Below, piece by piece: positions 1 to 64,000 of a DNA stretch of 64,000 nt. How positions within the stretch are numbered: the stretch's first letter is position 1; every line of letters begins with the position of its first letter. Source of the DNA: Syntrophaceae bacterium (GTDB taxonomy: Bacteria > Desulfobacterota > Syntrophia > Syntrophales > PHBD01); assembly GCA_013177825.1 (NCBI GenBank), contig JABLXX010000003.1:310001-374000 (forward strand). The letters run 5' to 3'. The translations under genes were made by a program, and so were the position numbers. A model generated the notes under the pieces. The model had not been told where the DNA came from. It saw only the letters and a list, made by a program, of their open reading frames with translations, and did not search any database.

Positions 1-11
1 CGGTGATACGA

Positions 12-917
12 TCAGCCGGCGGTGATCGCCCGGTTTCGTCCTTCGGCTTTTGCCCGGTAAAGGAGTTCATCTACCCGGGTGATGAGGGATTCCGCCGAAT
101 CGTTCCTGCGTGCCATGGAGGCGCCCATGGAGACGGTAACCAACAGGTTGCAATTCCCAACCCGCAGAAAGGAGGTCTCCACGAGAACACGCAGCTTGTT
201 GGCGGTAGGTTCCAATTCCCTTTCATCGAGATGCTGAAGGATCAGCAGGAATTCCTCTCCGCCCCACCGGCCTGTCGTATCGGAGGAGCGGATGTTTTCC
301 TTCAGGGTCCTGGAGACCATTTTGAGCACTTCATCTCCGATCATGTGACCGTGCGTATCGTTGACATTCTTGAAGTGGTCGATGTCCGCGAAGACCAGGG
401 CGAATGGGAAGCCGTGACGATGCAGATCCTCGAAGCAGGAACGGATTTTCATGTCCAGGAACCGCCGGTTGACCAGTCCCGTCAGAGGATCCAGGAGGGC
501 CGCTTTTTTAAGGTCCTCGATGTATTGCATGACGGCCATGTCCGACGTGATCTCCCGGAAGATCTCGACGACCCCGACGGGCCTTCCCGTATGGTCCGGA
601 ATAGGGGAGACATGGACGTTTACAGGAACGCGGTGGCCTTCCCTGTGGTGGAGGAACACATCGGCCTCCCGGCTTTCGGCGTCGGTCAGCGTCTGCAGGA
701 CGGGGCAGCCGCCTTGGCAGAGCGGCGTTCCGTCCCCATCGACGTGCACCAGGATGTTGTCCCGGCAGCCGGATCCCAGAACATCGGAGGCGAGATACCC
801 CGTAATCCGTTCCGCACCCCGGTTCCAGTAAGTGATCGTCCGGTTTGTGTCGAGGAAGTAGATTCCGTCGGACATGTTGTCCAGAATCCGCTCGCAAAAG
901 AAATCGAGGGTCTGCAT
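12..917 (-). CDS. PAS-GGDEF diguanylate cyclase
   Basis: A 301-residue sensor enzyme with an N-terminal PAS domain (about residues 5-125) and a C-terminal GGDEF domain (about 130-298) expected to make cyclic di-GMP from GTP. The active-site motif reads GGEEF, and RSSD lies five residues before it, matching the RxxD product-inhibition site, so it looks like an active, feedback-controlled enzyme. No membrane segment is seen, so it is probably cytoplasmic. The PAS part carries cysteines in the pattern GCRDN and LCQGGCP, which might bind a metal or cofactor; that is a guess. It follows the hemerythrin gene by 21 bases, at the end of a three-gene unit headed by a Crp/Fnr regulator, which suggests a link to oxygen or nitric oxide signalling. 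The ligand is unknown. Confidence 0.9.
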   Translation of the reverse strand: MQTLDFFCERILDNMSDGIYFLDTNRTITYWNRGAERITGYLASDVLGSGCRDNILVHVDGDGTPLCQGGCPVLQTLTDAESREADVFLHHREGHRVPVNVHVSPIPDHTGRPVGVVEIFREITSDMAVMQYIEDLKKAALLDPLTGLVNRRFLDMKIRSCFEDLHRHGFPFALVFADIDHFKNVNDTHGHMIGDEVLKMVSRTLKENIRSSDTTGRWGGEEFLLILQHLDERELEPTANKLRVLVETSFLRVGNCNLLVTVSMGASMARRNDSAESLITRVDELLYRAKAEGRNRAITAG

Positions 918-938
918 GGCCGGTCCTTCCTTCCTGGG

Positions 939-1481
939 TCAGAGCCGTCCGGCTTCGAAAGCATCCACCGCCCGGTTGTACTTTTCGTGGATCATCTTCC
1001 GGTCGAACTCCCAGAATTCCTCCAGCATGGCCTTTTGCTCGTCCTCGCTGAAATAGGAAAGGATCGGATAGAAGAATCCCTTGTCCTCCTTGGCGATGTG
1101 CTTCGGGTAGAACTCCGTCAGCCACCGGAGGCATTCGACCACCGTGGCCACGGCAGAGGTGTCACCCTTCAGGTATTGTTCCTTGGCCGCCACGAGGCGG
1201 GCTACGGTCTTCCGGCCCTGCCGGTGTTCCTCCATCAGTTCGTCCATGATCCGGGCGTGCTCGGGGGTCAGCTTTTTTTTCTTCATTTCCCGGAACAGGA
1301 TGTCTTCTTCCTTGCCGTGGTGGGTCCGGTCGGCGTAGGTCCGGATGAAGTCCACCGCGACGTCCACCGCCACCGGGTTGACCGTGTTCTCGCGGTTGAT
1401 CCGCTCGATCTCGACCTTTACGGCCCGGATCATCCGTTCGATGAGCCGGTGCTCCCACATCAGGGGTCCGATGGGTTTCAT
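939..1481 (-). CDS. Hemerythrin HHE-domain protein
   Basis: A 180-residue helical protein of the hemerythrin/HHE cation-binding family, which binds a di-iron centre and senses, stores or detoxifies oxygen or nitric oxide. Candidate iron ligands are visible: His in EHRL near residue 11, the HHGKEED segment near 53-59, EEHRQG near 84-89, and HIAKED near 130-135. It has no signal peptide and should be cytoplasmic. The start ATG is preceded by a strong GGAAAGGAGGG ribosome-binding site. It sits between the Crp/Fnr gene (28 bases upstream) and the PAS-GGDEF gene (21 bases downstream), so it is probably part of a gas-responsive operon. The exact ligand cannot be told from sequence. Confidence 0.88.
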   Translation of the reverse strand: MKPIGPLMWEHRLIERMIRAVKVEIERINRENTVNPVAVDVAVDFIRTYADRTHHGKEEDILFREMKKKKLTPEHARIMDELMEEHRQGRKTVARLVAAKEQYLKGDTSAVATVVECLRWLTEFYPKHIAKEDKGFFYPILSYFSEDEQKAMLEEFWEFDRKMIHEKYNRAVDAFEAGRL

Positions 1482-1509
1482 GGCATTCCCTCCTTTCCGG
1501 ATGGTTGGT

Positions 1510-2208
1510 TCAGGGAAGTTTTTCTCCCTCCGAGGCGATGGCCTCCAGGCTTTCCCGGTCGAGAATCGCGATCCGGGCGCCCTGGGTGCGGATCAGGCCC
1601 CGGCGGCTCATTCGCGCCAGGATTCGTGAGAGGGTCTCCGGGATCGTCCCCAGGAGCGCCGCCAGTTGGGCCTTGGAAAGATCCAGTTCGACGGTATCCT
1701 TTGTTTCTCCACCGCTCCGATAGAGCAGGTAGGCCGCCAGCCTCCCGGGGACCTCTTTCAGGGACAGGTCCTCCACCATGCGGGTGAAGCGACGGAGCCG
1801 GACGGACAGAACCGCCAGCATCCCCAGAGCCAGGGACGCATCCCCGCGGATCAGCCCCACAAAGTCCTCCCGGGGGAAGAACAGGAAGGAGCAGGCCCTT
1901 TCCGCTGCGGCATGGGCCGGATATCCCTGGCCGGTAAACACGGCCACCTCTCCGAAAATTTCGCCGGAGCCGAACAGGTGCAGGATCTGCTCCTTGCCTT
2001 CCGGCGACAGTTTGAAAATCTTCACGCGGCCGGAAAGGATCGCAAAAAATCCCTTTCCGTCTTCCCCTTCAGAAAAGATACGCCTGCCCGCTGGAACCGT
2101 CCTGGAGACGGCGATTCCCGCCAGCGCCTCCAGGTGGGGCCGGGGCAGGCCCGCAAAGAGGGGGATCAGGGAGAGCCGGCCGGTCCGGTCGATGGCTGGT
2201 TTTTCCAT
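1510..2208 (-). CDS. Crp/Fnr-family transcriptional regulator
   Basis: A 232-residue regulator with a cyclic-nucleotide-binding-type beta-barrel (about residues 15-130), a dimerisation helix and a C-terminal winged helix-turn-helix. The recognition helix contains ETLSR, the ExxSR arrangement of FNR/DNR-type proteins that read TTGAT/TTGAC half-sites. It lacks the N-terminal cysteine cluster of true FNR, so it is unlikely to carry an oxygen-labile 4Fe-4S cluster and is closer in design to DNR-type (haem, nitric oxide) or other Crp/Fnr sensors; this is inference. A perfect TTGAC-N4-GTCAA palindrome lies 24 bases upstream of its start, so autoregulation and control of the divergent ferredoxin gene are likely. 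It heads the unit with the hemerythrin and diguanylate cyclase. Confidence 0.9.
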   Translation of the reverse strand: MEKPAIDRTGRLSLIPLFAGLPRPHLEALAGIAVSRTVPAGRRIFSEGEDGKGFFAILSGRVKIFKLSPEGKEQILHLFGSGEIFGEVAVFTGQGYPAHAAAERACSFLFFPREDFVGLIRGDASLALGMLAVLSVRLRRFTRMVEDLSLKEVPGRLAAYLLYRSGGETKDTVELDLSKAQLAALLGTIPETLSRILARMSRRGLIRTQGARIAILDRESLEAIASEGEKLP

Positions 2209-2231
2209 GGCTGAAAAAATACCATCGCTCC

Positions 2232-2273
2232 TTGACTTAAGTCAAAGACGTTCTGAAAAGCGGTGGTTAAAAT
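2232..2273 (+). promoter_or_regulatory. FNR/DNR-type box with class II promoter for the ferredoxin gene
   Basis: A perfect 14-base palindrome, TTGACTTAAGTCAA, occupies 2232-2245. A -10-like TAAAAT lies at 2268-2273. If transcription starts near 2280, the palindrome is centred at about -41.5, the standard position for a class II Crp/Fnr activator replacing a -35 box. The ferredoxin start codon is at 2298. The same site is close to the start of the divergent Crp/Fnr gene. Binding by that regulator is inferred from its ExxSR recognition helix. Confidence 0.7.
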
Positions 2274-2297
2274 ATATGAAAAAACGGAGGAATCGAC

Positions 2298-3086
2298 ATG
2301 AACACCACCCGGAAGATCATTCGCATCGACGAGGAGAAGTGCGACGGCTGCGGCCTTTGCGTGACCGCCTGCGCCGAAGGGGCGATCCGCATCATCGATG
2401 GAAAGGCCCGGCTGGTCTCGGACCGCTACTGCGACGGCCTGGGTGCCTGCCTGGGCGAATGTCCCCGGGGCGCCCTGGAGATCGCCGAGCGGGAGGCGGA
2501 GGCTTTTGACGAACAGGCCGTCCTGGAGCACCGGAAGCGGGAGCCGGCGGCGGAGGAAGCGCCTCCGGAAACCCTGGCCTGCGGCTGTCCCGGCACCCAT
2601 CTCCAGACCTTTCTCCGGACGATCTCCTGCGAAGAGGCGAATCGACCGGTGACATCGAGCCACGAATCTTCGGCCCTCGGACACTGGCCCGTCCAGATCC
2701 GTCTGGTGCCGCCGACGGCGCCGTTCCTCCGGGGAGCGAGCCTCCTGGTGGCGGCGGACTGTGTACCCGTGGCGTATCCGGCCTTTCACCGGGACTTTCT
2801 GCAGGGCAGGGTGGTCCTCCTCGGCTGCCCCAAGTTCGACGATCCCGGACCTTACATTGAGAAGTTCGCCCGGATCTTTGCCGCCAACGAGATCCGCGAC
2901 ATGACCGTCGCCGTCATGGAGGTTCCCTGCTGTCAGGGGCTGCCCATGATCGTCCGGAAGGGGATGGAAATGGCGGGGAAAGACGTACCGCTGAAGAAAG
3001 TCGTTATCGGGACGGATGGAACCATCCGGGGTGAAGCGTCAAAGCCGGCGCCGCCGCTCCCGATTATCGAGGCGGTGAAGGCCTGA
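2298..3086 (+). CDS. 4Fe-4S ferredoxin-domain protein
   Basis: A 262-residue protein. Residues about 6-65 are a two-cluster ferredoxin domain: CDGCGLCVTAC and then CDGLGACLGECP, giving two CxxCxxC-type cysteine sets for electron transfer. The remaining 190 residues hold further cysteines (ACGCPG near 95, ADCVP, LGCPKFDD, PCCQG), a pattern of the cytoplasmic ferredoxin-like proteins found beside Crp/Fnr regulators or hybrid-cluster protein genes in anaerobes. A role in nitric-oxide or redox stress is therefore likely but not shown. Translation starts at ATG after AAACGGAGG. It is driven by the FNR-type promoter just upstream. Its 3' end overlaps the convergent radical-SAM gene by 48 bases. Confidence 0.85.
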   Translation: MNTTRKIIRIDEEKCDGCGLCVTACAEGAIRIIDGKARLVSDRYCDGLGACLGECPRGALEIAEREAEAFDEQAVLEHRKREPAAEEAPPETLACGCPGTHLQTFLRTISCEEANRPVTSSHESSALGHWPVQIRLVPPTAPFLRGASLLVAADCVPVAYPAFHRDFLQGRVVLLGCPKFDDPGPYIEKFARIFAANEIRDMTVAVMEVPCCQGLPMIVRKGMEMAGKDVPLKKVVIGTDGTIRGEASKPAPPLPIIEAVKA

Positions 3087-3959
3087 GTCCCGGGCGGCCC
3101 GGACGGCGGAGGCGTATTCCTGCGCCGTGATGCGGCGGTTGATGAGGGGATCCGCTGCGCCCCGCCCGCAGGGATGGTACTGGTCCATCACGTTCACATA
3201 GGTGTATGGGGAGAGACCGGCCAGGAAGGCCATGACGTCGGTCGTGCCGGCGGCCCCGCCGGGCATCACCAGGTGGCGCACCAGGAGCCCCCGGACGGCA
3301 ATTCCTTCGCCATCCAGATATAGATCCCCCACCTGGCGGTGCATCTCCCGGATCGCCTCGCAGGCCCGCTCCCGGTAGTCCTTCACGCCGCAGAATCTCT
3401 CGGCCCAAGCATTGTCCCAGAACTTGAAGTCGGGCATGTAGATGTCCACGATACCGTCCAGGAGGCGGAGGGTCTCCACGCTGTCGTAGCCGCCGGTGTT
3501 GTAGACGAGGGGTACGGAGAGTCCGTGCTCGGAGGCAATCATGAGTCCCTCGAGAATCTGGGGAACCACGTGGGAGGGGGTGACGAAATTGATGTTTGGG
3601 CAGCCCCGCTCCTGGAGGCTCAGCATCATCGCCGCCAGGTGGATCGGCTCCAGGTCGTCTCCCGCCCGGCTGTGGCTGATGTCGTCGTTCTGGCAGAAGG
3701 TGCACAGAAGATTGCAGGAGCTGATGAAGATCGTCCCCGATCCGCCGGATCCCACGAGCGGCGCCTCTTCCCCGAAGTGGGCGTGGAAGCCGGCGATACG
3801 GGCCTTCCGGCCTGTGCGGCAATAGCCCGTCTCGCCGGCCAGCCGGTTCCTGCCGCACGATCGCGGACACAGGCGGCACTCCTCGAGCCCCCGGACGGCC
3901 GCCTCGGTGCGCCGTTCCAGTTCGCCCCGCCGGTAAAGCTCCCGGTAAGACGGTTCCAT
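3039..3959 (-). CDS. Radical SAM protein, PflA-like (COG1313 type)
   Basis: A 306-residue radical S-adenosylmethionine protein. The cluster motif CNLLCTFCQN near residue 85 supplies the CxxxCxxC cysteines that bind the 4Fe-4S cluster. An N-terminal cysteine motif, CRLCPRSCGRN near 31-41, and the nearby GYCRTG resemble the extra region of pyruvate-formate-lyase-activating-enzyme-like proteins of unknown substrate. It is expected to be a cytoplasmic activase or modifying enzyme, but no partner glycyl-radical enzyme is in the window. Its 3' end overlaps the end of the convergent ferredoxin gene by 48 bases; the ferredoxin might serve as electron donor, which is inference. Confidence 0.87.
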   Translation of the reverse strand: MEPSYRELYRRGELERRTEAAVRGLEECRLCPRSCGRNRLAGETGYCRTGRKARIAGFHAHFGEEAPLVGSGGSGTIFISSCNLLCTFCQNDDISHSRAGDDLEPIHLAAMMLSLQERGCPNINFVTPSHVVPQILEGLMIASEHGLSVPLVYNTGGYDSVETLRLLDGIVDIYMPDFKFWDNAWAERFCGVKDYRERACEAIREMHRQVGDLYLDGEGIAVRGLLVRHLVMPGGAAGTTDVMAFLAGLSPYTYVNVMDQYHPCGRGAADPLINRRITAQEYASAVRAARDSGLHRLDNRERRRRL

Positions 3960-3985
3960 GTTCCCCTCATGATGCGGGTTCTATC

Positions 3986-4198
3986 TTACTCAGCCGGCGG
4001 CAGACGCTTCTTCAGCTCCTCGATTTCCTTCCGGAGCGCCCGCAGCTCCTCGCGGATCTGACGCAGGGCCTCGTCGCCGAGGTTGATTGTCGAGGTTCCC
4101 TGGTTGCAGGACCGGGTGATGAAACGACGAAGGATGAAAAACAGGATCCCCAGGAGCAGAATCCAGAAGAGCGGCATGATCCACCAGCCTCCATCCAT
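3986..4198 (-). CDS. Small membrane-anchored coiled-coil protein
   Basis: A 70-residue protein with one hydrophobic segment (about residues 8-25, rich in Leu, Ile and Phe) followed by a short basic stretch and a charged C-terminal helix with heptad-like spacing (LRALRKEIEELKKRL) that could form a coiled coil. It resembles short SHOCT-like or hypothetical membrane proteins found near metal-resistance genes. Function unknown. It lies 26 bases upstream of the radical-SAM start on the same strand, so the two may be cotranscribed. Confidence 0.6.
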   Translation of the reverse strand: MDGGWWIMPLFWILLLGILFFILRRFITRSCNQGTSTINLGDEALRQIREELRALRKEIEELKKRLPPAE

Positions 4199-4324
4199 AC
4201 GTTTTTATCCTCTCCGGCCTTGGCGGCCTCCCTCCATATTTTTTCACGAACTGTAGCACAGCCCGCATCCGGCATGCCATGGGGAAGGTGGAGATCAGGG
4301 AAAACGTGACCGGAAGATTACGGC

Positions 4325-4367
4325 TTGACAGGAAATGGAGGATTCATATATTGCCAATTAGCAATAT
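4325..4367 (+). promoter_or_regulatory. arsR promoter with ArsR-type operator over the -10 box
   Basis: A consensus -35 box TTGACA at 4325-4330 is followed after 16 bases by TATATT at 4347-4352. Overlapping the -10 box and start point is a 20-base near-perfect inverted repeat, ATATTGCCAATTAGCAATAT (4348-4367), the usual position and form of an ArsR-family operator. A repressor bound here would block RNA polymerase until metalloid or metal binding releases it. This layout also shows that translation cannot begin at the further upstream in-frame ATG at 4279. Confidence 0.75.
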
Positions 4368-4380
4368 GGAGGCAGATGTT

Positions 4381-4740
4381 ATGGAAGCGTTCGTCAGTGT
4401 GATGAAGGCCCTTTCCGACCCGAACCGGGTTCGGATCGTCAAGATGCTCCAGCAGCGGATGATGTGCGTCTGCGAGCTGCAGGCAGCCCTCCGGCTGGCC
4501 CAGCCCACGGTCTCCAAGCACCTGAAGATCCTCGAAGAGGCCGGGCTGGTGAGCCGCAAGAAGGACGGGCTCTGGGTCAACTATGCCGTTTCCGACGGCA
4601 GCCGCAGTCCCTATGCGGCGAGCATGCTGGGCAATCTCAGGCACTGGCTCTCCGAAGACCGCGAACTGATGGATCTTCTGAATACGATCGCGGACCTCGA
4701 CCGGAACGTCCTGTGCGCCAGGGAGACGCCGGCCGTCTGA
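4381..4740 (+). CDS. arsR: ArsR-family metalloid-responsive repressor
   Basis: A 119-residue winged helix-turn-helix repressor of the ArsR/SmtB family. The DNA-binding segment reads LAQPTVSKHLKILEEAGL, and the preceding MCVCELQ holds the CxC pair used by ArsR proteins to bind As(III) or related thiophilic ions. The start chosen is ATG 4381, with GGAGG at 4368-4372 eight bases upstream. An in-frame ATG at 4279 lies upstream of the promoter and operator and is rejected. The gene heads an arsenic and redox gene set that runs to about 11.4 kb. It probably represses its own operon through the operator at 4348-4367. Confidence 0.9.
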   Translation: MEAFVSVMKALSDPNRVRIVKMLQQRMMCVCELQAALRLAQPTVSKHLKILEEAGLVSRKKDGLWVNYAVSDGSRSPYAASMLGNLRHWLSEDRELMDLLNTIADLDRNVLCARETPAV

Positions 4741-4819
4741 ATAGCCTTTTAACGATTTACTGAGATTCCCGACCCCGGATCGGGAAATCCATCCGATCAT
4801 ACGGAGGAAATAACCAATC

Positions 4820-5875
4820 ATGCAGTTCCTCATCGACCTGGTCGTTGCGGGGCTCCTGGCCCTGCAGGATTACGTGGCCACCCACGTCCTCACCTGCCTC
4901 ATCCCGGCTTTTCTCCTGGCCGGGGCCATGGTGGCGTTCATCAACCAGCAGGCGATTCTCGAGGTCCTGGGAGAGAAGGCAAACAAGCTGAAATCGTTTT
5001 CCCTGGCCGGCCTGGCCAGCTTTTTCGTGGCCGCCTGCTCCTGCACCGTCATCCCTGTCTCCAGCGGCCTGTACTACAGCGGTGCAGCGGTCGGCGTCGC
5101 CTTCATCATTCTTTGGGTGGCCCCGTCCGCGAACATCCTGTCGCTGATCTACACAGGCAATATCCTGGGTTACGAGATTGTCGTCGCCCGGGTCGTTGCG
5201 TCCCTCCTGATGGCCTTCGTGGTAGGTTACATCATGACGGTATTCTTCGGGAAGGAGAAGCGGGAAACCGTCGCCGCCTTCCGGGCGGAGGACGCAGCTC
5301 AGGCCATTGTGGCCCGGCCCCACCTGATCCTCCTGGTCCTGATCCTGCTGTCGCTCCTGCTGCCGAACTACATCGGACAGACGGGGGCCTATCTGACCAA
5401 GGTCATCATCTGGGGAGTCGCCACCCTCGTCCTGGCAGCCTATGCATGGAAGGCCCTGTCCAGGGAGGAAATCGCCTCCTGGCTCCGGGAGAGCTGGTGG
5501 TTCATCCGGATCATCTTTCCCCTCCTGTTGGGCGGTGTCTTTCTCGTCGGTGTCATCGGGAAACTTCTCCCGGAGGAGTGGATCCGGGCCTGGCTGGGTG
5601 GTAACGGGGTCACGGCCTCTTTCCTGGCCACCATGATCGGCGCCGTCAGCTACTTCGCCACCATGACGGAGGCGCCTTTTGTCGACACGCTCATGAAACT
5701 CGGCATGGGCAAAGGGCCGGCCCTGACGCTGCTCCTGACGGGACCGGGACTGAGCCTGCCCAACTGGATCGCCATCGCCCGGGTCTTCGGCGTGAAGAAG
5801 GCCGTCGTCTATGTGATCACGATCATCATTCTGGGAACCTTCATGGGCTGGTTCTTCGGGAATTTCATTCTTTGA
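4820..5875 (+). CDS. ArsP-like permease (DUF318/PF03773 family)
   Basis: A 351-residue inner-membrane protein with about eight to ten hydrophobic segments. The segment ACSCTVIPVS near residue 75 holds the paired cysteines typical of this permease family, whose characterised ArsP members export trivalent organoarsenicals. Other members have unproven substrates, so substrate assignment here rests on context: it follows arsR and precedes two CxxC proteins and the ACR3 pump. A conserved SYFATMTEAPF segment near residue 277 also fits the family. The ribosome-binding site is ACGGAGG before ATG 4820. It should move a thiol-reactive compound out of the cytoplasm. Confidence 0.85.
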   Translation: MQFLIDLVVAGLLALQDYVATHVLTCLIPAFLLAGAMVAFINQQAILEVLGEKANKLKSFSLAGLASFFVAACSCTVIPVSSGLYYSGAAVGVAFIILWVAPSANILSLIYTGNILGYEIVVARVVASLLMAFVVGYIMTVFFGKEKRETVAAFRAEDAAQAIVARPHLILLVLILLSLLLPNYIGQTGAYLTKVIIWGVATLVLAAYAWKALSREEIASWLRESWWFIRIIFPLLLGGVFLVGVIGKLLPEEWIRAWLGGNGVTASFLATMIGAVSYFATMTEAPFVDTLMKLGMGKGPALTLLLTGPGLSLPNWIAIARVFGVKKAVVYVITIIILGTFMGWFFGNFIL

Positions 5876-5884
5876 GGCGGTATC

Positions 5885-6391
5885 GTGAGCGAACGGGATA
5901 TCGTCCAGGTCCGGATCGACGGTGCCCTTGTCGGGATCGTCGGCCTGAATGCGATCATGGCGGGACTGGCTGCCGACGGCAAGGGCCGGACCGATGAAGA
6001 AATGAAGGAAGAGCTTCTCCGGAGAGTCGGAGAAGGAAATTACATCCCCCGGAAGGCCGGAACGAAATACGGCGATGCGCTTCTCCGGGAATTCCGGAAG
6101 TTCCGGGGGGAGGAAGTAGAGGAAGATGCGCCGCAGGGTGTGCGCGTTCAGATCCTCGGACCCGGCTGCGCCCGATGCTGGCAGCTGGAGAGGGATGTCC
6201 GGGACGTGATGGCGGAACTGGACCTGGCGGGCGAACTGGTCCACGTGGATGACCTCAGGGAAATCGCCCGCTCCGGTGTCCTGGGAGCGCCCGCCCTGAT
6301 CGTAAACGGCCGGGTGCTGGCGGTGGGAACCGTCCCGTCGAAAAGCGATATCCGGAAATGGCTTACTGAGATTCAACAGGAGGTGACGTGA
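5885..6391 (+). CDS. Unknown N-terminal domain fused to a small thioredoxin-like CxxC domain
   Basis: A 168-residue two-domain protein starting at GTG 5885 after a GAGGCGG site. Residues 1-75 form a small alpha/beta domain of unrecognised function, containing IVGLNAIMAGL and a following lysine/glutamate-rich helix. Residues 85-168 are a thioredoxin_3-type domain with the motif GCARCWQLE, a cis-Pro segment GAPALIVNG and a C-terminal IRKWL helix. The C-terminal domain closely resembles the separate 77-residue protein encoded immediately downstream, so one likely arose from the other. It sits ten bases after the permease and overlaps the next start by one base. A role in moving electrons or the metal(loid) to the permease is plausible but unproven. 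Confidence 0.8.
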   Translation: MSERDIVQVRIDGALVGIVGLNAIMAGLAADGKGRTDEEMKEELLRRVGEGNYIPRKAGTKYGDALLREFRKFRGEEVEEDAPQGVRVQILGPGCARCWQLERDVRDVMAELDLAGELVHVDDLREIARSGVLGAPALIVNGRVLAVGTVPSKSDIRKWLTEIQQEVT

Positions 6392-6624
6392 TGGAAATCA
6401 AGGTATTGGGACCCGGCTGCGCCCGGTGTGTACAGGTGGAGAAGCTGGTCCAGGAGGCACTGAAGGAGGCCGGCCTCACCGCCGACGTCTCCAAGGTGAA
6501 GGATATGAAGGAGATCGCCTCCTTCGGGGTCTTCGGCACGCCGGCTGTCGTCGTCGACGGGGAGGTGAAGTCCGTCGGGAAGATCCCGACCAAGGACGAT
6601 ATCAAGAAGTGGCTGAAGAAATAA
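6391..6624 (+). CDS. Small thioredoxin-family (thioredoxin_3) protein
   Basis: A 77-residue redox-active disulfide protein with the motif GCARCVQVEK near residues 9-18 and the cis-proline segment FGTPAVVVDG. These minimal thioredoxin-like proteins are often encoded beside DUF318/ArsP permeases. The ATG at 6391 overlaps the previous stop codon (TGATG) and is served by AGGAGGTGA at 6378-6386; the GTG one codon earlier is a less likely start. Cytoplasmic, no signal peptide. It probably acts with the preceding permease, for example as a thiol carrier, though the substrate is unknown. Confidence 0.85.
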   Translation: MEIKVLGPGCARCVQVEKLVQEALKEAGLTADVSKVKDMKEIASFGVFGTPAVVVDGEVKSVGKIPTKDDIKKWLKK

Positions 6625-6680
6625 GCCCGTCGATTGCTTGATCGACGGATCGGGAAACACGCAAACGACAAGGAAACGTG

Positions 6681-7793
6681 ATGAGAAAATATCTGGAAAA
6701 AGTTCAGGATTTCCGGCTTCTGCCCATCTTTGTCATCGTCAGCATGGCCGTGGGCATCGCCATCGGGAAGGTGTACGGCATTTCGAACTTTGCCCTGACG
6801 CCGCCCATCGATGCCATCAAGGCCATCTTCGCGGGGACCTATTCCTTCACCCTCGCCAACAGCCTTGCCCTGGGCGTGGTTGTCGGCCTGTTCCTGATGA
6901 TGTATCCGGCCATGACCAATGTCAAGGTCGAGGACCTGGGGAAGGCGGCGACCTCTCCGAAGCAACTGCTCCTGGTTTTGTTTTTCAACTACCTGGTCGC
7001 CCCATTCTTCATGCTTTTCCTGGCGAAGGTCTTCCTGTCGGGCTACCCGGATCTCTATGTCGGCCTGGTGCTTTACGGCCTGGCCCCCTGCATCGCCATG
7101 GTCATCGTCTTCACCTTCCTGTCCCTGGGCAACAACGCCCTGGCCATCGTTCTCGTGGCCATCAACTCGATCTGCCAGATGCTCCTGATCCCCGTGTACG
7201 CGAAGCTGCTTTTGGGCGAGGTGTCCTTCGACGTCTTCCTGGTCGGAGAAAGCGTCCTTCTCTATCTGGGCGTTCCTCTGGCGGCTGGATTCCTGACCCG
7301 CCGGATCGCCGTGAAGAGACTGGGCGAGGAGGGTTTCAAGCATTTCAAGACCTACCTGGATTCCCTTTCGATCATCGGCCTTCTCTTCACGCTGATCGTC
7401 ATGTTCGCCCTCAAGGGAGACCTGATCCTGGAGAACCCCATGCTGATCGTCCACATGGCCGTTCCCATGACGCTGTTTTTCTGGATCATGTTTGCCGTCG
7501 TCTACCTGGTGAGCTGGAAGATGGGACTGAACTACGAGGATTCCGTGGCCGTGGCCTTCAATTCGACGGGCCGGGACTTCGAGATCGCCATCGCCATTGC
7601 CATCACGGCCTTCAACCCGGTCGTGGCCCTGGCAACGGTCATCGGCCCCCTCATCGAGGTCCCCGTCATGCTGGTACTGGTCTGGGCGGCCCGCCGGTCG
7701 AAGGCAAGACTGTTTGCCGAAGCACCGGTTGCCGTGGAGGTCGTTCCGGAAAGGGTCCGAAGCTCCAGGGCGAAAAAGAGGAAAAGGAAGTAG
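6681..7793 (+). CDS. ACR3-family arsenite efflux permease
   Basis: A 370-residue membrane protein of the ACR3 branch of the bile/arsenite/riboflavin transporter superfamily, with about ten hydrophobic segments. The characteristic GLAPCIAMV segment near residue 136 contains the conserved cysteine needed for arsenite transport in ACR3 proteins, and MYPAMTNVKVEDL near residue 75 and NSTGRDFEIAIAIA near residue 300 also match the family. It should export As(III) from the cytoplasm using the proton motive force. The C-terminal 25 residues are unusually basic (RAKKRKRK). It lies downstream of arsR and upstream of arsC, as expected for an arsenic operon. Confidence 0.88.
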   Translation: MRKYLEKVQDFRLLPIFVIVSMAVGIAIGKVYGISNFALTPPIDAIKAIFAGTYSFTLANSLALGVVVGLFLMMYPAMTNVKVEDLGKAATSPKQLLLVLFFNYLVAPFFMLFLAKVFLSGYPDLYVGLVLYGLAPCIAMVIVFTFLSLGNNALAIVLVAINSICQMLLIPVYAKLLLGEVSFDVFLVGESVLLYLGVPLAAGFLTRRIAVKRLGEEGFKHFKTYLDSLSIIGLLFTLIVMFALKGDLILENPMLIVHMAVPMTLFFWIMFAVVYLVSWKMGLNYEDSVAVAFNSTGRDFEIAIAIAITAFNPVVALATVIGPLIEVPVMLVLVWAARRSKARLFAEAPVAVEVVPERVRSSRAKKRKRK

Positions 7794-7829
7794 GACGTTT
7801 GCTGCGTTTTTCGAGAGGGGACGCACTGC

Positions 7830-8747
7830 GTGTTTGAAAAGGTTCTCTTTCCGGTCGACTTCTCCCGCCACACGGAGAGGATCGTACACCGCATCCCGGA
7901 CCTGGAGGGGACGGGCCTGCAGACAGCCGTATTTCTACACGTGATCGATCCGGTGAAGGCGGCCCGGTGGACCGACGTGGATGAGCCTGCCCTCGAACGG
8001 TACAAAACGGAAGCGGACGACAGGCTGAAGGATCTGGTGGAACCGCTGAGGACGCGGACGACGATCCGGATCCTCCGGCTTGTCGCCGTAGGAACGACGG
8101 AGCGGGCAATCATTGATGCCGCAGAGGACCAGGGGGCTTCGCTCATCATGATGGGCGCCCACGGAAGAAGCTACATCCGGGGAGCGCTCCTGGGAAGCGT
8201 GACCAGGAACGTCCTGCGACGGACCCGGACGCCGCTCTTGATCGCCCGGTTCGAGAACCCGGAGGCCCAGGTAGAGAAGGATCCAAACTTTTTCCCGCGG
8301 GATCCCTGTGAGAAAATTCTGTACCCGACCGATTTCTCCGAGAATGCACTTCGGGCATTCCGTTCGGTCCGGACTTGCCGTCCGGGAGCCGCCAAAGAGG
8401 TAATTATCCTTCATGTTCAGGACAGCCGCTCCCTGCTGCCTTACCTGAAACACCGGATGGAGGAGTTCGACCGCGTCGACGGGGAGAGGCTGTCGGAGCT
8501 GAAGCGCCAGCTGGATTTCCTGGGGTTCGCCGTCCGCACGGTTCTGAAGACGGGTGTGCCGGCCACGGAAATCAGCCGTCTCGCCGATGAGGAAAACGTC
8601 ACGATGATTGCCATGGCCTCCCATGGGAAGAGCAATGTCCGGGAAGCGCTGCTGGGTAGCGTCGCCGAGGCTGTCGTGGAGCACCATGTCCGCCCTGTCC
8701 TGGTCATTCCCAGGGAGTTGGGTCATGAAAGGAGGGAATATGGCTGA
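7830..8747 (+). CDS. Tandem universal stress protein (UspA x2)
   Basis: A 305-residue protein made of two UspA domains (about residues 1-145 and 160-298). Each carries a nucleotide-binding-like loop, GAHGRSYIRGALLGS in the first and SHGKSNVREALLGS in the second, near the G-x2-G-x9-G-S/T pattern of ATP-binding Usps. Start is GTG 7830. The family helps cells survive stress by poorly defined means. Its last eight bases overlap the next gene, so the two are translationally linked. Placement inside an arsenic operon suggests a protective role during metalloid exposure. Confidence 0.87.
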   Translation: MFEKVLFPVDFSRHTERIVHRIPDLEGTGLQTAVFLHVIDPVKAARWTDVDEPALERYKTEADDRLKDLVEPLRTRTTIRILRLVAVGTTERAIIDAAEDQGASLIMMGAHGRSYIRGALLGSVTRNVLRRTRTPLLIARFENPEAQVEKDPNFFPRDPCEKILYPTDFSENALRAFRSVRTCRPGAAKEVIILHVQDSRSLLPYLKHRMEEFDRVDGERLSELKRQLDFLGFAVRTVLKTGVPATEISRLADEENVTMIAMASHGKSNVREALLGSVAEAVVEHHVRPVLVIPRELGHERREYG

Positions 8748-9132
8748 GAACTGCTGCAGCGATGGAAGCAAGCGTATGATTGTCTGGTGCGCCGGGGCCT
8801 CGAACGTAGGCCAGATGACGCACCATCTCGCCGTGGAACTGGCCGGGGAAGGGCAGGGTCGGCTGTTCTGCCTCGCCGGCATTGCGGCCCACCGCAGCGG
8901 CTTCGTCCGGTCCGCCAAGGACGCCGAGGATATGATCGTCCTGGACGGCTGTCCCGTCGGCTGCGCCGCGAAGATCCTGGAACACGTCGAGGCGCCCGTG
9001 ATGAACCACTTCGTCGTCACGGCAATGGGCGTCGAGAAGGCCTTCGGTGGGGAGCTCAAGAGGGAGGACATCGACCAGGTCAAGGCGTCGATCCGGGCCG
9101 CTCTGGCGGCGAATGAAAATCCAGGCCAATGA
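8740..9132 (+). CDS. DGC-domain putative zinc-binding protein
   Basis: A 130-residue cysteine-bearing protein of the DGC family (PF08859), recognised by LDGCPVGCA near residue 68 and by the N-terminal WCAGASNVGQ segment. The family is named a putative zinc-binding protein from its conserved cysteines; no activity is established. The N-terminus begins MAENCCSDG, adding a vicinal Cys-Cys pair that could bind a soft metal or metalloid. The start ATG 8740 has an ideal AAAGGAGGGAAT site and overlaps the end of the Usp gene by eight bases. It is repeatedly seen in operons with thioredoxins and CcdA, so a redox or metal-handling role is a fair guess. Confidence 0.82.
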   Translation: MAENCCSDGSKRMIVWCAGASNVGQMTHHLAVELAGEGQGRLFCLAGIAAHRSGFVRSAKDAEDMIVLDGCPVGCAAKILEHVEAPVMNHFVVTAMGVEKAFGGELKREDIDQVKASIRAALAANENPGQ

Positions 9133-9144
9133 AAGGGTAACGAC

Positions 9145-9531
9145 TTGAAGATGCATGCACCGATTCGAACGATGGGAATCCTCGTTGCCGCAGCGGCGCT
9201 TATTTTCATGGGCATCTGCCCTGCTGCCGCCGACTTCAGGAATCTCCCGGTGAAGGGCATGGTCACCATGGTGGACCTTGGGGCTGCCTCCTGCATTCCC
9301 TGCAAGATGATGGCTCCGATCCTCGACCGGCTGGAGAAGCGTTACAAAGGCAGGGCCGCCATCGTCTTCGTTGACCTCCGGCACGAAAAGGAGGCGGCAC
9401 AGAGATTCGGGATCCGGGCGATCCCCACCCAGATCTTCTTCGACGGTCACGGCAAAGAGGTGGTGAGACACCTCGGTTTCATGAGCGAGGAGGCCATCGT
9501 GGCCCAGCTCAAGGCAATGGGTGTGCAGTAA
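9145..9531 (+). CDS. Exported thioredoxin-like protein
   Basis: A 128-residue thioredoxin-fold protein with an N-terminal signal peptide or anchor (hydrophobic about residues 9-28, ending in a PAAA-type site) and the active site CIPCKMM near residue 53, then a cis-proline in IRAIPTQIFF. It should work outside the inner membrane as a reductant or oxidant of periplasmic thiols. The next gene encodes CcdA, which typically feeds electrons from cytoplasmic thioredoxin to such proteins. TTG 9145 is placed better relative to AAAGGG than ATG 9151, so the start is uncertain by two codons. It is part of the metalloid/redox operon. Confidence 0.85.
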   Translation: MKMHAPIRTMGILVAAAALIFMGICPAAADFRNLPVKGMVTMVDLGAASCIPCKMMAPILDRLEKRYKGRAAIVFVDLRHEKEAAQRFGIRAIPTQIFFDGHGKEVVRHLGFMSEEAIVAQLKAMGVQ

Positions 9532-9545
9532 GGAAAGGTTTCTTC

Positions 9546-10250
9546 ATGGAGTCCGTATTCCTGACGGTCAACGAATGGATGACAGGCGCACCCGCCTGGG
9601 CGGCTCTCGGCGCTTTCCTGTGGGGCATGGTCAGCGTCCTCTTCAGCCCCTGCCATCTGGCCTCCATTCCGCTGATCATAGCCTACGTCGGAGGCCAGGA
9701 GCGGCTTCTCCAGCCCCGCGAAGCAGCCGGTTACGCCGGGGTATTCACGGCGGGCCTGTTCATTACGATCGCCCTGATCGGAGCGGTCTGCGCCGTCCTG
9801 GGCCGGATGCTGGGGGATGTCGGCAGTTTCTGGCAGATTCCCGTAGGGCTGGTGCTCCTCTGGGTGGCCCTGGGCATGATGGGAGTCGAATCCTGCTCCG
9901 CTTCGAGCGGACTTCTCTATCGTCTGCGGCTTCGTGGGATCGGGGGCGCGTTCCTCCTGGGCCTCGCCTATGGTGTCCTGTCCGGCGCCTGCACCTTCGG
10001 CTTTATCGCTCCGATCCTGGCCCTGATTGCCATTCAGAAACAGATTGCGACGGGCCTCGTGCTGATCGTCCTGTTTGCGCTCGGTCACTGTCTGCCCATT
10101 GTCCTGGCGGGGAGTTCCAGCGCCTTCGTCCGGAGGCTGGTCGAAGACCAAAACTGGCAGGGGGCGGGTGCGTGGTTCCGCAAGGGAGCCGGGGCTCTCA
10201 TTGCCGTCCTGGGGGTTTATTTTATCGGCAATCCGTTCTGGGGAAACTAG
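9546..10250 (+). CDS. CcdA/DsbD-type transmembrane electron carrier
   Basis: A 234-residue inner-membrane protein with about six hydrophobic segments. The two membrane cysteines characteristic of CcdA appear in FSPCHLASIP (near residue 35) and SGACTFGFIAP (near residue 148). CcdA passes electrons from cytoplasmic thioredoxin across the membrane to periplasmic thiol proteins. Its gene follows the exported thioredoxin by 14 bases, so the pair probably forms one electron route. Because the surroundings are arsenic genes, the target may be a metalloid-handling or stress-damaged envelope protein rather than cytochrome c, though no target is encoded here for certain. Confidence 0.87.
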   Translation: MESVFLTVNEWMTGAPAWAALGAFLWGMVSVLFSPCHLASIPLIIAYVGGQERLLQPREAAGYAGVFTAGLFITIALIGAVCAVLGRMLGDVGSFWQIPVGLVLLWVALGMMGVESCSASSGLLYRLRLRGIGGAFLLGLAYGVLSGACTFGFIAPILALIAIQKQIATGLVLIVLFALGHCLPIVLAGSSSAFVRRLVEDQNWQGAGAWFRKGAGALIAVLGVYFIGNPFWGN

Positions 10251-10259
10251 AGGCTGACC

Positions 10260-10997
10260 ATGAACACGACGATCGTTATGGTCCTCGGTCTCGGGATTCT
10301 GGCCTTTGCCTCGGGAATGGTGGGGCTCGGGGTGGCCTTTTCGGCGGTGCCGTTTCTGGCCTTCTTTCTTCCAGACCTGGTCCACCAGGTTCAGCCGCTG
10401 AGTCTGCTCCTGAACGGAATCACGGCCCTGTTTGCCGTATTCGGGTTTGCCCGGAGCGGTTACGTGGACTGGCGGAAGGCGATCACTCTTTCCGTCGTGA
10501 CCACGCTGGCCGCCCCATTCGGGTCCTGGCTGGCCCAGTCAACGCCGGTCATGATCGTTTGGACGGCGTACCTGACCTCGGTCATCTTCCTGGCCTACCG
10601 CCTCTTCCGGCCGGTCCAGGCGCGACCGGGGAACGAGAATTTCCGGCTGGTCCTGATCCTGGCAATACCCATTTCCGTCTTAAGCGGCCTCCTCGGGATC
10701 GGTCCCGGATTTCTCCTCATGCCGACCTTGATCCTGGTGGGGTTCGATCCGAAGAAGGCGGCCGGAATCAATGCTTTCGCCGTGACGCCCCCTTCCTTTT
10801 CGGCCCTGATTCCCCACCTGGCTACGGCCCGCTTCGATTTGGGGTTGACGTTGAGTCTGCTGTTCGCCGGAGCGGCCTGCGCCTTCCTGGGAGCGCGGCT
10901 GACGAGCCTCTATGTTCCCGGAAACCGGATCCGCCAGTTCTTTGGTGTTTTGATCGTCGTCATGACCCTGTACAAGATTTACACGCTTCTGGCCTGA
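10260..10997 (+). CDS. TSUP-family (TauE/SafE) membrane exporter
   Basis: A 245-residue membrane protein with about seven to eight hydrophobic segments and two internally similar halves, as in the TauE/SafE family of sulfite, sulfonate or organosulfur exporters. The segments SGMVGLGVAFSAVPFL near the N-terminus and SGLLGIGPGFLLMPTLIL in the middle are the repeated family signature. Substrate unknown; in a thiol and metalloid operon it may export an oxidised sulfur or thiol-linked compound. It starts nine bases after ccdA. Confidence 0.84.
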   Translation: MNTTIVMVLGLGILAFASGMVGLGVAFSAVPFLAFFLPDLVHQVQPLSLLLNGITALFAVFGFARSGYVDWRKAITLSVVTTLAAPFGSWLAQSTPVMIVWTAYLTSVIFLAYRLFRPVQARPGNENFRLVLILAIPISVLSGLLGIGPGFLLMPTLILVGFDPKKAAGINAFAVTPPSFSALIPHLATARFDLGLTLSLLFAGAACAFLGARLTSLYVPGNRIRQFFGVLIVVMTLYKIYTLLA

Positions 10998-11026
10998 AAC
11001 AACCGTCTGTAATGACCGGAGGAAAG

Positions 11027-11443
11027 ATGAAAAAAGTCCTGTTCATATGCACCCATAACGCATCGCGTTCCCAAATGGCGGAGGGATTTCTCCGGTCCCT
11101 GAGAGGGGATCGCTACGAGGCCTTCAGCGCCGGGACAGAGCCCCGGGGGATTCATCCCTATGCGGTCAGGGTCATGGCGGAAGCCGGCATCGATATGGGA
11201 GGCCAATGCTCGAAGAGTGTCGACGAATTTCAGAACTCGTCATTCGACGAAGTCATCACGGTTTGCGACTCTACCCGGGAATTCTGCCCCGTCTTCTTCG
11301 GCGGGGGGAGCCGGCGGCATCAAAGCTTTCCGGACCCGTCCCTCCTTCAGGGGACCGAGGAGGAAATCCTCGCGGGCTTCCGGTCCGTTCGGGATGCCAT
11401 CCGGAACTGGATCGAGGCGGAATTCAGCGCGGATGAGGCATAA
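11027..11443 (+). CDS. arsC: Arsenate reductase, thioredoxin-coupled LMW-PTPase type
   Basis: A 138-residue enzyme of the low-molecular-weight phosphatase fold that reduces As(V) to As(III). The P-loop CTHNASRSQ near residue 8 provides the nucleophilic cysteine (CX5R), and VCDSTREFCPVF near residue 81 holds the two further cysteines that relay the disulfide to thioredoxin in this ArsC class. HQSFPDPS near 104 replaces the usual HWxFPDP. The start ATG 11027 has GGAGGAAAG immediately upstream. The product As(III) would be exported by the ACR3 pump encoded upstream. It probably closes the arsenic operon. Confidence 0.9.
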   Translation: MKKVLFICTHNASRSQMAEGFLRSLRGDRYEAFSAGTEPRGIHPYAVRVMAEAGIDMGGQCSKSVDEFQNSSFDEVITVCDSTREFCPVFFGGGSRRHQSFPDPSLLQGTEEEILAGFRSVRDAIRNWIEAEFSADEA

Positions 11444-11592
11444 AAATACCCGGAAGGAATTCCGCCGAGGCATTGGGCCCGCCTCGAATGAAGGCGGATT
11501 GATCCATTCGGAATCGTTGTCTTGAGGGGTGCATCGTTTTCCGTATCGCATCCATGAATGCGGGTTCTGCCCGACGAAAGGAGATTAAATTC

Positions 11593-12378
11593 ATGAAACA
11601 CAGGTATGAGTCACTCGGATTCATCGGCGGGGGTAGAATTGTCCGGATTCTTCTGGGAGGGCTGTCACGAAAAGAGATGCTGCCGGCGAGGGTTATTGTC
11701 AGCGATACCAGCCCCGACGTCCTGTCGGCACTCAAGGCAGGATTCCCCGGTGTCGGGACGTCCGGGGCGGACCCGAAGCGTCCCGCCGCCGCGGATCTGG
11801 TTTTCCTTGCCCTTCACCCGCCGGCGGTCATGGGTGTCCTGGGCGGGATCGCGCCGATCCTCGGCAGGAATTCGGTTGTCGTCTCGCTGGCGCCGAAACT
11901 GACCATCGGGCAGCTCTCGAACGGACTGGGCGGATTCCGGCGGATCGTCCGGATGATTCCCAACGCCCCATCAATCGTCAACAAGGGGTTCAATCCCGTC
12001 GCCTTTGATCCCGCTTTCGATGGCGAGGAGAAAAAAGCCATTCGGAAGTACTTTGAAACACTGGGAGATTGTCCGGAGGTGGAGGAGGGGACCCTGGAGG
12101 CATACGCCGTCCTGACCGCCATGGGTCCTACATATCTGTGGTTCCAGTTGAACGAACTCCGGATGCTCGGCGAGTCCTTCGGCCTGTCGCCGAAGCAGGC
12201 CTCCCGGGCGCTGAACAAAATGGTGAAAGGCGCGGCGAAGATCCTCTTTGATTCCGGGATGTCCCCCCAAGAAGTCATGGACCTTGTACCGGTAAAGCCC
12301 ATCGGCGAAGACGAGGAGGCGATCCGGAAAATCTACCGCACGAAACTGGAAGGGCTCTACGCGAAACTGAAGGTGTGA
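11593..12378 (+). CDS. ProC-like NADP-dependent reductase (pyrroline-5-carboxylate reductase family)
   Basis: A 261-residue cytoplasmic protein with an N-terminal Rossmann nucleotide-binding fold (LGFIGGGRIVRILLGG) and a C-terminal helical dimerisation domain, matching pyrroline-5-carboxylate reductase and F420-dependent NADP oxidoreductase relatives. RMIPNAPSIVNKG near residue 118 corresponds to the ProC RxMPN motif. The proline pathway is not otherwise represented, so the true substrate is open. Start chosen at ATG 11593, preceded by AAAGGAGATTAAATTC; an upstream in-frame ATG at 11554 has no good site. A 149-base gap from arsC makes it either the last operon gene or separately expressed. 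Confidence 0.75.
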   Translation: MKHRYESLGFIGGGRIVRILLGGLSRKEMLPARVIVSDTSPDVLSALKAGFPGVGTSGADPKRPAAADLVFLALHPPAVMGVLGGIAPILGRNSVVVSLAPKLTIGQLSNGLGGFRRIVRMIPNAPSIVNKGFNPVAFDPAFDGEEKKAIRKYFETLGDCPEVEEGTLEAYAVLTAMGPTYLWFQLNELRMLGESFGLSPKQASRALNKMVKGAAKILFDSGMSPQEVMDLVPVKPIGEDEEAIRKIYRTKLEGLYAKLKV

Positions 12379-12404
12379 GCGGCTCATCTTTTGCTTTCGC
12401 CGGG

Positions 12405-13394
12405 TCACCGGATTGCCGCCGCATCGCCCCTTCCGTTCTTGCGCTGGATCTCACGCCGTTTGTCCGGCGATAGCAGGCAGCCTTCCAGGCAGTGGCCGAC
12501 ACAGTCTCCGTTGCATGGCTCGACGTGGATCGTGACGCTCGTCTCGGGGTATTGCCGCTCGATGAGGTTGGACAGGTCCTCCGTTATTTTGTGTGAGCTT
12601 TCAACGGACATATGAGGATCCATCTGGAGGTGAAACTCGACAAACCGGAAATGGCCGGATTTGCGGGTCCGCAGGTGGTGAAAACCGTGCACGACGGGCC
12701 TCTGCTCCAGGATTCGCCGCCGGATCCAGTCTTCCTCTTCCCGGGGGAGATTGACATCGAGAAGATCCCGCGCCGATTGCATGGTCAGGTCGTAGGCTGC
12801 CTTGATGATCAGGAGGGCGACGCCGATGGCCGCCGCCGGGTCAAGCCAGTTGAGGTTCATGTCTGGGAAGATCCAGGAAGCCAGCCAGATCAGGGCCAGG
12901 CTGGCCATGACACCTGCCGAGGTGTAGACGTCCGTCCGCAGGTGCCAGGCGTCGGCCTGAAGGGCGATGGAATCGGTCTTCCTGCCCACCTTGAAGAGCT
13001 TCTCCGAGACGACGATATTGGCGCAGGCGGACAGGAGCATGACGCCCACGCCCCATCCGATGTCTTCGATGGGCTCCGGATGCAGGATCTTCTTCACCGC
13101 TTCGAAGATGATCCAGCCGGCGGCGACGAAGATCAGCACGGCTTCGATGGTTCCGGAGATGTTTTCGATCTTGCCGTGACCGAAGGGGTGCCTGCTGTCC
13201 GCCGGCAGGCTGGAGGTCTTCACGGAAAACAGGGCGATCACCGCCGCCAGCCAGTCCACGCCCGAGTGGATCGCCTCGGAGATGATCGAGACCGAGCCGA
13301 TCATCAGGCCGATCACGAGCTTCATCACGACCAGGATGGAATTGGATGCGACGGAAAGGAGCGCCACGCGCTCCTTTTGTTTCTGGGTATTCAT
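12405..13394 (-). CDS. Cation diffusion facilitator (CDF) metal exporter
   Basis: A 329-residue inner-membrane protein with six predicted membrane helices and a cytoplasmic C-terminal domain. The metal-site motifs of zinc, iron or manganese CDF proteins appear as EAIHSGVDWL in helix 2 and ADAWHLRTDVYTS in helix 5. The C-terminal tail adds CNGDCVGHCLEGC, four cysteines in thirteen residues, which could bind metal. It should export a divalent cation in exchange for protons; specificity cannot be read with confidence. Translation starts at ATG 13394 behind CGGAGGATCAGCT. It is transcribed away from the following operon. Confidence 0.87.
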   Translation of the reverse strand: MNTQKQKERVALLSVASNSILVVMKLVIGLMIGSVSIISEAIHSGVDWLAAVIALFSVKTSSLPADSRHPFGHGKIENISGTIEAVLIFVAAGWIIFEAVKKILHPEPIEDIGWGVGVMLLSACANIVVSEKLFKVGRKTDSIALQADAWHLRTDVYTSAGVMASLALIWLASWIFPDMNLNWLDPAAAIGVALLIIKAAYDLTMQSARDLLDVNLPREEEDWIRRRILEQRPVVHGFHHLRTRKSGHFRFVEFHLQMDPHMSVESSHKITEDLSNLIERQYPETSVTIHVEPCNGDCVGHCLEGCLLSPDKRREIQRKNGRGDAAAIR

Positions 13395-13611
13395 AGCTGA
13401 TCCTCCGGAACTGCGAGTCCGCGATTATAGGCACATAGGGAATATTTTCCACATATTTGTGACCCGGAAGCCGCGGGTCTGCATGGATGACCGGTGAGCC
13501 ATGGCCGCTCCTGCCGAATGGAGCATCCCCGGTATAAAGAAAGTGACCGTGTATCCATTCCGTCTCCGAACCCGTCTAAGTCAACAAAATGCATGAAGGA
13601 GGTAATAAAAT

Positions 13612-13851
13612 ATGCCCGGATGGTTTGCAGAAACGTGGCCGGCAGCCGCCGGATGGTGGTGGGTGATCCCGTTGCTCTGCATGACGCTGTGCGTCCTGAT
13701 GTGTCTTCTGTTCCGGTCGAGAATGGGCACGGGACGGTGGTTCTGCTGCATGGGCCCCCGGAGGGACGATCTCGAGGAGATCAAAAAAGAACTTGCCGGT
13801 TTGCGGGCGGCAATCGGCCGGACGGGCGGAGTGCCGGGAGGGGATAAATGA
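13612..13851 (+). CDS. Small cysteine-containing membrane protein
   Basis: A 79-residue protein with a tryptophan-rich N-terminus, one hydrophobic segment (about residues 13-34, containing LLCMTLCVLMCLLF) and a charged C-terminal helix (DDLEEIKKELAGLRAAI) that may be a short coiled coil. Its organisation recalls the 70-residue protein at 3986-4198 and SHOCT-like membrane proteins. The start has an excellent AAGGAGG site. Its stop overlaps the next start (ATGA), so it is translationally coupled to the carboxymuconolactone-decarboxylase-like gene. Function unknown. Confidence 0.65.
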   Translation: MPGWFAETWPAAAGWWWVIPLLCMTLCVLMCLLFRSRMGTGRWFCCMGPRRDDLEEIKKELAGLRAAIGRTGGVPGGDK

Positions 13852-14111
13852 ACGAAAGGATAAAAAAACTGATCGCCGTCGGGGCCTCGGTGGGAGCCAA
13901 CTGCCATCCCTGCCTGGAGTTTCATGTCGTGAAAGCGCTGGAAATGGGCATCGACCGGGAGGAGATCGAGGCGGCCGTCGAAGTCGGAAAGGTTGTCCGG
14001 CGAGGGGCTGCGGGCAGCATGGACAAACTGGCTCTGAATCTGGTCCGGGATCGTCCCAGCGCAGCCTCCTGCAGTGCCGGGGCCTGTTCCGGCTCCGGTT
14101 GCTGCTCCTGA
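13848..14111 (+). CDS. AhpD/carboxymuconolactone decarboxylase-like protein with Cys-rich tail
   Basis: An 87-residue helical protein of the carboxymuconolactone decarboxylase/AhpD superfamily. NCHPCLEFHV near residues 18-27 supplies the CxxC and downstream His used by AhpD-type thiol redox proteins. The last 17 residues are unusual: a Ser/Gly/Ala/Cys tail reading SCSAGACSGSGCCS, with four cysteines, suited to metal or metalloid binding. It overlaps the upstream membrane gene by four bases and is followed by the interrupted ECF sigma gene, so it may supply reducing power or sense oxidants within that operon. Confidence 0.8.
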   Translation: MNERIKKLIAVGASVGANCHPCLEFHVVKALEMGIDREEIEAAVEVGKVVRRGAAGSMDKLALNLVRDRPSAASCSAGACSGSGCCS

Positions 14112-14133
14112 AATCCCATGCTATGAAATAAAC

Positions 14134-14877
14134 ATGAAAGAAGAAAACAGGGCAGTCGGCGAATATCGTTTCGAGGATATTTATCGGGAGTTCCAGCCCC
14201 GCATCCTGCGCTACCTGGCCCATATGGTCGGCGAGAGCGAGGCGGAGGACCTGAGCCAGGAAGTATTTTCCCGCGTGAACTCGGCATTGAAGGAGTTCCG
14301 CGGGGAGGCACGGATGTCCACGTGGATCTAACGGATCGCGACGAACGCGGCACGGGACAGATTCCGCAGCCGGTCCGCAGATTCCCGCAGGCAAAGCCCG
14401 TTGCCCGTCGACAACATCGAGGAAGCTGTTGAGAACCACGATCCATGGACGGGAGAAGAGCCGCGGAGCAGCGAAGGGAAGGTCATCCGGCGGGAGATGA
14501 ACGGCTGCATCCGGGAGATCATCGGGACGCTCCCGGAGACCTACCGGTCGGTCATCATTCTGGGCGACCTGGAAGGGATGACGGACCGGGAAATCGCCGA
14601 CGTCCTTGGAATCCGGATCGAGGCGGCCAAGATCCGGCTGCACCGCGCCCGGGCGAAACTGCGGGAGGAACTGGCCTCCGCCTGCGTCTTTTACCGGGAC
14701 GACCGGAATGAATTGGCCTGCGATCGGCGGAACCCGCCGCTCCGGATCTCGGAGAAGCCCCCCGGACCGGAGGGCGGACATTCCCGGCGTGGTTCTCTTT
14801 CCGCGGTGCAGGACAAATACGGGACAAAAAACACGGGTGGACGCAAAGCCGTAACCATAAGGGAGACGAAGCGGTGA
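14134..14877 (+). pseudogene. ECF sigma factor gene interrupted by an in-frame TAA
   Basis: An RNA polymerase sigma-70 factor of the ECF group, cut by a stop codon. Region 2 is intact in the first 65 codons, including FEDIYREFQPRILRYLAHMV and SEAEDLSQEVFSRVN. Codon 66 at 14329-14331 is TAA, exactly where family members have an aromatic residue in TW(L/I)YRIATNAARD. The same frame then continues without interruption: region 4 with LPETYRSVIILGDLEGMTDREIAD and IRLHRARAKLREEL, ending at 14877. A single base change of TAC or TAT to TAA explains it. As read, the product would lack promoter-recognising region 4 and be inactive, unless the stop is a sequencing error or is read through. It lies between redox genes it may once have controlled. 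Confidence 0.85.
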
Positions 14878-15045
14878 AATCATGATTCCCGATCCCGCCG
14901 CCTCCGCTTGGTCTCTGAACCATGGGATCTCCCAGAGTGGGGAGGGTCTTTACAAAAACGCCAAAACATGCGAAAAGCCACGCCTGTGAGAAGCCTGTCC
15001 AGCGATGCCGTTTCTGAAGAAAAAACTTCCTGGCGAGAGATCGCA

Positions 15046-16125
15046 ATGCTAACTGCAAACACAATCGTTCAACAGAACGGAAGTCCGGTATGGCGGAGCA
15101 TCCTGACGGTCCTCCTTGCCGCGGCGGGAATCGCCGTCATGGTTTACTACAATCTCTGCGACACCGATTGCAGCTACCTCAAGGGAGAGCTTCTGGGAAT
15201 CGACCTGAAGTACCTGGGGATCGGCTTCATGGCGGTCCTCATCGTCCTGGTCATGGTTCGGCAGTCCTGGCTGATCCGGATCATGCTGGCCGGCGCCTTG
15301 GGCGGGGAGATTCATCTCATCGCCTTCCAGGCAAGGGAGGACGTCTTCTGCCCCTTTTGCCTGGCCTTTGCGGCGATTCTGCTCATTTCCTACGCCGTCC
15401 AGTACGAACGTCCGGCCGGCGGAAGCAATGCATTTCGTAAAATCCTGTATCTGCCCGGGGAGGTTGTCATGCCGTTTCTGAAGAACCTGCGCCTGCCCCT
15501 GATCGGCTTCGTGCTGGCGGGGTATCTCGTCATGATCTCCTTGTTTTCAGGCTCTGTCACGCCCGCCTACGGCGCCGAAGGCTCCCCGGTTCCCTCTTTC
15601 GGGAAGGGGAATGTTGAAGTCCTCGTCTTCACGGATTATTTCTGTCCCCCCTGCCAGGCCGTGGAAAAGGATCTGGAGCCGGCCCTGGAGGAAGTCCTGA
15701 AAAAAGGGAAGGCGATGGTGACGTTCGTTGACATGCCCATCCACGCGCAGACGCCGCTTTATGCGAAATACTTTCTTTATGCCGTTCGTGCAGGGAAAGA
15801 TTATCGGGAAGCCATGCAGGCCCGCCATCAATTGTTCGATCTGGCGAAGGGAAGCGCTCCTGGATCCGATGCCGATCTGACGGGGGCTCTCCAGGCCCGT
15901 CATGTGCGTCTGGCGCCTCATGACGTGAAACCCACCCTCCAGGCCTGGGATGGGATCATCCGGCATTACCGCATCACTTCGACGCCGACGATGGTGGTCC
16001 GGTACTCCGATACGGACGTCCGGACCTACCGGGGATCGATGGAGATCCGGAACGGACTGGAATCACTTCGGAAAGCGCTGGCGCCGAAGAAGGCGCCGAG
16101 GAAAGCGAGAAGAGCAAGGGCTTGA
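15046..16125 (+). CDS. VKOR-DsbA fusion, disulfide-forming membrane protein
   Basis: A 359-residue protein combining a vitamin K epoxide reductase (VKOR)-like membrane domain (about residues 15-185, four to five hydrophobic segments) with a DsbA/thioredoxin-like domain (about 195-345). The VKOR active site is FCPFCLA near residue 103, with the outer pair in NLCDTDCSYL near 38. The DsbA-like site is YFCPPCQA near 202 and the cis-Pro is in TSTPTMVV. Such fusions oxidise periplasmic thiols and pass electrons to quinone. The ATG at 15046 is preferred; ATG 14968 is an alternative. The C-terminus is strongly basic (RKARRARA). A terminator follows. Confidence 0.85.
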   Translation: MLTANTIVQQNGSPVWRSILTVLLAAAGIAVMVYYNLCDTDCSYLKGELLGIDLKYLGIGFMAVLIVLVMVRQSWLIRIMLAGALGGEIHLIAFQAREDVFCPFCLAFAAILLISYAVQYERPAGGSNAFRKILYLPGEVVMPFLKNLRLPLIGFVLAGYLVMISLFSGSVTPAYGAEGSPVPSFGKGNVEVLVFTDYFCPPCQAVEKDLEPALEEVLKKGKAMVTFVDMPIHAQTPLYAKYFLYAVRAGKDYREAMQARHQLFDLAKGSAPGSDADLTGALQARHVRLAPHDVKPTLQAWDGIIRHYRITSTPTMVVRYSDTDVRTYRGSMEIRNGLESLRKALAPKKAPRKARRARA

Positions 16126-16158
16126 TAGTCTTCCCCCATGATCGGATGCTTGCACGAA

Positions 16159-16187
16159 CCTCTGCCGGCCGGCAGGGGTTTTTTTTT
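16159..16187 (+). terminator. Rho-independent terminator after the VKOR gene
   Basis: Inverted repeat CCTCTGC (16159-16165) and GCAGGGG (16172-16178) around CGGCCG, followed by nine T at 16179-16187. It should end transcription of the plus-strand redox operon just before the convergent DMT transporter gene. Confidence 0.88.
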
Positions 16188-16244
16188 GCCACGCTCTGCA
16201 AACAGCCGGTCCGTCCGATGCGCGCGGGGGGTGTTCTTATTTCT

Positions 16245-17159
16245 TTACGGTATTTTCAGGATCTGAGACTGGCGGTAACCGATGTATGTAAGGAGTCCGA
16301 GGGCGATGAGGATCAGAACCATGCCCGCCCCTTCCCATGCCGAAGGCCGCTCGCCCAGCTGGATGAAAGAGGCTGTCATGCCGATGACCGGTGTGGCCAG
16401 TGTCCCCATGCTGGCCGCCCCGGCCGGGAGTTTTTCGAGGATGTAGAACCACAGGAGAACCGCAATGGCGTTGCTGAACACGCCGCTGTAGACCAGGGCG
16501 GCGACGAAGGGCGGCGTCCAGCGGACCGGCTCTTCGGGGACGACAAGGGCAAGCACAACCAGCGGGATGGTGCCGAAAAGCATCTGCCAGGTCGTCAGCG
16601 ACACGAGGTCGAATTGGGTTCTCTTCCGCATCACCTTCGTGACGATGGCACCCAGGCCCCAGGCGACTCCCGACACGACGGCCAGGATTTTCCCCAGGGC
16701 AGATCCGTGCATGTGTCCGGGATCGAGGATGATCAGGAGCCCAGCGAAGGCCAGAACGGTCGGGACCCACTGGTTCCCGCGGATCCGTTCCCCCAGGATG
16801 GGCCAGGCGAGGAGGAGCACCCAGAAGGGCATCGTGTAGACGAGAATGGCCGTCCGTCCGACCGAGCCCAGTGCCAGGGCCCAGGTGACGGCGCCGATCG
16901 TGACGGTCGTGCCGATCAGTCCCAGGAGCAGAGTCTGGAGCGGCCGGCGGGGGCGTAGGCCATGGCGGCGCCAGAGCAGCAGGCCGAAGAGGCAGACCAC
17001 GCCGACAACCATCCGGAGGGCGGCAAAGTCGAAGGGGCCGGAGTACTTCAGGGCCTCCTTCATGACGACCCAGTTGTAGCCCCAGAGGCAGGAAAGGGCG
17101 ATCAGGGCCGTCAAGGCGGGATTCAGCAAGATCCTTTTGATCAGAGGGATCTTTTCCAC
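16245..17159 (-). CDS. DMT-superfamily (EamA) transporter
   Basis: A 304-residue inner-membrane protein with ten predicted helices arranged as two EamA repeats, typical of drug/metabolite transporters that export amino acids or other small molecules. The first repeat begins at [15 protein letters not shown] and the second at [16 protein letters not shown]. The start is taken as GTG 17159, with GGAGG about nine bases upstream; this overlaps the end of trmFO by 19 bases, so the gene is the last of the dprA-topA-trmFO unit. Substrate unknown. Confidence 0.82.
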
Positions 17160-18451
17160 AGCTCCAGTGCCTCCAGAGCCCGCCGGGCATAGGCCTCCCC
17201 GCGAAACCGGCGGCGGAGCCTGAGGCCCAGGGGGGTGAACAGGCCGAAGTTGACGTTCATGGGCTGGAAATCCTTTTTCCCCGGTTCCGTGATGTGGTGA
17301 AGCAGCGAGCCGATTGCCGTTTCCTTCGCCGGCGGGGGGAGATCCCTTCTCTCCAGACGGAACGCGACGTTCAACCCCGCGAGCAGGCCCATGGCCGCCG
17401 ACTCGATGTATCCCTCCACGCCGGTGATCTGGCCGGCGAAGAAGATTCCCTCCCGGTCCCTGAGCTGAAGGGAAGAATCCAGCAGGGAAGGGGAGTCGAT
17501 GAACGTGTTCCGGTGGATGCTCCCGTACCGGGCGAACCCGGCATTCTCCAGACCGGGAATCATCCGGAAGATCCGCGCCTGCTCCGGCCATGTAAGCTTT
17601 GTCTGGAAGCCGACGAGATTGTAGAGCGTTCCCTCCAGGTTTTCACGCCGGAGCTGGACGACGGCGAATGGGGGACGACCGGTGCGGGGATCCGTCAGCC
17701 CGACGGGCTTCATGGGACCATAGGCCAGAGCCAGAGCTCCCCGTTTCGCCAGGACTTCCACGGGCAGGCATCCCTCGAAGAACCGGGTCTCCTCGAAGTC
17801 GTGGAGGGGGACTTCCTCCCCTGTCGTCAGGGCGGTGTGAAAACGTTCATACTCCTGACGGTCCAGCGGGCAGTTCAGGTAGTCCCCCTCGCCGGCATCG
17901 TACCGGGAAGCGGAAAAGACGCGGGTGCGGTCGATGGTTTCGGCCTCCACGATGGGGGAGATGGCGTCGTAGAAGTGGAGATAGCCGCGTCCGGTGAGGC
18001 GGGCGATGGATTCGGCGAGGGCGTCCGAGGTCAGGGGGCCCGAAGCGAGAATAACCGTCCGGTCCTCAGGGATTTCCGCCATTTCCCGGCGCAGAAGGCG
18101 AAAATTCTCTTCTTTCCCCAGGGCTTCCTCGATCCGGCGGGAAAACAGGATCCGGTCCACCGCCAGGGCCCGGCCGGCGGGAACGGCCGTGGCATCGGCC
18201 GATTCCATCAGGAGGGAGCCCAGCCGGCGCATCTCCTCCTTCAGGAGGCCCGGGGCGTCCTCGACACGGCCGGAGCGCAGGGAATTGCTGCAGACCAGTT
18301 CCGCCAGGAGGGGCGAACGGTGGGCCGGCGAATACCGGGAAGGCTTCATCTCCCAGAGCTCCACCGGGTGGCCCCGGCGCAGGAGCTGCCAGGCGGCTTC
18401 ACAGCCGGCCAGGCCTCCGCCGACGATGATCGTGGGCTGGCGCGTCGTCAT
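17141..18451 (-). CDS. trmFO: TrmFO, folate-dependent tRNA m5U54 methyltransferase
   Basis: A 436-residue flavoprotein that methylates U54 in the T-loop of tRNA using methylenetetrahydrofolate and FADH2. The FAD dinucleotide-binding motif is [16 protein letters not shown] at residues 8-23. Family segments such as [23 protein letters not shown] and [18 protein letters not shown] are all present, and length matches the family. It follows topA by 34 bases on the same strand, the arrangement seen in many bacteria that use TrmFO. Confidence 0.95.
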
Positions 18452-18485
18452 GGAGATTTCCGTCGCTCGCGCGGGGAGGACCCGG

Positions 18486-20852
18486 TCATGACTGCGGGGG
18501 AAGCTTCTGGATGTTCTTGCACGCCGGATAGCCGGTACAGCCGAGGAATCGTCCGAAGCGGCCCCGGCGGATGGCCATGGGCTTGCCGCATTTTTCGCAG
18601 GCGATGTCGGTAAGCTCCGGCGGCGGCGCCGGCGCAGCGGGGGCGCCCGACCGGGTCTGCCGGACGATGTTCTTGCACTCTGGGTAACCGGAGCATCCCA
18701 GGAACGGGCCGAAACGCCCCCGGCGGGTTACCATGGGCTTTCCGCATTTCTCACAGACCGGCGCCAGGGCTCCCTCCGCGGCCTCCTCCGGCCGGGCCTC
18801 GTCGCGGGGATTCACGGTGTTCTTGCACTCGGGGTAGCCGGAGCAGGCCAGGAAGGGACCGAATCGACCCTGTTTGAGAATCATGGGCTTGCCGCACTTG
18901 TCGCAGGTCTTCCCGGTCTCGACCGCTGTCGCCTCGGCGGGGACGATCTGGCCGTCGTCGCCGCGGGAAAAGTTCGTCGTGTTCCGGCAGGCGGGGTAGT
19001 TCGAGCAGGCCAGGAATTCGCCGTTTTTCCCCCACTTGATGACCATGGGGCTCTGGCATTTGTCGCAGACGACGTCCGTCGGGATCTCCTGGCCCTTGAC
19101 CCGGCGCATCTGCGCGCCCGCCTGCTTCAGCTCCGCCTCGAAGGGAGAGTAGAAATTCTGCAGGATGTCGAGCCGGTTGCTCTTGCCTTCCTCGATCCCG
19201 TCCAGCTCGTTCTCCATGGAGGCCGTGAAGGCCACGTCGAGGATCCGGGGAAAATTCTTCACCAGGAGGTCCGTCACCAGCATGCCCAGCTCCGTCGGGG
19301 AAAACCGTCCCTTTTCGAGGCGGACGTATTCCCGCTCCTGGATGGTGCTCAGGATCGTCGCGTAGGTGCTGGGACGGCCGATTCCCTTTTCCTCCAGTTC
19401 CTTCACCAGGGAAGCCTCGGAGAAGCGGGGCGGCGGCTGGGTGAATTTCTGCTCTTTCCGGACGGGGGGAACCAGGTTGAGGGCCTCTCCCTGTATGACG
19501 TCCGGCAGGAGGCGTCCGTCTTCCGGCTCGTCCTCGCCGTTTCCGTTCCCATTCCCGTTTTCCTTGCCCTCGGTGTAGACGGTTGTAAAGCCGGGGAACT
19601 TCATGACCAGCCCCTGGGCCCGGAGCTGGCAGCGGCCCGCTTCCACGTCGATGATCGTCTGGTCGAAGACGGCGGGGTTCATCTGGCTGGCCACGAAGCG
19701 GTTCCAGATCAGGTTGTACAGCTTGAACTGCTCGTCCGTGAGGTACTCCCGGATGTCCTGGGGCCGGTAGGCCATGGAGGCGGGCCGGATGGCCTCGTGG
19801 GCGTCCTGGGCCGAGCCGGATACCTTGTAGGCCCTCGCCTTGGCCGGAAGGTAGGCGGGATCGTAATTTTCAGCGATGTAGGCCCGGACTTCCTTCAGGG
19901 CGTCGTCGGCGACGCGGACCGAGTCGGTTCGCATGTATGTGATGAGCCCTACGGAGCCTTCCTTTCCCAGCTCTACCCCTTCATAGAGGCGCTGGGCCAC
20001 GGACATCGTCTTCTTGGCGGGAAAGCGGTGCCAGCGTGATGCTTCCTGCTGGAGCTTGCTGGTGGTGAAGGGAGCGGGAGGGGTCCGCTTCACTTCCTTT
20101 CGCTCGACCCGGGAGACAACCGGCGCATTCGCCTCGATCTCGGCAACGACCTTCTCCGCTTCCTCCGCGCTGGTCACCCGGGCCTTCTTTCCGTCGAGCC
20201 GGAAGAGCCTGGCCTCGAAGGACGCCGCCTGCCCGTTGGCGAGCGTCGGCTCCCGTTTCCGGAGGAGGGCCGCAATGTTCCAGTATTCCTCGGACACGAA
20301 GGCCAGGATTTCCTGCTCCCGGTCACAGATCAGGCGGACCGCGACGGACTGCACGCGGCCGGCGCTGAGTCCCCGCTTCACCTTGTCCCACAGCAGCGGG
20401 CTGATCTTGTAGCCAACCAGCCGATCGAGAATCCGCCGGGTCTGCTGGGCCTCGAACTTGTTCATGTCCAGCGCCAGCGGCTTGCTCAGGGCCTCCAGAA
20501 CGGTATTCTTCGTCAGATCGTTGAAGAGCACACGGTAGACGGTCTTGTCCCGGCCTCCGATTTCCTGGGCGATGTGCCAGGCAATCGCCTCTCCTTCGCG
20601 GTCGGGGTCCGGCGCCAGGTAGATCCTGTCTGCCTTCTTGGCCGCCTTTTTCAGATCGGCGATGACCTTCTTCTTGCTGTCGATGACCTGGTAAGTCGGC
20701 TCGAAGCCCTTCTTGACGTCGATGCCAAGGGTGTTTTTGGGCAGGTCTTTCACGTGGCCTACGGAGGCCGCCACTTCGAAGTCATCGGACAGATACTTCC
20801 GGATGGTTTTGATCTTGGCAGGTGATTCTACAATGATCAGGGAACGGGACAT
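18486..20852 (-). CDS. topA: DNA topoisomerase I
   Basis: A 788-residue type IA topoisomerase that relaxes negative supercoils. The TOPRIM domain shows [13 protein letters not shown] at the N-terminus and [12 protein letters not shown] near residue 111. The catalytic tyrosine is in [12 protein letters not shown] near residue 305. The C-terminus carries four four-cysteine zinc ribbons, each of the form CxKC...C..YP.C, from about residue 585 to the end. A glycine/asparagine-rich insert ([14 protein letters not shown]) lies near residue 430. The ATG has AAGGAG upstream and follows the dprA stop by three bases, so the genes are cotranscribed. Confidence 0.96.
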
Positions 20853-20855
20853 CCG

Positions 20856-22055
20856 TCACTCCTTGCGTATGAATTTTTTCCCCGGGAGCTGTCGAATGGC
20901 TCCCTTGATTTCGAGCCCCATTAAAAGGCCCAGTACATCGTTTGCTTTCCCCCCGGATGCCCGGATGATCTCATCCGCCGGGATCGGAATGTCCGATAGA
21001 AGACCGAGGAGCGCTTCCTCCGGTCCGCTGAGGGGCGTGGGCGGCGTCTTCTGCCTTCCTTCCGGGCCGGCCATAGAAGGTTCCGGGTCCCCGGCCTTCA
21101 TGGCGAATGGCCCCGGAGTTGGTTTCTTCAGGGCGGAAAGGGCGTCCGGCCCGGTTTCGCCCGGTTTTCTTCGTTCCAACTGGGGAAGGATCTCCTCCAG
21201 GATGTCGTCGACGGATTCGACGAGCTTCGCGCCTTCCTTGATGAGGCGGTTCGTGCCCTTGGAGCCGGCGGCATCAACGCTTCCCGGGACGGCGAAGACG
21301 TCTCTCCCCTGTTCCAAGGCCAGCCGGGCCGTGATGAGGGATCCGCTTTTTTCCGTCGCCTCCACGACCGTCACGCCCAGCGCCAGTCCGCTGATGATGC
21401 GGTTGCGGGCCGGGAAGTGGGACGCATTCGGAGGCGTGCCGAAGGGATATTCGGTGATTACCGCGCCCCTACGGGTGATTTCCTGAAGCAGGGCGCCGTT
21501 CTCCGGCGGATACGTCACGTCCAGTCCGCAACCCAGAACGGCGATGGTGCGGCCTTTCCCGGCCAGGGCGCCCCGATGGGCCGCCGTGTCGATTCCCCGG
21601 GCCAGTCCGCTGACCACGGTTACGCCGCGCAGGGCCAGCTCCCGGGAGAGCCGCTCGGCCGTATAGCGGCCGTAGATGCCGGCGGCCCTGGATCCCACGA
21701 CCGCCATACAGGTTTCGTCCGCCTTCAGTTCGCCCTTGACGTACAGCAGGGGCGGAAAATCGTAGATCTCAAGCAGCCTCACCGGATAGGACGGGTCCGT
21801 GCAGGGCAGGATCGTGACTCCCAGGGAGTGGGCTTTCTCCAGCTCCGCCTCCACCTGGTCCCATTGCCGGAAGTCCTTGATCTGCCCGGCCGCCTTCGCT
21901 CCTACGCCGGAAAAAGCCTTCAGGGCTTCCGGGGGGGCGGAAAAGACCCGTTCGGGGGAGCCGAAGGCTTCCAAAAGCCGGATGAAGCCGATGCCGCCGA
22001 CCTTTTCAACCCGGTGCAGGGCAAGCCAGTACTTCAACATTTCAGGGTGGTTCAT
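20856..22055 (-). CDS. dprA: DNA-processing protein DprA
   Basis: A roughly 399-residue protein that protects incoming single-stranded DNA and loads RecA during transformation or recombination. It has an N-terminal helix-hairpin-helix-like region, a Rossmann-like core with VVGSRAAGIYGRYTAERLS, SGLARGIDTAAHRGAL and FPARNRIISGLA, and a C-terminal winged-helix domain (about the last 60 residues). A proline-rich linker joins core and tail. ATG 22055 is preferred because the predicted promoter start point lies near 22094, leaving no leader for the GTG at 22085, though neither has a strong ribosome-binding site. It heads the topA-trmFO operon. Confidence 0.9.
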   Translation of the reverse strand: MNHPEMLKYWLALHRVEKVGGIGFIRLLEAFGSPERVFSAPPEALKAFSGVGAKAAGQIKDFRQWDQVEAELEKAHSLGVTILPCTDPSYPVRLLEIYDFPPLLYVKGELKADETCMAVVGSRAAGIYGRYTAERLSRELALRGVTVVSGLARGIDTAAHRGALAGKGRTIAVLGCGLDVTYPPENGALLQEITRRGAVITEYPFGTPPNASHFPARNRIISGLALGVTVVEATEKSGSLITARLALEQGRDVFAVPGSVDAAGSKGTNRLIKEGAKLVESVDDILEEILPQLERRKPGETGPDALSALKKPTPGPFAMKAGDPEPSMAGPEGRQKTPPTPLSGPEEALLGLLSDIPIPADEIIRASGGKANDVLGLLMGLEIKGAIRQLPGKKFIRKE

Positions 22056-22100
22056 ATCTGTGAGGAGGACCCGGCTTGTCGGCACCCGGAAGGCGCGTTA

Positions 22101-22128
22101 CGTATACAGAATGATTTTCCAGTGTCAA
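22101..22128 (-). promoter_or_regulatory. Sigma-70 promoter for dprA-topA-trmFO
   Basis: On the minus strand, TTGACA (22128-22123) is followed after 16 bases by TATACG (22106-22101), close to the sigma-70 consensus. Transcription would begin near 22094 and read into dprA. No operator is evident. Confidence 0.55.
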
Positions 22129-22207
22129 GTATTTTAAAAAAGGGAAAAAGCATTGCGAAATTTGCATGTTTCAGATACACAGGGTCAGTTTTCAAGAGGA
22201 TCCTGCC

Positions 22208-23947
22208 ATGGCGTCCCGTCGCTTTTTCTCAAAAATCGGTCTTTTGCTGCTGGCTGTCGGCTGGCTGTCGGTCCATTTCCTCCCCTGCATCCGGGAGGCT
22301 TCGGCTGGGCCCCCGAAATCGGCGGTTCCGGCAAGGGTGCGGACCATAGCCCAGGGACCTGTGGCCGTACCGCCACTTCTTACCGTTTCCCCCCGGGAAA
22401 TCGATTTCGGCCCCATCGGTTCAGGCAGTCCGGAAACGGGCCTGTTCGTGCTGAAGAATATGGGCGGAGGATCGCTCCAGTGGACCCTTTCCCCTCCCGA
22501 GGGATGGAACTGCTCCCCCGAACAAGGACTAAGCGGTCATCTGGACGTCCGGGCGGCGGAGATCCCAATCCGGCTCAAATACGCCCGGGAGGTGGCAGAA
22601 AGCGCAGGAAATTCAGGGAAGGGGGGCCCCATGCCGCTGGCCCTGTCACTGGACTTCGGGGCGCACTCCATGACCTGCAGACGGGAAGCCGAGCCGGGTG
22701 TTCACCGCGAGATCATCCGGATCAATTCCACGGGCGGAAGCCGCAGTCTTTTTTTCCGATACCACGTGATCCATCCTGAGATGCAGCCCCTCATTCATCT
22801 AAATCCGCTCCGCCTTGATTTCGGAACCGTCGGCATCGGGGAGCGTGTCACCAGAAGGGTGGAGCTCACGAACCATGGAAAGGACGTCCTCAAGTGGTCC
22901 GTTGACCTTCAAGGGAGTCCGGCACAGGAAAGCGCCTTCTGGCCGCCGCCGGGCCGGTACGTCTCCTTCTTCAACGAAGCCGCGAAAGGTAAGGGTTCCT
23001 ACGCGCCTCCGGCGACCCTGAAGGCGGGAATCGATGTGTCCGGGGCGGTCTGGATGGAAGAGGAGGGATATCCCGTTGGGACCGGCCGCGGGAACAGCCT
23101 GAAGATAAAGTTCTCGGGAACCGGCATCACGCTTTATTACTGGAAAGATCCGGACGGGGGGGATCTGAGCGTTCTCCTCGACGACCGGTTTCTGCAGACG
23201 ATCCGCTGCCGGGCGGAGGAAAGAGAATCGGCGGAAACGCTTCTGGCGCAAGACCTGGCCGACGGTCCCCATACGCTGTCTTTTGTGAGCACGGCGGGAC
23301 GGGCCGTCCTGCAGGGTGTGCGGATTGCAGGGAGGCAGGTCCAGAAGGGACCGGCGGGCTGGATCACCGTCTTCCCGAAATCCGGGAGAACGCTGCGGGA
23401 AACGGATTACATCAATGTGGTCGTCAATCCGCAGCATCTGAGCCCCGGATGGTATGCCGACCAGATCCTCTTCACCTCCAACGGGGGGGACAAGCTCATG
23501 GAGATTTCCCTGGAGGTGACAGCGGAGAATGTGTCCCGCCTGCTCGATGTCTATCGCTATGTCCGGGGCACGGATTATTTCCTCACGACGAATCCCCAGG
23601 CCGAGCAGTCCCACCTGCAGGCGGGGGCGTATGTGAGAGAGGGGCTCGCTTTCCGGCTCTTCAGTCCGGGAGCGCCGGGGACGACGAGCTTCTACCGGTG
23701 GTACAACCCGAGGAAGGGGGACCGCTTCTATGGTTATGACCTGCAGGGTGGCGGCAAGAACCTGCAGGGATATATATTCGAAGGATCCATCGGGAACATC
23801 GCCACGTTCCGCCTGGCCCAGTCAAGGGAGCTCTACCGATGGTATCATCCTTCCCGCGGCGTCCATTTCTTCACAACGGACCCGAACGGCGAGAGCATGC
23901 AGAAGAAGGGTTACCAGTTCGACGGCATCGCCGGATACGTGCGGTAA
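22208..23947 (+). CDS. Secreted multidomain protein with C-terminal DUF5648 repeats
   Basis: A 579-residue protein with a signal peptide (basic start, hydrophobic stretch to about residue 32, cleavage near REASAG). Two ASH/immunoglobulin-like modules follow, recognised by [14 protein letters not shown] and [20 protein letters not shown]. The middle has a jelly-roll-like segment around [17 protein letters not shown], similar in style to carbohydrate-binding domains. The C-terminal 140 residues are DUF5648-type repeats with the repeated theme [16 protein letters not shown] and [17 protein letters not shown]. The protein is probably exported and may bind a surface sugar or ligand; no catalytic motif is seen. 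Start ATG 22208 is chosen over 22166 because it directly precedes the signal peptide and follows AAGAGGAT. It is monocistronic. Confidence 0.8.
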
Positions 23948-23964
23948 AGCGCCGGGGTTTCGTC

Positions 23965-23993
23965 TTGACAAAAAAAAACAAAGGGGGTAATGA
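23965..23993 (+). promoter_or_regulatory. Promoter of the three-tRNA cluster
   Basis: A consensus TTGACA at 23965-23970, a 17-base spacer and TAATGA at 23988-23993. Transcription would start near 24000, about 36 bases before tRNA-Arg(TCT). Confidence 0.7.
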
Positions 23994-24035
23994 GCATCCT
24001 CCTTTCAGAAGACCTGGAGGAAACTGCTGCCGTAT

Positions 24036-24112
<77 letters not shown>

Positions 24113-24121
24113 GATATTCGT

Positions 24122-24199
24122 GGTGGGTGTAGCTCAATTGGTTAGAGTGCCGGGTTGTGGCCCCGGAGGTTGAGGGTTCAATTCCCTTCACTCACCCCA
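24122..24199 (+). tRNA. tRNA-His(GTG)
   Basis: A 78-base tRNA including the extra 5' G at position -1 (24122), which pairs with C73 as required for histidine identity. Anticodon GTG lies in the loop of the CCGGG/CCCGG stem and CCA is encoded. Confidence 0.96.
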
Positions 24200-24219
24200 T
24201 TTTCCCATTTTCCCCCTAT

Positions 24220-24296
24220 GCGCCCGTAGCTCAGCTGGATAGAGTCGCAGGCTTCGAACCTGTTGGTCGCACGTTCGAATCGTGCCGGGCGCGCCA
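24220..24296 (+). tRNA. tRNA-Arg(TCG)
   Basis: A 77-base tRNA with acceptor GCGCCCG/CGGGCGC, anticodon loop CTTCGAA (anticodon TCG, reads CGA and possibly other CGN codons) and encoded CCA. A terminator follows at once. Confidence 0.97.
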
Positions 24297-24345
24297 AAAA
24301 AGCCAAGGAGATGTCGATCCGGGTCGACGTCCCCTTGGCTTTTTT
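24297..24345 (+). terminator. Terminator of the tRNA cluster
   Basis: Stem GCCAAGG (24302-24308) pairs with CCTTGGC (24333-24339), flanked by A and T runs, with an inner GTCGA/TCGAC dyad and a final T tract at 24340-24345. Confidence 0.92.
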
Positions 24346-24417
24346 ACTTTCACGGCTGCCTTTCTCCCTTTTCGGGGATTTGTCCTCCGTACGTCGACGG
24401 ATGCAGGAATCAGCTCT

Positions 24418-24924
24418 TTATTTATGGCTACCGGCCGAAATGTCGATGCGGAAGAGGTTCGCACCCAGGCAATGGGTGTAGCTGGCCTGACAACTTGATC
24501 GAGGGTATATGTCGAGGATGATGTTCAGTTCTCCGTTCGTCCCGTTGGCTCCGGTTCGAATCCGGCGCAGAAACTTACCGCCTGCATGAATGCTTTTCTG
24601 AATCCTGGGACTAAGTTTTGCATTCTTGAGGATCACGCTTATCTTTGGCTCATCTCCATCCAGCTTAAGCAGGAACGCTGGTTTCTGATAGCTGTCAAAT
24701 TGGATGAAGACACTTTCCGTCCCACCCGACTCAAGTTTCATGCGGATGTTTTTCACCAGGATGGGGCCGTTTTGGCTGAACAATTTCAGCGACGAATCCT
24801 TTCCTGAAGATTTTCGATGCCCGTGAACCGGTGAAGCAGCCGCCACATCAGAGGAATTCGATGCCACGGGATGGATGGGCGCAGCGGTTGGATGGCTGGG
24901 GTCACTCTTGGCGCGGAATGTCAT
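24418..24924 (-). CDS. Hypothetical protein with AMIN-like C-terminal region
   Basis: A 168-residue protein starting at ATG 24924 behind a good GGAGAAAAT site; longer in-frame starts lack one. The first 55 residues are Ser/His/Pro-rich and probably disordered. The rest alternates hydrophobic beta-like strands (ILVKNIRMKLESGGTESVFI, PAFLLKLDGDEPKISVIL, GELNIILDI) resembling an AMIN-type domain, which binds cell-wall or envelope partners. There is no clear signal peptide, so localisation is unresolved. It stands alone between the tRNA terminator and the PAS-LuxR gene. Confidence 0.6.
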   Translation of the reverse strand: MTFRAKSDPSHPTAAPIHPVASNSSDVAAASPVHGHRKSSGKDSSLKLFSQNGPILVKNIRMKLESGGTESVFIQFDSYQKPAFLLKLDGDEPKISVILKNAKLSPRIQKSIHAGGKFLRRIRTGANGTNGELNIILDIYPRSSCQASYTHCLGANLFRIDISAGSHK

Positions 24925-25152
24925 ATTTTCTCCTCGATATCTTTGCCCTGGTTCCGTAGACCGTCCACTGTGAGGCTCCGCCGGCCGACCCACTTGCTCA
25001 TGCATGTAACCCATCGAAAATAGACAAATGTACCATGCATCCGTAATGACCGCGCCGGGATTGAAACAACCAAAAGAGTGCACAAAATACTGGAAAACGA
25101 TGAATGAACAATATGGAATAATATGGGATATTACATGTAGAAATAATACATA

Positions 25153-26268
25153 TTATACGATGGATAGAAGGTAAGAGCGAAGGTTTGCTTTTGCTTTGAC
25201 CAAACCAAGTTTCCTCCGGATATGATTGCGGTGTGTCTCGACGGTTACAGGGCTGATGCCCATCAGTTCGGAAATCTGTTTCGTTTTCATCCCCCCGCGA
25301 ATCATCTCGGCGATCCGGATTTCCCTGGGGGTGAGGTTGCGATGTGCTGAATGGAGGGTGTACAGATAAGGAGAGGCGATGTCTTTCAGGTTCGACTCCA
25401 GGATGGCCAGATAGGCCATGCCTTTCTTGTCCATCCCGCCGGCCTTCAATTCCTCGATAATCGGAAGGATGAGGTCGTTTACGTTCAACTGGAGCCTTTC
25501 TTCAAGATGTTTCTGATCATCCGTCCGGCGATTCACCAGGATGCGGAGAGCCGTGTTGGTCTCTTCCAGGTCCGCTGTCCGCTCCCGAACGCGGGATTCG
25601 AGTTCTCGGAGCGTCCTCTGGAGTTCCTCTTCCACTTGTTTCAGGTCTGCAATATCCTGCACAAATCCTTCATAATAGCGGATTTTGCCGTCTTGATCCC
25701 GGACGATGCGCACGTTGTTCAGGATCCAGCCGATGGTTCCGTCCTTGCGTCGGATCGACGTCTCGACGGTGGCGCACTCGCGCCCATTCAGCAACGCGAT
25801 GATGCGGGATCGATCCTCGGGATTTGCATACATCTGCTTTCCGATGTCCGTGACGGAACGGATGACCTCCTCCGGCGAGTCGAATCCGAAAATGCGGGCG
25901 AAAGCATGATTTACTTTGAGGTATCTTCCCTCCGGACTGCTTTGATAGATGCCCATGATCGCGTTTTCGAAGATGGCCCGGTAGTTCGATTCACTGTCCG
26001 GAGGCACGCTCCCGTACTCCTTGCGATCATTTGTATCGGTCTGAATTTTACGGCAATGCCGGGCGCCATCCGAAAGGTCTTCCTCCACCTTGCCCGGGCC
26101 GGCTGATGGATTTCGCAGGACTCGGGTCTCATCGATCAGCACTTCTCCGGTTTTGCGCTCGCCGTCCGCCATGGGCATCGCCTCCATCACCCGCTTCCCG
26201 GCTGGAAGCACGAAGCGGGGTCCAAGGAATGAAAATGAACCGTCTTGATGCTGATCCGGACTGCTCAT
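25153..26268 (-). CDS. PAS-LuxR transcriptional regulator
   Basis: A 371-residue cytoplasmic regulator. A PAS/PAC domain spans about residues 93-212 (IFENAIMGIYQSSPEGRYLK to EGFVQDIADLK). A long coiled coil (about 212-265, LQRTLRELESRVRERTADLE) links it to a C-terminal LuxR/GerE helix-turn-helix with LTPREIRIAEMIRGGMKTKQ and ISPVTVETHRNHIRRKL. It has no receiver or kinase domain, so ligand binding in PAS probably controls DNA binding directly. The first 90 residues are unstructured and the start is uncertain; ATG 26187 is an alternative. Targets are unknown. Confidence 0.87.
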   Translation of the reverse strand: MSSPDQHQDGSFSFLGPRFVLPAGKRVMEAMPMADGERKTGEVLIDETRVLRNPSAGPGKVEEDLSDGARHCRKIQTDTNDRKEYGSVPPDSESNYRAIFENAIMGIYQSSPEGRYLKVNHAFARIFGFDSPEEVIRSVTDIGKQMYANPEDRSRIIALLNGRECATVETSIRRKDGTIGWILNNVRIVRDQDGKIRYYEGFVQDIADLKQVEEELQRTLRELESRVRERTADLEETNTALRILVNRRTDDQKHLEERLQLNVNDLILPIIEELKAGGMDKKGMAYLAILESNLKDIASPYLYTLHSAHRNLTPREIRIAEMIRGGMKTKQISELMGISPVTVETHRNHIRRKLGLVKAKANLRSYLLSIV

Positions 26269-26775
26269 TCAGGGTAAAAAGCGGCCGCATCGTAGAACAT
26301 GCCCGCTTTTCCGGCAATGATTATTGGGAAGAATGTCCACCTGGGATTCGCGTCCATGGAACGGGAGAATGAAGCCTGCACTGCTCTCTCTGTTCCGAAT
26401 GCGCCTGCAGTACGGATGCACCCGTTGCGGTTCCGGATGGAGGATTTCATGGGTACCCATCCAATGATTTCCGTCCCTTCCTTGACAGAAGCCTTTGCAT
26501 CCGTTAAGAAAAAACTTCCGGTTCGGCGGGTCTCCCTGCCGACTGTCCTGATGAATCGACTTGTCGATCTCTTTTCTCCGGCGGGACCGCCTTCTGTGAC
26601 GATCATGACGTTTCCCGCGCGTTCGATAATGTGCAGCCCGGTCCCTTTTTATTGATGCTTATCGCCCGCTCCTGCTTTTCATGCCGCCCCGTTGACGAGA
26701 CCGGAGGCAGGGGTTGTTATTGAACGGGGACGAGGGGGCAGAACACACTTCAACATCAGCAGGAGGAAGATGCAA
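26269..26775 (+). other. Gap of about 500 bases, possible decayed ATPase fragment
   Basis: No convincing intact gene is seen. On the minus strand, near 26560-26650, a short open stretch reads GTGLHIIERAGNVMIV, which recalls the glycine-rich G2 box of a HATPase domain, but a TAA stop lies just before it and the frame after it is not recognisable. It may be a remnant of a sensor kinase or anti-sigma ATPase. The leader of the CoA-transferase gene occupies the right end. Confidence 0.3.
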
Positions 26776-28293
26776 ATGACTACACCGGTGCAGCAGAAAA
26801 TCAGGGACAAAAAAAGAACACCGGAGCAGATTGCCGATATGGTCAAGTCGGGCGACTGGATCAACCATGGCAGCGTCGGTGGTGACTCCACGGTCTGCAC
26901 CGAGGCGGTGGCCAAGCGACTTGGTGGTGGACTCGGCCAGTTGAAGAACATCGAATTCTGGATGTATGCGATGTTCTACCCCCACCTGGAATTACGACAG
27001 CTCGATCCAATGCAGGAATATCATGCCATCCATGAATTTTTCTTTTTCCCCTGGAATCGCAGGGCCCGCGACACACACAACGTCTCCGACTGGGCGCAGT
27101 GGGGCTGGGCCTACGGGATGTGGGCCCACCACTACCGGTTTGCAAACGTCGCGAGGGAGAAGCGGGGCATGGACTGGTGGTTCAACGCCGCCACGGCTCC
27201 CGACGAGCGCGGCTATTTCAACATGTCCTACGGGACGAATAACTGCAATATCTTCCGGCAAACGGCGAAGAAGATCGTCTTCGAAGTCCGCTCAGACTAT
27301 CCCTGGGCGGAGGGCGGCCGCTTCAACACGATTCATATCGACGAGATCGACTACTGGGTCGAGGTGGACTGCGAGAAGTACCGCTGGCCGCAAATCAATG
27401 AGAAAGTCATCAAGGCCAAACCCGAAGAAGAGGCCGTTGCGAGGAACGTCATGAAGATCATGCGGGACCGGGACGTGATCCAGCTGGGCATCGGCTCGCT
27501 GCCCTCAGCCTGCGTCGCCGCCATGTCGGATGCGGGATTCAAGGATCTGGGGATCCACACGGAGATGATGAACGTCGGCCTCATCAAGCTCATGGAATCG
27601 GGGCAGGTGACAAACGCCTACAAAAGCATCGACCGGGGAAAGAGCGTCTGGTCCTTCGCCTTCCCTGTGGATGTGGACTGGTATTACAACACGATTCACC
27701 GGAACCAGGCCATGGCGGTCTATGACATCGACTACACGAACAACATGAACATCCTGACCAGGATTGACAATATGATCGCCATCGACAACTGCGTGGCCGT
27801 GGACCTGCTGGGCCAGCAGTGCTCCGGATTTTATGAAAAGCGCCCGATTTCTTCCACGGGCGGCTATTTCCAGTTCGTTACCTTCTGCGCCCAGTCCCGG
27901 GGCGGAAGGGGCGTCGCCTCCATGACCTCCCGGAGCAAGCACGGAACATCCCGCATCGTTCCGTTTCTTCCGGAGGGTTCGACCGTGGATGTGCCGGCCC
28001 AGTTTGCCAACTACGTCTGCACCGAATTCGGCATTGTGAACCTCCGCGGCCTCAGCGGTTATGAGCGTGCAGCGGCCCTTATTTCCATCGCTCATCCGGA
28101 TGACCGGGAATGGCTGGAGAGGGAAGCCCGTGAAAACGGTCTCCTGCCACCGAAGTTCCCCGTCAGCATGCTTCCCGTGGAGGGCGGCGGACGCCGTTAC
28201 CCGTCCTACGATGAAAGGCGAAGATACAAGATCCCCATGGGAAGCGCTGTCTGGGGCTACGATTGGGATGAGGGATTCCAGTCCGGGAAATAA
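26776..28293 (+). CDS. Acetyl-CoA hydrolase/CoA-transferase family enzyme
   Basis: A 505-residue class I CoA-transferase-type enzyme of the acetyl-CoA hydrolase/4-hydroxybutyrate CoA-transferase family, which exchanges CoA between acyl groups such as acetate, butyrate or succinate. The glycine loop GIGSLPSACVAAM near residue 240 and HTEMMNVGLI near 262, with the likely catalytic glutamate, match the family. ATG 26776 is preferred over 26770, because AGGAGG at 26761-26766 is then nine bases upstream. It is cytoplasmic, and in a syntrophic or fermentative anaerobe would serve acid activation or ATP-saving CoA transfer. The exact substrate cannot be read from the sequence. Confidence 0.86.
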   Translation: MTTPVQQKIRDKKRTPEQIADMVKSGDWINHGSVGGDSTVCTEAVAKRLGGGLGQLKNIEFWMYAMFYPHLELRQLDPMQEYHAIHEFFFFPWNRRARDTHNVSDWAQWGWAYGMWAHHYRFANVAREKRGMDWWFNAATAPDERGYFNMSYGTNNCNIFRQTAKKIVFEVRSDYPWAEGGRFNTIHIDEIDYWVEVDCEKYRWPQINEKVIKAKPEEEAVARNVMKIMRDRDVIQLGIGSLPSACVAAMSDAGFKDLGIHTEMMNVGLIKLMESGQVTNAYKSIDRGKSVWSFAFPVDVDWYYNTIHRNQAMAVYDIDYTNNMNILTRIDNMIAIDNCVAVDLLGQQCSGFYEKRPISSTGGYFQFVTFCAQSRGGRGVASMTSRSKHGTSRIVPFLPEGSTVDVPAQFANYVCTEFGIVNLRGLSGYERAAALISIAHPDDREWLEREARENGLLPPKFPVSMLPVEGGGRRYPSYDERRRYKIPMGSAVWGYDWDEGFQSGK

Positions 28294-28417
28294 GGCGTTC
28301 CCCGATTCTGCGCAACGGGTCAGGAGGCCCGGTCCGGGCCGGGCATCCAATGCTTTGGGGAGATTCGGGAAGTGCGGCGGGGAAAATGTGGCTGCCGGAA
28401 AGAGAAAGAAAAAATGC

Positions 28418-28445
28418 TTGCAATGCCTTTTAGATTACGTTAAAG
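28418..28445 (+). promoter_or_regulatory. Possible tRNA-Lys promoter
   Basis: TTGCAA (28418-28423), 16 bases, then TTAAAG (28440-28445), followed by a GC-rich discriminator GGCTCGTCC as in stable-RNA promoters. The -10 match is weak. Confidence 0.35.
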
Positions 28446-28473
28446 GGCTCGTCCGTTCCGAATAAACAAACAC

Positions 28474-28549
28474 GGGCCCTTAGCTCAGCTGGTAGAGCAG
28501 GTGACTCTTAATCACAAGGTCGTCGGTTCGATCCCGTCAGGGCCCACCA
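28474..28549 (+). tRNA. tRNA-Lys(CTT)
   Basis: A 76-base cloverleaf with acceptor GGGCCCT/AGGGCCC, anticodon loop CTCTTAA (anticodon CTT, reads AAG), T-loop GGTTCGATCC and encoded CCA. It is followed directly by a terminator. Confidence 0.97.
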
Positions 28550-28554
28550 TAAAT

Positions 28555-28595
28555 ACAAGGGGTTAGGCGCATAGCTTAACCCCTTGTGTTTTTTT
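28555..28595 (+). terminator. Terminator after tRNA-Lys
   Basis: A perfect 11-base stem, ACAAGGGGTTA (28555-28565) with TAACCCCTTGT (28577-28587), followed by a T-rich run at 28589-28595. Confidence 0.93.
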
Positions 28596-28597
28596 GT

Positions 28598-29205
28598 GTG
28601 GGGGTCTGTGTGTGGATTTATCCGCGCCGACTGCTTCTTCGTACTTCTCAATCGCCGCACGTTTCATAGCGCCAAGGCTGTGAAAGTATATTTTGTCAAT
28701 CGGCATTGAGAACACCGTAGGCATGCAATTTTGGCCCAGTGAAATTCCGGATCTTTCTCAAGATCTGATGTGATCGATTTGCCATCCCGATGGATCGATA
28801 ACCGAGTTTCACAAAGGGCCTCCACAGCAAGTATCTCCCCGCAGCCCTCCTTCCGCCCGATTGCCGGCAGAGTAGAGAACGGATAGGGGTGGGTCAATTT
28901 TAGATGCCGATTACATCCAAAGGTAGATCATGATTGCATGCCGATTCACAATTCGACGAACTTATCCCCACAGCCGCTTTATCCGCGAGGGCACAAAAAA
29001 ATCTCAAAAGGATACTTTACGATTCAACAGCATAAGTGAAGCATATCTACACTGACATTGGGATGTAATATTGCTGATATTTGTTGATGTTTTGACTGAT
29101 TTCTGTTATGCCTCCCCTAATTCAGCATAAATTTGAATGGTTAAAGCCATCGCTATCCAATACATGATGTCACCCATATCTATCACTTTTGGAGGTCGAG
29201 AAAGC
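28598..29205 (+). other. Gene-poor 600-base stretch downstream of tRNA-Lys
   Basis: No gene can be supported. A minus-strand frame near 28600-28690 encodes GAMKRAAIEKYEEAV, which loosely resembles the end of a tyrosine integrase, a common neighbour of a tRNA gene, but it lacks catalytic residues. The right half is AT-rich and probably carries the promoter of the PAS-GGDEF gene at 29206; no clear -35/-10 pair stands out. Confidence 0.3.
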
Positions 29206-30531
29206 ATGAAGGCATCCGGCAAAACCAAGAAGCAATTGCTAGAGGAGATCGCTGCTATGAAGATGCGGATTTCCGAATTGGAAGGAATACAAAAGGGGAG
29301 GTTGCAGCCGGACTTTGGGGAGAAGATTGGCCGCTATTTCCCAAAGGCGAACCACATGCAGGAGGCCATTTATGTCGTCTTCGACAGAAAATACGAGTTC
29401 ATCAACGATCAGTTCTCCCAGATGTTCGGTTACACGTCAGAGGAGATATGCCATACCAACTTTGATCCCATGAATTTGATCGCGCCGGAATGCAGGGGCC
29501 TTATCCGGGAACAGTATCGTCAAGGGACGCGCGGCGAGTTTTCAGCCCGACAGTTCGAATACACCGGCATGAAAAAGGACGGCTCAAGAATCGAGTGTGA
29601 GTCATTTGTTCTCTTCGTTCCCTACAAATGGGGAGTTGCCATACATGGCATGCTCCGCAACATCAGCGTGCAGAAGCGAATCAGCGAAGAATTGCAACGG
29701 CACCGTATCGACTTGCAGATTGTCCTGAATTCCATTCCGACAAGCATATTCTATACAGACAAGGAGCACCGCTTTATCCGGGCCAACAAGGCCTTCTGTA
29801 AAGCTCTCGGCTTCCCGCTGGAGGAGATCCTCGGCAAGACATTCACGGATCTGTTTCCGAATCTGCCGGCAGAGCAGCTTTCGAACTTCTTTCAAGTGAA
29901 TGCTGAAGTCATGTCTTCTGGAATTTCGAAACGGGGTTTCATAGCTACTTTACCCAGCATACGCGGGAGACGCTGGCTTCAGGTCGACCGGATGCCCTGC
30001 CGGGATGATGATGGGGACATCGTCGGTGTTATCTGTCTGGCCATTGACATCAGTGATCTCAAGGAAACGGAAGAGAAACTTTGGTATATGAGCTTCCACG
30101 ATGTGCTGACCGGCCTTTACAATAGGACCTATTTCGACGAAGAGTTGAATCGGTTGGCAAATGGAAGGCAGTTCCCTGTCAGCATTATCACTGTAAAGGT
30201 GGACGACCTGCTTGCAGTCAATGAGAACGAAGGCATCGCCGCGGGGAATAATCTTCTGAAGCAGACTGCAAAAATCCTGAAAATCTTCCGGAACGAGGAT
30301 GTGGTCGCCAGGGTTGGCGGTGATGTATTCGCAGCTCTCATGCCGTCGTCGGACCAGTCGGTCGTAGAAAATATCATCCAGAGGCTCAAGAATAGCATCA
30401 AGGAGCACAACAAGAGAAACAAGGGTGAAATGTTAAACCTATCTTTAGGATTTGCAACTGGAGAAAAAGGATGCTCACTGTTTGATACACTGGTACAGGC
30501 GGAAGCCGACATGAGCAGGAATAGAGGTTAG
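29206..30531 (+). CDS. Dual-PAS protein with degenerate GGDEF domain
   Basis: A 441-residue protein: a short N-terminal coiled coil (KTKKQLLEEIAAMKMRISEL), PAS 1 (about 45-165), PAS 2 (about 170-290) and a GGDEF-type domain (about 300-441). The signature reads GGDVF instead of GGDEF, losing the metal-binding glutamate, and the C-terminal ADxAMYxAK region is truncated to AEADMSRNRG, so cyclase activity is doubtful. It may bind GTP or c-di-GMP or act by protein contact. ATG 29206 follows TTTTGGAGG. It stands just upstream of the response regulator and EPS genes and may help control them. Confidence 0.82.
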   Translation: MKASGKTKKQLLEEIAAMKMRISELEGIQKGRLQPDFGEKIGRYFPKANHMQEAIYVVFDRKYEFINDQFSQMFGYTSEEICHTNFDPMNLIAPECRGLIREQYRQGTRGEFSARQFEYTGMKKDGSRIECESFVLFVPYKWGVAIHGMLRNISVQKRISEELQRHRIDLQIVLNSIPTSIFYTDKEHRFIRANKAFCKALGFPLEEILGKTFTDLFPNLPAEQLSNFFQVNAEVMSSGISKRGFIATLPSIRGRRWLQVDRMPCRDDDGDIVGVICLAIDISDLKETEEKLWYMSFHDVLTGLYNRTYFDEELNRLANGRQFPVSIITVKVDDLLAVNENEGIAAGNNLLKQTAKILKIFRNEDVVARVGGDVFAALMPSSDQSVVENIIQRLKNSIKEHNKRNKGEMLNLSLGFATGEKGCSLFDTLVQAEADMSRNRG

Positions 30532-30828
30532 CGGAACGGTATATACATCTACATGAACCAATTGCCGCGTTTTTAAGAGAACCAAATTCTTAGGGCATAG
30601 TGGATGGTTTGGGATGTATTACTTAAAGAACATGACCAATCAAGTGCTCGTAGAAAACTGTCGGGCAACTCTATGAAGAGGAATATTGATTCTACCGTTG
30701 TTCTGACGGATGATCTTCTAACGAGATAACAGGAGTTAAGCCCTAAGCTACAAGAGGTATGTCTCAACGATCATATTGATTTCAGCATTGATCATAGCAA
30801 CAAAAAACTGTTGCGCAGAGTCGGATAT

Positions 30829-31317
30829 ATGGCTTTTCAAAAAAAAAGAACAACCCGGGTATTGGTTGTCGACGATGAAGAAAGCATGCGGGAAATCCTT
30901 TCAGACTTCCTAAGCAGCTTAGGTTACAAAGTTGTATGTGCAACAAATGGCGAGGAAGGTTTGACGGAATATAGAGAAGATCACTTCGATGTCGTCATAT
31001 CAGATCTCATGATGAGCCCAATGAACGGGCTGGAATTACTGAATCAGATCAAAATCATCAATCCGACGGCAATTTTCATTATGATCACGGGTTATCCGTC
31101 CATCGATACGGCCATGGACGCGATCAAGAAAGGTGCCAACGATTATATCATTAAGCCCTTTAACCTTGATGAGATCAAGATGAAGGTTGAACGGGCGATT
31201 TTAGAACGTTCCCTCAAAGGAAGGCTGAAAAACGTTCAGGGGATTGTCTGGTGTCTTTTGATTTCAATTCCCGTTTGGCTCATCCTCGGAATTGTCTTGG
31301 CTAGATTGCTGAAATGA
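30829..31317 (+). CDS. Response regulator receiver with C-terminal membrane anchor
   Basis: A 162-residue protein. Residues about 10-125 are a complete CheY-like receiver: acidic pocket VVDDEES, phosphoacceptor aspartate in VVISDLMM near residue 57 and lysine in YIIKPF near 107. It has no DNA-binding or enzymatic output domain. Instead the last 30 residues form one hydrophobic helix (VWCLLISIPVWLILGIVLARLL), which would tether the receiver to the inner membrane. That is unusual for this family. ATG 30829 has no clear ribosome-binding site; TTG 30811 is an alternative. Its position before the EPS export genes suggests membrane-local control of EPS assembly. Confidence 0.85.
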   Translation: MAFQKKRTTRVLVVDDEESMREILSDFLSSLGYKVVCATNGEEGLTEYREDHFDVVISDLMMSPMNGLELLNQIKIINPTAIFIMITGYPSIDTAMDAIKKGANDYIIKPFNLDEIKMKVERAILERSLKGRLKNVQGIVWCLLISIPVWLILGIVLARLLK

Positions 31318-31468
31318 CGTGCCAGTCTCTCTTACATATCCTCAGCACCTCTCGTTAAAGCATGTGGACGCACATCATGCGCGGCTAACACTCTACATAT
31401 CGGAAACCCCTTCATTGATTATTGTAAAATAGCAGCATTATGTTGCTGAAATAATTCTCGACTTGTAA

Positions 31469-31489
31469 TACCGATTTTGATAATTGGTA
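31469..31489. promoter_or_regulatory. Inverted repeat upstream of the EPS export gene
   Basis: TACCGATT-N5-AATTGGTA, seven of eight positions paired, about 43 bases before the polysaccharide export start. It could be an operator for the EPS operon; no regulator can be assigned. Confidence 0.35.
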
Positions 31490-31531
31490 AAAAAATTGTT
31501 CGACAAAGATTGATTTGCATTGGAGGGAATC

Positions 31532-32143
31532 ATGAAAAAAGCATGGGCGGTCTCCCTAATCATGATAGGGGTCTTCTTGGCGACAGCGCCAACCACCAGT
31601 TTTGCCCAAGACGGCAAGGCTCCGCTACCCCCCCCGAAGGAAAAGGCAGCAGTCGCTGCCGACAGCGATCAGTATATCATCGGTCCTGAAGATGTCCTGC
31701 TGGTCTATGTTTGGAGGGAAGACTCGATCACCAAGACGGTGCCGGTGCGAATCGACGGAAAAATTTCCCTTCCCCTCGTGAACGATATCCAGGCCGCAGG
31801 TCTCACCCCTCTCCAATTGAAGGAAGCGCTGACGGATAAGCTCAAGACCTTCGTGGAAAATCCAACGGTTACAGTAACAGTCATGGAGGCAAACAGCTAC
31901 AAGGCCTATGTTTCCGGAGAAGTGAAAAAACCAGGTGTTTATGTCATACGCAGTGACATGACCCTGACCAAACTCATCATCATGGCCGGCGGATTCACGG
32001 AATGGGCTAACCAAAAGAAAATCATGATCATTACAAAAGAAAAAGGCAAGGAGAAGAGAATAACGGCAAATTATACGAAGATTATCGACGGAGAAGAGCC
32101 GGATAATATGATCAAGAGTGGCGATACAGTCATCGTGAGATGA
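31532..32143 (+). CDS. Outer-membrane polysaccharide export protein (Wza-like)
   Basis: A 203-residue exported protein with a signal peptide (cleavage near TTSFAQ) and then a Poly_export domain (about 45-125, starting YIIGPEDVLLVYVWREDS) and an SLBB-type domain (about 128-203, containing AYVSGEVKKPGVYVI). It is the periplasmic/outer-membrane exit piece of an EPS exporter and matches the short form linked to exosortase A (XrtA/PEP-CTERM) EPS loci. Start ATG 31532 follows TTGGAGGGAAT. It is the first gene of a tight run encoding beta-barrel, chain-length, ATPase and kinase proteins. Confidence 0.9.
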   Translation: MKKAWAVSLIMIGVFLATAPTTSFAQDGKAPLPPPKEKAAVAADSDQYIIGPEDVLLVYVWREDSITKTVPVRIDGKISLPLVNDIQAAGLTPLQLKEALTDKLKTFVENPTVTVTVMEANSYKAYVSGEVKKPGVYVIRSDMTLTKLIIMAGGFTEWANQKKIMIITKEKGKEKRITANYTKIIDGEEPDNMIKSGDTVIVR

Positions 32144-32156
32144 AAGGGGAGCCATC

Positions 32157-33431
32157 ATGAATCCGAAGAAATGTATTCTGTTTTTTTTGAGTTGTTTGCT
32201 TTGGCTGAGTTCGGCACCGCTTGTCCAAGCGGCGGACCTGCTCTCGAAATTCCATCCTTACCTCAGCATCAAGGAGCAATTCAGCAATAACCTGGACCTG
32301 ACATCGACGAACGAGAAAAAGGATTTCTACACCACCGTTCAGCCCGGAATCAAATTTTCCAACATGGATGAAAGGGGGGGATTGGATCTGGATTACTCCC
32401 TCGGGGCCGTGTTCTACTCGAAATACACCAACTTGAACTACATCAGCCATAAGGCCTCGATGAATGCAAAATACATGACATCGCAACATATCAATTTTTA
32501 TCTCAAGGAATCTTTCATTCGTTCCGAAGATACAAGGGAAAGCGAATATTACACAACGACGGAGGAGAACAAATACGTACTGTCCACACAGAGGGAGAGG
32601 GCGGTTTACTGGCGTAACGTCTTGTCTCCGACAATTGAATACCAGTTCGGGCCGGAAAACCGCCTTGGCCTCAACTACCGCAACAATTTGTATCGAACGG
32701 ACAGTTCTTCGGGTAATGACAGCCATGAAAATTTCGTCAATCCTTTTTTTACTTACTGGTTCGACAAGCGAAACGGGATCAGTCTTGACTATGGCTTTAC
32801 CAAGGGAGACTTCGAGACGAGTCCGGACCTGACCGGCCACCGGGCAAGTGCCCGTTACACCAACCGTTTCAGCGAGAGAAGTTCCATCTTCGGGGAATAC
32901 GCTTATTCCAAGCGGGTGTTCGATTCACCCGGTGTTGATTATGACATTCACGAACCTATCGTGGGAATAACCTATGCGCTGACTCCGACCCTGAATGCAT
33001 CCGCGCAGGCTGGCTATTTCTGGAAAGTGCCGGAGAGCGGGTCCCGGAAAGACGGGTTTTCGTACAAGGCTGATCTGAAGAATATCGATCCGCGGACTAC
33101 TTTCCAGATCAGTATTAAGGGCGGTTATACGGAAGATTTCTTTACCTCGGAGAATCTGGGTTTCAACCGGTATCACCGGGTGACCGGCTCTGTAACACAC
33201 ATGCTGGACCGGCACATCTCCATCGGTGCTTTCGGAAGTTACGAGAGGGCGGAATTCGACCAGCCGGAGCACAAGGACGATATCTGGGGGATCGGCGCCA
33301 GGGCATCGTACTCACCCCTGAAGTGGCTGACGCTTGCTCTGGAAATCTCGCGCAGGAACAGGAATTCCGACGTGTCCACATACGATTACACCGAGAACAG
33401 GGGAATGTTAACGGTTACAGCCACTTATTAA
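32157..33431 (+). CDS. Outer-membrane beta-barrel protein of the EPS locus
   Basis: A 424-residue protein with a signal peptide (cleavage near VQAAD) followed by many short amphipathic strands rich in Tyr, Phe and Asn, such as LDLDYSLGAVFYSKYTNLNY, and a C-terminal aromatic end (TVTATY), as in outer-membrane barrels. It fits the uncharacterised PEP-CTERM-system-associated barrel family (TIGR03016 type) that accompanies these export genes. It probably helps EPS cross or attach to the outer membrane. It starts 13 bases after the export gene. Confidence 0.82.
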   Translation: MNPKKCILFFLSCLLWLSSAPLVQAADLLSKFHPYLSIKEQFSNNLDLTSTNEKKDFYTTVQPGIKFSNMDERGGLDLDYSLGAVFYSKYTNLNYISHKASMNAKYMTSQHINFYLKESFIRSEDTRESEYYTTTEENKYVLSTQRERAVYWRNVLSPTIEYQFGPENRLGLNYRNNLYRTDSSSGNDSHENFVNPFFTYWFDKRNGISLDYGFTKGDFETSPDLTGHRASARYTNRFSERSSIFGEYAYSKRVFDSPGVDYDIHEPIVGITYALTPTLNASAQAGYFWKVPESGSRKDGFSYKADLKNIDPRTTFQISIKGGYTEDFFTSENLGFNRYHRVTGSVTHMLDRHISIGAFGSYERAEFDQPEHKDDIWGIGARASYSPLKWLTLALEISRRNRNSDVSTYDYTENRGMLTVTATY

Positions 33432-33449
33432 TAAGGAGCGCGCAAACCC

Positions 33450-34910
33450 ATGATCAACCCGGCCAAAGCATACACGGCAGCCGATTACATCGAGATCCTG
33501 CGGCGCCGGATCTGGTATATCGTGATTCCTTTTGTGCTGATTGTGACAGGCGCTGTGGGGTACACGATTTTCGCCCCCCGCCAGTACAAGGCCAGTACGC
33601 TGATCCTTGTTACCCCGCAGAGGATCCCGGAAGCGTTCGTTCAGGCCACGGTTACGTCAAAGGTCGAGGAGCGGTTGCAGTCGATCGCCCAGGAGGTATT
33701 GAGCCGAACCCGCCTGGAGCAGATCATCAATGACCTGAACCTTTACCAGAAGGAGCGGAAGTCTCTCTCCCGTGAAGAAATCGTCGCTCTGATGCAGAAG
33801 GACATCAAGATCGAGCTCCCGACGCGAAAGGATGAATCGAAGGGGTTCTTTACGATCAGCTACATCGGACGCGACCCGAACATTGTCACGACTGTTGCCA
33901 ACCGGCTTGCCTCGCATTTTATCGAAGAAAATCTGAAATTGCGTGAACAGCAGGCCGTGGGGACGACGGAGTTCCTGACCGTCGAACTCACGGAGGCGAA
34001 GAAAAAGCTGGATGAAATGGAAGCCGCCGTCACTCAGTACAAGCAGCGCCACATGGGAGCCCTGCCCCAGCAGATGGACGCCAACCTTAAAATCATGGAG
34101 CAAATGCAAAACCAATACCAGAGACTGAGCGAAAGCCTTCGGGCCGCCCAGGATCGGAAGCTTTACCTTCAGAAGCAGATGTCCGACTTGGATTCGCCCG
34201 TCAGCATGCCGGGGGGCAGAACACCCGGCTCTGACCAGCAGTATGATTCGTCCTCCGGAGCCGTTGACAGCAGAGGTTCCTACGAATCCCAGAAGGACAT
34301 GCTGACCAGACAGCTCGAAGATCTTAGGACCCGGTACACGGAAAGCCATCCTGACGTCGTCGCCACCAAAAAGAAGCTGAACGACTTGGAAAGGAAAAAG
34401 AATCTGCCCTTATATGACGTAAAGAGACAGCCAAGATACAGGGAATTGGCCAATCAACTGGCTTTGACCAGTGCGGAGATTGCGCGCGCCCAGGAAAGCG
34501 AGCGCAATCTCATGTCCGAGATCAGAAAATACCAGGGCAGGGTCGAGATGACACCGGCCCGGGAACAAGACATGGCCTCGCTCTTGAGAGAGCACCAAAT
34601 GACGAAAGAGAACTACGAAAGGCTTTTGAAAAAAAGCCAGGAGGCACAGCAGGCGGAAAACCTTGAACGGAGGCAGAAGGGCGAGCAGTTCCGGATTATC
34701 GATCCGGCCCGCACCCCCGAAAAGCCTTTCTCCCCGGATATTCCCAGGATTCTCCTCATCGGTCTTGTGGCCGGCATTGTTGGTGGCTTCGGAATGGCGT
34801 TCTTACGGGAACAGTTGGATCGCTCGTTCCATGATTCCGGAGATGTCGAGGTCACCCTCGGACTCAAGGTCCTAGCAAACATTCCCAAGATTGAAGAGGG
34901 AACGACCTGA
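33450..34910 (+). CDS. Polysaccharide chain-length determinant (Wzz family)
   Basis: A 486-residue inner-membrane copolymerase with a Wzz domain at the N-terminus, membrane helices near residues 22-42 and 438-458, and a long periplasmic coiled-coil region between them (KKKLDEMEAAVTQYKQRHMG and onward). The proline-containing motif PARTPEKPFSPDIPR just before the second helix is typical. There is no fused kinase; the tyrosine kinase is encoded separately two genes downstream. It governs EPS length with the export protein and kinase, in the arrangement of XrtA-linked loci. Confidence 0.9.
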   Translation: MINPAKAYTAADYIEILRRRIWYIVIPFVLIVTGAVGYTIFAPRQYKASTLILVTPQRIPEAFVQATVTSKVEERLQSIAQEVLSRTRLEQIINDLNLYQKERKSLSREEIVALMQKDIKIELPTRKDESKGFFTISYIGRDPNIVTTVANRLASHFIEENLKLREQQAVGTTEFLTVELTEAKKKLDEMEAAVTQYKQRHMGALPQQMDANLKIMEQMQNQYQRLSESLRAAQDRKLYLQKQMSDLDSPVSMPGGRTPGSDQQYDSSSGAVDSRGSYESQKDMLTRQLEDLRTRYTESHPDVVATKKKLNDLERKKNLPLYDVKRQPRYRELANQLALTSAEIARAQESERNLMSEIRKYQGRVEMTPAREQDMASLLREHQMTKENYERLLKKSQEAQQAENLERRQKGEQFRIIDPARTPEKPFSPDIPRILLIGLVAGIVGGFGMAFLREQLDRSFHDSGDVEVTLGLKVLANIPKIEEGTT

Positions 34911-34912
34911 TC

Positions 34913-35827
34913 ATGTACAAGAAGTTCTACGGGTTCAGGGACAGACCCTTCGAAATAACGCCGGATCCTAAATTTGTCTATTTGAGCGAGAACCATCAGG
35001 AGGCACTCGCCCATCTGCAGTATGCGGTGCAGGAGGGAAAAGGCTTCAGTGTCATTATCGGCGAGGCTGGAACAGGGAAAACAACTCTCGTCCACATGCT
35101 TCTCAGCAAGCTCGACGGCCATGTTCGAACCTCATATATCTTCAATCCCGTATTGGATCGAGGTGATTTCCTCAACTACATTTGTGACGATCTGGGTATA
35201 AAATCGGATGGAATGAAGTCTCGGGGGCAGAGCTTGGCGGCCCTGCACAACTTCCTCCTCGAGTGCTTTGCCCGGGATGAGAAGGTGTTTCTCATCATCG
35301 ACGAAGCCCAAAGCATGGAGCCGGAACTGCTCCAGGAGGTTCGACTTCTGACGAACCTGGAGACATCGAAGCAGAAGCTGCTTCACGTAATTTTACTGGG
35401 GCAGCCCGAACTGAGCAGAATCCTGGCTGAGCCGCGGTTCCGCCCCTTGAAGCAGCGAATCACAATCCGGTATCATTTGAAACCACTCAGTCTGAAGGAA
35501 ACAAAGGCATACATCGAGCACCGTCTCAAGAGAGCTAGAGCGAGAAATATCCATATTTTCGATAACAGCGCGATCAAGGAAATCTATCAATATTCCAATG
35601 GTATTCCACGCTTGATCAATATTGTCTGCGACAATGCCCTGCTCACGGGATTTTCAATGGAACAGGGCCGGATCGGAAAAGGCATTATCGAAGATGTTGA
35701 AGCTGTTTTGGAGGGTTCGAAAAAGAGAAGAACAGGTAAAACGCTGTGGCTTCTTCTCGTTATGTTTCTTCTGATTGTCGTTCTGGCTTTTATTTATCAG
35801 GAATCGATCCTCAAATTATGGAGATGA
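34913..35827 (+). CDS. ExeA-like AAA ATPase of the EPS locus
   Basis: A 304-residue ATPase with Walker A GEAGTGKTTL near residue 50 and Walker B FLIIDEAQSM near residue 126, resembling ExeA/GspA and the XrtA/PEP-CTERM-associated ATPase. The N-terminal MYKKFYGFRDRPFEITPDPKF-type start is a family hallmark. One C-terminal membrane helix (about 277-297) anchors it. It begins two bases after the chain-length gene, so the two are translationally coupled. It probably powers or regulates EPS assembly. Confidence 0.88.
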   Translation: MYKKFYGFRDRPFEITPDPKFVYLSENHQEALAHLQYAVQEGKGFSVIIGEAGTGKTTLVHMLLSKLDGHVRTSYIFNPVLDRGDFLNYICDDLGIKSDGMKSRGQSLAALHNFLLECFARDEKVFLIIDEAQSMEPELLQEVRLLTNLETSKQKLLHVILLGQPELSRILAEPRFRPLKQRITIRYHLKPLSLKETKAYIEHRLKRARARNIHIFDNSAIKEIYQYSNGIPRLINIVCDNALLTGFSMEQGRIGKGIIEDVEAVLEGSKKRRTGKTLWLLLVMFLLIVVLAFIYQESILKLWR

Positions 35828-35833
35828 CCGCTC

Positions 35834-36733
35834 ATGGGCAGAATGTTTGATGCACTTCAGAAAGTTGAACGGCAAAAGCATCAGGAAGAGCTCAAGGTAG
35901 AGCCCCCTAAGATCAAGCAGGAAGATCTTTACCTCGACAACAAACTGGTTTCTTTCTTCGCACAGTCTTCCATGGCGGCCGAACAGTTCAGGAGGCTCAG
36001 ACAGCATATCATCAAGCAGGGAATCGAAGGCTCCCCGAAGACGATCATGCTCACGAGCACGGTGGCAGGCGAGGGGAAAACCCTCATCGCTACTAACCTG
36101 GCTGTCATGCTTGCTACCGAGTTGCACAGCCATGCATTGGTTGTCGATTGCGACCTCCGAAATCCAGCGCTTACGCACTGGTTCGGTTTTCGCGAGGCCA
36201 AGGGGCTCTCCGACTACCTGAAGGGAGAGGCTCAACTGACGGACCTGTTGATCAGCACCTCTATCGAAAAGCTCAGCATTCTGCCGGGTGGCTCGATTCA
36301 GGACAACCCGGTCGAGCTGATCGGATCCAACAGAATGAAATCCCTCGTGACGGAGCTGAGGTCGCGATATGCGGACCGGTATATCATCCTGGATTGTTCT
36401 CCAGTCCTGGCGACAACCGAACCGAGTGTCCTGAACGAAATGGTCGACGGCATCCTGTTCGTCATCAAATCCGGCCATACAGCCCGGGAATCGGTTCAGC
36501 AGGCCCTTGCGCTGCTGGACAGGAACAAGATCATAGGCGTGGTTCTCAATGCCATGGAGTTCAGAACAACGGCCATGACGCGCAGGTATTTCGGGACAAA
36601 CCGCTACTACTACGATTACCGTTACTCGAAAACTCACCCGGAACCGACCGCTTGGTCGAAAATCCGGGCCTTGGCAGGGGACGCAAAAATGGTCTTTGGC
36701 AGGTTACGGGCCGGGAAAAAGGAAGATCTCTGA
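35834..36733 (+). CDS. BY-type tyrosine autokinase (CpsD/CapB-like)
   Basis: A 299-residue cytoplasmic tyrosine kinase that works with the Wzz protein. Walker A is AGEGKTLIATN near residue 77, Walker A' is VVDCDLRNP near 106, and Walker B-like YIILDCSPV near 185. The tyrosine cluster that is autophosphorylated appears as RYYYDYRYSK near residues 258-267, followed by a short basic tail. It matches the XrtA-associated tyrosine autokinase type. Phosphorylation cycles of this kinase normally control EPS polymerisation. Confidence 0.9.
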   Translation: MGRMFDALQKVERQKHQEELKVEPPKIKQEDLYLDNKLVSFFAQSSMAAEQFRRLRQHIIKQGIEGSPKTIMLTSTVAGEGKTLIATNLAVMLATELHSHALVVDCDLRNPALTHWFGFREAKGLSDYLKGEAQLTDLLISTSIEKLSILPGGSIQDNPVELIGSNRMKSLVTELRSRYADRYIILDCSPVLATTEPSVLNEMVDGILFVIKSGHTARESVQQALALLDRNKIIGVVLNAMEFRTTAMTRRYFGTNRYYYDYRYSKTHPEPTAWSKIRALAGDAKMVFGRLRAGKKEDL

Positions 36734-36825
36734 GTATTAGAGAGGAGGCCAGCAGAGATAAGTTCAATGGGATTCACCATATAGAAGGCCGACATTCAAT
36801 CTCCGGATCGAAGTAAACGGTGATT

Positions 36826-37968
36826 ATGGATCAGCAGGCAAAGCCATTCACAGCGGAATCTGACACGGTGGACAATATTTTAGCCAGCGGGGAACACGAT
36901 TGTCCATTTTACAGCAAAAGCCATTTTCATCACCTCCTTCGGGTTGAAAGACAAAGAACAGAACGATCCAGGAAGCCTTTCCTTCTTATTCTCCTCGATA
37001 TTTCCAAGGCTGTAAACGAACCGAACCCGAAAGAGATTCTGAACAGAATTGATTCAGCCCTGAAGTCAACCCTGAGAGAAACCGATATCCGTGGCTGGTA
37101 TGATCGCAACCGGGTCATCGGGATTATTCTGACGGAAATGACATCTATGGAGGCGCCGTTGGTTGAGGGTATCATCCGCATCATCTATGGGCGGTTGAGT
37201 CAGAAGCTGTCCAGGAAACTGCTCGATAAGATTGAAATATCATTTCATGTCTTCCCGGAGCAGAAGGATGATGCATCCAGTGACGTGAAGTTTTCCAACA
37301 AGCTGTATCCGGACCTCTTAAAACGGGACCAGAATCAACAGTTTTCGCGGACAGTGAAGAGATTGATCGACGTATCCGTCAGTGCGACACTTCTTCTGTT
37401 GCTGTTACCCGTGTTTCTGGTGATTGCAGCAGCCATCAAGTGGACGTCCAATGGCCCGGTCTTTTTCAGGCAGGATCGATTGGGGTACAACGGCAAAGGT
37501 TTCACCTTTCTGAAATTCAGATCCATGTCTGCCGACAACGATCCTGCAGCACATCGGGCCTATATGAAGAAATTTATAGCCGAGCAGCAAAGCGCAGCAG
37601 TGGAACCTGGAGTATTCAAGCTGAAAGATGATCTCCGCGTCACCCCGGTGGGAAAGTGGTTGAGAAGGACGAGTCTGGATGAGCTTCCTCAGTTGATCAA
37701 CGTCCTGACAGGTGATATGTCCCTCGTGGGACCGAGACCTCCTATCCCTTACGAGTGCGATCTATACGACATATGGCACAGGAGGAGGCTGCTTTCGTGC
37801 AAACCCGGGATCACCGGGCTTTGGCAGGTAACAGGGAGAAGCCGAACGACCTTCGATGAAATGGTGCGCCTTGATCTCAAGTATATCAATGAATGGTCAT
37901 TGTGGCTCGATCTCATGATTCTGTTGAAAACGCCAAGGGCTGTTTTGACGGGAGATGGAGCGTACTGA
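36826..37968 (+). CDS. Initiating sugar transferase with GGDEF-like N-terminal domain
   Basis: A 380-residue polyprenyl-phosphate sugar-1-phosphate transferase that starts EPS repeat synthesis. The catalytic half (about 175-380) has one membrane helix (LLLLLLPVFLVIAAAIKW), then FRQDRLGYNGKGFTFLKFRSM, a DELPQLINVLTGDMSLVGPRP core and PGITGLWQVTGRS. The N-terminal 165 residues are not the usual membrane bundle: FLLILLDISKAVNEPNPKEI and WYDRNRVIGIILTEM follow the outline of a GGDEF domain but lack its signature, suggesting a regulatory palm-fold domain. GTG 36820 is an alternative start. The gene lies 92 bases after the kinase. Confidence 0.86.
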   Translation: MDQQAKPFTAESDTVDNILASGEHDCPFYSKSHFHHLLRVERQRTERSRKPFLLILLDISKAVNEPNPKEILNRIDSALKSTLRETDIRGWYDRNRVIGIILTEMTSMEAPLVEGIIRIIYGRLSQKLSRKLLDKIEISFHVFPEQKDDASSDVKFSNKLYPDLLKRDQNQQFSRTVKRLIDVSVSATLLLLLLPVFLVIAAAIKWTSNGPVFFRQDRLGYNGKGFTFLKFRSMSADNDPAAHRAYMKKFIAEQQSAAVEPGVFKLKDDLRVTPVGKWLRRTSLDELPQLINVLTGDMSLVGPRPPIPYECDLYDIWHRRRLLSCKPGITGLWQVTGRSRTTFDEMVRLDLKYINEWSLWLDLMILLKTPRAVLTGDGAY

Positions 37969-38041
37969 TCATGGCCCGCCTGTTTCTCCAATTTCAGGAG
38001 TCACAATTAGTCATTAACCAATTTGCTGGAAGGAGATTGTT

Positions 38042-39046
38042 ATGCTTCGCATGGGCGTTATCGGTTATGGGTACTGGGGACCCAATATTGTAAGGAACTT
38101 CAGCGCTGCCAATGGGTCCATGGTCTCCATGGTCTGTGATATGAATGCCCAGACCCACAAAAAGGTCAAAAAGGCATATCCGCATATCCGGTTGACCACG
38201 GATCCCGCATTGTTGATCAAGGACCCTGAAGTCGATGCCGTCGCCATCGCCACACCGGTGTTTACACACTTTGAACTGGCCAAGATGGCGCTGCAGGAGG
38301 GCAAGAGCATCTTCGTCGAAAAACCGTTTACCTATACGGTTTCCGAAGCGGAAACCCTCATTGAACTGGCCCAGAAAAAGAATCTGAAAATCATGGTGGA
38401 TCACACCTTCCTCTACACAGGCTCCGTCAGAAAGATCAAGCAGCTGATCGACGACCATGTCCTCGGGGATCTCTATTACTTCGATTCCGCCAGGGTAAAT
38501 TTAGGTCTTTTTCAGCACGACGTTAATGTTGTCTGGGACCTTGCCCCCCATGATATATCCATCATGCATTACGTAATCGGCGACAAGCCGCAGGCCGTCG
38601 TGGCAACGGGAGCAGAACATTTTGGCCGCAAGCTGGAAGACATCGCTTATCTGACTATCTATTACCCCCGCAACGTCATTGCCCACATCAATGTAAACTG
38701 GCTCTCCCCGGTGAAGGTCAGACTGACGTTTATTGGCGGGAAAAAGAAGATGCTGGTCTGGGATGACGTTGAACCGGACGAAAAAATCAGGATCTACGAC
38801 AAGGGTGTCGAGGTCCGGACAAAAGAAGGCCAATACAACCTGCTTGTCGCTTACCGCTCGGGGGACATGTGGGCGCCAAAGATTGAACAGACGGAGGCGC
38901 TCAAGCTGATCGCGGAGAAATTCGTTGATTACGTAAGCAATGGGGGAACCGTCGTGAATGACGGTTTGGCCGGCTTGAACGTGGTAAGAATGCTGACTGC
39001 GGCCAATGAATCACTGAGCAACAAGGGCAAAATGGTCTACCTGTAA
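38042..39046 (+). CDS. Gfo/Idh/MocA sugar-nucleotide oxidoreductase (WlbA-like)
   Basis: A 334-residue NAD-dependent oxidoreductase with Rossmann motif GVIGYGYWGPNIVRN and the catalytic EKP motif in FVEKPFTYTV near residue 98. It resembles WlbA/WbpB, which oxidises C3 of UDP-N-acetylglucosaminuronate on the way to UDP-2,3-diacetamido sugars. The next gene encodes a WlbB/WbpD-like acetyltransferase, a UDP-GlcNAc dehydrogenase lies at 40796, and the matching DegT aminotransferase begins at the right end of the window, so the full route may be present. Assignment to this exact step is inferred from context. Confidence 0.82.
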   Translation: MLRMGVIGYGYWGPNIVRNFSAANGSMVSMVCDMNAQTHKKVKKAYPHIRLTTDPALLIKDPEVDAVAIATPVFTHFELAKMALQEGKSIFVEKPFTYTVSEAETLIELAQKKNLKIMVDHTFLYTGSVRKIKQLIDDHVLGDLYYFDSARVNLGLFQHDVNVVWDLAPHDISIMHYVIGDKPQAVVATGAEHFGRKLEDIAYLTIYYPRNVIAHINVNWLSPVKVRLTFIGGKKKMLVWDDVEPDEKIRIYDKGVEVRTKEGQYNLLVAYRSGDMWAPKIEQTEALKLIAEKFVDYVSNGGTVVNDGLAGLNVVRMLTAANESLSNKGKMVYL

Positions 39047-39095
39047 CCCAACGCACCAATTCGGGCGTTGTATTCTCATTCAAGGTGTTACGATA

Positions 39096-39572
39096 ATGGA
39101 TTACCTGTGCATATCTGAAGACGTCAAACTTGGAGAAAATGTAAGGTTATCCAAGTTCATAAACCTCTATGGCTGCACGATCGGCGAGAACACCAAAATC
39201 GGCGCCTTCGTGGAAATCCAGAAAAACGCCACTGTCGGCAGGAACTGCAAGATTTCCAGCCACACATTCATCTGCGAAGGCGTGACGATCGAAGACGACG
39301 TCTTCATCGGCCACGGCGTTACGTTCGTCAATGACTCCTATCCGCGAGCCACTGCGGCCGACGGCAGGCTGCAGACCGAAGCGGACTGGACCGTGGAACC
39401 CACCCTGATTCAGAAAGGTGCGTCGATCGGCTCCGGTGCAACGATCCTTGCCAATGTGACAATCGGCGAAGGTGCGATCGTGGGAGCCGGAAGCGTCATT
39501 ACGAAGAATGTGCCGCCGAAGGCCATCGTCGCCGGCAACCCTGCCAAGGTTCTGAGGATACAGACAGAGTGA
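39096..39572 (+). CDS. Hexapeptide-repeat acetyltransferase (WlbB/WbpD-like)
   Basis: A 158-residue left-handed beta-helix acetyltransferase. Hexapeptide repeats run through most of the length (IGENTKIGAFVEIQKNATVG, IGSGATILANVTIGEGAIVG), and the C-terminal PPKAIVAGNPAKVLR is typical. Histidines in SSHTFICEGV and FIGHGVTFVND fit the active region. It likely N-acetylates the 3-amino group of UDP-GlcNAc3NA with acetyl-CoA, since the adjacent oxidoreductase and a downstream DegT aminotransferase would supply that substrate. Confidence 0.86.
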   Translation: MDYLCISEDVKLGENVRLSKFINLYGCTIGENTKIGAFVEIQKNATVGRNCKISSHTFICEGVTIEDDVFIGHGVTFVNDSYPRATAADGRLQTEADWTVEPTLIQKGASIGSGATILANVTIGEGAIVGAGSVITKNVPPKAIVAGNPAKVLRIQTE

Positions 39573-39608
39573 TGTCGGGGCATATTCAGCGGTTGGCAGA
39601 CGCAATCA

Positions 39609-40637
39609 ATGAATGATCCGAAGGTTGTCGATCCTTCCCGGCAGAGCGACTGGAATGAGGTCCTCTGCCGGATTCCAGGGAGTTCCTTCTTTCACACATC
39701 GACCTGGGCTCACGTCCTCCAGGAATCCTACCATTACGAACCCCTTTATTTTGCGATCCGTCAGAAAGCTGACCTGATAGCCGTCCTCCCTGTAATGGAA
39801 GTAGACAGCCCACTCACGGGTAAAAGAGGGGTTTCCCTGCCCTTCACCGATTACTGCGAACCGATTGTCTCGGATCATGCACAATTCGGGGAGCTCTTTG
39901 CCGCTGCAACCGCTCTGGGAAGGGAACGCCGCTGGCGCTACCTTGAATTCAGGGGGGGGGGGCGTTTCTTGAGCGAAAAGGAGCCTTCCGAATGGCATTA
40001 CAGTCACACCCTTGATCTCACTGCGAAAGATATCAAGTCGCTTGCCGATGCCACCCGCCGGAACATCAAAAAGGCCGAAAAGCAGAACCTTGACGTAAGC
40101 ATCTCGACATCGCCGGACGCCATGACGACGTTCCAACGTTTGAATGCGATCACCAGAAGACTCCACGGACTCCCTCCCCAGCCCTGCCGTTTCTTTCAAC
40201 GCGTTTACGACCACGTACTTTCCAAAAAAATGGGGTTCATCGTTCTGGCATCGCTGAAGGGAACGGCAATCGCTGCCAATGTCTATTTTACATTCGGGGA
40301 TCAGATTCTCTATAAATACGGTGCCTCGGACCGGGCTTTTCAGCACCTTCGGGCGAGCAACCTGGTCATGTGGGAAGCCATCAAGTGGGGCCGTGATCAC
40401 GGGTACCGGGTCCTCCATCTTGGCCGCACGGAGCCGGGCAACAAAGGGCTCCGGCAGTTCAAGGCGGGATGGGGTGTGCAGGAAGGGCTCATCCGGTATT
40501 ACCGGTACGATCTTCGAGAGAATGCGTTTGTCAAAACACCCGAGGTCGTCAAGCCGATATACCAGAAGATATTCGGCAAGCTACCCATACCGATTTTGAA
40601 CCTGCTGGGAAGCTTGCTATATCGCCATATGGGATGA
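39609..40637 (+). CDS. FemAB-type GNAT acyltransferase of XrtA-linked EPS loci
   Basis: A 342-residue protein with tandem GNAT-like folds of the FemAB/FemX kind, matching the PEP-CTERM-system-associated FemAB family (TIGR03019 type). Recognisable parts are FHTSTWAHVLQESYHYEPLY near residue 28 and the C-terminal GAIAN..YKYGASDR-like region near 228-240. FemAB relatives use aminoacyl-tRNA to add amino acids to peptidoglycan peptides, but donors of the EPS-linked group are not established. It may aminoacylate or acylate a sugar amine. A run of nine G near 39953-39961 is within the coding frame. Confidence 0.82.
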   Translation: MNDPKVVDPSRQSDWNEVLCRIPGSSFFHTSTWAHVLQESYHYEPLYFAIRQKADLIAVLPVMEVDSPLTGKRGVSLPFTDYCEPIVSDHAQFGELFAAATALGRERRWRYLEFRGGGRFLSEKEPSEWHYSHTLDLTAKDIKSLADATRRNIKKAEKQNLDVSISTSPDAMTTFQRLNAITRRLHGLPPQPCRFFQRVYDHVLSKKMGFIVLASLKGTAIAANVYFTFGDQILYKYGASDRAFQHLRASNLVMWEAIKWGRDHGYRVLHLGRTEPGNKGLRQFKAGWGVQEGLIRYYRYDLRENAFVKTPEVVKPIYQKIFGKLPIPILNLLGSLLYRHMG

Positions 40638-40795
40638 CGGCTTTTCTGTTGCTAAAGGTTAGATGATACTTATATACTCCGCGGCGTTGTGAACACCTTT
40701 TCCGATCATCATGAAAACAAAGACCGGTTCTTGGGTGTACCCGTGTAACTGAAAGGGCGGAGCTTTATAAATACTTTGTCAGAAAAGGGGAAAAA

Positions 40796-42088
40796 TTGTC
40801 TCTCATCAGAAAGATCGAGAATAAGACTGCAACGATCGGCGTCATCGGCCTTGGCTATGTAGGCCTGCCCCTTGTGATTGAATTCTGCCGGGCCGGGTTC
40901 AACGTCATGGGATTCGACGTGGATGAACAGAAGATATCCATGCTCAGACAGGGCAAAAGCTACATCAAGCACATCAACCCGGCGATTCTTGTTCGTGATT
41001 TCGGGGACCGTTTCCGCCCGACGAGTGATTTTTCGTTGCTTCGCGACATGGACTGCATTCTCGTGTGCGTTCCCACACCGCTCAATCGGAACCGCGAACC
41101 GGACATGCAGTATGTTTTCAACACTACGCGAACCATAGCGACATATCTTCGTCGGGGCCAGTTGATCGTCCTGGAATCCACTACCTATCCGGGAACCACC
41201 GATGGAGACATGCGAAAGATATTGGAGACAACGGGGCTGAAAGCGGGCGAAGATTTCCATCTGGCCTTTTCGCCGGAGAGGGAAGACCCAAACAACCGTG
41301 ATTTCAGTGTACGAACCATTCCCAAGGTGGTGGGGGGCTACACGAAGGAGTGTCTGGCCGTAGCAACCGCCCTCTACGGAACGATTGTCAGTCAAACCGT
41401 GCCTGTCTCCTCTCCCAAGGTGGCCGAGGCGACCAAGCTCCTGGAGAACATTTACCGTTCCGTCAACATTGCCATGGTCAACGAACTCAAGATGCTTTTC
41501 GACCGGATGGGCATCGATGTCTGGGAGGTAATCGAGGCGGCAAAAACAAAACCGTTCGGGTTCCATGCCTTTTATCCCGGTCCGGGGCTGGGCGGCCACT
41601 GTATCCCCATCGATCCCTTCTACCTCACTTGGAAAGCACGGGAATATGACTTCAGCACCAGATTCATCGAACTGGCGGGCGAGATCAACACCTCCATGCC
41701 GGATTATGTCGTGCTGAAAGTCATGAAGGCTCTGAACGAACAGGAAAAGACGATCAAAGGATCAAAGATACTGATCCTTGGCCTGGCCTACAAGGCAAAC
41801 GTGGACGATGACCGCGAATCGCCTTCTTATAGCCTCATGGAAAAGCTGGAAGAGCTGGGGGCGGAGGTATCATACAATGATCCCCACATCCCCGAGATCC
41901 GAATGACCCGCGAACATCCGCATCTTGCCGGCCGGAAATCCATGGAGATCAGCAATCTCTTTGATTTGCTGCTTATTGCCACGGCCCATGACGAATACCA
42001 GGCTGTCGATTTCCAATCCCTCGGCATTCCCGTCGTTGATACGCGCAATGTAATCCGCGATAAAAGCGTTATGCTTTATAATGCATGA
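40796..42088 (+). CDS. UDP-N-acetylglucosamine 6-dehydrogenase-like (WbpA family)
   Basis: A 430-residue nucleotide-sugar dehydrogenase that oxidises C6 of a UDP-HexNAc to the uronic acid with two NAD. The NAD motif is GVIGLGYVGLPLVIEF, and the catalytic cysteine is in GPGLGGHCIPIDPFYLTW near residue 267. The segment GKSYIKHI near residue 58 and KLLENIYRSVNIAMVNEL are characteristic of the WbpA type rather than UDP-glucose dehydrogenase. The start is TTG 40796 behind AGGGG. It should provide the substrate for the WlbA-like enzyme at 38042. Confidence 0.87.
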   Translation: MSLIRKIENKTATIGVIGLGYVGLPLVIEFCRAGFNVMGFDVDEQKISMLRQGKSYIKHINPAILVRDFGDRFRPTSDFSLLRDMDCILVCVPTPLNRNREPDMQYVFNTTRTIATYLRRGQLIVLESTTYPGTTDGDMRKILETTGLKAGEDFHLAFSPEREDPNNRDFSVRTIPKVVGGYTKECLAVATALYGTIVSQTVPVSSPKVAEATKLLENIYRSVNIAMVNELKMLFDRMGIDVWEVIEAAKTKPFGFHAFYPGPGLGGHCIPIDPFYLTWKAREYDFSTRFIELAGEINTSMPDYVVLKVMKALNEQEKTIKGSKILILGLAYKANVDDDRESPSYSLMEKLEELGAEVSYNDPHIPEIRMTREHPHLAGRKSMEISNLFDLLLIATAHDEYQAVDFQSLGIPVVDTRNVIRDKSVMLYNA

Positions 42089-42151
42089 TGATGGTCTATC
42101 TCCCATGTTATTCACACTTCTGGCTGTCGGCCCTAACTCTTTTCTGAGCAT

Positions 42152-44314
42152 ATGATACCGGACAAAACATATTACGTATTCAAACGGGTCATGCCCAGAC
42201 CGCTGCAGATTTTATTGCGGAGAATCTGGATTCAAATGAAGCAAGCGAAATACGAACATGTATGGCCCATTTTAAAAAACGCGTGCATACCCCCGGAAGG
42301 ATGGTCGGGATGGCCTGACGGCAAGAAGTTCGCTCTGGTCCTCACACACGATGTCGAAAACCATGAAGACCTTGAAAAATGCTCGCAACTGGCACAAATG
42401 GAAGAGCGGCTTGGATTCCGCTCCTCCTTCAATTTTGTGGCGGGGGATTACCACGTCCCCGATGCATTGAAGCTGAGCCTGACCGATAGAGGCTTCGAAA
42501 TCGGCGTTCATGGCCTGCATCACAGCGAAAATCCGTTTCGCTCCGAATCGGTCTTTCGGAAGCAGGCGGTCGAGATCAACCGGACCCTGAAAGAATGGGG
42601 TGCCGTGGGTTTCCGCAGCCCCAGCATGTTTCACAACCTGGAAATGCTGCATCATCTCGACATAGAATACGATGCATCCACCTTCGACACGGACCCATTC
42701 GAACCCCAACCGGACGGGATGGAAACGATCTTCCCCTTCTGGGTGCCCAACAAGGACGGGAAAAAGGGTTACGTGGAACTGCCCTACACGTTGCCGCAGG
42801 ACTTCCTGCTGTTTATCCTCATGCAGGAGAAAAGCATCGACATCTGGAAGAAGAAGCTGGACTGGATTGTAGAAAAGGGCGGAATGGCCCTGTTCATTGT
42901 GCATCCGGGATACATGAGTTTCAACGGGGTCGCGGGTCTTGACCAGTATCCGGCAAGTTATTACGAAGATTTCCTCAAGTACATCAAATCCAAATACGAG
43001 GGTCAGTATTGGCAGGTTTTGCCACGGGACATGGCTCGTTTCTGGGTGAATAAAGGAAAACTCCCGATGGCAGCGTCAGCCAGCAGTGCTTCCATGTCTA
43101 TGTTACAGAAAGCTAAAGTTTTTCCCCGTTCTACCCTTCGGCCGATTCATGCCTGCATGCTCGTCTACTCATTTTATGAATCGGACAACCGGGTTATGCG
43201 GTATGCGGAGGCCCTGGCTAAGCGCGGGGATTCGGTCGATGTCATTGCCTTGGGGAAAGAAGGGGCACTCCCTTATGAGGAGATCCGGGGAGTCAAGGTC
43301 TACCGGATACAAAAGAGGATGATCGATGAAAAAGGCAAGATCTCCTATCTGTTGAAATTGATCACATTCCTGTTTAATTCTCTGGCCTTCTTAACAAGAA
43401 GGCACCTGAAAAAACCCTATGATCTGATCCATGTTCACTCTGTTCCGGATTTCGAAGTCTTCGCGACCATCTTCCCGAAATTGCAGGGTGCAAAGATCAT
43501 CCTGGATATTCACGACATCGTGCCCGAGTTTTATGCAAGCAAATTCCATGAGACGAATAAAAGCATTCTCTTTAAGGCACTCGTGATGCTGGAGCAGCTT
43601 TCCAGTAAATTTGCCGACCATGTCATTATCTCCAATCATATCTGGGAGAAGACGCTCCTCTCCCGCTCCGTCAAAAGGGATAAATGTACAGTTGTCATGA
43701 ATTACCCGGACGAATCCATATTTTATCAAAGGCCTCGAGACAGAAATGATGACAAGTTCGTCATGATTTATCCGGGCACGCTGGGCTGGCACCAGGGATT
43801 GGACATCGCCATCCAGGCCTTCGCAGCGATCAGAGATAACGTCCCAGAGGCGGAGTTCCATATTTACGGACGCGGACCTGAGAAAAATAACCTGGAGAAC
43901 CAGATTATCGAATTGGGATTGGAAAACAGGGTGTTCATCAAAGAAACGGTCCCTATCGATCAGATCGCCAATGTGATGGCCAATGCCGATCTCGGAATCA
44001 TCCCCAAACGCAACGACCCCTTTGGGGGCGAAGCATTCAGTACCAAGATTCTTGAATTCATGTCCCTGGGGGTACCTTCCATCGTGTCCAGAACCAAAAT
44101 CGACCAGTTCTACTTCGATGAATCGGTCTTAAAATTCTTCAATCCGGACGATGCGAGCGATCTGGCTCAGTGCATGCTTTCCTTGAGAAATGATAAGCAG
44201 TTGCGCGACCGGCTCTCATCTGCTGCCTTTGAGTTCGTAAAGGATTACAGTTGGGAGAAAAAGCGAGGGGAGTATTTCAATCTCGTCGATGGTCTGGTTG
44301 GAAATAAGTCATAG
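42152..44314 (+). CDS. Polysaccharide deacetylase fused to a family 4 glycosyltransferase
   Basis: A 720-residue two-enzyme fusion. Residues about 60-305 are a NodB-type deacetylase with the metal aspartate in LTHDVENHED and the histidine pair in VHGLHHSE. Residues about 330-715 are a GT-B glycosyltransferase of family 4, with an N-terminal acceptor half (HACMLVYSFYESDNRVMRYA) and a C-terminal donor half with YPGTLGWHQGLDIAI and KILEFMSLGVPSIVS. The linker is Ser/Ala-rich (AASASSASMS). Both parts look intact. The fusion would couple deacetylation of an amino sugar to chain extension. Related deacetylases occur as separate genes in XrtA-linked loci. Confidence 0.87.
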   Translation: MIPDKTYYVFKRVMPRPLQILLRRIWIQMKQAKYEHVWPILKNACIPPEGWSGWPDGKKFALVLTHDVENHEDLEKCSQLAQMEERLGFRSSFNFVAGDYHVPDALKLSLTDRGFEIGVHGLHHSENPFRSESVFRKQAVEINRTLKEWGAVGFRSPSMFHNLEMLHHLDIEYDASTFDTDPFEPQPDGMETIFPFWVPNKDGKKGYVELPYTLPQDFLLFILMQEKSIDIWKKKLDWIVEKGGMALFIVHPGYMSFNGVAGLDQYPASYYEDFLKYIKSKYEGQYWQVLPRDMARFWVNKGKLPMAASASSASMSMLQKAKVFPRSTLRPIHACMLVYSFYESDNRVMRYAEALAKRGDSVDVIALGKEGALPYEEIRGVKVYRIQKRMIDEKGKISYLLKLITFLFNSLAFLTRRHLKKPYDLIHVHSVPDFEVFATIFPKLQGAKIILDIHDIVPEFYASKFHETNKSILFKALVMLEQLSSKFADHVIISNHIWEKTLLSRSVKRDKCTVVMNYPDESIFYQRPRDRNDDKFVMIYPGTLGWHQGLDIAIQAFAAIRDNVPEAEFHIYGRGPEKNNLENQIIELGLENRVFIKETVPIDQIANVMANADLGIIPKRNDPFGGEAFSTKILEFMSLGVPSIVSRTKIDQFYFDESVLKFFNPDDASDLAQCMLSLRNDKQLRDRLSSAAFEFVKDYSWEKKRGEYFNLVDGLVGNKS

Positions 44315-44331
44315 AAAGAAAAAAGGCCTCT

Positions 44332-45228
44332 ATGGATAACAATAATTATACATACGTCCTTATTACGCCTGCACGAAACGAAGAAGCGTTCATCGGCCAA
44401 ACCATAGAGTCAGTCATCTCACAAACCATTTTACCCAAGAAATGGATCATCGTGAGCGATGGATCGACCGACCGGACGGACGAGATTGTTACCCAACATT
44501 TGGCAAAAAACCCATGGATCGAATTGTTGCGGATGCCTGAACACAGGGATCGGCACTTTGCAGCCAAAGTAAGTTGTTTTAATGCGGGCTATGACAAAGT
44601 AAAAAACATCCCCTACAATATTATTGGCAACCTGGATGCTGATGTTACATTCGACTCAACTTATTTCGAATACATCCTTTCAAGGTTTATAGAGGATCCA
44701 AATCTAGGTGTAGCTGGAACACCATATTTAGAAAGGGGTTCTCACTCTTATAAGGATAGTTATGTTGATATTCACCATGTACATGGCCAGATCCAAATGT
44801 TTCGACGGCAATGCTATGAGGATATAGGAGGTTACACACCAATCAAGGGTGGCGGTATAGACTGGGTAGCTGTGACAACGGCAAGAATGAAAACATGGAA
44901 GACATATTCATTTCAAGACAAGGTATTTATTCACCATCGTAGAATGGGAACGGGGGGAAACAGTGTATTAGAATCCCAGTTCAACTATGGTAAGAAAAAT
45001 TATTTTTTAGGCAGTCATCCTTTATGGCATCTATTCAGATCTTTGTATCAGATGACCAAGAAGCCTTACGTAATAGGAGGATTGTTATTACTGGCTGGCT
45101 ATAATTGGGCCTTTTTAACAGGAGTTGAAAAACCGATCAGCAATGATTTGATAAAATATTATAGAAAAGAACAAATGGATCGATTGAAAGAATTAGCATT
45201 TAGGACATTTAGATTAGACCGCAAATAA
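44332..45228 (+). CDS. Family 2 glycosyltransferase
   Basis: A 298-residue GT-A fold glycosyltransferase, with VLITPARNEEAFIGQTIESV at the N-terminus, DGSTDRTDEIV for nucleotide binding, and the metal-binding NLDADVTFD near residue 98. An acceptor-side GGGIDWV segment and a hydrophobic C-terminal patch (YVIGGLLLLAGYNWAFL) suggest membrane contact. It probably adds one sugar to the EPS lipid-linked unit. Base composition drops toward AT from about this gene onward. Confidence 0.85.
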   Translation: MDNNNYTYVLITPARNEEAFIGQTIESVISQTILPKKWIIVSDGSTDRTDEIVTQHLAKNPWIELLRMPEHRDRHFAAKVSCFNAGYDKVKNIPYNIIGNLDADVTFDSTYFEYILSRFIEDPNLGVAGTPYLERGSHSYKDSYVDIHHVHGQIQMFRRQCYEDIGGYTPIKGGGIDWVAVTTARMKTWKTYSFQDKVFIHHRRMGTGGNSVLESQFNYGKKNYFLGSHPLWHLFRSLYQMTKKPYVIGGLLLLAGYNWAFLTGVEKPISNDLIKYYRKEQMDRLKELAFRTFRLDRK

Positions 45229-45235
45229 AAACGTA

Positions 45236-46411
45236 ATGAACACACCATTAGAAAAAAGCATTTTAAAACTTGAAAAGTGGGTAGAAGATCATAACTACAA
45301 AGGTTACGATCCCGCCGACGGCCTCACATCCTACTTAAGGCCTTTGACCTTTGGCAATCTGTTTCTCGATCGTCTCCTCATGCAGCTCATCTGGCGAAGC
45401 CCAATCAACCTCCGACCGCTACTGGGCGTTAAGCCTCTCGACTCCAACATCGGCCGCGGCTACATGGCTTGGGGCTACCTGATTATGTTCCAACTGACGG
45501 GTGACCAGGCTTACAAGAACAAGGCGGTTTCATGTCTTGAGTGGCTCAGTCATAATAAAGCGCCGGGTTTTGAGCACTACAGTTGGGGTAAAATGTTTGA
45601 CTTTGCCAGTCGTGGTGGCCGGCAGGGCAAATATGAACCGATCACCGTATGGACCAGCCTGATCGGGCAAGCATTTCTCGAGGCCTATGAAACCATTGGT
45701 GATGAAAAATACCTCAATATTGCCGACAGCATTTGCCAGTGGATTATAGAACGCCCCAGAAATAAGACAGATTCGGGCTTCTGCATCAATTACACACCCT
45801 TCGGTGAAGGTGATTGCACCATACACAACCAGAGCATGCTGGCTGCATCCATGCTTGCACGGACCGCTAAGCATAATCATAACAAAGAATATATAAATGT
45901 CGCTAGTGAAGCTATGAAATATACCTGTACCCGCCAATTGCCGGACGGGGCATGGTATTACGGAGAAGACCCCAAGTATCATTGGATCGACAATTTTCAC
46001 ACAGGATACAATCTGGATGCTTTAAAGTGTTATATTGAAAGCACAAACGATAAAACGTATGAAAAAAACTTAAAAAAAGGCTTTGATTTCTTTAGAAAAG
46101 CTTTTTTTGAACCAAACGGAAGGCCAAAATATTATCACAACAGAACATATCCAATAGACAGCCAGTGCTGTTCACAGGCAATCGAAACGTTGGCCAATTT
46201 TTCCGATAATGATCCATCGTCGTTGGAACTGGGAGTGCGCGTTGCAAGCTGGACGATTGAAAATATGCAGGATCGAACCGGCTGTTTCTATTTCATGCAA
46301 TACCCGATGATGACTCTGAAAGTGCCGATGATTCATTGGGCACAGGCGACCACATACAAGGCATTGGCGGTTTTACTATTGAAAATTAAAGAGAAAGAAA
46401 CCAGCAGGTAG
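45236..46411 (+). CDS. Six-hairpin (alpha/alpha) glycosidase/epimerase-like protein
   Basis: A 391-residue cytoplasmic protein built of repeated helical hairpins with conserved aromatic positions (GYMAWGYLIMFQLTGD, GYNLDALKCYIEST, AQATTYKALAVLLL), the pattern of (alpha/alpha)6-barrel enzymes such as polysaccharide lyase, glucuronyl C5-epimerase or unsaturated-uronide hydrolase relatives. No signal peptide is present. Catalytic residues cannot be named with confidence. In an EPS locus it may modify uronic-acid units or be a scaffold. It begins seven bases after the preceding glycosyltransferase. Confidence 0.65.
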   Translation: MNTPLEKSILKLEKWVEDHNYKGYDPADGLTSYLRPLTFGNLFLDRLLMQLIWRSPINLRPLLGVKPLDSNIGRGYMAWGYLIMFQLTGDQAYKNKAVSCLEWLSHNKAPGFEHYSWGKMFDFASRGGRQGKYEPITVWTSLIGQAFLEAYETIGDEKYLNIADSICQWIIERPRNKTDSGFCINYTPFGEGDCTIHNQSMLAASMLARTAKHNHNKEYINVASEAMKYTCTRQLPDGAWYYGEDPKYHWIDNFHTGYNLDALKCYIESTNDKTYEKNLKKGFDFFRKAFFEPNGRPKYYHNRTYPIDSQCCSQAIETLANFSDNDPSSLELGVRVASWTIENMQDRTGCFYFMQYPMMTLKVPMIHWAQATTYKALAVLLLKIKEKETSR

Positions 46412-46416
46412 GAAAA

Positions 46417-47289
46417 GTGGTTGTTAATGATAAAGAAATAAAAGTATCAGGCAAAATTATCAAGATAGCCGAATTGAAAGAAGAATGGGATGTCGATATC
46501 GAGGATCCGGAAACATTCATCAGGGATCTTAAAAGAAACGGCATCAAAGCGGATATTTTTACCTTCATGCAGAGGCTTCCTGAATCGAAACCGCGATTCA
46601 ATTATTATATGGAATGGGACAGCATCGCCGCCATCCCGATTACGACATATGATTACTGGATAAAAAAGCAGGTTGTCCAGAACTCACGAAAGAAGATCGG
46701 CTTGGCCCAGAGAAAAGGTGTTACAGTAAGGCCGATGGATTTTAATGATGAACTCGTAAAAGGTATTTTGGATATCTACCATGAAACACCTTTGTTACAG
46801 GGCAAGCCCAACCGGCAGTATAGGACAGATTTTGAAACGGCAAAACGATTGAATTCTACCTTTTTGGACAGGGCACAGTTCATAGGTGCCTTCTACGAAG
46901 GCGAACTCATAGCATACATTAAATTGGTAAGAGCCGGAAAATTCATGAGAACCATGGGAATTCTGGCAAAAACAGCTCATCGTGAGAAGGGCGCGATGAA
47001 TCTCCTGGTGGCGAAAGCGGTGGAAATATGTGTCGAAAAGAAGATGCCGTATCTCATCTATGCAAAGTTCAAGTACGGGAAAACGGGTAGTCTAACGCTT
47101 ATGGAATTCAAGAGAAATCTTGGATTTGAGAGCATTATTCTGCCGAGATATTACGTTCCTCTAAATATTATCGGGAAAGTGATATTGAAATTAAAATTAC
47201 ACCGTGAGATGGTCGAATACTTACCGGAAAAAATGGTAAGAAAACTGCTTGAAATGAGAACCCGTTGGTACGAGAAGAAATATTCCTGA
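46417..47289 (+). CDS. GNAT/FemAB-like acyltransferase
   Basis: A 290-residue protein whose central part (about 90-250) fits a GNAT/FemAB-like fold: KKIGLAQRKGVTVRPMDFND, GAFYEGELIAYIKLVRAG and GAMNLLVAKAVEICVEKKMP. It should transfer an acyl or aminoacyl group, possibly to an EPS sugar amine. GTG 46417 is taken as start, five bases after the upstream stop. The C-terminus is basic (RTRWYEKKYS) and may contact the membrane. It is the second FemAB-like gene in the locus and lies 2 kb before the tRNA-like copies. Confidence 0.68.
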   Translation: MVVNDKEIKVSGKIIKIAELKEEWDVDIEDPETFIRDLKRNGIKADIFTFMQRLPESKPRFNYYMEWDSIAAIPITTYDYWIKKQVVQNSRKKIGLAQRKGVTVRPMDFNDELVKGILDIYHETPLLQGKPNRQYRTDFETAKRLNSTFLDRAQFIGAFYEGELIAYIKLVRAGKFMRTMGILAKTAHREKGAMNLLVAKAVEICVEKKMPYLIYAKFKYGKTGSLTLMEFKRNLGFESIILPRYYVPLNIIGKVILKLKLHREMVEYLPEKMVRKLLEMRTRWYEKKYS

Positions 47290-47345
47290 AAATGGAAGGT
47301 AACAAGGTCAATAGCAATCTCAATCAATAGAAGGCGGAGTTCAAC

Positions 47346-49181
47346 GTGCCGGGCATAACAGGCATTATAAGCAAAAGCCTGCAAGAGAAAGACAAAATGG
47401 ACCTGCAGCTTATGGTCGAGTCCATGTTGCATGAATCTTTTTATGTCTCCGGTACATATGTGAACGACAAGATCGGCGTATGTGCCGGCTGGATTTGCCA
47501 TGAAGGTTCTTTTTCGGACTGCATGCCTGTCTGGAACGAGAAAAAGAATATTGTAATGATATTCTTTGGCGAGAATTTCACGGACCTGGAATTGTTTGAC
47601 CAGCTGAAAGCAAAGCATCACCGATTTGATAATTCTAATGCCAGTTATATTATCCATTTATACGAAGAATACGGTGTCGATTTTTTGCGAATGATGAATG
47701 GCTGGTTTAGCGGGATATTGATAGATATACGGGCTGGTAAAGTTATCATATTCAATGACCGTTATGCATTGCAGAGAATCTTCTATTACAAAAGCAAGAA
47801 CGCATTCTACTTCGCGTCCGAAGCAAAGGCACTGCTGAAAGTATGTCCTGAATTGAGAGAGATAGACCTGAAAGGGTTGGGTGAAATGATCAGCTGCAAC
47901 TGCACCTTGGAGCATAGGTCATTATTCAGGAATGTCTTTCTGTTGCCAGGCTCCGCCGCGTGGTGTTTCGAACAGGATGGCAGCTTGAAAAAAGACTGCT
48001 ACTTCGAGACGGGGACTTGGGAAAATCAGCCATGGCTTGAAAAAGATTTTTTTTATGAAAGACTGAAGGAGACTGTCTCAAAAATTCTACCCCGCTATTT
48101 TCGCTCCACGCAAAAAATTGGAATATCCTTGACCGGGGGCTTGGACACCCGCGTTATCATGGCAAATATGGACATGCCGGCCGGAAAGTATCCGTGCTAC
48201 ACGTTTGGCGGCATGTACCGCGATTGCTATGACGTGAAAGTGGCACGAAAGGTTGCCGAGACCTGTCAGCAAGCGCACCACACATTATATCTCGACAACC
48301 AATTCCTAGAAAACTTCAATAAGTATGCAGAAAAGACCAGTTACATTTCTGATGGATACTTTGATATCTCGAATTCATATGAGATCTACCTGAATAACCT
48401 AGCCAGAAAAATTGCCCCGATCCGCATAACGGGAAATTATGGCGGCGAAATTCTGAGAGGCATCGAGGGCATGTTGAGAGCCAGTCCTTTCAACGAAGAA
48501 CTATATAGTCCTGATATAAAAAAAAATGTTCGGGATGCTGGTGATACCATAGCCGCCTTGTACCGGTCGGCAGGGCATCCCATGACAACGAATCTTTTCA
48601 GGGAAATACCTTTATTCCGCAATCATGGATTTGTATGTGAGCAGTCTCAATTAACGCCTCGTACTCCTTATCTGGATAATGATCTTGTCTCATTAATGTA
48701 CAGGTTTCCCGTTTCTTTTCGAAGCACTAAAGATCTGACACTTCGACTCATCAGGGATGGAAACCAGACTTTGGGAGAAATACCTACGGATCGAGGTGTT
48801 GGTGGAAATGCAACTTTTCCGATGTCGTCATTAATGAAAGCGTATTATGAATTTCTGTTCAAAGCCGAGTATGCTTATAATTATGGAATGCCACAGTGGC
48901 TGGCCAAAATAGATCATGTATTTATGTCTATGCACTTTGAGAAGTTATTTCTTGGTCGTCATAAATTTGCCCATTTCCGTATATGGTACCGTGATGAACT
49001 GGCAGATTACGTAAAAAGTATATTGCTGGATGACAAATCGTTGGCAAGGCCTTATTTAAATAGGAAGGAAGTAGAAAAAATGGTACACGGCCACACAAAA
49101 GGTGATGCAAATTATACAACTGAGATTAGCAAGCTATTAAAATTAGAACTGATTCATAGACTCTTCGTTGAAAAGAATTGA
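47346..49181 (+). CDS. Asparagine-synthase-like protein lacking the glutaminase cysteine
   Basis: A 611-residue member of the AsnB family. The N-terminal half (about 1-200) is a class II glutamine amidotransferase fold, but the start reads MPGITGII where active enzymes have MCGI; the nucleophilic Cys2 is replaced by Pro, so it should not hydrolyse glutamine. The C-terminal half has a pyrophosphatase loop SLTGGLDTRVIMA near residue 260 and a later PRTPYLDNDLV, so ATP-dependent adenylation may remain. It could join an amine directly to a carboxylate of the EPS. The start is GTG 47346. It is the last gene before the tRNA-like region. Confidence 0.83.
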   Translation: MPGITGIISKSLQEKDKMDLQLMVESMLHESFYVSGTYVNDKIGVCAGWICHEGSFSDCMPVWNEKKNIVMIFFGENFTDLELFDQLKAKHHRFDNSNASYIIHLYEEYGVDFLRMMNGWFSGILIDIRAGKVIIFNDRYALQRIFYYKSKNAFYFASEAKALLKVCPELREIDLKGLGEMISCNCTLEHRSLFRNVFLLPGSAAWCFEQDGSLKKDCYFETGTWENQPWLEKDFFYERLKETVSKILPRYFRSTQKIGISLTGGLDTRVIMANMDMPAGKYPCYTFGGMYRDCYDVKVARKVAETCQQAHHTLYLDNQFLENFNKYAEKTSYISDGYFDISNSYEIYLNNLARKIAPIRITGNYGGEILRGIEGMLRASPFNEELYSPDIKKNVRDAGDTIAALYRSAGHPMTTNLFREIPLFRNHGFVCEQSQLTPRTPYLDNDLVSLMYRFPVSFRSTKDLTLRLIRDGNQTLGEIPTDRGVGGNATFPMSSLMKAYYEFLFKAEYAYNYGMPQWLAKIDHVFMSMHFEKLFLGRHKFAHFRIWYRDELADYVKSILLDDKSLARPYLNRKEVEKMVHGHTKGDANYTTEISKLLKLELIHRLFVEKN

Positions 49182-49223
49182 TATATTCACTTCTATTGTA
49201 AGCATGACTATAACTGATAAAAC

Positions 49224-49299
49224 GTCACCATCATCTAGCAGTCCAAGACATCAGCCACCCAAGCCGAAGACAGGGGTTCGAATCCTTTTGGGGACGCCA
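49224..49299 (+). repeat. tRNA-Glu-like copy 1, degenerate
   Basis: A 76-base sequence with tRNA-Glu outline. Its last 39 bases are identical to copies 2 and 3, but the 5' half has six changes: A4 opposes G69 in the acceptor, A10 opposes C25 in the D-stem, the D-loop GG is lost, the anticodon stem has an A-C mismatch and the loop is CACCCAA. It is unlikely to be a working tRNA. It lies 32 bases before the ATG of the first ATP-grasp gene. Confidence 0.8.
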
Positions 49300-49331
49300 A
49301 AAAAATACTTTTTCTTAAGGTTTCATTGTTT

Positions 49332-50429
49332 ATGACAACGATGTCGAGGCTGTCTGGCAGATTGACCATAATTAGCCACAACATTTATCGGATTCTCTCC
49401 GATCCGGCGCGGAAAAGCATGCCCCAGATGGGCTGGGAATTTCTCCAGTGCAGTATAGCATCGAGAAGCATTGCCATTCATTACCTCACCAGCTTTCTAT
49501 ATCGACGGCACATTCACAACATTTATGACTATGTTTCCAGAAGAGAAGCGGATGAAGTTCAGGAGAAGATCAATGATCCAAAGCTCTCCGACATCGTAAG
49601 CAATAAATTGTCTTTTCTTGAGCATTTTGAAAGGGGCGGCTTTCCCGTTCCCCGCCTCCTCGGCTATAACATATTGAACAAGATGTATTTTAAAAATGAT
49701 AATCAGTGGAAATCCAAAGATTTATCTTCGTCGGAGAAATTGAAGGAGTGCATGGAATGCCTTCTGGAGAATTGGAGAATTGAAGAGCTTTTCATGAAAC
49801 CGATCCGCGGGAGTCAGGGATCCGGTGCAAATAAAGTCGATCGTAACAAACTTCATTCGAAAATCGATATCGAGGGCTTATTCCAATCAGTCATTTCAAA
49901 TTGCTACGTGTTTCAAGAGGTTGTGGGTCAGCATCCTGATCTCTCCATTCTCAACCCGAGCTCTCTGAATACCATGCGCATTGACACATTCAGGGCACCA
50001 GGATCGAAAGCTGAGATCCTTTCCGCCTTTCTCCGTGTGGGGGGCAAGGAAAATATTGTGGATAACGTTTCAGCGGGAGGTGTGCTTGTTGGTGTCCATT
50101 TGGATAGTGGAAGACTCAAGGAAAATGCTCTGAATTTTCTTCATGGTTCGAAAACATTTGGAATATTTAAAGTCAATCCAATCAATGGGATTCCTTTTGA
50201 TGGCTTTCAGGTACCCCTTTTTGATGAAGTTAAAGAAACCATCATACGAGCGGCTGAATATCTTCCATCGGCTTTGATCGGTTGGGATGTGGCTGTTTCA
50301 TCTTCAGGTCCCACGCTGATGGAAGCGAATGTTCTCTACTACGGACTTACGAGCTCTGATATTGCCTATGGAGGATACAAGAAAAATCCTGTCTATCAAA
50401 AAGCTTTAGTGCATGCTAAACACATATAG
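49332..50429 (+). CDS. Sugar-transfer-associated ATP-grasp ligase, copy A
   Basis: A 365-residue ATP-grasp protein of the sugar-transfer-associated class (ATPgrasp_ST, PF14397 type), expected to join a carboxylate to an amine with ATP, probably decorating a cell-surface glycan. Diagnostic parts are HPDLSILNPSSLNTMRIDTF, the glycine segment NVSAGGVLVGVHLDSG and the acidic metal-binding end IGWDVAVSSSGPTLMEAN. FMKPIRGSQGSGANKV near residue 157 is the ATP-binding loop. ATG 49341 aligns with the start of copy B and is an alternative start. The protein is close to copy B (by eye roughly three quarters identical), so the pair arose by recent duplication together with its upstream tRNA-like sequence. 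Confidence 0.82.
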   Translation: MTTMSRLSGRLTIISHNIYRILSDPARKSMPQMGWEFLQCSIASRSIAIHYLTSFLYRRHIHNIYDYVSRREADEVQEKINDPKLSDIVSNKLSFLEHFERGGFPVPRLLGYNILNKMYFKNDNQWKSKDLSSSEKLKECMECLLENWRIEELFMKPIRGSQGSGANKVDRNKLHSKIDIEGLFQSVISNCYVFQEVVGQHPDLSILNPSSLNTMRIDTFRAPGSKAEILSAFLRVGGKENIVDNVSAGGVLVGVHLDSGRLKENALNFLHGSKTFGIFKVNPINGIPFDGFQVPLFDEVKETIIRAAEYLPSALIGWDVAVSSSGPTLMEANVLYYGLTSSDIAYGGYKKNPVYQKALVHAKHI

Positions 50430-50519
50430 AATAATGCGCTTCATCAAGTTATTATTTAACTTTCCATAGAATTAGACATCTCTAAGAAAACCAGTACTTC
50501 ATGTTGATGCAATGACAAT

Positions 50520-50595
50520 GTCCCCATCGTCTAGCGGTCCAGGACATCGGCCACTCAAGCCGAAGACAGGGGTTCGAATCCTTTTGGGGACGCCA
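50520..50595 (+). tRNA. tRNA-Glu-like copy 2 (CTC, A33)
   Basis: A complete 76-base cloverleaf: acceptor GTCCCCA/TGGGGAC fully paired, D-stem GTCT/GGAC, anticodon stem TCGGC/GCCGA fully paired, T-stem AGGGG/CCTTT with two G-T pairs, discriminator G and encoded CCA. The loop CACTCAA gives anticodon CTC (Glu) but has A at position 33, where U is almost universal. Identical to copy 3 over all 76 bases. No promoter is visible, and it lies 40 bases before the ATP-grasp copy B start. Whether it is charged or used in translation is unknown. Confidence 0.75.
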
Positions 50596-50635
50596 ATCAT
50601 GTTTATCGAAGCTTCACAGTTTTATAGAGAAAATC

Positions 50636-51721
50636 ATGGGTCTCTCTGAAAGACTGACCATTATCCGACACAACTTTCATATGATTCTCTCCGATCCGGA
50701 GCGAAAAAGCGTTCCCCGGATGTGCTGGGAATTTCTCCAGTGCAGTGTTGCATCCAGAAGCCTTGCCATTCATTACCTGACCAGCTTTTTATATCGACGC
50801 AGCATCAATAACATTTTTGACTATGTTTCCAGGAAAGAAGCGGATGAAGTGCAGGAGAAGATCAATGATCCGAAGCTTTCCGATATTGTAAGCAACAAAT
50901 TATCATTTCTTGAACATTTTGAACGAGGCGGCTTTCCTGTTCCCCGCCTTCTCGGCTACAACATACTGGGCAAGATGTATTTGAAAATTGATCATCAGTG
51001 GGAGTCCGCCGAGTTATCCTCGCCAGAGAAGTTGAAGGAGTGCATGGAATGTCTTCTGGAGAGTTGGGGCTTTGAAGAGCTTTTCATGAAACCGATCCGT
51101 GGGAGCCAGGGATCTGAGGCATATAAAGTCACCCGAGACCACCTTCACAAGCGGACCGACATGGATAACCTGTACGATTCTGTCAGCAAAAATTATTTTG
51201 TTTTTCAAGAGGTTGTGGATCAGCATCCGGATCTTGCCATTCTCAACCCAAGCTCCCTGAATACCATGCGGATTGACACGTTCAGGGCGCCGGGAACCAA
51301 AGCCGAAATCCTTTCAGCCTTCCTCCGCGTGGGCGGTTTGGGGAACTGGGTGGACAACACTTCAGCGGGTGGTGTGTTCGTCGGTATTCATCTGGAAAGC
51401 GGCAAACTGAAAAAAGTTGCAATGAACCTCCTTCACGGATCTCAGATATTTGGAACATTTGAAGCCAATCCGGTAAATGGGTTTGTTTTTGAAGGATATC
51501 ATGTGCCGCTGTTTCGCGAAGTGAAAGAAACCGTCATGCGCGCGGCCGAATATCTGCCATCGGCCTTGATTGGATGGGATGTGGCGGTCGGCCCCTACGG
51601 TCCTGTACTGATCGAAGCGAACTGCCTTTATTACGGACTCACAGGTTGCGATATGGCGTATGGAGGGTACAAGAAAAATCCTGTTTATAAAAAAGTATTG
51701 GCCTATTTAAACAAACGATGA
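50636..51721 (+). CDS. Sugar-transfer-associated ATP-grasp ligase, copy B
   Basis: A 361-residue ATPgrasp_ST-type ligase, closely related to copy A. The key segments are HPDLAILNPSSLNTMRIDTF, NTSAGGVFVGIHLESG and IGWDVAVGPYGPVLIEAN, with the ATP-loop region FMKPIRGSQGSEAYKV. The ATG at 50636 starts the shared MGLSERLTIIRHN segment. Its stop is one base before the GTG of the GNAT gene, so the two genes are coupled. Likely partners are the EPS uronic acids made by genes at 38-42 kb, whose carboxylates could accept amide bonds; that is inference. Confidence 0.83.
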   Translation: MGLSERLTIIRHNFHMILSDPERKSVPRMCWEFLQCSVASRSLAIHYLTSFLYRRSINNIFDYVSRKEADEVQEKINDPKLSDIVSNKLSFLEHFERGGFPVPRLLGYNILGKMYLKIDHQWESAELSSPEKLKECMECLLESWGFEELFMKPIRGSQGSEAYKVTRDHLHKRTDMDNLYDSVSKNYFVFQEVVDQHPDLAILNPSSLNTMRIDTFRAPGTKAEILSAFLRVGGLGNWVDNTSAGGVFVGIHLESGKLKKVAMNLLHGSQIFGTFEANPVNGFVFEGYHVPLFREVKETVMRAAEYLPSALIGWDVAVGPYGPVLIEANCLYYGLTGCDMAYGGYKKNPVYKKVLAYLNKR

Positions 51722-51722
51722 T

Positions 51723-52430
51723 GTGAATCGACTTTCAAATTCTAACACGAACATGAAACACAAGAAGGTCTTCACATTAACGACATCGCTGCAGATGAAT
51801 CATGAAGATCAGGCGCGATTGGACTTCAAGCCCGTCCCTGATCTTGAAATTGTTCGTGCTACACAGGAGGATGCCAATACAATCAAGGAATTTTATCAAG
51901 GTATTGGAGAGAATCATTTATGGGTTGATCGAAGAGGCTGGGAAATAGATGATTTTGAAATGCAAATAGCGCAAGAGCGAACCATTATATGGCTGGCGAG
52001 GCTGAAAGGGAGGCCCATCGGATTTCTGGAAGCCTACCATTATCCAGACAACCGGATTCAGATCATTTTTCTCGGCATTCTCGATCAGTATTCGGGACGC
52101 GGGATCGGGAAGCATTTGTTGAGCCATGGAATCTCTTCTGCCTGGCAACGCAGACCAAGCAAAATGATCGTTCATACAAGAAGTTACGATGGGGAGCATG
52201 CCCTAAATAATTATGTAAAACGCGGATTCCAGATAACCAAAGTGCGTCCACAGATCATAGCTGTGCCACCGGCTATGCAAGAAACAATTACGAAACTGAT
52301 CATCACTGCCAAACGGCGGGGTGTTTATCCTTCGTTCGCAAAACGCCTGGAGGCCCGCTTGAGGCAATGTTTTCTAGGGCGCAGTGCGCGATGGATTTTC
52401 CATAACGTGATGAAGAGCAACAGCCCATAA
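51723..52430 (+). CDS. GNAT N-acetyltransferase
   Basis: A 235-residue single-GNAT-domain protein (about residues 40-185). The acetyl-CoA loop is seen as DQYSGRGIGKHLLSHGI, and IGFLEAYHYPDNRIQIIFLG forms the central strands. A basic C-terminal tail follows (TAKRRGVYPSFAKRLEARL). It would transfer an acyl group to an amine. GTG 51723 lies next to the stop of ATP-grasp copy B; ATG 51753 is an alternative start. Its place between two ATP-grasp genes suggests it acts on the same glycan or amino-acid substituent. Confidence 0.78.
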   Translation: MNRLSNSNTNMKHKKVFTLTTSLQMNHEDQARLDFKPVPDLEIVRATQEDANTIKEFYQGIGENHLWVDRRGWEIDDFEMQIAQERTIIWLARLKGRPIGFLEAYHYPDNRIQIIFLGILDQYSGRGIGKHLLSHGISSAWQRRPSKMIVHTRSYDGEHALNNYVKRGFQITKVRPQIIAVPPAMQETITKLIITAKRRGVYPSFAKRLEARLRQCFLGRSARWIFHNVMKSNSP

Positions 52431-52502
52431 AAAATCTTGTAATACCCTTGCAGATAAGAATATTTGTCATTCTGTGTCTTTTAACCATAGTCAGTTAAAA
52501 TT

Positions 52503-53651
52503 ATGGATAAAAAAAAGATCGTATCCCGTTTGCTAAGAATAATCAGAAATGGGAGAATCGTTTATTCAGACGAGGAGAGAAAATCTCTGCAACAAATTAC
52601 AAAAGAATTTTTTATATCATCTTTAAAATCTCGTTCAATAGCTTCTTACTACTTCACAAGCCTTCTCTATAAAAAAAATATTATAAATTATCTCGATTAT
52701 ATAAGTCACAAGGAGTGGCAGTACATGCAGCGAGTTATGTGTGATGATTCTACACATGCCATACTCGGGGATAAATTATATTTTCATAAGCACTTTGAAG
52801 GTTTTAACATACCGATGCCCCGGTTGCTTGCGTACAACCTGCGGGAAAAAGTTGTTGTGTCTGGTGAGAAAGGATGGACTTCACATGAAGTAACAACACC
52901 CGAATCTCTTGACATTATCTTAAAAACACTATTGTTCAGATCATCGAATCACGCAATCTTCATGAAGCCGACCCTTCTTTCCGGTGGTCACGGAATCGTA
53001 AGATTTTCTGATGAGAACGTTTCTCTTCAGAAGCACCAGCTAACTGATTTATTGGAGAAAATCACGTCCGATTCGTACATATTCCAAGACGGAGTAAAGC
53101 AACACGGCGATTTGGAAATGCTTAATCGGACGACATTAAATACGATCAGAATCGACACATTTAAAGCTTGTGGACAAAAACCTGAAATCATCTCTGCTTT
53201 CATTCGAATTGGTAGAGAGGGGAGCTTTGTCGATAACATAACGGCAGGAGGTTTCTACGTCGGTATCAATATGGAGACTGGAAGGTTAAGACCTTATGGG
53301 GTTCTTGAGATCCCCGATGGGGGAATGCTGCTGACGCATCACCCGGTTTCCGGCATGAAGTTCGAGGGCTTCCTCATCCCATATTATGAAAAGGTCAAGT
53401 CATTGGCGATAGAAGCCGCCGATTGCCTTCCCCAATCGCTGATTGGTTGGGATATCGGCGTATCAGAAAGTGGTCCTGTCTTGATAGAAGGCAACACGGT
53501 TTATTACGCAATGCAGTGCAGCGATGTTGCATATGGCGGATATAGGAATAATCCGGTTTACAATAAAGTAACGGATTATGTTACGAACAAAAAAAGAAAG
53601 ACGTCGTATGCAAGGATTAGCCATGTTAATCTTAGCGCAATATGTTTTTGA
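52503..53651 (+). CDS. Sugar-transfer-associated ATP-grasp ligase, copy C
   Basis: A 382-residue ATPgrasp_ST-type protein, clearly homologous to copies A and B but much more diverged and more AT-rich. It has HGDLEMLNRTTLNTIRIDTF, NITAGGFYVGINMETG, HHPVSGMKFEGFLIP and IGWDIGVSESGPVLIEGN, which match the family closely; FMKPTLLSGGHGIVRF is the ATP-loop region. The last 20 residues are basic and differ from the other copies. It ends six bases before tRNA-like copy 3. It may have a different acceptor or donor from A and B. Confidence 0.82.
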   Translation: MDKKKIVSRLLRIIRNGRIVYSDEERKSLQQITKEFFISSLKSRSIASYYFTSLLYKKNIINYLDYISHKEWQYMQRVMCDDSTHAILGDKLYFHKHFEGFNIPMPRLLAYNLREKVVVSGEKGWTSHEVTTPESLDIILKTLLFRSSNHAIFMKPTLLSGGHGIVRFSDENVSLQKHQLTDLLEKITSDSYIFQDGVKQHGDLEMLNRTTLNTIRIDTFKACGQKPEIISAFIRIGREGSFVDNITAGGFYVGINMETGRLRPYGVLEIPDGGMLLTHHPVSGMKFEGFLIPYYEKVKSLAIEAADCLPQSLIGWDIGVSESGPVLIEGNTVYYAMQCSDVAYGGYRNNPVYNKVTDYVTNKKRKTSYARISHVNLSAICF

Positions 53652-53657
53652 TAGAAT

Positions 53658-53733
53658 GTCCCCATCGTCTAGCGGTCCAGGACATCGGCCACTCAAGCCG
53701 AAGACAGGGGTTCGAATCCTTTTGGGGACGCCA
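53658..53733 (+). tRNA. tRNA-Glu-like copy 3 (CTC, A33)
   Basis: Identical base for base to copy 2, with the same A33 and CTC anticodon and encoded CCA. It starts six bases after the stop of ATP-grasp copy C, and 36 bases separate its end from ATG 53770 of the beta-helix gene. That gene may in fact start inside its 3' end. Confidence 0.75.
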
Positions 53734-55128
53734 AAACAAAAGTTTTCCAGAATCTACCCGATAATCTTCATGGCGTTGTTTTTCTGTACTGCAATCTCAT
53801 CAAATGTAAATGCCGGAATGGTCCGTGCCGAGAGCTGTTCGCAAGAGCATATCCTGACAGCAATCCAATCGGCTGAAACAGGCGATACCGTCGTCGTCCC
53901 TCCCGGCTTGTGCACATGGACTGCCGGCATCAAGATTCCGGAGGATAAGAAAATAACCCTGAGAGGCGCAGGGATTGATAAGACGATACTACATGTTGGC
54001 GACCCGGGCAGAACGAGAGTGACTTTGAGTCTGGGACGATCCGGGTCCAGAATAGAGGGCTTTACTTTTGACAACATGTTTTTAAAGATGAACGGTACAG
54101 GTTTTCGGATTGATCACAACAAATTCTATTCAGACAAAGGTGGTCGCACAGGCATTATTGCGGATGAAACCGCTGGAAAAGCGTATGAAATACCAACGGG
54201 CCTCATAGACCATAATCAGTTTTACAACGGCCGCATCATTGCACATGGTGGCGCTATGCTGGCAAATACAGAATGGACCCTGCCGACGGGTTTGGGAACT
54301 GGTGAAAATGCCGTTTATATTGAAGACAACATATTTATCAGGACGGCGTCTCCGGCGGGGAATGCAATCGATGGCAGCTATGGGGGCGCATATGTATTTC
54401 GGTACAATACGGTAGACGGTAATTATCTCGAAGCTCATTCTGTACAGGGGAACAATCGCGCTCTCAAACGATGGGAAATATACGGCAACGCGATCAACAA
54501 GGTTGCCGGAATCGTAAATTATTACGCTACCCGCCTAAGAGGGGGGACAGGAGTCGTTTTTTATAACAGCTACAAGGGGAACTGGAATCGTAGATTTGTC
54601 GCCCTCGATAATGTGCGTTGTTATAAAGATGCAGGGGAAGGAAAGTTATGTGATGGCGGTTCCAAATGGGACGGGAATGAAGACAAGACGGGTTATCCCT
54701 GCCGCGATCAGGTCGGGATGGGCCCCGATTCCGTATTATGGGTCACTTCACCACCGGGGGAATTCACGCAAGTGCATCAGCCTGCCTACTTCTGGATCAA
54801 CAGGGGCGATTCGGGCAATATCAAGGTGGACGTTATCAACAAAAGCAATGACCACATAAAAGCGAACAGGGATTACTATGAATATTCGGAAACTTTCGAC
54901 GGCACATCGGGCGTCGGTTGTGGGAGACTCGAAAACCGGCCCGCTTCGTGCGCGACGGGAGTGGCTTACTGGGCAACCACCCAATCATGTTCCAGTATGA
55001 AAGGTATGGTAGGAAAAGAACCGCCCACACCGATCACGGGAACTCTTTATAAATGCACTGCGCCTGATACCTGGAAGGCTTATTATACACCCTATCCTTA
55101 TCCCCACCCGCTGAATAAACCCGATTAG
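53722..55128 (+). CDS. Secreted right-handed beta-helix protein
   Basis: A roughly 468-residue exported protein. A parallel beta-helix, as in pectate lyase-like proteins, spans most of it: VVVPPGLCTWTAGIKIPEDK, ITLRGAGIDKTIL, GSRIEGFTFDNMF, FRIDHNKFYS, ALKRWEIYGNAINKV. Cysteines in the C-terminal half may form disulfides. A good signal peptide (KQKFSR, then IYPIIFMALFFCTAISS, cleavage near NVNA) is complete only if translation starts at TTG 53722, inside tRNA-like copy 3; ATG 53770 would cut off its basic part, and ATG 53656 would read through the whole tRNA-like sequence. It may bind, cleave or modify the EPS. No clear catalytic residues are evident. Confidence 0.72.
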   Translation: MGTPKQKFSRIYPIIFMALFFCTAISSNVNAGMVRAESCSQEHILTAIQSAETGDTVVVPPGLCTWTAGIKIPEDKKITLRGAGIDKTILHVGDPGRTRVTLSLGRSGSRIEGFTFDNMFLKMNGTGFRIDHNKFYSDKGGRTGIIADETAGKAYEIPTGLIDHNQFYNGRIIAHGGAMLANTEWTLPTGLGTGENAVYIEDNIFIRTASPAGNAIDGSYGGAYVFRYNTVDGNYLEAHSVQGNNRALKRWEIYGNAINKVAGIVNYYATRLRGGTGVVFYNSYKGNWNRRFVALDNVRCYKDAGEGKLCDGGSKWDGNEDKTGYPCRDQVGMGPDSVLWVTSPPGEFTQVHQPAYFWINRGDSGNIKVDVINKSNDHIKANRDYYEYSETFDGTSGVGCGRLENRPASCATGVAYWATTQSCSSMKGMVGKEPPTPITGTLYKCTAPDTWKAYYTPYPYPHPLNKPD

Positions 55129-55253
55129 AAAAATTTAAGTAGGATATACCGCAGAACGCAATCATGACACAATGGTTCAAGGTACTATAGACGGATGGGT
55201 TTTGATAACAACAAGCTTATTTTCGGACCGAATCCTGCCATAACGAGATCAAC

Positions 55254-56594
55254 ATGCAACCCCAATTAGCAGCATTACTCACGGTTGTTTTAATTATTTA
55301 TCTGTTCTGGATGGACAGGAATAATAACAAAGGCTTTTCCAAAGCTTTGTGGGTTCCCTTCGTCTGGATGTATTTTACTCGATCACGCAACATATCCGAG
55401 TGGTTAGACCTTCAAACCCCGGATCCTTCCTTATCCATGACTTCCATTATCGAGGGCAATCCTTTAAATAGAAATATATATACTGCTCTGTTAATTCTGG
55501 GCATCTTTGCTCTGATAAAGCGGAAAATCGATTGGCGAACGATATTTGTTAAAAACTCTTGGATTTGGCTTTATTTCATCTTTGGTGCTATCAGTATTTT
55601 CTGGTCTGATTATCCTTATGTTTCTTTCAAAAGGTTGATCAAGGCATCGTGTGTTGTAATCATGGCATTGGTAATCTTAACCGAGGCGCGTCCCTATTTG
55701 GCGATCGGTCTTATCCTGAAGCGCCTTGCTTTTATCCTTTTACCGTTGTCCGTGCTTTTCATAAAGTATTACCCGGAATTTGGTCGCGCCTACCACCATT
55801 CAACGGGTGAATTGATGTCAACAGGTGTTACGAGTCATAAGAATGCCCTGGGTGCATTATGTCTGGTCTCGGGGATTTATTTTTTGTGGAACTTGTTTTG
55901 GGGAGGAAAGAAAGAAGGTGACGCGGGACCGCGTCTGCACTTCTCCATATACATGATCATGTTCGTTATGCTCTTCTGGCTGTTCCGCATGGCAAACAGT
56001 GCAACCTCTCTGGCCTGCATGGTTGTTACCATACTTCTTTTTACAATTGCCAAGCATCCTGCATTTGTTCGGAATCCCTCGAAGCTCATTGTTTTCGGTA
56101 TTGTATGTGTTGTCATAGCCGGTCTATCGGAAATGACTTTCGGTATTAAAGAGTATGTGATTGAGCTACTGGGCAGGAAGCCAGATCTGACCACTCGAGT
56201 TCCCATGTGGGAGCACGTACTTAATCTAACTGTTGATCCTATATTTGGAGCGGGCTACGAAAGTTTCTGGCTGGGAGAGCGCTTGGCAATCATACAAGCG
56301 CGTTGGGGCGATATTGTCCAAGCGCATAACGGCTACTTAGAAATGTACCTGAACATGGGCCTAGTCGGTGTTTTTTTCATCATATGTTGGATCTTCTCAG
56401 GCCTCCTAAGTGTGAATCGACACCTCAGTATTGACTACCCGTCAGCGAATCTACGGCTCTGCTTGATTGTCGTTGTTGCATTATACAACTACACGGAGGC
56501 GACTTTTTATGGACCTAACGTCATGTGGTTGTTGTTCTTTATAGGAATTATCACTCTTCCAAATTATAAGCCAAAGATTAATCAGAATGTTTGA
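55254..56594 (+). CDS. O-antigen ligase/polymerase (Wzy/WaaL-type)
   Basis: A 446-residue polytopic membrane protein with about eleven hydrophobic segments and the Wzy_C signature in VQAHNGYLEMYLNMGLVGV near residue 361. A periplasmic loop rich in charged residues precedes it (GRKPDLTTRVPMWEHVLNL). It should polymerise or ligate lipid-linked EPS units in the periplasm, together with the flippase immediately downstream and the Wzz protein at 33.4 kb. Start ATG 55254 has no strong ribosome-binding site. Confidence 0.85.
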   Translation: MQPQLAALLTVVLIIYLFWMDRNNNKGFSKALWVPFVWMYFTRSRNISEWLDLQTPDPSLSMTSIIEGNPLNRNIYTALLILGIFALIKRKIDWRTIFVKNSWIWLYFIFGAISIFWSDYPYVSFKRLIKASCVVIMALVILTEARPYLAIGLILKRLAFILLPLSVLFIKYYPEFGRAYHHSTGELMSTGVTSHKNALGALCLVSGIYFLWNLFWGGKKEGDAGPRLHFSIYMIMFVMLFWLFRMANSATSLACMVVTILLFTIAKHPAFVRNPSKLIVFGIVCVVIAGLSEMTFGIKEYVIELLGRKPDLTTRVPMWEHVLNLTVDPIFGAGYESFWLGERLAIIQARWGDIVQAHNGYLEMYLNMGLVGVFFIICWIFSGLLSVNRHLSIDYPSANLRLCLIVVVALYNYTEATFYGPNVMWLLFFIGIITLPNYKPKINQNV

Positions 56595-56621
56595 TAATAT
56601 TCAAGAAGATGAATTTATCCG

Positions 56622-58121
56622 ATGAGCGATAATTATGGGGAATTGAGCGCAACCGGCCTGAAAAAAAAAGCGGTGAAAGGGGCCGGGATTAATGTCGTTA
56701 CACAATTTCTAAATTTCATATTTCATTTTATTGGAGTCATCATCCTTGCACGGTTGTTGACGCCGAAAGATTTCGGCCTTGTCGCAATGGTTACAGCATT
56801 CAGCCTCTTGCCGATGAATTTTGGCCTCAATGGCTTTTCAGAATATATCCAGCAAAGGCAGACCATAAGTAGTAAAGAGATCAATTCGATTTTCTGGGTA
56901 CACTTTTTTATAGCATCATTTTTTGCCTTGGGTTTTGTCGTCTTCGGGTACTTTCTTGTTGATTTCTATTCAGAACCCGCATTGAGTAGCATCTCCGCCG
57001 CTTTTGCGTCGAGTTTCATCCTTGTAGCCTTATTCACCACCCCCAGAGCCCTGCTAAGAAGGGAGATGAAATTTGCATCCATCGCCGTTGTGGATCTTGT
57101 TACGGGTATCTTATCCGTCATCTTCTCCATCCTGGTTGCATTGGCCGGGATGTCTTATTGGGCCGTCGTTACCCGACAGCTTATGATCCCCGTCTTGATC
57201 GCAATCGCAACATGGTTCACGTTGTCTTGGCGGCCGGGCAGGCCGCAAAACCTTTCTGCTGCAATTCCCGGTCTGAAATTTGCGGTGAAGGTATATGGCA
57301 ATTTCTCAATAGATTATTTCACAAAAAGCTTTGATAGAATGCTTCTCGGTAAATTTCATGGGTCTGCTATACTGGGTAATTATGAACGTGCATATCATTT
57401 GTCTTCCATGCCTGCGCAGCAAATCATTTTTCCTCTGACCACCGTAGCCCTTTCAACGCTGAGTCGTTTGCGGGATGATAGGGAACGCTATTTTCAATAT
57501 TATACAAAGGCCGTTTCCATGGTTGCTTTTATCGGCACATTGGCGGCTGTTGTTCTGATGCTTTCGTCCCGTGATCTTGTCCCGCTGCTTCTTGGACCGG
57601 GATGGACCGAAACGGGGGAAATACTCATGGCTTTCAGCCCCGGAATCGCGGCGATGCTCGTTTATGCCACGATATCGTGGCTTCATCTCTCACTCGGAAC
57701 GCCGGGAAGATGGCTTCGGTGGAATATCCTGGCAACGATCGTCACCGTAGTGTTCTTCGCTGCTGCGGCGCCATTTGGTGCTCTCGCGATGGCAGCATCC
57801 GTCTCTTTGGTTAAGTTTATACTTGTCCTGCCGGGCCTTTGGTATGCCGGACGACCAATAGAGATGAACATTGCCGCCTTGTTGCGCAGCATAATGCCTT
57901 ATTTCTTGGCAGGAATTCTTGCATCTGCAATATGGCTTTCCCTTCCTCTTATTTGGCCGTATTTTAACGTATTGTACGATCATCTCAGCCTATTTTCTCG
58001 AGTTCTAATGATTGTAGTTATTATTCCTTTGCTTTATATTGGGATAGTAGTAATTCTTCAGCGCAGCTTTAGTTCAATATATGAATTGGTGGATCTTGTA
58101 AAAATATTCCTGAAACGGTAA
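56622..58121 (+). CDS. Polysaccharide flippase (Wzx-type, MOP superfamily)
   Basis: A 499-residue membrane protein with about twelve to fourteen hydrophobic segments and the N-terminal oligosaccharide-flippase pattern KAVKGAGINVVTQFLNFIFH and LARLLTPKDFGLVAMV. It would carry lipid-linked EPS units across the inner membrane. It follows the ligase/polymerase by 27 bases. Together with Wzy, Wzz, the kinase and the export protein it completes a Wzx/Wzy-dependent assembly line. Confidence 0.88.
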   Translation: MSDNYGELSATGLKKKAVKGAGINVVTQFLNFIFHFIGVIILARLLTPKDFGLVAMVTAFSLLPMNFGLNGFSEYIQQRQTISSKEINSIFWVHFFIASFFALGFVVFGYFLVDFYSEPALSSISAAFASSFILVALFTTPRALLRREMKFASIAVVDLVTGILSVIFSILVALAGMSYWAVVTRQLMIPVLIAIATWFTLSWRPGRPQNLSAAIPGLKFAVKVYGNFSIDYFTKSFDRMLLGKFHGSAILGNYERAYHLSSMPAQQIIFPLTTVALSTLSRLRDDRERYFQYYTKAVSMVAFIGTLAAVVLMLSSRDLVPLLLGPGWTETGEILMAFSPGIAAMLVYATISWLHLSLGTPGRWLRWNILATIVTVVFFAAAAPFGALAMAASVSLVKFILVLPGLWYAGRPIEMNIAALLRSIMPYFLAGILASAIWLSLPLIWPYFNVLYDHLSLFSRVLMIVVIIPLLYIGIVVILQRSFSSIYELVDLVKIFLKR

Positions 58122-58286
58122 TGACAAAATATTGTTATTTTTTGTGTTGCTGGTTTCAATTGGCTATAGAACTGACAGCCCAATTCGGGCATAATAAATA
58201 TTTATTATCTGTAGTATTTTAACGGGTTTGTGAATTCGTTGTATTTATAATTTATCAGCATAATTACTAGGTAAAGAACCATCATT

Positions 58287-59291
58287 ATGGATACAATAAA
58301 TATGAAAGCTGAGGGGCGGATTGATGCAATAGATTTTTCAAAGGGGATTCTCGTGTTTTTCATGGTCGTATATCACAGTCTTAATCACCTTAAATACGGA
58401 TCACTGCCTCATGAGTATATGGCCTTTCTTCCACCGTCATTTATAATGATTACAGGCTTTATTATAACTCAAATATATCTTCCCAAGTACAGACTTGATG
58501 CAAATGGTTTTAGAACAAGGTTGGCTTCAAGAGCATTAAAACTTTTGCTAATATTTACATTCTTAAACTTGTTAGCTCGTATGATGAAGCCAAAATTTAG
58601 TTTAGGCTATGTTTTCGAACTGGAGGATTATTGGGCGGATTGTTTAAGTATTTACGTCATTGGCAGTCCGAAGATGGTAGCATTCGAGGTACTTCTTCCT
58701 ATTAGCTATATACTCCTCCTATCCATCGTTATATCGATGTTTAAACTATTCACCCCTATCTTTATTTCAATCTTTACAATGTTTATATTCGGACTTTGCA
58801 TTTTTTTAAAATATCATGGCATTTCTATCTATAATTTAAGCTTTATTAGTTTTGGTCTTATCGGTATGGCTGTTGGATTTATACCTCTTTTGCATATTAA
58901 TCAATTGTCAAAAAGGTGGACATTTTTATTCTTATTATTGGTGCTTTACGGTTTTATTTATTGGGGCGGGGGAGATTATTACCATATGCAAATTCTATCG
59001 GCACTAATAAGTATTCTAATCTTTTATGTAATAGGTTGTAAAACAAATGCAAAGTATAGTATCGCAAAGTTGATAATATTGCTTGGGCAATATTCACTAT
59101 TTAGTTACATTATTCAAATTCTATATATAAGGTTGTTTGTGTCATTGACAGCCACTCAAACAGCTAAGTTAAATATGGCAATAACAATCATTATAGTGAC
59201 TATTGTCATGTCAGCAACAGTAATTATATTAGAATATGCTCGAGAGCAATCTAGAGTAATAAATCGCATTTATAAAGTCGTATTTGCTTAG
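58287..59291 (+). CDS. Acyltransferase-3-like integral membrane protein
   Basis: A 334-residue membrane protein with about ten hydrophobic segments. It begins RIDAIDFSKGILVFFMVVYH, the motif position of acyltransferase-3/OafA/OpgC-type proteins that acylate surface sugars across the membrane, with the conserved Arg/His pattern. It is among the most AT-rich genes in the window. It probably adds acetyl or another acyl group to the EPS; donor unknown. Confidence 0.75.
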   Translation: MDTINMKAEGRIDAIDFSKGILVFFMVVYHSLNHLKYGSLPHEYMAFLPPSFIMITGFIITQIYLPKYRLDANGFRTRLASRALKLLLIFTFLNLLARMMKPKFSLGYVFELEDYWADCLSIYVIGSPKMVAFEVLLPISYILLLSIVISMFKLFTPIFISIFTMFIFGLCIFLKYHGISIYNLSFISFGLIGMAVGFIPLLHINQLSKRWTFLFLLLVLYGFIYWGGGDYYHMQILSALISILIFYVIGCKTNAKYSIAKLIILLGQYSLFSYIIQILYIRLFVSLTATQTAKLNMAITIIIVTIVMSATVIILEYAREQSRVINRIYKVVFA

Positions 59292-59324
59292 AGATAAATA
59301 TCAATCTTATAATTGAAGACTATT

Positions 59325-60254
59325 ATGAGCAAGGGAAGAAGAAAAAAAAATGAAAGTCATATCTCTGTTTGCATTTGTACATATAAGCGTCCTGAAATGT
59401 TAAGTCATGCTTTAGAAGGTATATTGAAACAAGTTGTTGATGATGGATTTACGTATGAAATTGTCATTGTGGATAATGATCGCACTCGGTCTGCGGAACC
59501 TGTTGTTCTCCAACATCAAAACAAATCAGTCATACCAATCATGTACTCGTGTGAAACGGAGCAAAACATCGCTCTCGCGAGAAACAGGGCGATTAGATTA
59601 TCTACGGGAAACCTCATTGCCTTCATAGACGATGATGAATGCCCGGTAAAGGAATGGCTTGCACGGCTATACAATGCCAAAATGGATTATAAAGCAGATG
59701 GTGCCCTTGGTCCTGTGTTGCCCGAATTTCCTCCCGAGTCACCACGATGGCTAAGGGAAGGAAACATTTTTAACAGAAGGCGGTTTTTGACGGGAACGAA
59801 ACTGACTGTTCGCGATACACGTACTGGAAACGTATTGCTCTCTCGTTCAATGTTTCCAGAAAATGAAATATGGTTTGATCCGGCTTTTGGTCTGACAGGT
59901 GGAGAAGATGTAGATTTTTTTAGACGGCAAATTTCGTTGGGCCGTATATTTGTGTGGTGCGACGAAGCGGAAGCTTATGAAACGGTAACGGCGGATAGGT
60001 GCAAAAGTTCATTCCATCTTAAGAAATATTTCAAGATAGGTGCACTGAATGGAGAGAATCTCCGTAAAGATGGTTTTTCGGGATTCATTGGTTTTTTTAA
60101 ATGCATTCTTTCTGTGCTTGTCTGGTCAATATCGTTCATAGCGTTATTACCGCTTGGAAAGCATCGATGGATATCACCAATCCTTAAGCTTTCGTATTCA
60201 TCGAGTTGCGTTCTGTCTTATTGCGGGATACAATTAGAGAAAAACAGGTACTGA
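59325..60254 (+). CDS. Family 2 glycosyltransferase
   Basis: A 309-residue GT-A glycosyltransferase with SVCICTYKRPEMLSHALEGI, nucleotide-binding VDNDRTRSAE and the metal-binding FIDDDECP near residue 100; TGGEDVDFFRR near 200 is the ED-type acceptor motif. A C-terminal hydrophobic hairpin (ILSVLVWSISFIALLPLG) suggests membrane attachment. Start ATG 59325 is preferred over TTG 59313. It probably extends the EPS repeat. Confidence 0.86.
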   Translation: MSKGRRKKNESHISVCICTYKRPEMLSHALEGILKQVVDDGFTYEIVIVDNDRTRSAEPVVLQHQNKSVIPIMYSCETEQNIALARNRAIRLSTGNLIAFIDDDECPVKEWLARLYNAKMDYKADGALGPVLPEFPPESPRWLREGNIFNRRRFLTGTKLTVRDTRTGNVLLSRSMFPENEIWFDPAFGLTGGEDVDFFRRQISLGRIFVWCDEAEAYETVTADRCKSSFHLKKYFKIGALNGENLRKDGFSGFIGFFKCILSVLVWSISFIALLPLGKHRWISPILKLSYSSSCVLSYCGIQLEKNRY

Positions 60255-60389
60255 ATTTGACGTTGTCCGTGTTAATGGGGATGTTACACAGTACCCCTAT
60301 CATTATAGGCTTTAAATATGCGATGACGTAATGGCACAATAGAATGAATAGAAATTTTCGATGGTCTCATTAAAGGAGATATTCAGCAT

Positions 60390-61463
60390 ATGAATTCATG
60401 CACAAGATGCTTATTGAAAACAGAAGTGCCTGGCGTACTTGTCGATGAAAAGGGGATCTGTTCTGTCTGCCGGGACTACGATAAGAATTGGGGCGATTGG
60501 GAAAGCAAAAAAGAAGATAAACTAAAAGAACTTGAAGGCATTCTAAATAGAGCAAAAGCAAGAAATCAGATGTATGATGTTCTCGTGCCAATATCGGGGG
60601 GGAAAGACAGCATTTACGTTCTTTATTTATGCAAGAAACGTTTCAATCTCAAGTGCCTTGCTGTAACATGGGATAATGGGTTTCTGACAGATCATGCAAG
60701 AGTCAACATAAAAAATGCCTGCGATGTGCTTGGCGTTGACCATTTATATTATGGTTTGAGTAAACCGCTACTGATGAAGCTTTATAGACATTTTTTCTTG
60801 AATACTGGTTTTCTCTGTCCCGTGTGCATGAAAGGCATTGGCACCACCATTTTCAGGACCCAGATTGCTTTCAATATTCCTCTTGCCATAACGGGTACAT
60901 CAAGACGCTCAGAGGAATATGTCAATCCGGCATATTTCCTCGATGGGAGCTACAGTTTTTTAGAGAATGTTTTAGAGAATACCCCTCTATTGAAAGAAGC
61001 CGAAGTCTTAATGCAGCCAATGGGGTTATTCAAGTCACCGCCTGCTATCAAATTACCCGATTATATGGATTGGGATTATGATTTGATTTATAAAACGATT
61101 ACAAGCAAGTTGGGATGGACAGCGCACAGTCCTGACGCAGAGCATTCGGATTGTAAAGTCGACAATATCATTCACTATATAAGATACCGAAAGTTTCCGG
61201 CGTTGATTCCTGAGATGCTTCGTTTCAGTAAACTTGTAACTTGTGGTCAGTTGGACAGGCAGGAAGCGGAAAAGCGTCTTGCCGAAAAAAGGGAATCTTT
61301 GAAAGAACCGTCCAATATGGATTTTTTCTTGAATGCTTTAGATATCAGCAGGGATGATTTCGAAGGGGTAGTAACTGATCCGATGAAGCACATGAAATAC
61401 AGGAAGGAGCGAAGCAGAGTAGTACGCAGGCTTAAAACATTGAAAAAAAAATTCTATCCCTGA
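60390..61463 (+). CDS. N-acetyl sugar amidotransferase (WbpG-like)
   Basis: A 357-residue ATP-pyrophosphatase protein of the WbpG/PseA family. The PP-loop reads PISGGKDSIYVLYL near residue 70, and cysteine motifs CTRCLLKTEVPG and CSVCRDYD at the N-terminus and CPVCMKGIG near 150 are typical. Relatives make amide or amidine groups on diacetamido-uronic acid sugars, usually with HisH- and HisF-like partners that supply ammonia; those partners are not in this window. It fits the acidic diacetamido sugars proposed for this EPS. Confidence 0.85.
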   Translation: MNSCTRCLLKTEVPGVLVDEKGICSVCRDYDKNWGDWESKKEDKLKELEGILNRAKARNQMYDVLVPISGGKDSIYVLYLCKKRFNLKCLAVTWDNGFLTDHARVNIKNACDVLGVDHLYYGLSKPLLMKLYRHFFLNTGFLCPVCMKGIGTTIFRTQIAFNIPLAITGTSRRSEEYVNPAYFLDGSYSFLENVLENTPLLKEAEVLMQPMGLFKSPPAIKLPDYMDWDYDLIYKTITSKLGWTAHSPDAEHSDCKVDNIIHYIRYRKFPALIPEMLRFSKLVTCGQLDRQEAEKRLAEKRESLKEPSNMDFFLNALDISRDDFEGVVTDPMKHMKYRKERSRVVRRLKTLKKKFYP

Positions 61464-61525
61464 TTGTTTGCTTATCAGATGAGTTAATAAATAGCAGGAA
61501 GAAAAGCTTCTTGTAATATTCATAA

Positions 61526-62044
61526 ATGATTGAAAGCAGGGGAACTGGGGCTGTGGAAGAAACCTTCATACGAGGGATTTTCAATCGGGTTCTTCACCTG
61601 ATGGCACGGAATTGTCCCGGCGCTTCCACTCTGAGACCGTTTCTGCATAAACTTCGCGGTGTAAAGATTTATGGCAATGTATTTATAGGAGATGATGTTT
61701 ACTTGGAAAATGCACATCCGGATTGCATTGAAATACACGATGGTGCTCAAATTGCTTTAAGAACAAATATCATTGCCCACTTTAGAGGAACTGGCAAAGT
61801 AATTATTGGGAAAAACGTGTGGATTGGCATGAGTTGTAACATTGCTTCAATACCAGGTCAGATTTTAAATATCGGCGAGGGAGCTGTTGTGGGTATGGGA
61901 TCAACTGTAACAAGGGATGTTCCTCCCTTCACATTTGTAATGGGTTCTCCGGCAAAACCTAAATATAGAGTAACTATTCCGATGACTTTAGAAACAAGTT
62001 TTGAAGACTGGAAAAATGGACTAATTCCCATCAAAGAGGAGTGA
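61526..62044 (+). CDS. Hexapeptide-repeat O-acyltransferase
   Basis: A 172-residue left-handed beta-helix acyltransferase. Hexapeptide repeats run from about residue 50 (GNVFIGDDVYLENAHPDCIE, VIIGKNVWIGMSCNIASIPG, IGEGAVVGMGSTVTRDVPPF), and FVMGSPAKPKYRV ends the domain. A short extra segment (SIPGQIL) interrupts the coil as in sugar O-acetyltransferases of the WcaF/maltose type. It should acetylate an EPS sugar with acetyl-CoA. Confidence 0.84.
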   Translation: MIESRGTGAVEETFIRGIFNRVLHLMARNCPGASTLRPFLHKLRGVKIYGNVFIGDDVYLENAHPDCIEIHDGAQIALRTNIIAHFRGTGKVIIGKNVWIGMSCNIASIPGQILNIGEGAVVGMGSTVTRDVPPFTFVMGSPAKPKYRVTIPMTLETSFEDWKNGLIPIKEE

Positions 62045-62050
62045 GGAAAA

Positions 62051-62884
62051 ATGCCTGATCAAGCATACCATGCATCAGTCATAATTGATGACCCGCTCTT
62101 GAGGGAAAACTATGGTTTCTTGAACTTCAGGAAGTTGCTCGAACTGATGGATAAACATAATTTTTTCACGTCGATTGCGTTTATTCCGTTCAACTATAAA
62201 AGAACAGACGAAAAAATTGCCTATTTGTTTAGAAACAGACCCGATAGGTTCTGTTTGTGTGTTCATGGATGCGATCACGAAAAAGGAGAGTTCGGGAATA
62301 AGGATTCGAATTATTTGGACATGAAAGTGACATTGGCCACTGCGAGAATGATTGAACATGAAAGGAGAACAGGTATACCATTTGAAAGAGTCATGGTATT
62401 TCCCCAAGGAATATTCTCGAATGCAGCATTGGAAGTGTTGGCGAAAAACGGGTATTGGGCGGCTGTGAACACAGAGCCTTTACCGGTGGATGGTTCATTG
62501 TCCTCAAGCTTTCCATTTTTCTTACGGTACAAACCTGAAGATGTTGCAGATGTGATTTGTGATCCCATATTCATTGTGCTCCATCACGATTATTTTAAAA
62601 ATGGCTATGAAAAACTGGGTGTTTTGGTTGATGAACTGAAATCACGTATCTCAACAATAAAATGGGATAGCGTCGGGAATATTGTACGATCTATTGTGAC
62701 AACAAACCCGGCTACATTAAATCCAGCTGGTGTCGATCTGAGCGGTAGAGAATATTTTGGCTATAAAGAGATTATAAAAAAATCTGCAAGAAGATATGCA
62801 TCTGAATTCAGGGATAATTATGTTTGTAAGAACGATTATCTGCTTAATATTGTAAAAAAAGTCAGAATTATGATTTCAAACTGA
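62051..62884 (+). CDS. NodB-like polysaccharide deacetylase
   Basis: A 277-residue cytoplasmic protein with deacetylase-like metal-site motifs: VIIDDPLL near residue 10 (Asp-Asp) and CVHGCDHEKGEF near residue 75 (His-x3-His). VMVFPQGIFSNAALEVL near residue 114 fits the third family motif. It would remove N-acetyl groups from a sugar, possibly before addition of another group. It begins six bases after the acyltransferase, so the two are cotranscribed. Confidence 0.76.
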   Translation: MPDQAYHASVIIDDPLLRENYGFLNFRKLLELMDKHNFFTSIAFIPFNYKRTDEKIAYLFRNRPDRFCLCVHGCDHEKGEFGNKDSNYLDMKVTLATARMIEHERRTGIPFERVMVFPQGIFSNAALEVLAKNGYWAAVNTEPLPVDGSLSSSFPFFLRYKPEDVADVICDPIFIVLHHDYFKNGYEKLGVLVDELKSRISTIKWDSVGNIVRSIVTTNPATLNPAGVDLSGREYFGYKEIIKKSARRYASEFRDNYVCKNDYLLNIVKKVRIMISN

Positions 62885-62902
62885 AGGCAGATCCAAAGAG
62901 GC

Positions 62903-63835
62903 ATGTTTACGACAGTTGAAAAGTTCAATCTTATAACATGGGCATTTCTCCTTCTTTCCTCGGCTATTTTAATTTTTACCTGCTTTCAATGGTTCAGAAA
63001 GAAGAGGATACCTCTTTTTAATAAACTGGCTATTATCGTCGTCTTTATAGGAACGGTAGCTATTGCCGATGCCTATTGGATCGAGCCGAACTGGCTTCAG
63101 ACTGAACAGGTCGTGATCCACGACCCGGAGTTGGCCCAGGTTTTGGAAGGAGTGCGGGTTGTTCAGATTTCTGATATCCATCTTCAGGGCGGAATTGGAT
63201 ACCGTGAAAGAGACCTGATTGCCAAGGTCAATGCGTTGAAGCCGGACCTCCTTTTCATTACCGGCGACTTTTTCAGTGACAAGCAGAAGAGTGAAATGGC
63301 GATAGAAGTGTCGGCGCTTACAGAATTGATTCGCAGCTTTAGAACAACAACGGGTATCTTCGGAGTTACTGGAAATTATGATTACCCTCTGAACAATCCA
63401 GCAATTATGAGCGAATTCAGAGCTGCCGGGATCGACATCCTCATCAATGAAAACCGGGCGCTGAGTTTGCCCAATAATAAGATCCTGTATATCGCGGGAT
63501 TCCATTATGCATGGAACAGGCGACCCAAATCAAAGACGTTCAGCGGTATCCCGTTGGGTGCGCCGATTGTTTTGCTGGCCCATGAGCCCGACCATTTCGG
63601 CGAGACCATCGGAGCGCAGGTGAATCTCCTTTTGGTCGGCCACACACATGGTGGGCAGATCCGAATCCCCTTCCTGACCGAGAGATCCAAATCAGCCCAA
63701 AAGTCAGCCTTTATGAGCGGGCTCTATGATAAAGGCAAAACAAAGATGTATGTAAATCGGGGGATCGGGACCACAAGAGTCCCGGTCCGCTTTTTCTGCC
63801 GTCCCGAAATCACAGTCCTCACGGTAACAAAATAA
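62903..63835 (+). CDS. Membrane-anchored metallophosphoesterase
   Basis: A 310-residue protein with two N-terminal hydrophobic segments (about 10-27 and 40-57) and a calcineurin-like phosphoesterase domain facing outward or inward. The metal motifs QISDIHL, ITGDFFSD and VGHTHGGQIRIP are intact, but the usual GNHD/GNHE reads GNYDY, replacing the catalytic-type histidine by tyrosine, which may weaken or alter activity. It may process lipid-phosphate or nucleotide-sugar by-products. Codon use returns toward the GC-richer core here. Confidence 0.82.
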   Translation: MFTTVEKFNLITWAFLLLSSAILIFTCFQWFRKKRIPLFNKLAIIVVFIGTVAIADAYWIEPNWLQTEQVVIHDPELAQVLEGVRVVQISDIHLQGGIGYRERDLIAKVNALKPDLLFITGDFFSDKQKSEMAIEVSALTELIRSFRTTTGIFGVTGNYDYPLNNPAIMSEFRAAGIDILINENRALSLPNNKILYIAGFHYAWNRRPKSKTFSGIPLGAPIVLLAHEPDHFGETIGAQVNLLLVGHTHGGQIRIPFLTERSKSAQKSAFMSGLYDKGKTKMYVNRGIGTTRVPVRFFCRPEITVLTVTK

Positions 63836-63923
63836 GGGACAGGATTTCCCCAAGGGACAGTTTCGCAAATACACATAACAGGGGCAGCCCCCCGAAAATA
63901 TTACGCCACGGAGGAGAACAAAC

Positions 63924-64000
63924 ATGATGAACATCCCATTCGTCGATCTGAAAAGCCAGTACAACAGCATCAAGGAAGAAATCGATCAGGCAATCACCGC
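63924..64000 (+). CDS. DegT/DnrJ/EryC1-type aminotransferase, N-terminal part only
   Basis: The first 25 codons of a gene cut by the window end. The sequence NIPFVDLKSQYNSIKEEIDQ is the typical start of PLP-dependent sugar aminotransferases such as WlbC/WbpE, which place the 3-amino group in the diacetamido-uronic acid pathway. GGAGGAG lies 12 bases before ATG 63924. It would fill the step between the WlbA-like oxidoreductase (38042) and WlbB-like acetyltransferase (39096). Confidence 0.8.
   Translation, partial: MMNIPFVDLKSQYNSIKEEIDQAIT

Follow-up and report, generated by a model that had tools for sequence, protein, structure and literature searches.

A conserved, unusual tRNA-Glu inside an exosortase-type EPS cluster suggests a tRNA set aside for decorating a sugar polymer

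In Staphylococcus aureus, a non-proteinogenic tRNA-Gly with the T-stem pairs A49-U65 and A51-U63 binds EF-Tu weakly and is kept for the cell wall (PMC4052509, PMC8007984), and the type is recognized by those two weak EF-Tu pairs together with the replacement of G18-G19 (PMC4052509). The Bacillus cereus pseudo-tRNA tRNA-Other belongs to a larger regulatory RNA, is located at an island, and has been linked to a cell-envelope phenotype (PMC3399842). FemX-like double-GNAT proteins are encoded in reviewed biosynthetic clusters, as in the cluster described here, but the review text contains no cluster-encoded tRNA gene and the product class differs. The XrtA/PEP-CTERM EPS clusters (TIGR03007, TIGR03015, TIGR03018, TIGR03019, and TIGR03108) have the same core genes that surround the tRNA in the present case. 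To our knowledge, such clusters are not described as containing tRNA genes, and our literature search found no paper on a tRNA encoded in an EPS or FemAB cluster.

We analyzed a window of 64,000 nucleotides (G000:C3:310001-374000, where G000 is this genome) in which tRNA-Glu-like units lie within an EPS cluster. Similar to the S. aureus tRNA-Gly/FemXAB system, the locus has an extra isoacceptor with a weak T-stem that resembles the A49-U65/A51-U63 type, charging with the cognate amino acid would be expected, and a candidate user with a predicted FemX-like fold is encoded nearby. Unlike that system, the tRNA is of Glu and not Gly type, has lost U33 while keeping G18-G19, and is found inside an EPS cluster beside a putative transferase, whose target would be EPS instead of peptidoglycan. 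The locus resembles B. cereus tRNA-Other in being an odd tRNA-like element at an island, but here both conservation and duplication extend over the entire mature tRNA.

Judged from predicted genes for an XrtA-associated ATPase, a tyrosine kinase, and a chain-length determinant, the cluster is an exosortase (XrtA)-type EPS cluster. Matches to TIGR03007 (1.6e-87, above its cut-off), TIGR03015 (5.5e-86) and TIGR03018 (2.4e-63, like TIGR03015 just under the cut-off), TIGR03019-like genes, glycosyltransferases, Wzy, and Wzx surround the tRNAs. On the plus strand, the cluster includes a FemAB-family XrtA/PEP-CTERM-associated protein (39609-40637; PF02388, and TIGR03019 at 1.5e-38, below the curated cut-off), a C5-epimerase/GH-like core EPS gene that is syntenic in relatives (45236-46411), a FemX-like protein of double-GNAT type (46417-47289), an AsnB-like amidotransferase relative (47346-49181; PF00733/PF13537, TIGR03108-like), and, after the tRNAs, a syntenic Wzy/O-antigen ligase-like polymerase (55254-56594; PF04932).

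A sequence-only reading of this DNA had placed three tRNA-Glu-like units in one direction, each 32-40 bases before an ATG, two of them preceding ATPgrasp_ST ligases and one preceding a beta-helix protein, and all of this was borne out. Rfam RF00005 matches, all above the gathering threshold, were found on the plus strand at 49224-49299 (copy 1, 34.4 bits), 50520-50595 (copy 2, 54.0 bits), and 53658-53733 (copy 3, 54.0 bits), with the next in-frame ATG 32, 40, and 36 bases away, respectively. Three PF14397 genes were confirmed on the same strand: ligase 1 (49332-50429, 6.5e-38), ligase 2 (50636-51721, 7e-40; 76% aa identity to ligase 1), and ligase 3 (52503-53651, 1.5e-40; 41% to ligase 2), the last of which ends six bases before copy 3 and is separated from ligase 2 by a GNAT N-acetyltransferase-like gene (51723-52430, PF00583), again as had been read. 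Copy 3 is followed by the gene for a secreted parallel beta-helix protein (53770-55128, plus strand; TIGR03805). The reading frame of this gene is open through copy 3 (53578-55128), and a better signal peptide (KQKFSRIYPIIFMALFF...) would require translation to begin within or upstream of the tRNA, at whose 3' end a TTG lies, as if copy 3 had replaced the native start.

The 4.24 Mb genome has four tRNA-Glu-like matches in total, the fourth being an ordinary tRNA-Glu(TTC) on a separate contig; with three of the four in the EPS cluster, the clustering is not due to chance. Elsewhere in the window, a perfect T-loop motif (GGTTCGAATCC) at 24553-24563, about 250 bases after a tRNA-Arg/His/Arg array, is possibly a tRNA remnant or an att site.

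Copies 2 and 3, both called as tRNA-Glu(CTC) by ARAGORN, are 76/76 identical with CCA encoded in both, and form an intact cloverleaf with all four stems paired and no broken stem pair. Copy 1 was not accepted by ARAGORN. It has three broken stem pairs (4-69, 10-26, and 30-42), A in place of G18, the anticodon CCC with C35 in place of U35, and a fold z of +1.7. At all six positions where it differs from copies 2 and 3, those copies match the genome's ordinary tRNA-Glu(TTC), so the differences are all changes in copy 1. By its sequence, copy 1 is decayed, and the three copies therefore cannot all work as tRNA-Glu.

A search of 395 genomes of the phylum with the tRNA retrieved one further odd copy, in G291, a genome from another family. 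This is likewise a tRNA-Glu(CTC) with A33, is 72/76 identical to the G000 tRNA with one stem mismatch (28-44), and lies in a syntenic cluster between the AsnB-like gene and a homologue of the beta-helix gene. It begins 43 nt after the AsnB-like stop codon; copy 1, 42 nt after the AsnB-like gene in G000, occupies the orthologous position. Searches of 148 relatives of G291 and of G001, a genome of the same genus as G000, did not retrieve this tRNA. When 84,980 genomes were scanned with a strict pattern for a tRNA-Glu(CTC) lacking U33, only three matches came up, all unrelated; the pattern is too narrow in that it misses G291 (AGG for GGG in the T-stem). Searches of viral contigs, phages, and plasmids retrieved nothing relevant.

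The AsnB-like, FemX-like, and epimerase-like proteins of G000 and G291 are 75-82% identical, with fourfold sites of these core genes 40-51% identical, and the flanks of the tRNA align between the two genomes no better than shuffles. At the fourfold-site rate, 72/76 identity has P < 1e-15. Given this identity against diverged fourfold sites and unalignable flanks, the tRNA is, judged by sequence comparison, under strong purifying selection. The argument is made from rate and not from covariation, since pairing had no discriminating power in simulations of random change (one broken pair after four changes and three after six were both ordinary under chance). A recent transfer of the tRNA alone is less likely, its position after AsnB (42 and 43 nt) being alike in the two genomes.

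The conserved tRNA is unusual at two places. Position 33 is A, and not the near-universal U33, in copies 1-3 and in the G291 tRNA; U33 is needed for normal decoding. The anticodon loop reads CACTCAA in copies 2 and 3 and G291, CACCCAA in copy 1, and CTTTCAC in the ordinary tRNA-Glu. The T-stem is weak in copies 1-3, with A49-U65, G50.U64, and G51.U63 in copy 2, and that of the G291 tRNA has A49-U65 and A51-U63. Thus, the S. aureus pairs are found exactly in G291, and in G000 A49-U65 is accompanied by G51.U63; A49-U65 by itself has no weight, since it is common in ordinary tRNA-Glu. The replacement of G18-G19 seen in S. aureus is absent from copies 2 and 3 and G291, which keep both bases, and only the decayed copy 1 is without G18. 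For comparison, all 37 distinct tRNA-Glu of relatives, a set that was not picked for odd loops (35 TTC and 2 CTC), have T33 and a G-C pair at 51-63. The tRNA-Glu of loci L066 and L076 (CCTCTCAC) has an ordinary CTCTCAC loop with T33. In an actinobacterial genome bin (L034:3956-4029), a seemingly unrelated tRNA-Glu(CTC) has A33 and the loop CACTCAC.

One might suppose that this is an ordinary extra tRNA-Glu(CTC) which aids translation of GAG codons and came to be in the cluster by chance. The cloverleaf of copies 2 and 3 is intact, the Glu identity bases U35, C36, A37, and G73 and the CCA are present in these copies and in the G291 tRNA, and the genome otherwise has just tRNA-Glu(TTC). Nevertheless, with U33 missing, the T-stem weak, the tRNA lacking in G001, duplication solely inside this cluster, and recurrence at the orthologous spot in another family's cluster, we regard this as very improbable. 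The sequence-only reading had recorded neither the A for U33, the decay of copy 1, nor the tie to the AsnB-like and FemX-like core.

The sequence-only reading had also tied the tRNA to the ATP-grasp genes, and this tie was not supported. Searches with ligase 2 in sets of 60, 155, and 395 genomes retrieved few relatives, none with a tRNA, and no tRNA was found at the ATP-grasp loci of G474, G543, and other relatives. Downstream of the window, a fourth ATPgrasp_ST paralogue (L051:4417-5514, which is G000:C3:376417-377514, minus strand), 61% identical to ligase 2, adjoins an aminotransferase gene without a tRNA. Conversely, the 19.9 kb that surround the G291 tRNA contain no ATP-grasp gene. The tRNA thus goes with the AsnB-like/FemX-like core and not with ATP-grasp. 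That each tRNA supplies glutamate to the ATP-grasp peptide ligase of its own unit is suggested by the two copies that precede ligases 76% identical to one another, tRNA and gene having apparently been duplicated together in tandem, but is already largely refuted by these separate occurrences. ATP-grasp ligases use a free amino acid and ATP, which also speaks against this pairing, and we hold it to be extremely improbable.

The gene order in G291 is AsnB-tRNA-beta-helix, and that in G000 is AsnB-tRNA-ATPgrasp-tRNA-ATPgrasp-GNAT-ATPgrasp-tRNA-beta-helix. The ATP-grasp/GNAT block appears to have been inserted later at the tRNA, with copies remaining on either side, and the earlier suggestion that the units may be cassette borders holds in part, as such a history, with the block between AsnB-tRNA and tRNA-beta-helix and absent from G291. 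A stronger form of the suggestion, in which the tRNA is only a recombination or integration border moved with a horizontally transferred cluster and has no RNA function, would account for the tRNA at each end of the block and for the decay of copy 1, and tRNA genes are common as island borders (PMC3399842). However, the contrast of the tRNA with fourfold sites and flanks requires selection, the block showed no integrase gene, and the A33 loop and T-stem oddities are common to two lineages. The whole tRNA including CCA is conserved, with similarity ending at its edges (a search for homology among the sequences flanking the copies gave no signal), in contrast to the usual att site at the 3' end of a tRNA. 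We therefore consider a border without RNA function quite unlikely.

The units could also serve in the processing or regulation of the EPS operon transcript, either with RNase P and RNase Z cuts setting the ends and stability of downstream mRNAs or as part of a larger regulatory RNA like tRNA-Other. Consistent with this, the copies lie between genes in the direction of the operon, 32-40 nt before an ATG in G000, no promoter stood out in a search around them and no promoter or terminator was above chance, the acceptor and T arm are conserved, and a pseudo-tRNA within a larger regulatory RNA has precedent (PMC3399842). Still, the spacing to the ATG is not conserved, since in G291 the next start lies 260 nt away. 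Processing does not require an anticodon, and yet G000 and G291 agree at 7/7 positions of the anticodon loop (CACTCAA), an observation of little power with four changes in 76 nt. A role in processing also fails to explain why G520 has, next to its FemX-like gene, a tRNA that differs in identity (see below), and we judge such a role unlikely.

The FemX-like protein (46417-47289), with a fold predicted at moderate confidence, is the best candidate user of the aminoacyl-tRNA. Its best PDB folds in Foldseek are aminoacyl-tRNA-dependent peptide synthases, FemX, and aminoacyl-PG synthases, with E about 1e-9, prob 1.00, and TM about 0.48 against Sba18, Sbb17, and FemX, for a model with pLDDT 68. A sequence-only search with the protein retrieved GNATs alone (E 0.16), and no curated family model matched, apart from PF00583 at E 1.2e-4 in one orthologue and in neither of two others. 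In an alignment, F231-K232 is invariant in five orthologues, and a weak profile alignment pairs it with the FK of the FemAB protein from this cluster; the lysine of this motif may correspond to the catalytic Lys305 of FemX. The FemAB protein itself (39609-40637) is a second candidate user. In the AsnB-like protein, Pro2 replaces the N-terminal glutaminase Cys2 in 5/5 aligned orthologues, and the protein is thus without the catalytic Cys2 of glutamine-dependent asparagine synthetase. Because of this substitution, it is probably an amide-forming enzyme whose amine is not glutamine-derived ammonia.

Orthologues of the AsnB-like protein were also detected in G217, G520, G474, and G543. In G520, the FemX-like and AsnB-like orthologues are separated by a tRNA-Gly(TCC) (L091:2590-2665, G520:C24, minus strand). 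It retains U33, its T-stem in the standard register contains G51.U63 and two mismatches, and no similar tRNA was found elsewhere in G520 (E <= 0.01). This single example may also be a decaying tRNA. The clusters of G217 and G543 have both core genes and no tRNA, and the enzyme therefore does not depend on the tRNA. The G474 contig ends within AsnB, with no tRNA before it. A tRNA is thus found beside AsnB in three of the five readable clusters. The G543 cluster (L096, G543:C179:20000-39999) encodes two AsnB-like proteins along with FemX-like, beta-helix, and ATP-grasp genes.

Taken together, we see roughly an even chance that copies 2 and 3 are a dedicated, largely non-proteinogenic tRNA-Glu supplying the FemX-like transferase in an XrtA-type EPS pathway. 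This reading is favored by the strong conservation of the tRNA at the orthologous spot in G291; by the loss of U33 and the non-G-C 51-63 pair, common to G000 and G291 and found in 0/37 ordinary tRNA-Glu; by T-stem pairs like those of the S. aureus tRNA-Gly; by the retained acceptor stem, G73, CCA, and U35-C36-A37; by the FemX-like neighbor and the further FemAB gene; and by the odd tRNA-Gly(TCC) with a weak T-stem between the core genes of G520. Against it, the tRNA is of Glu type in two genomes, of Gly type in one, and lacking in G217 and G543, copy 1 is decayed, the G291 tRNA has its mismatch at 28-44, no promoter stands out, and the FemX-like fold match comes from a model of moderate quality, with GNATs alone retrieved by sequence. 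The earlier proposal of glutamyl-tRNA for a FemAB-type enzyme decorating EPS is thus the best supported of its suggestions, with the conserved odd tRNA, its FemX-like neighbor, and the weak T-stem in its favor, once its stress on ATP-grasp is dropped.

Sequence, conservation, synteny, odd features, and a FemX-like fold of moderate confidence form the basis in hand, from which we infer transcription, processing, charging, EF-Tu avoidance, transfer, and product. Copies 2 and 3 would be transcribed with the EPS cluster and charged by the cell's GluRS, and would deliver glutamate to the FemX-like transferase or the FemAB protein for amide formation on an EPS precursor. The added carboxylate may next be a substrate of the AsnB-like protein, whose glutaminase cysteine is absent. 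Lacking U33 and having a weak T-stem, the charged tRNA would be withheld from both the ribosome and EF-Tu. The tRNA was probably also once the insertion point of the ATP-grasp/GNAT block, with copy 1 decaying afterwards.

More tentatively, and at somewhat less than even confidence, we propose that EPS clusters can encode a private, translation-disabled tRNA of varied identity (Glu in G000 and G291, Gly in G520) for a neighboring FemX-like transferase that adds amino acids to polysaccharide. If true, a tRNA in EPS biosynthesis would be a cluster-encoded biosynthetic part, giving a polysaccharide gene set its own amino acid carrier apart from translation and extending the dedicated tRNA of the S. 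aureus cell wall to extracellular polysaccharides. An odd tRNA beside FemX-like and AsnB-like genes would then serve as a sequence test for amino acid-decorated EPS, and would open a clear experiment on the diversion of aminoacyl-tRNA from the ribosome.
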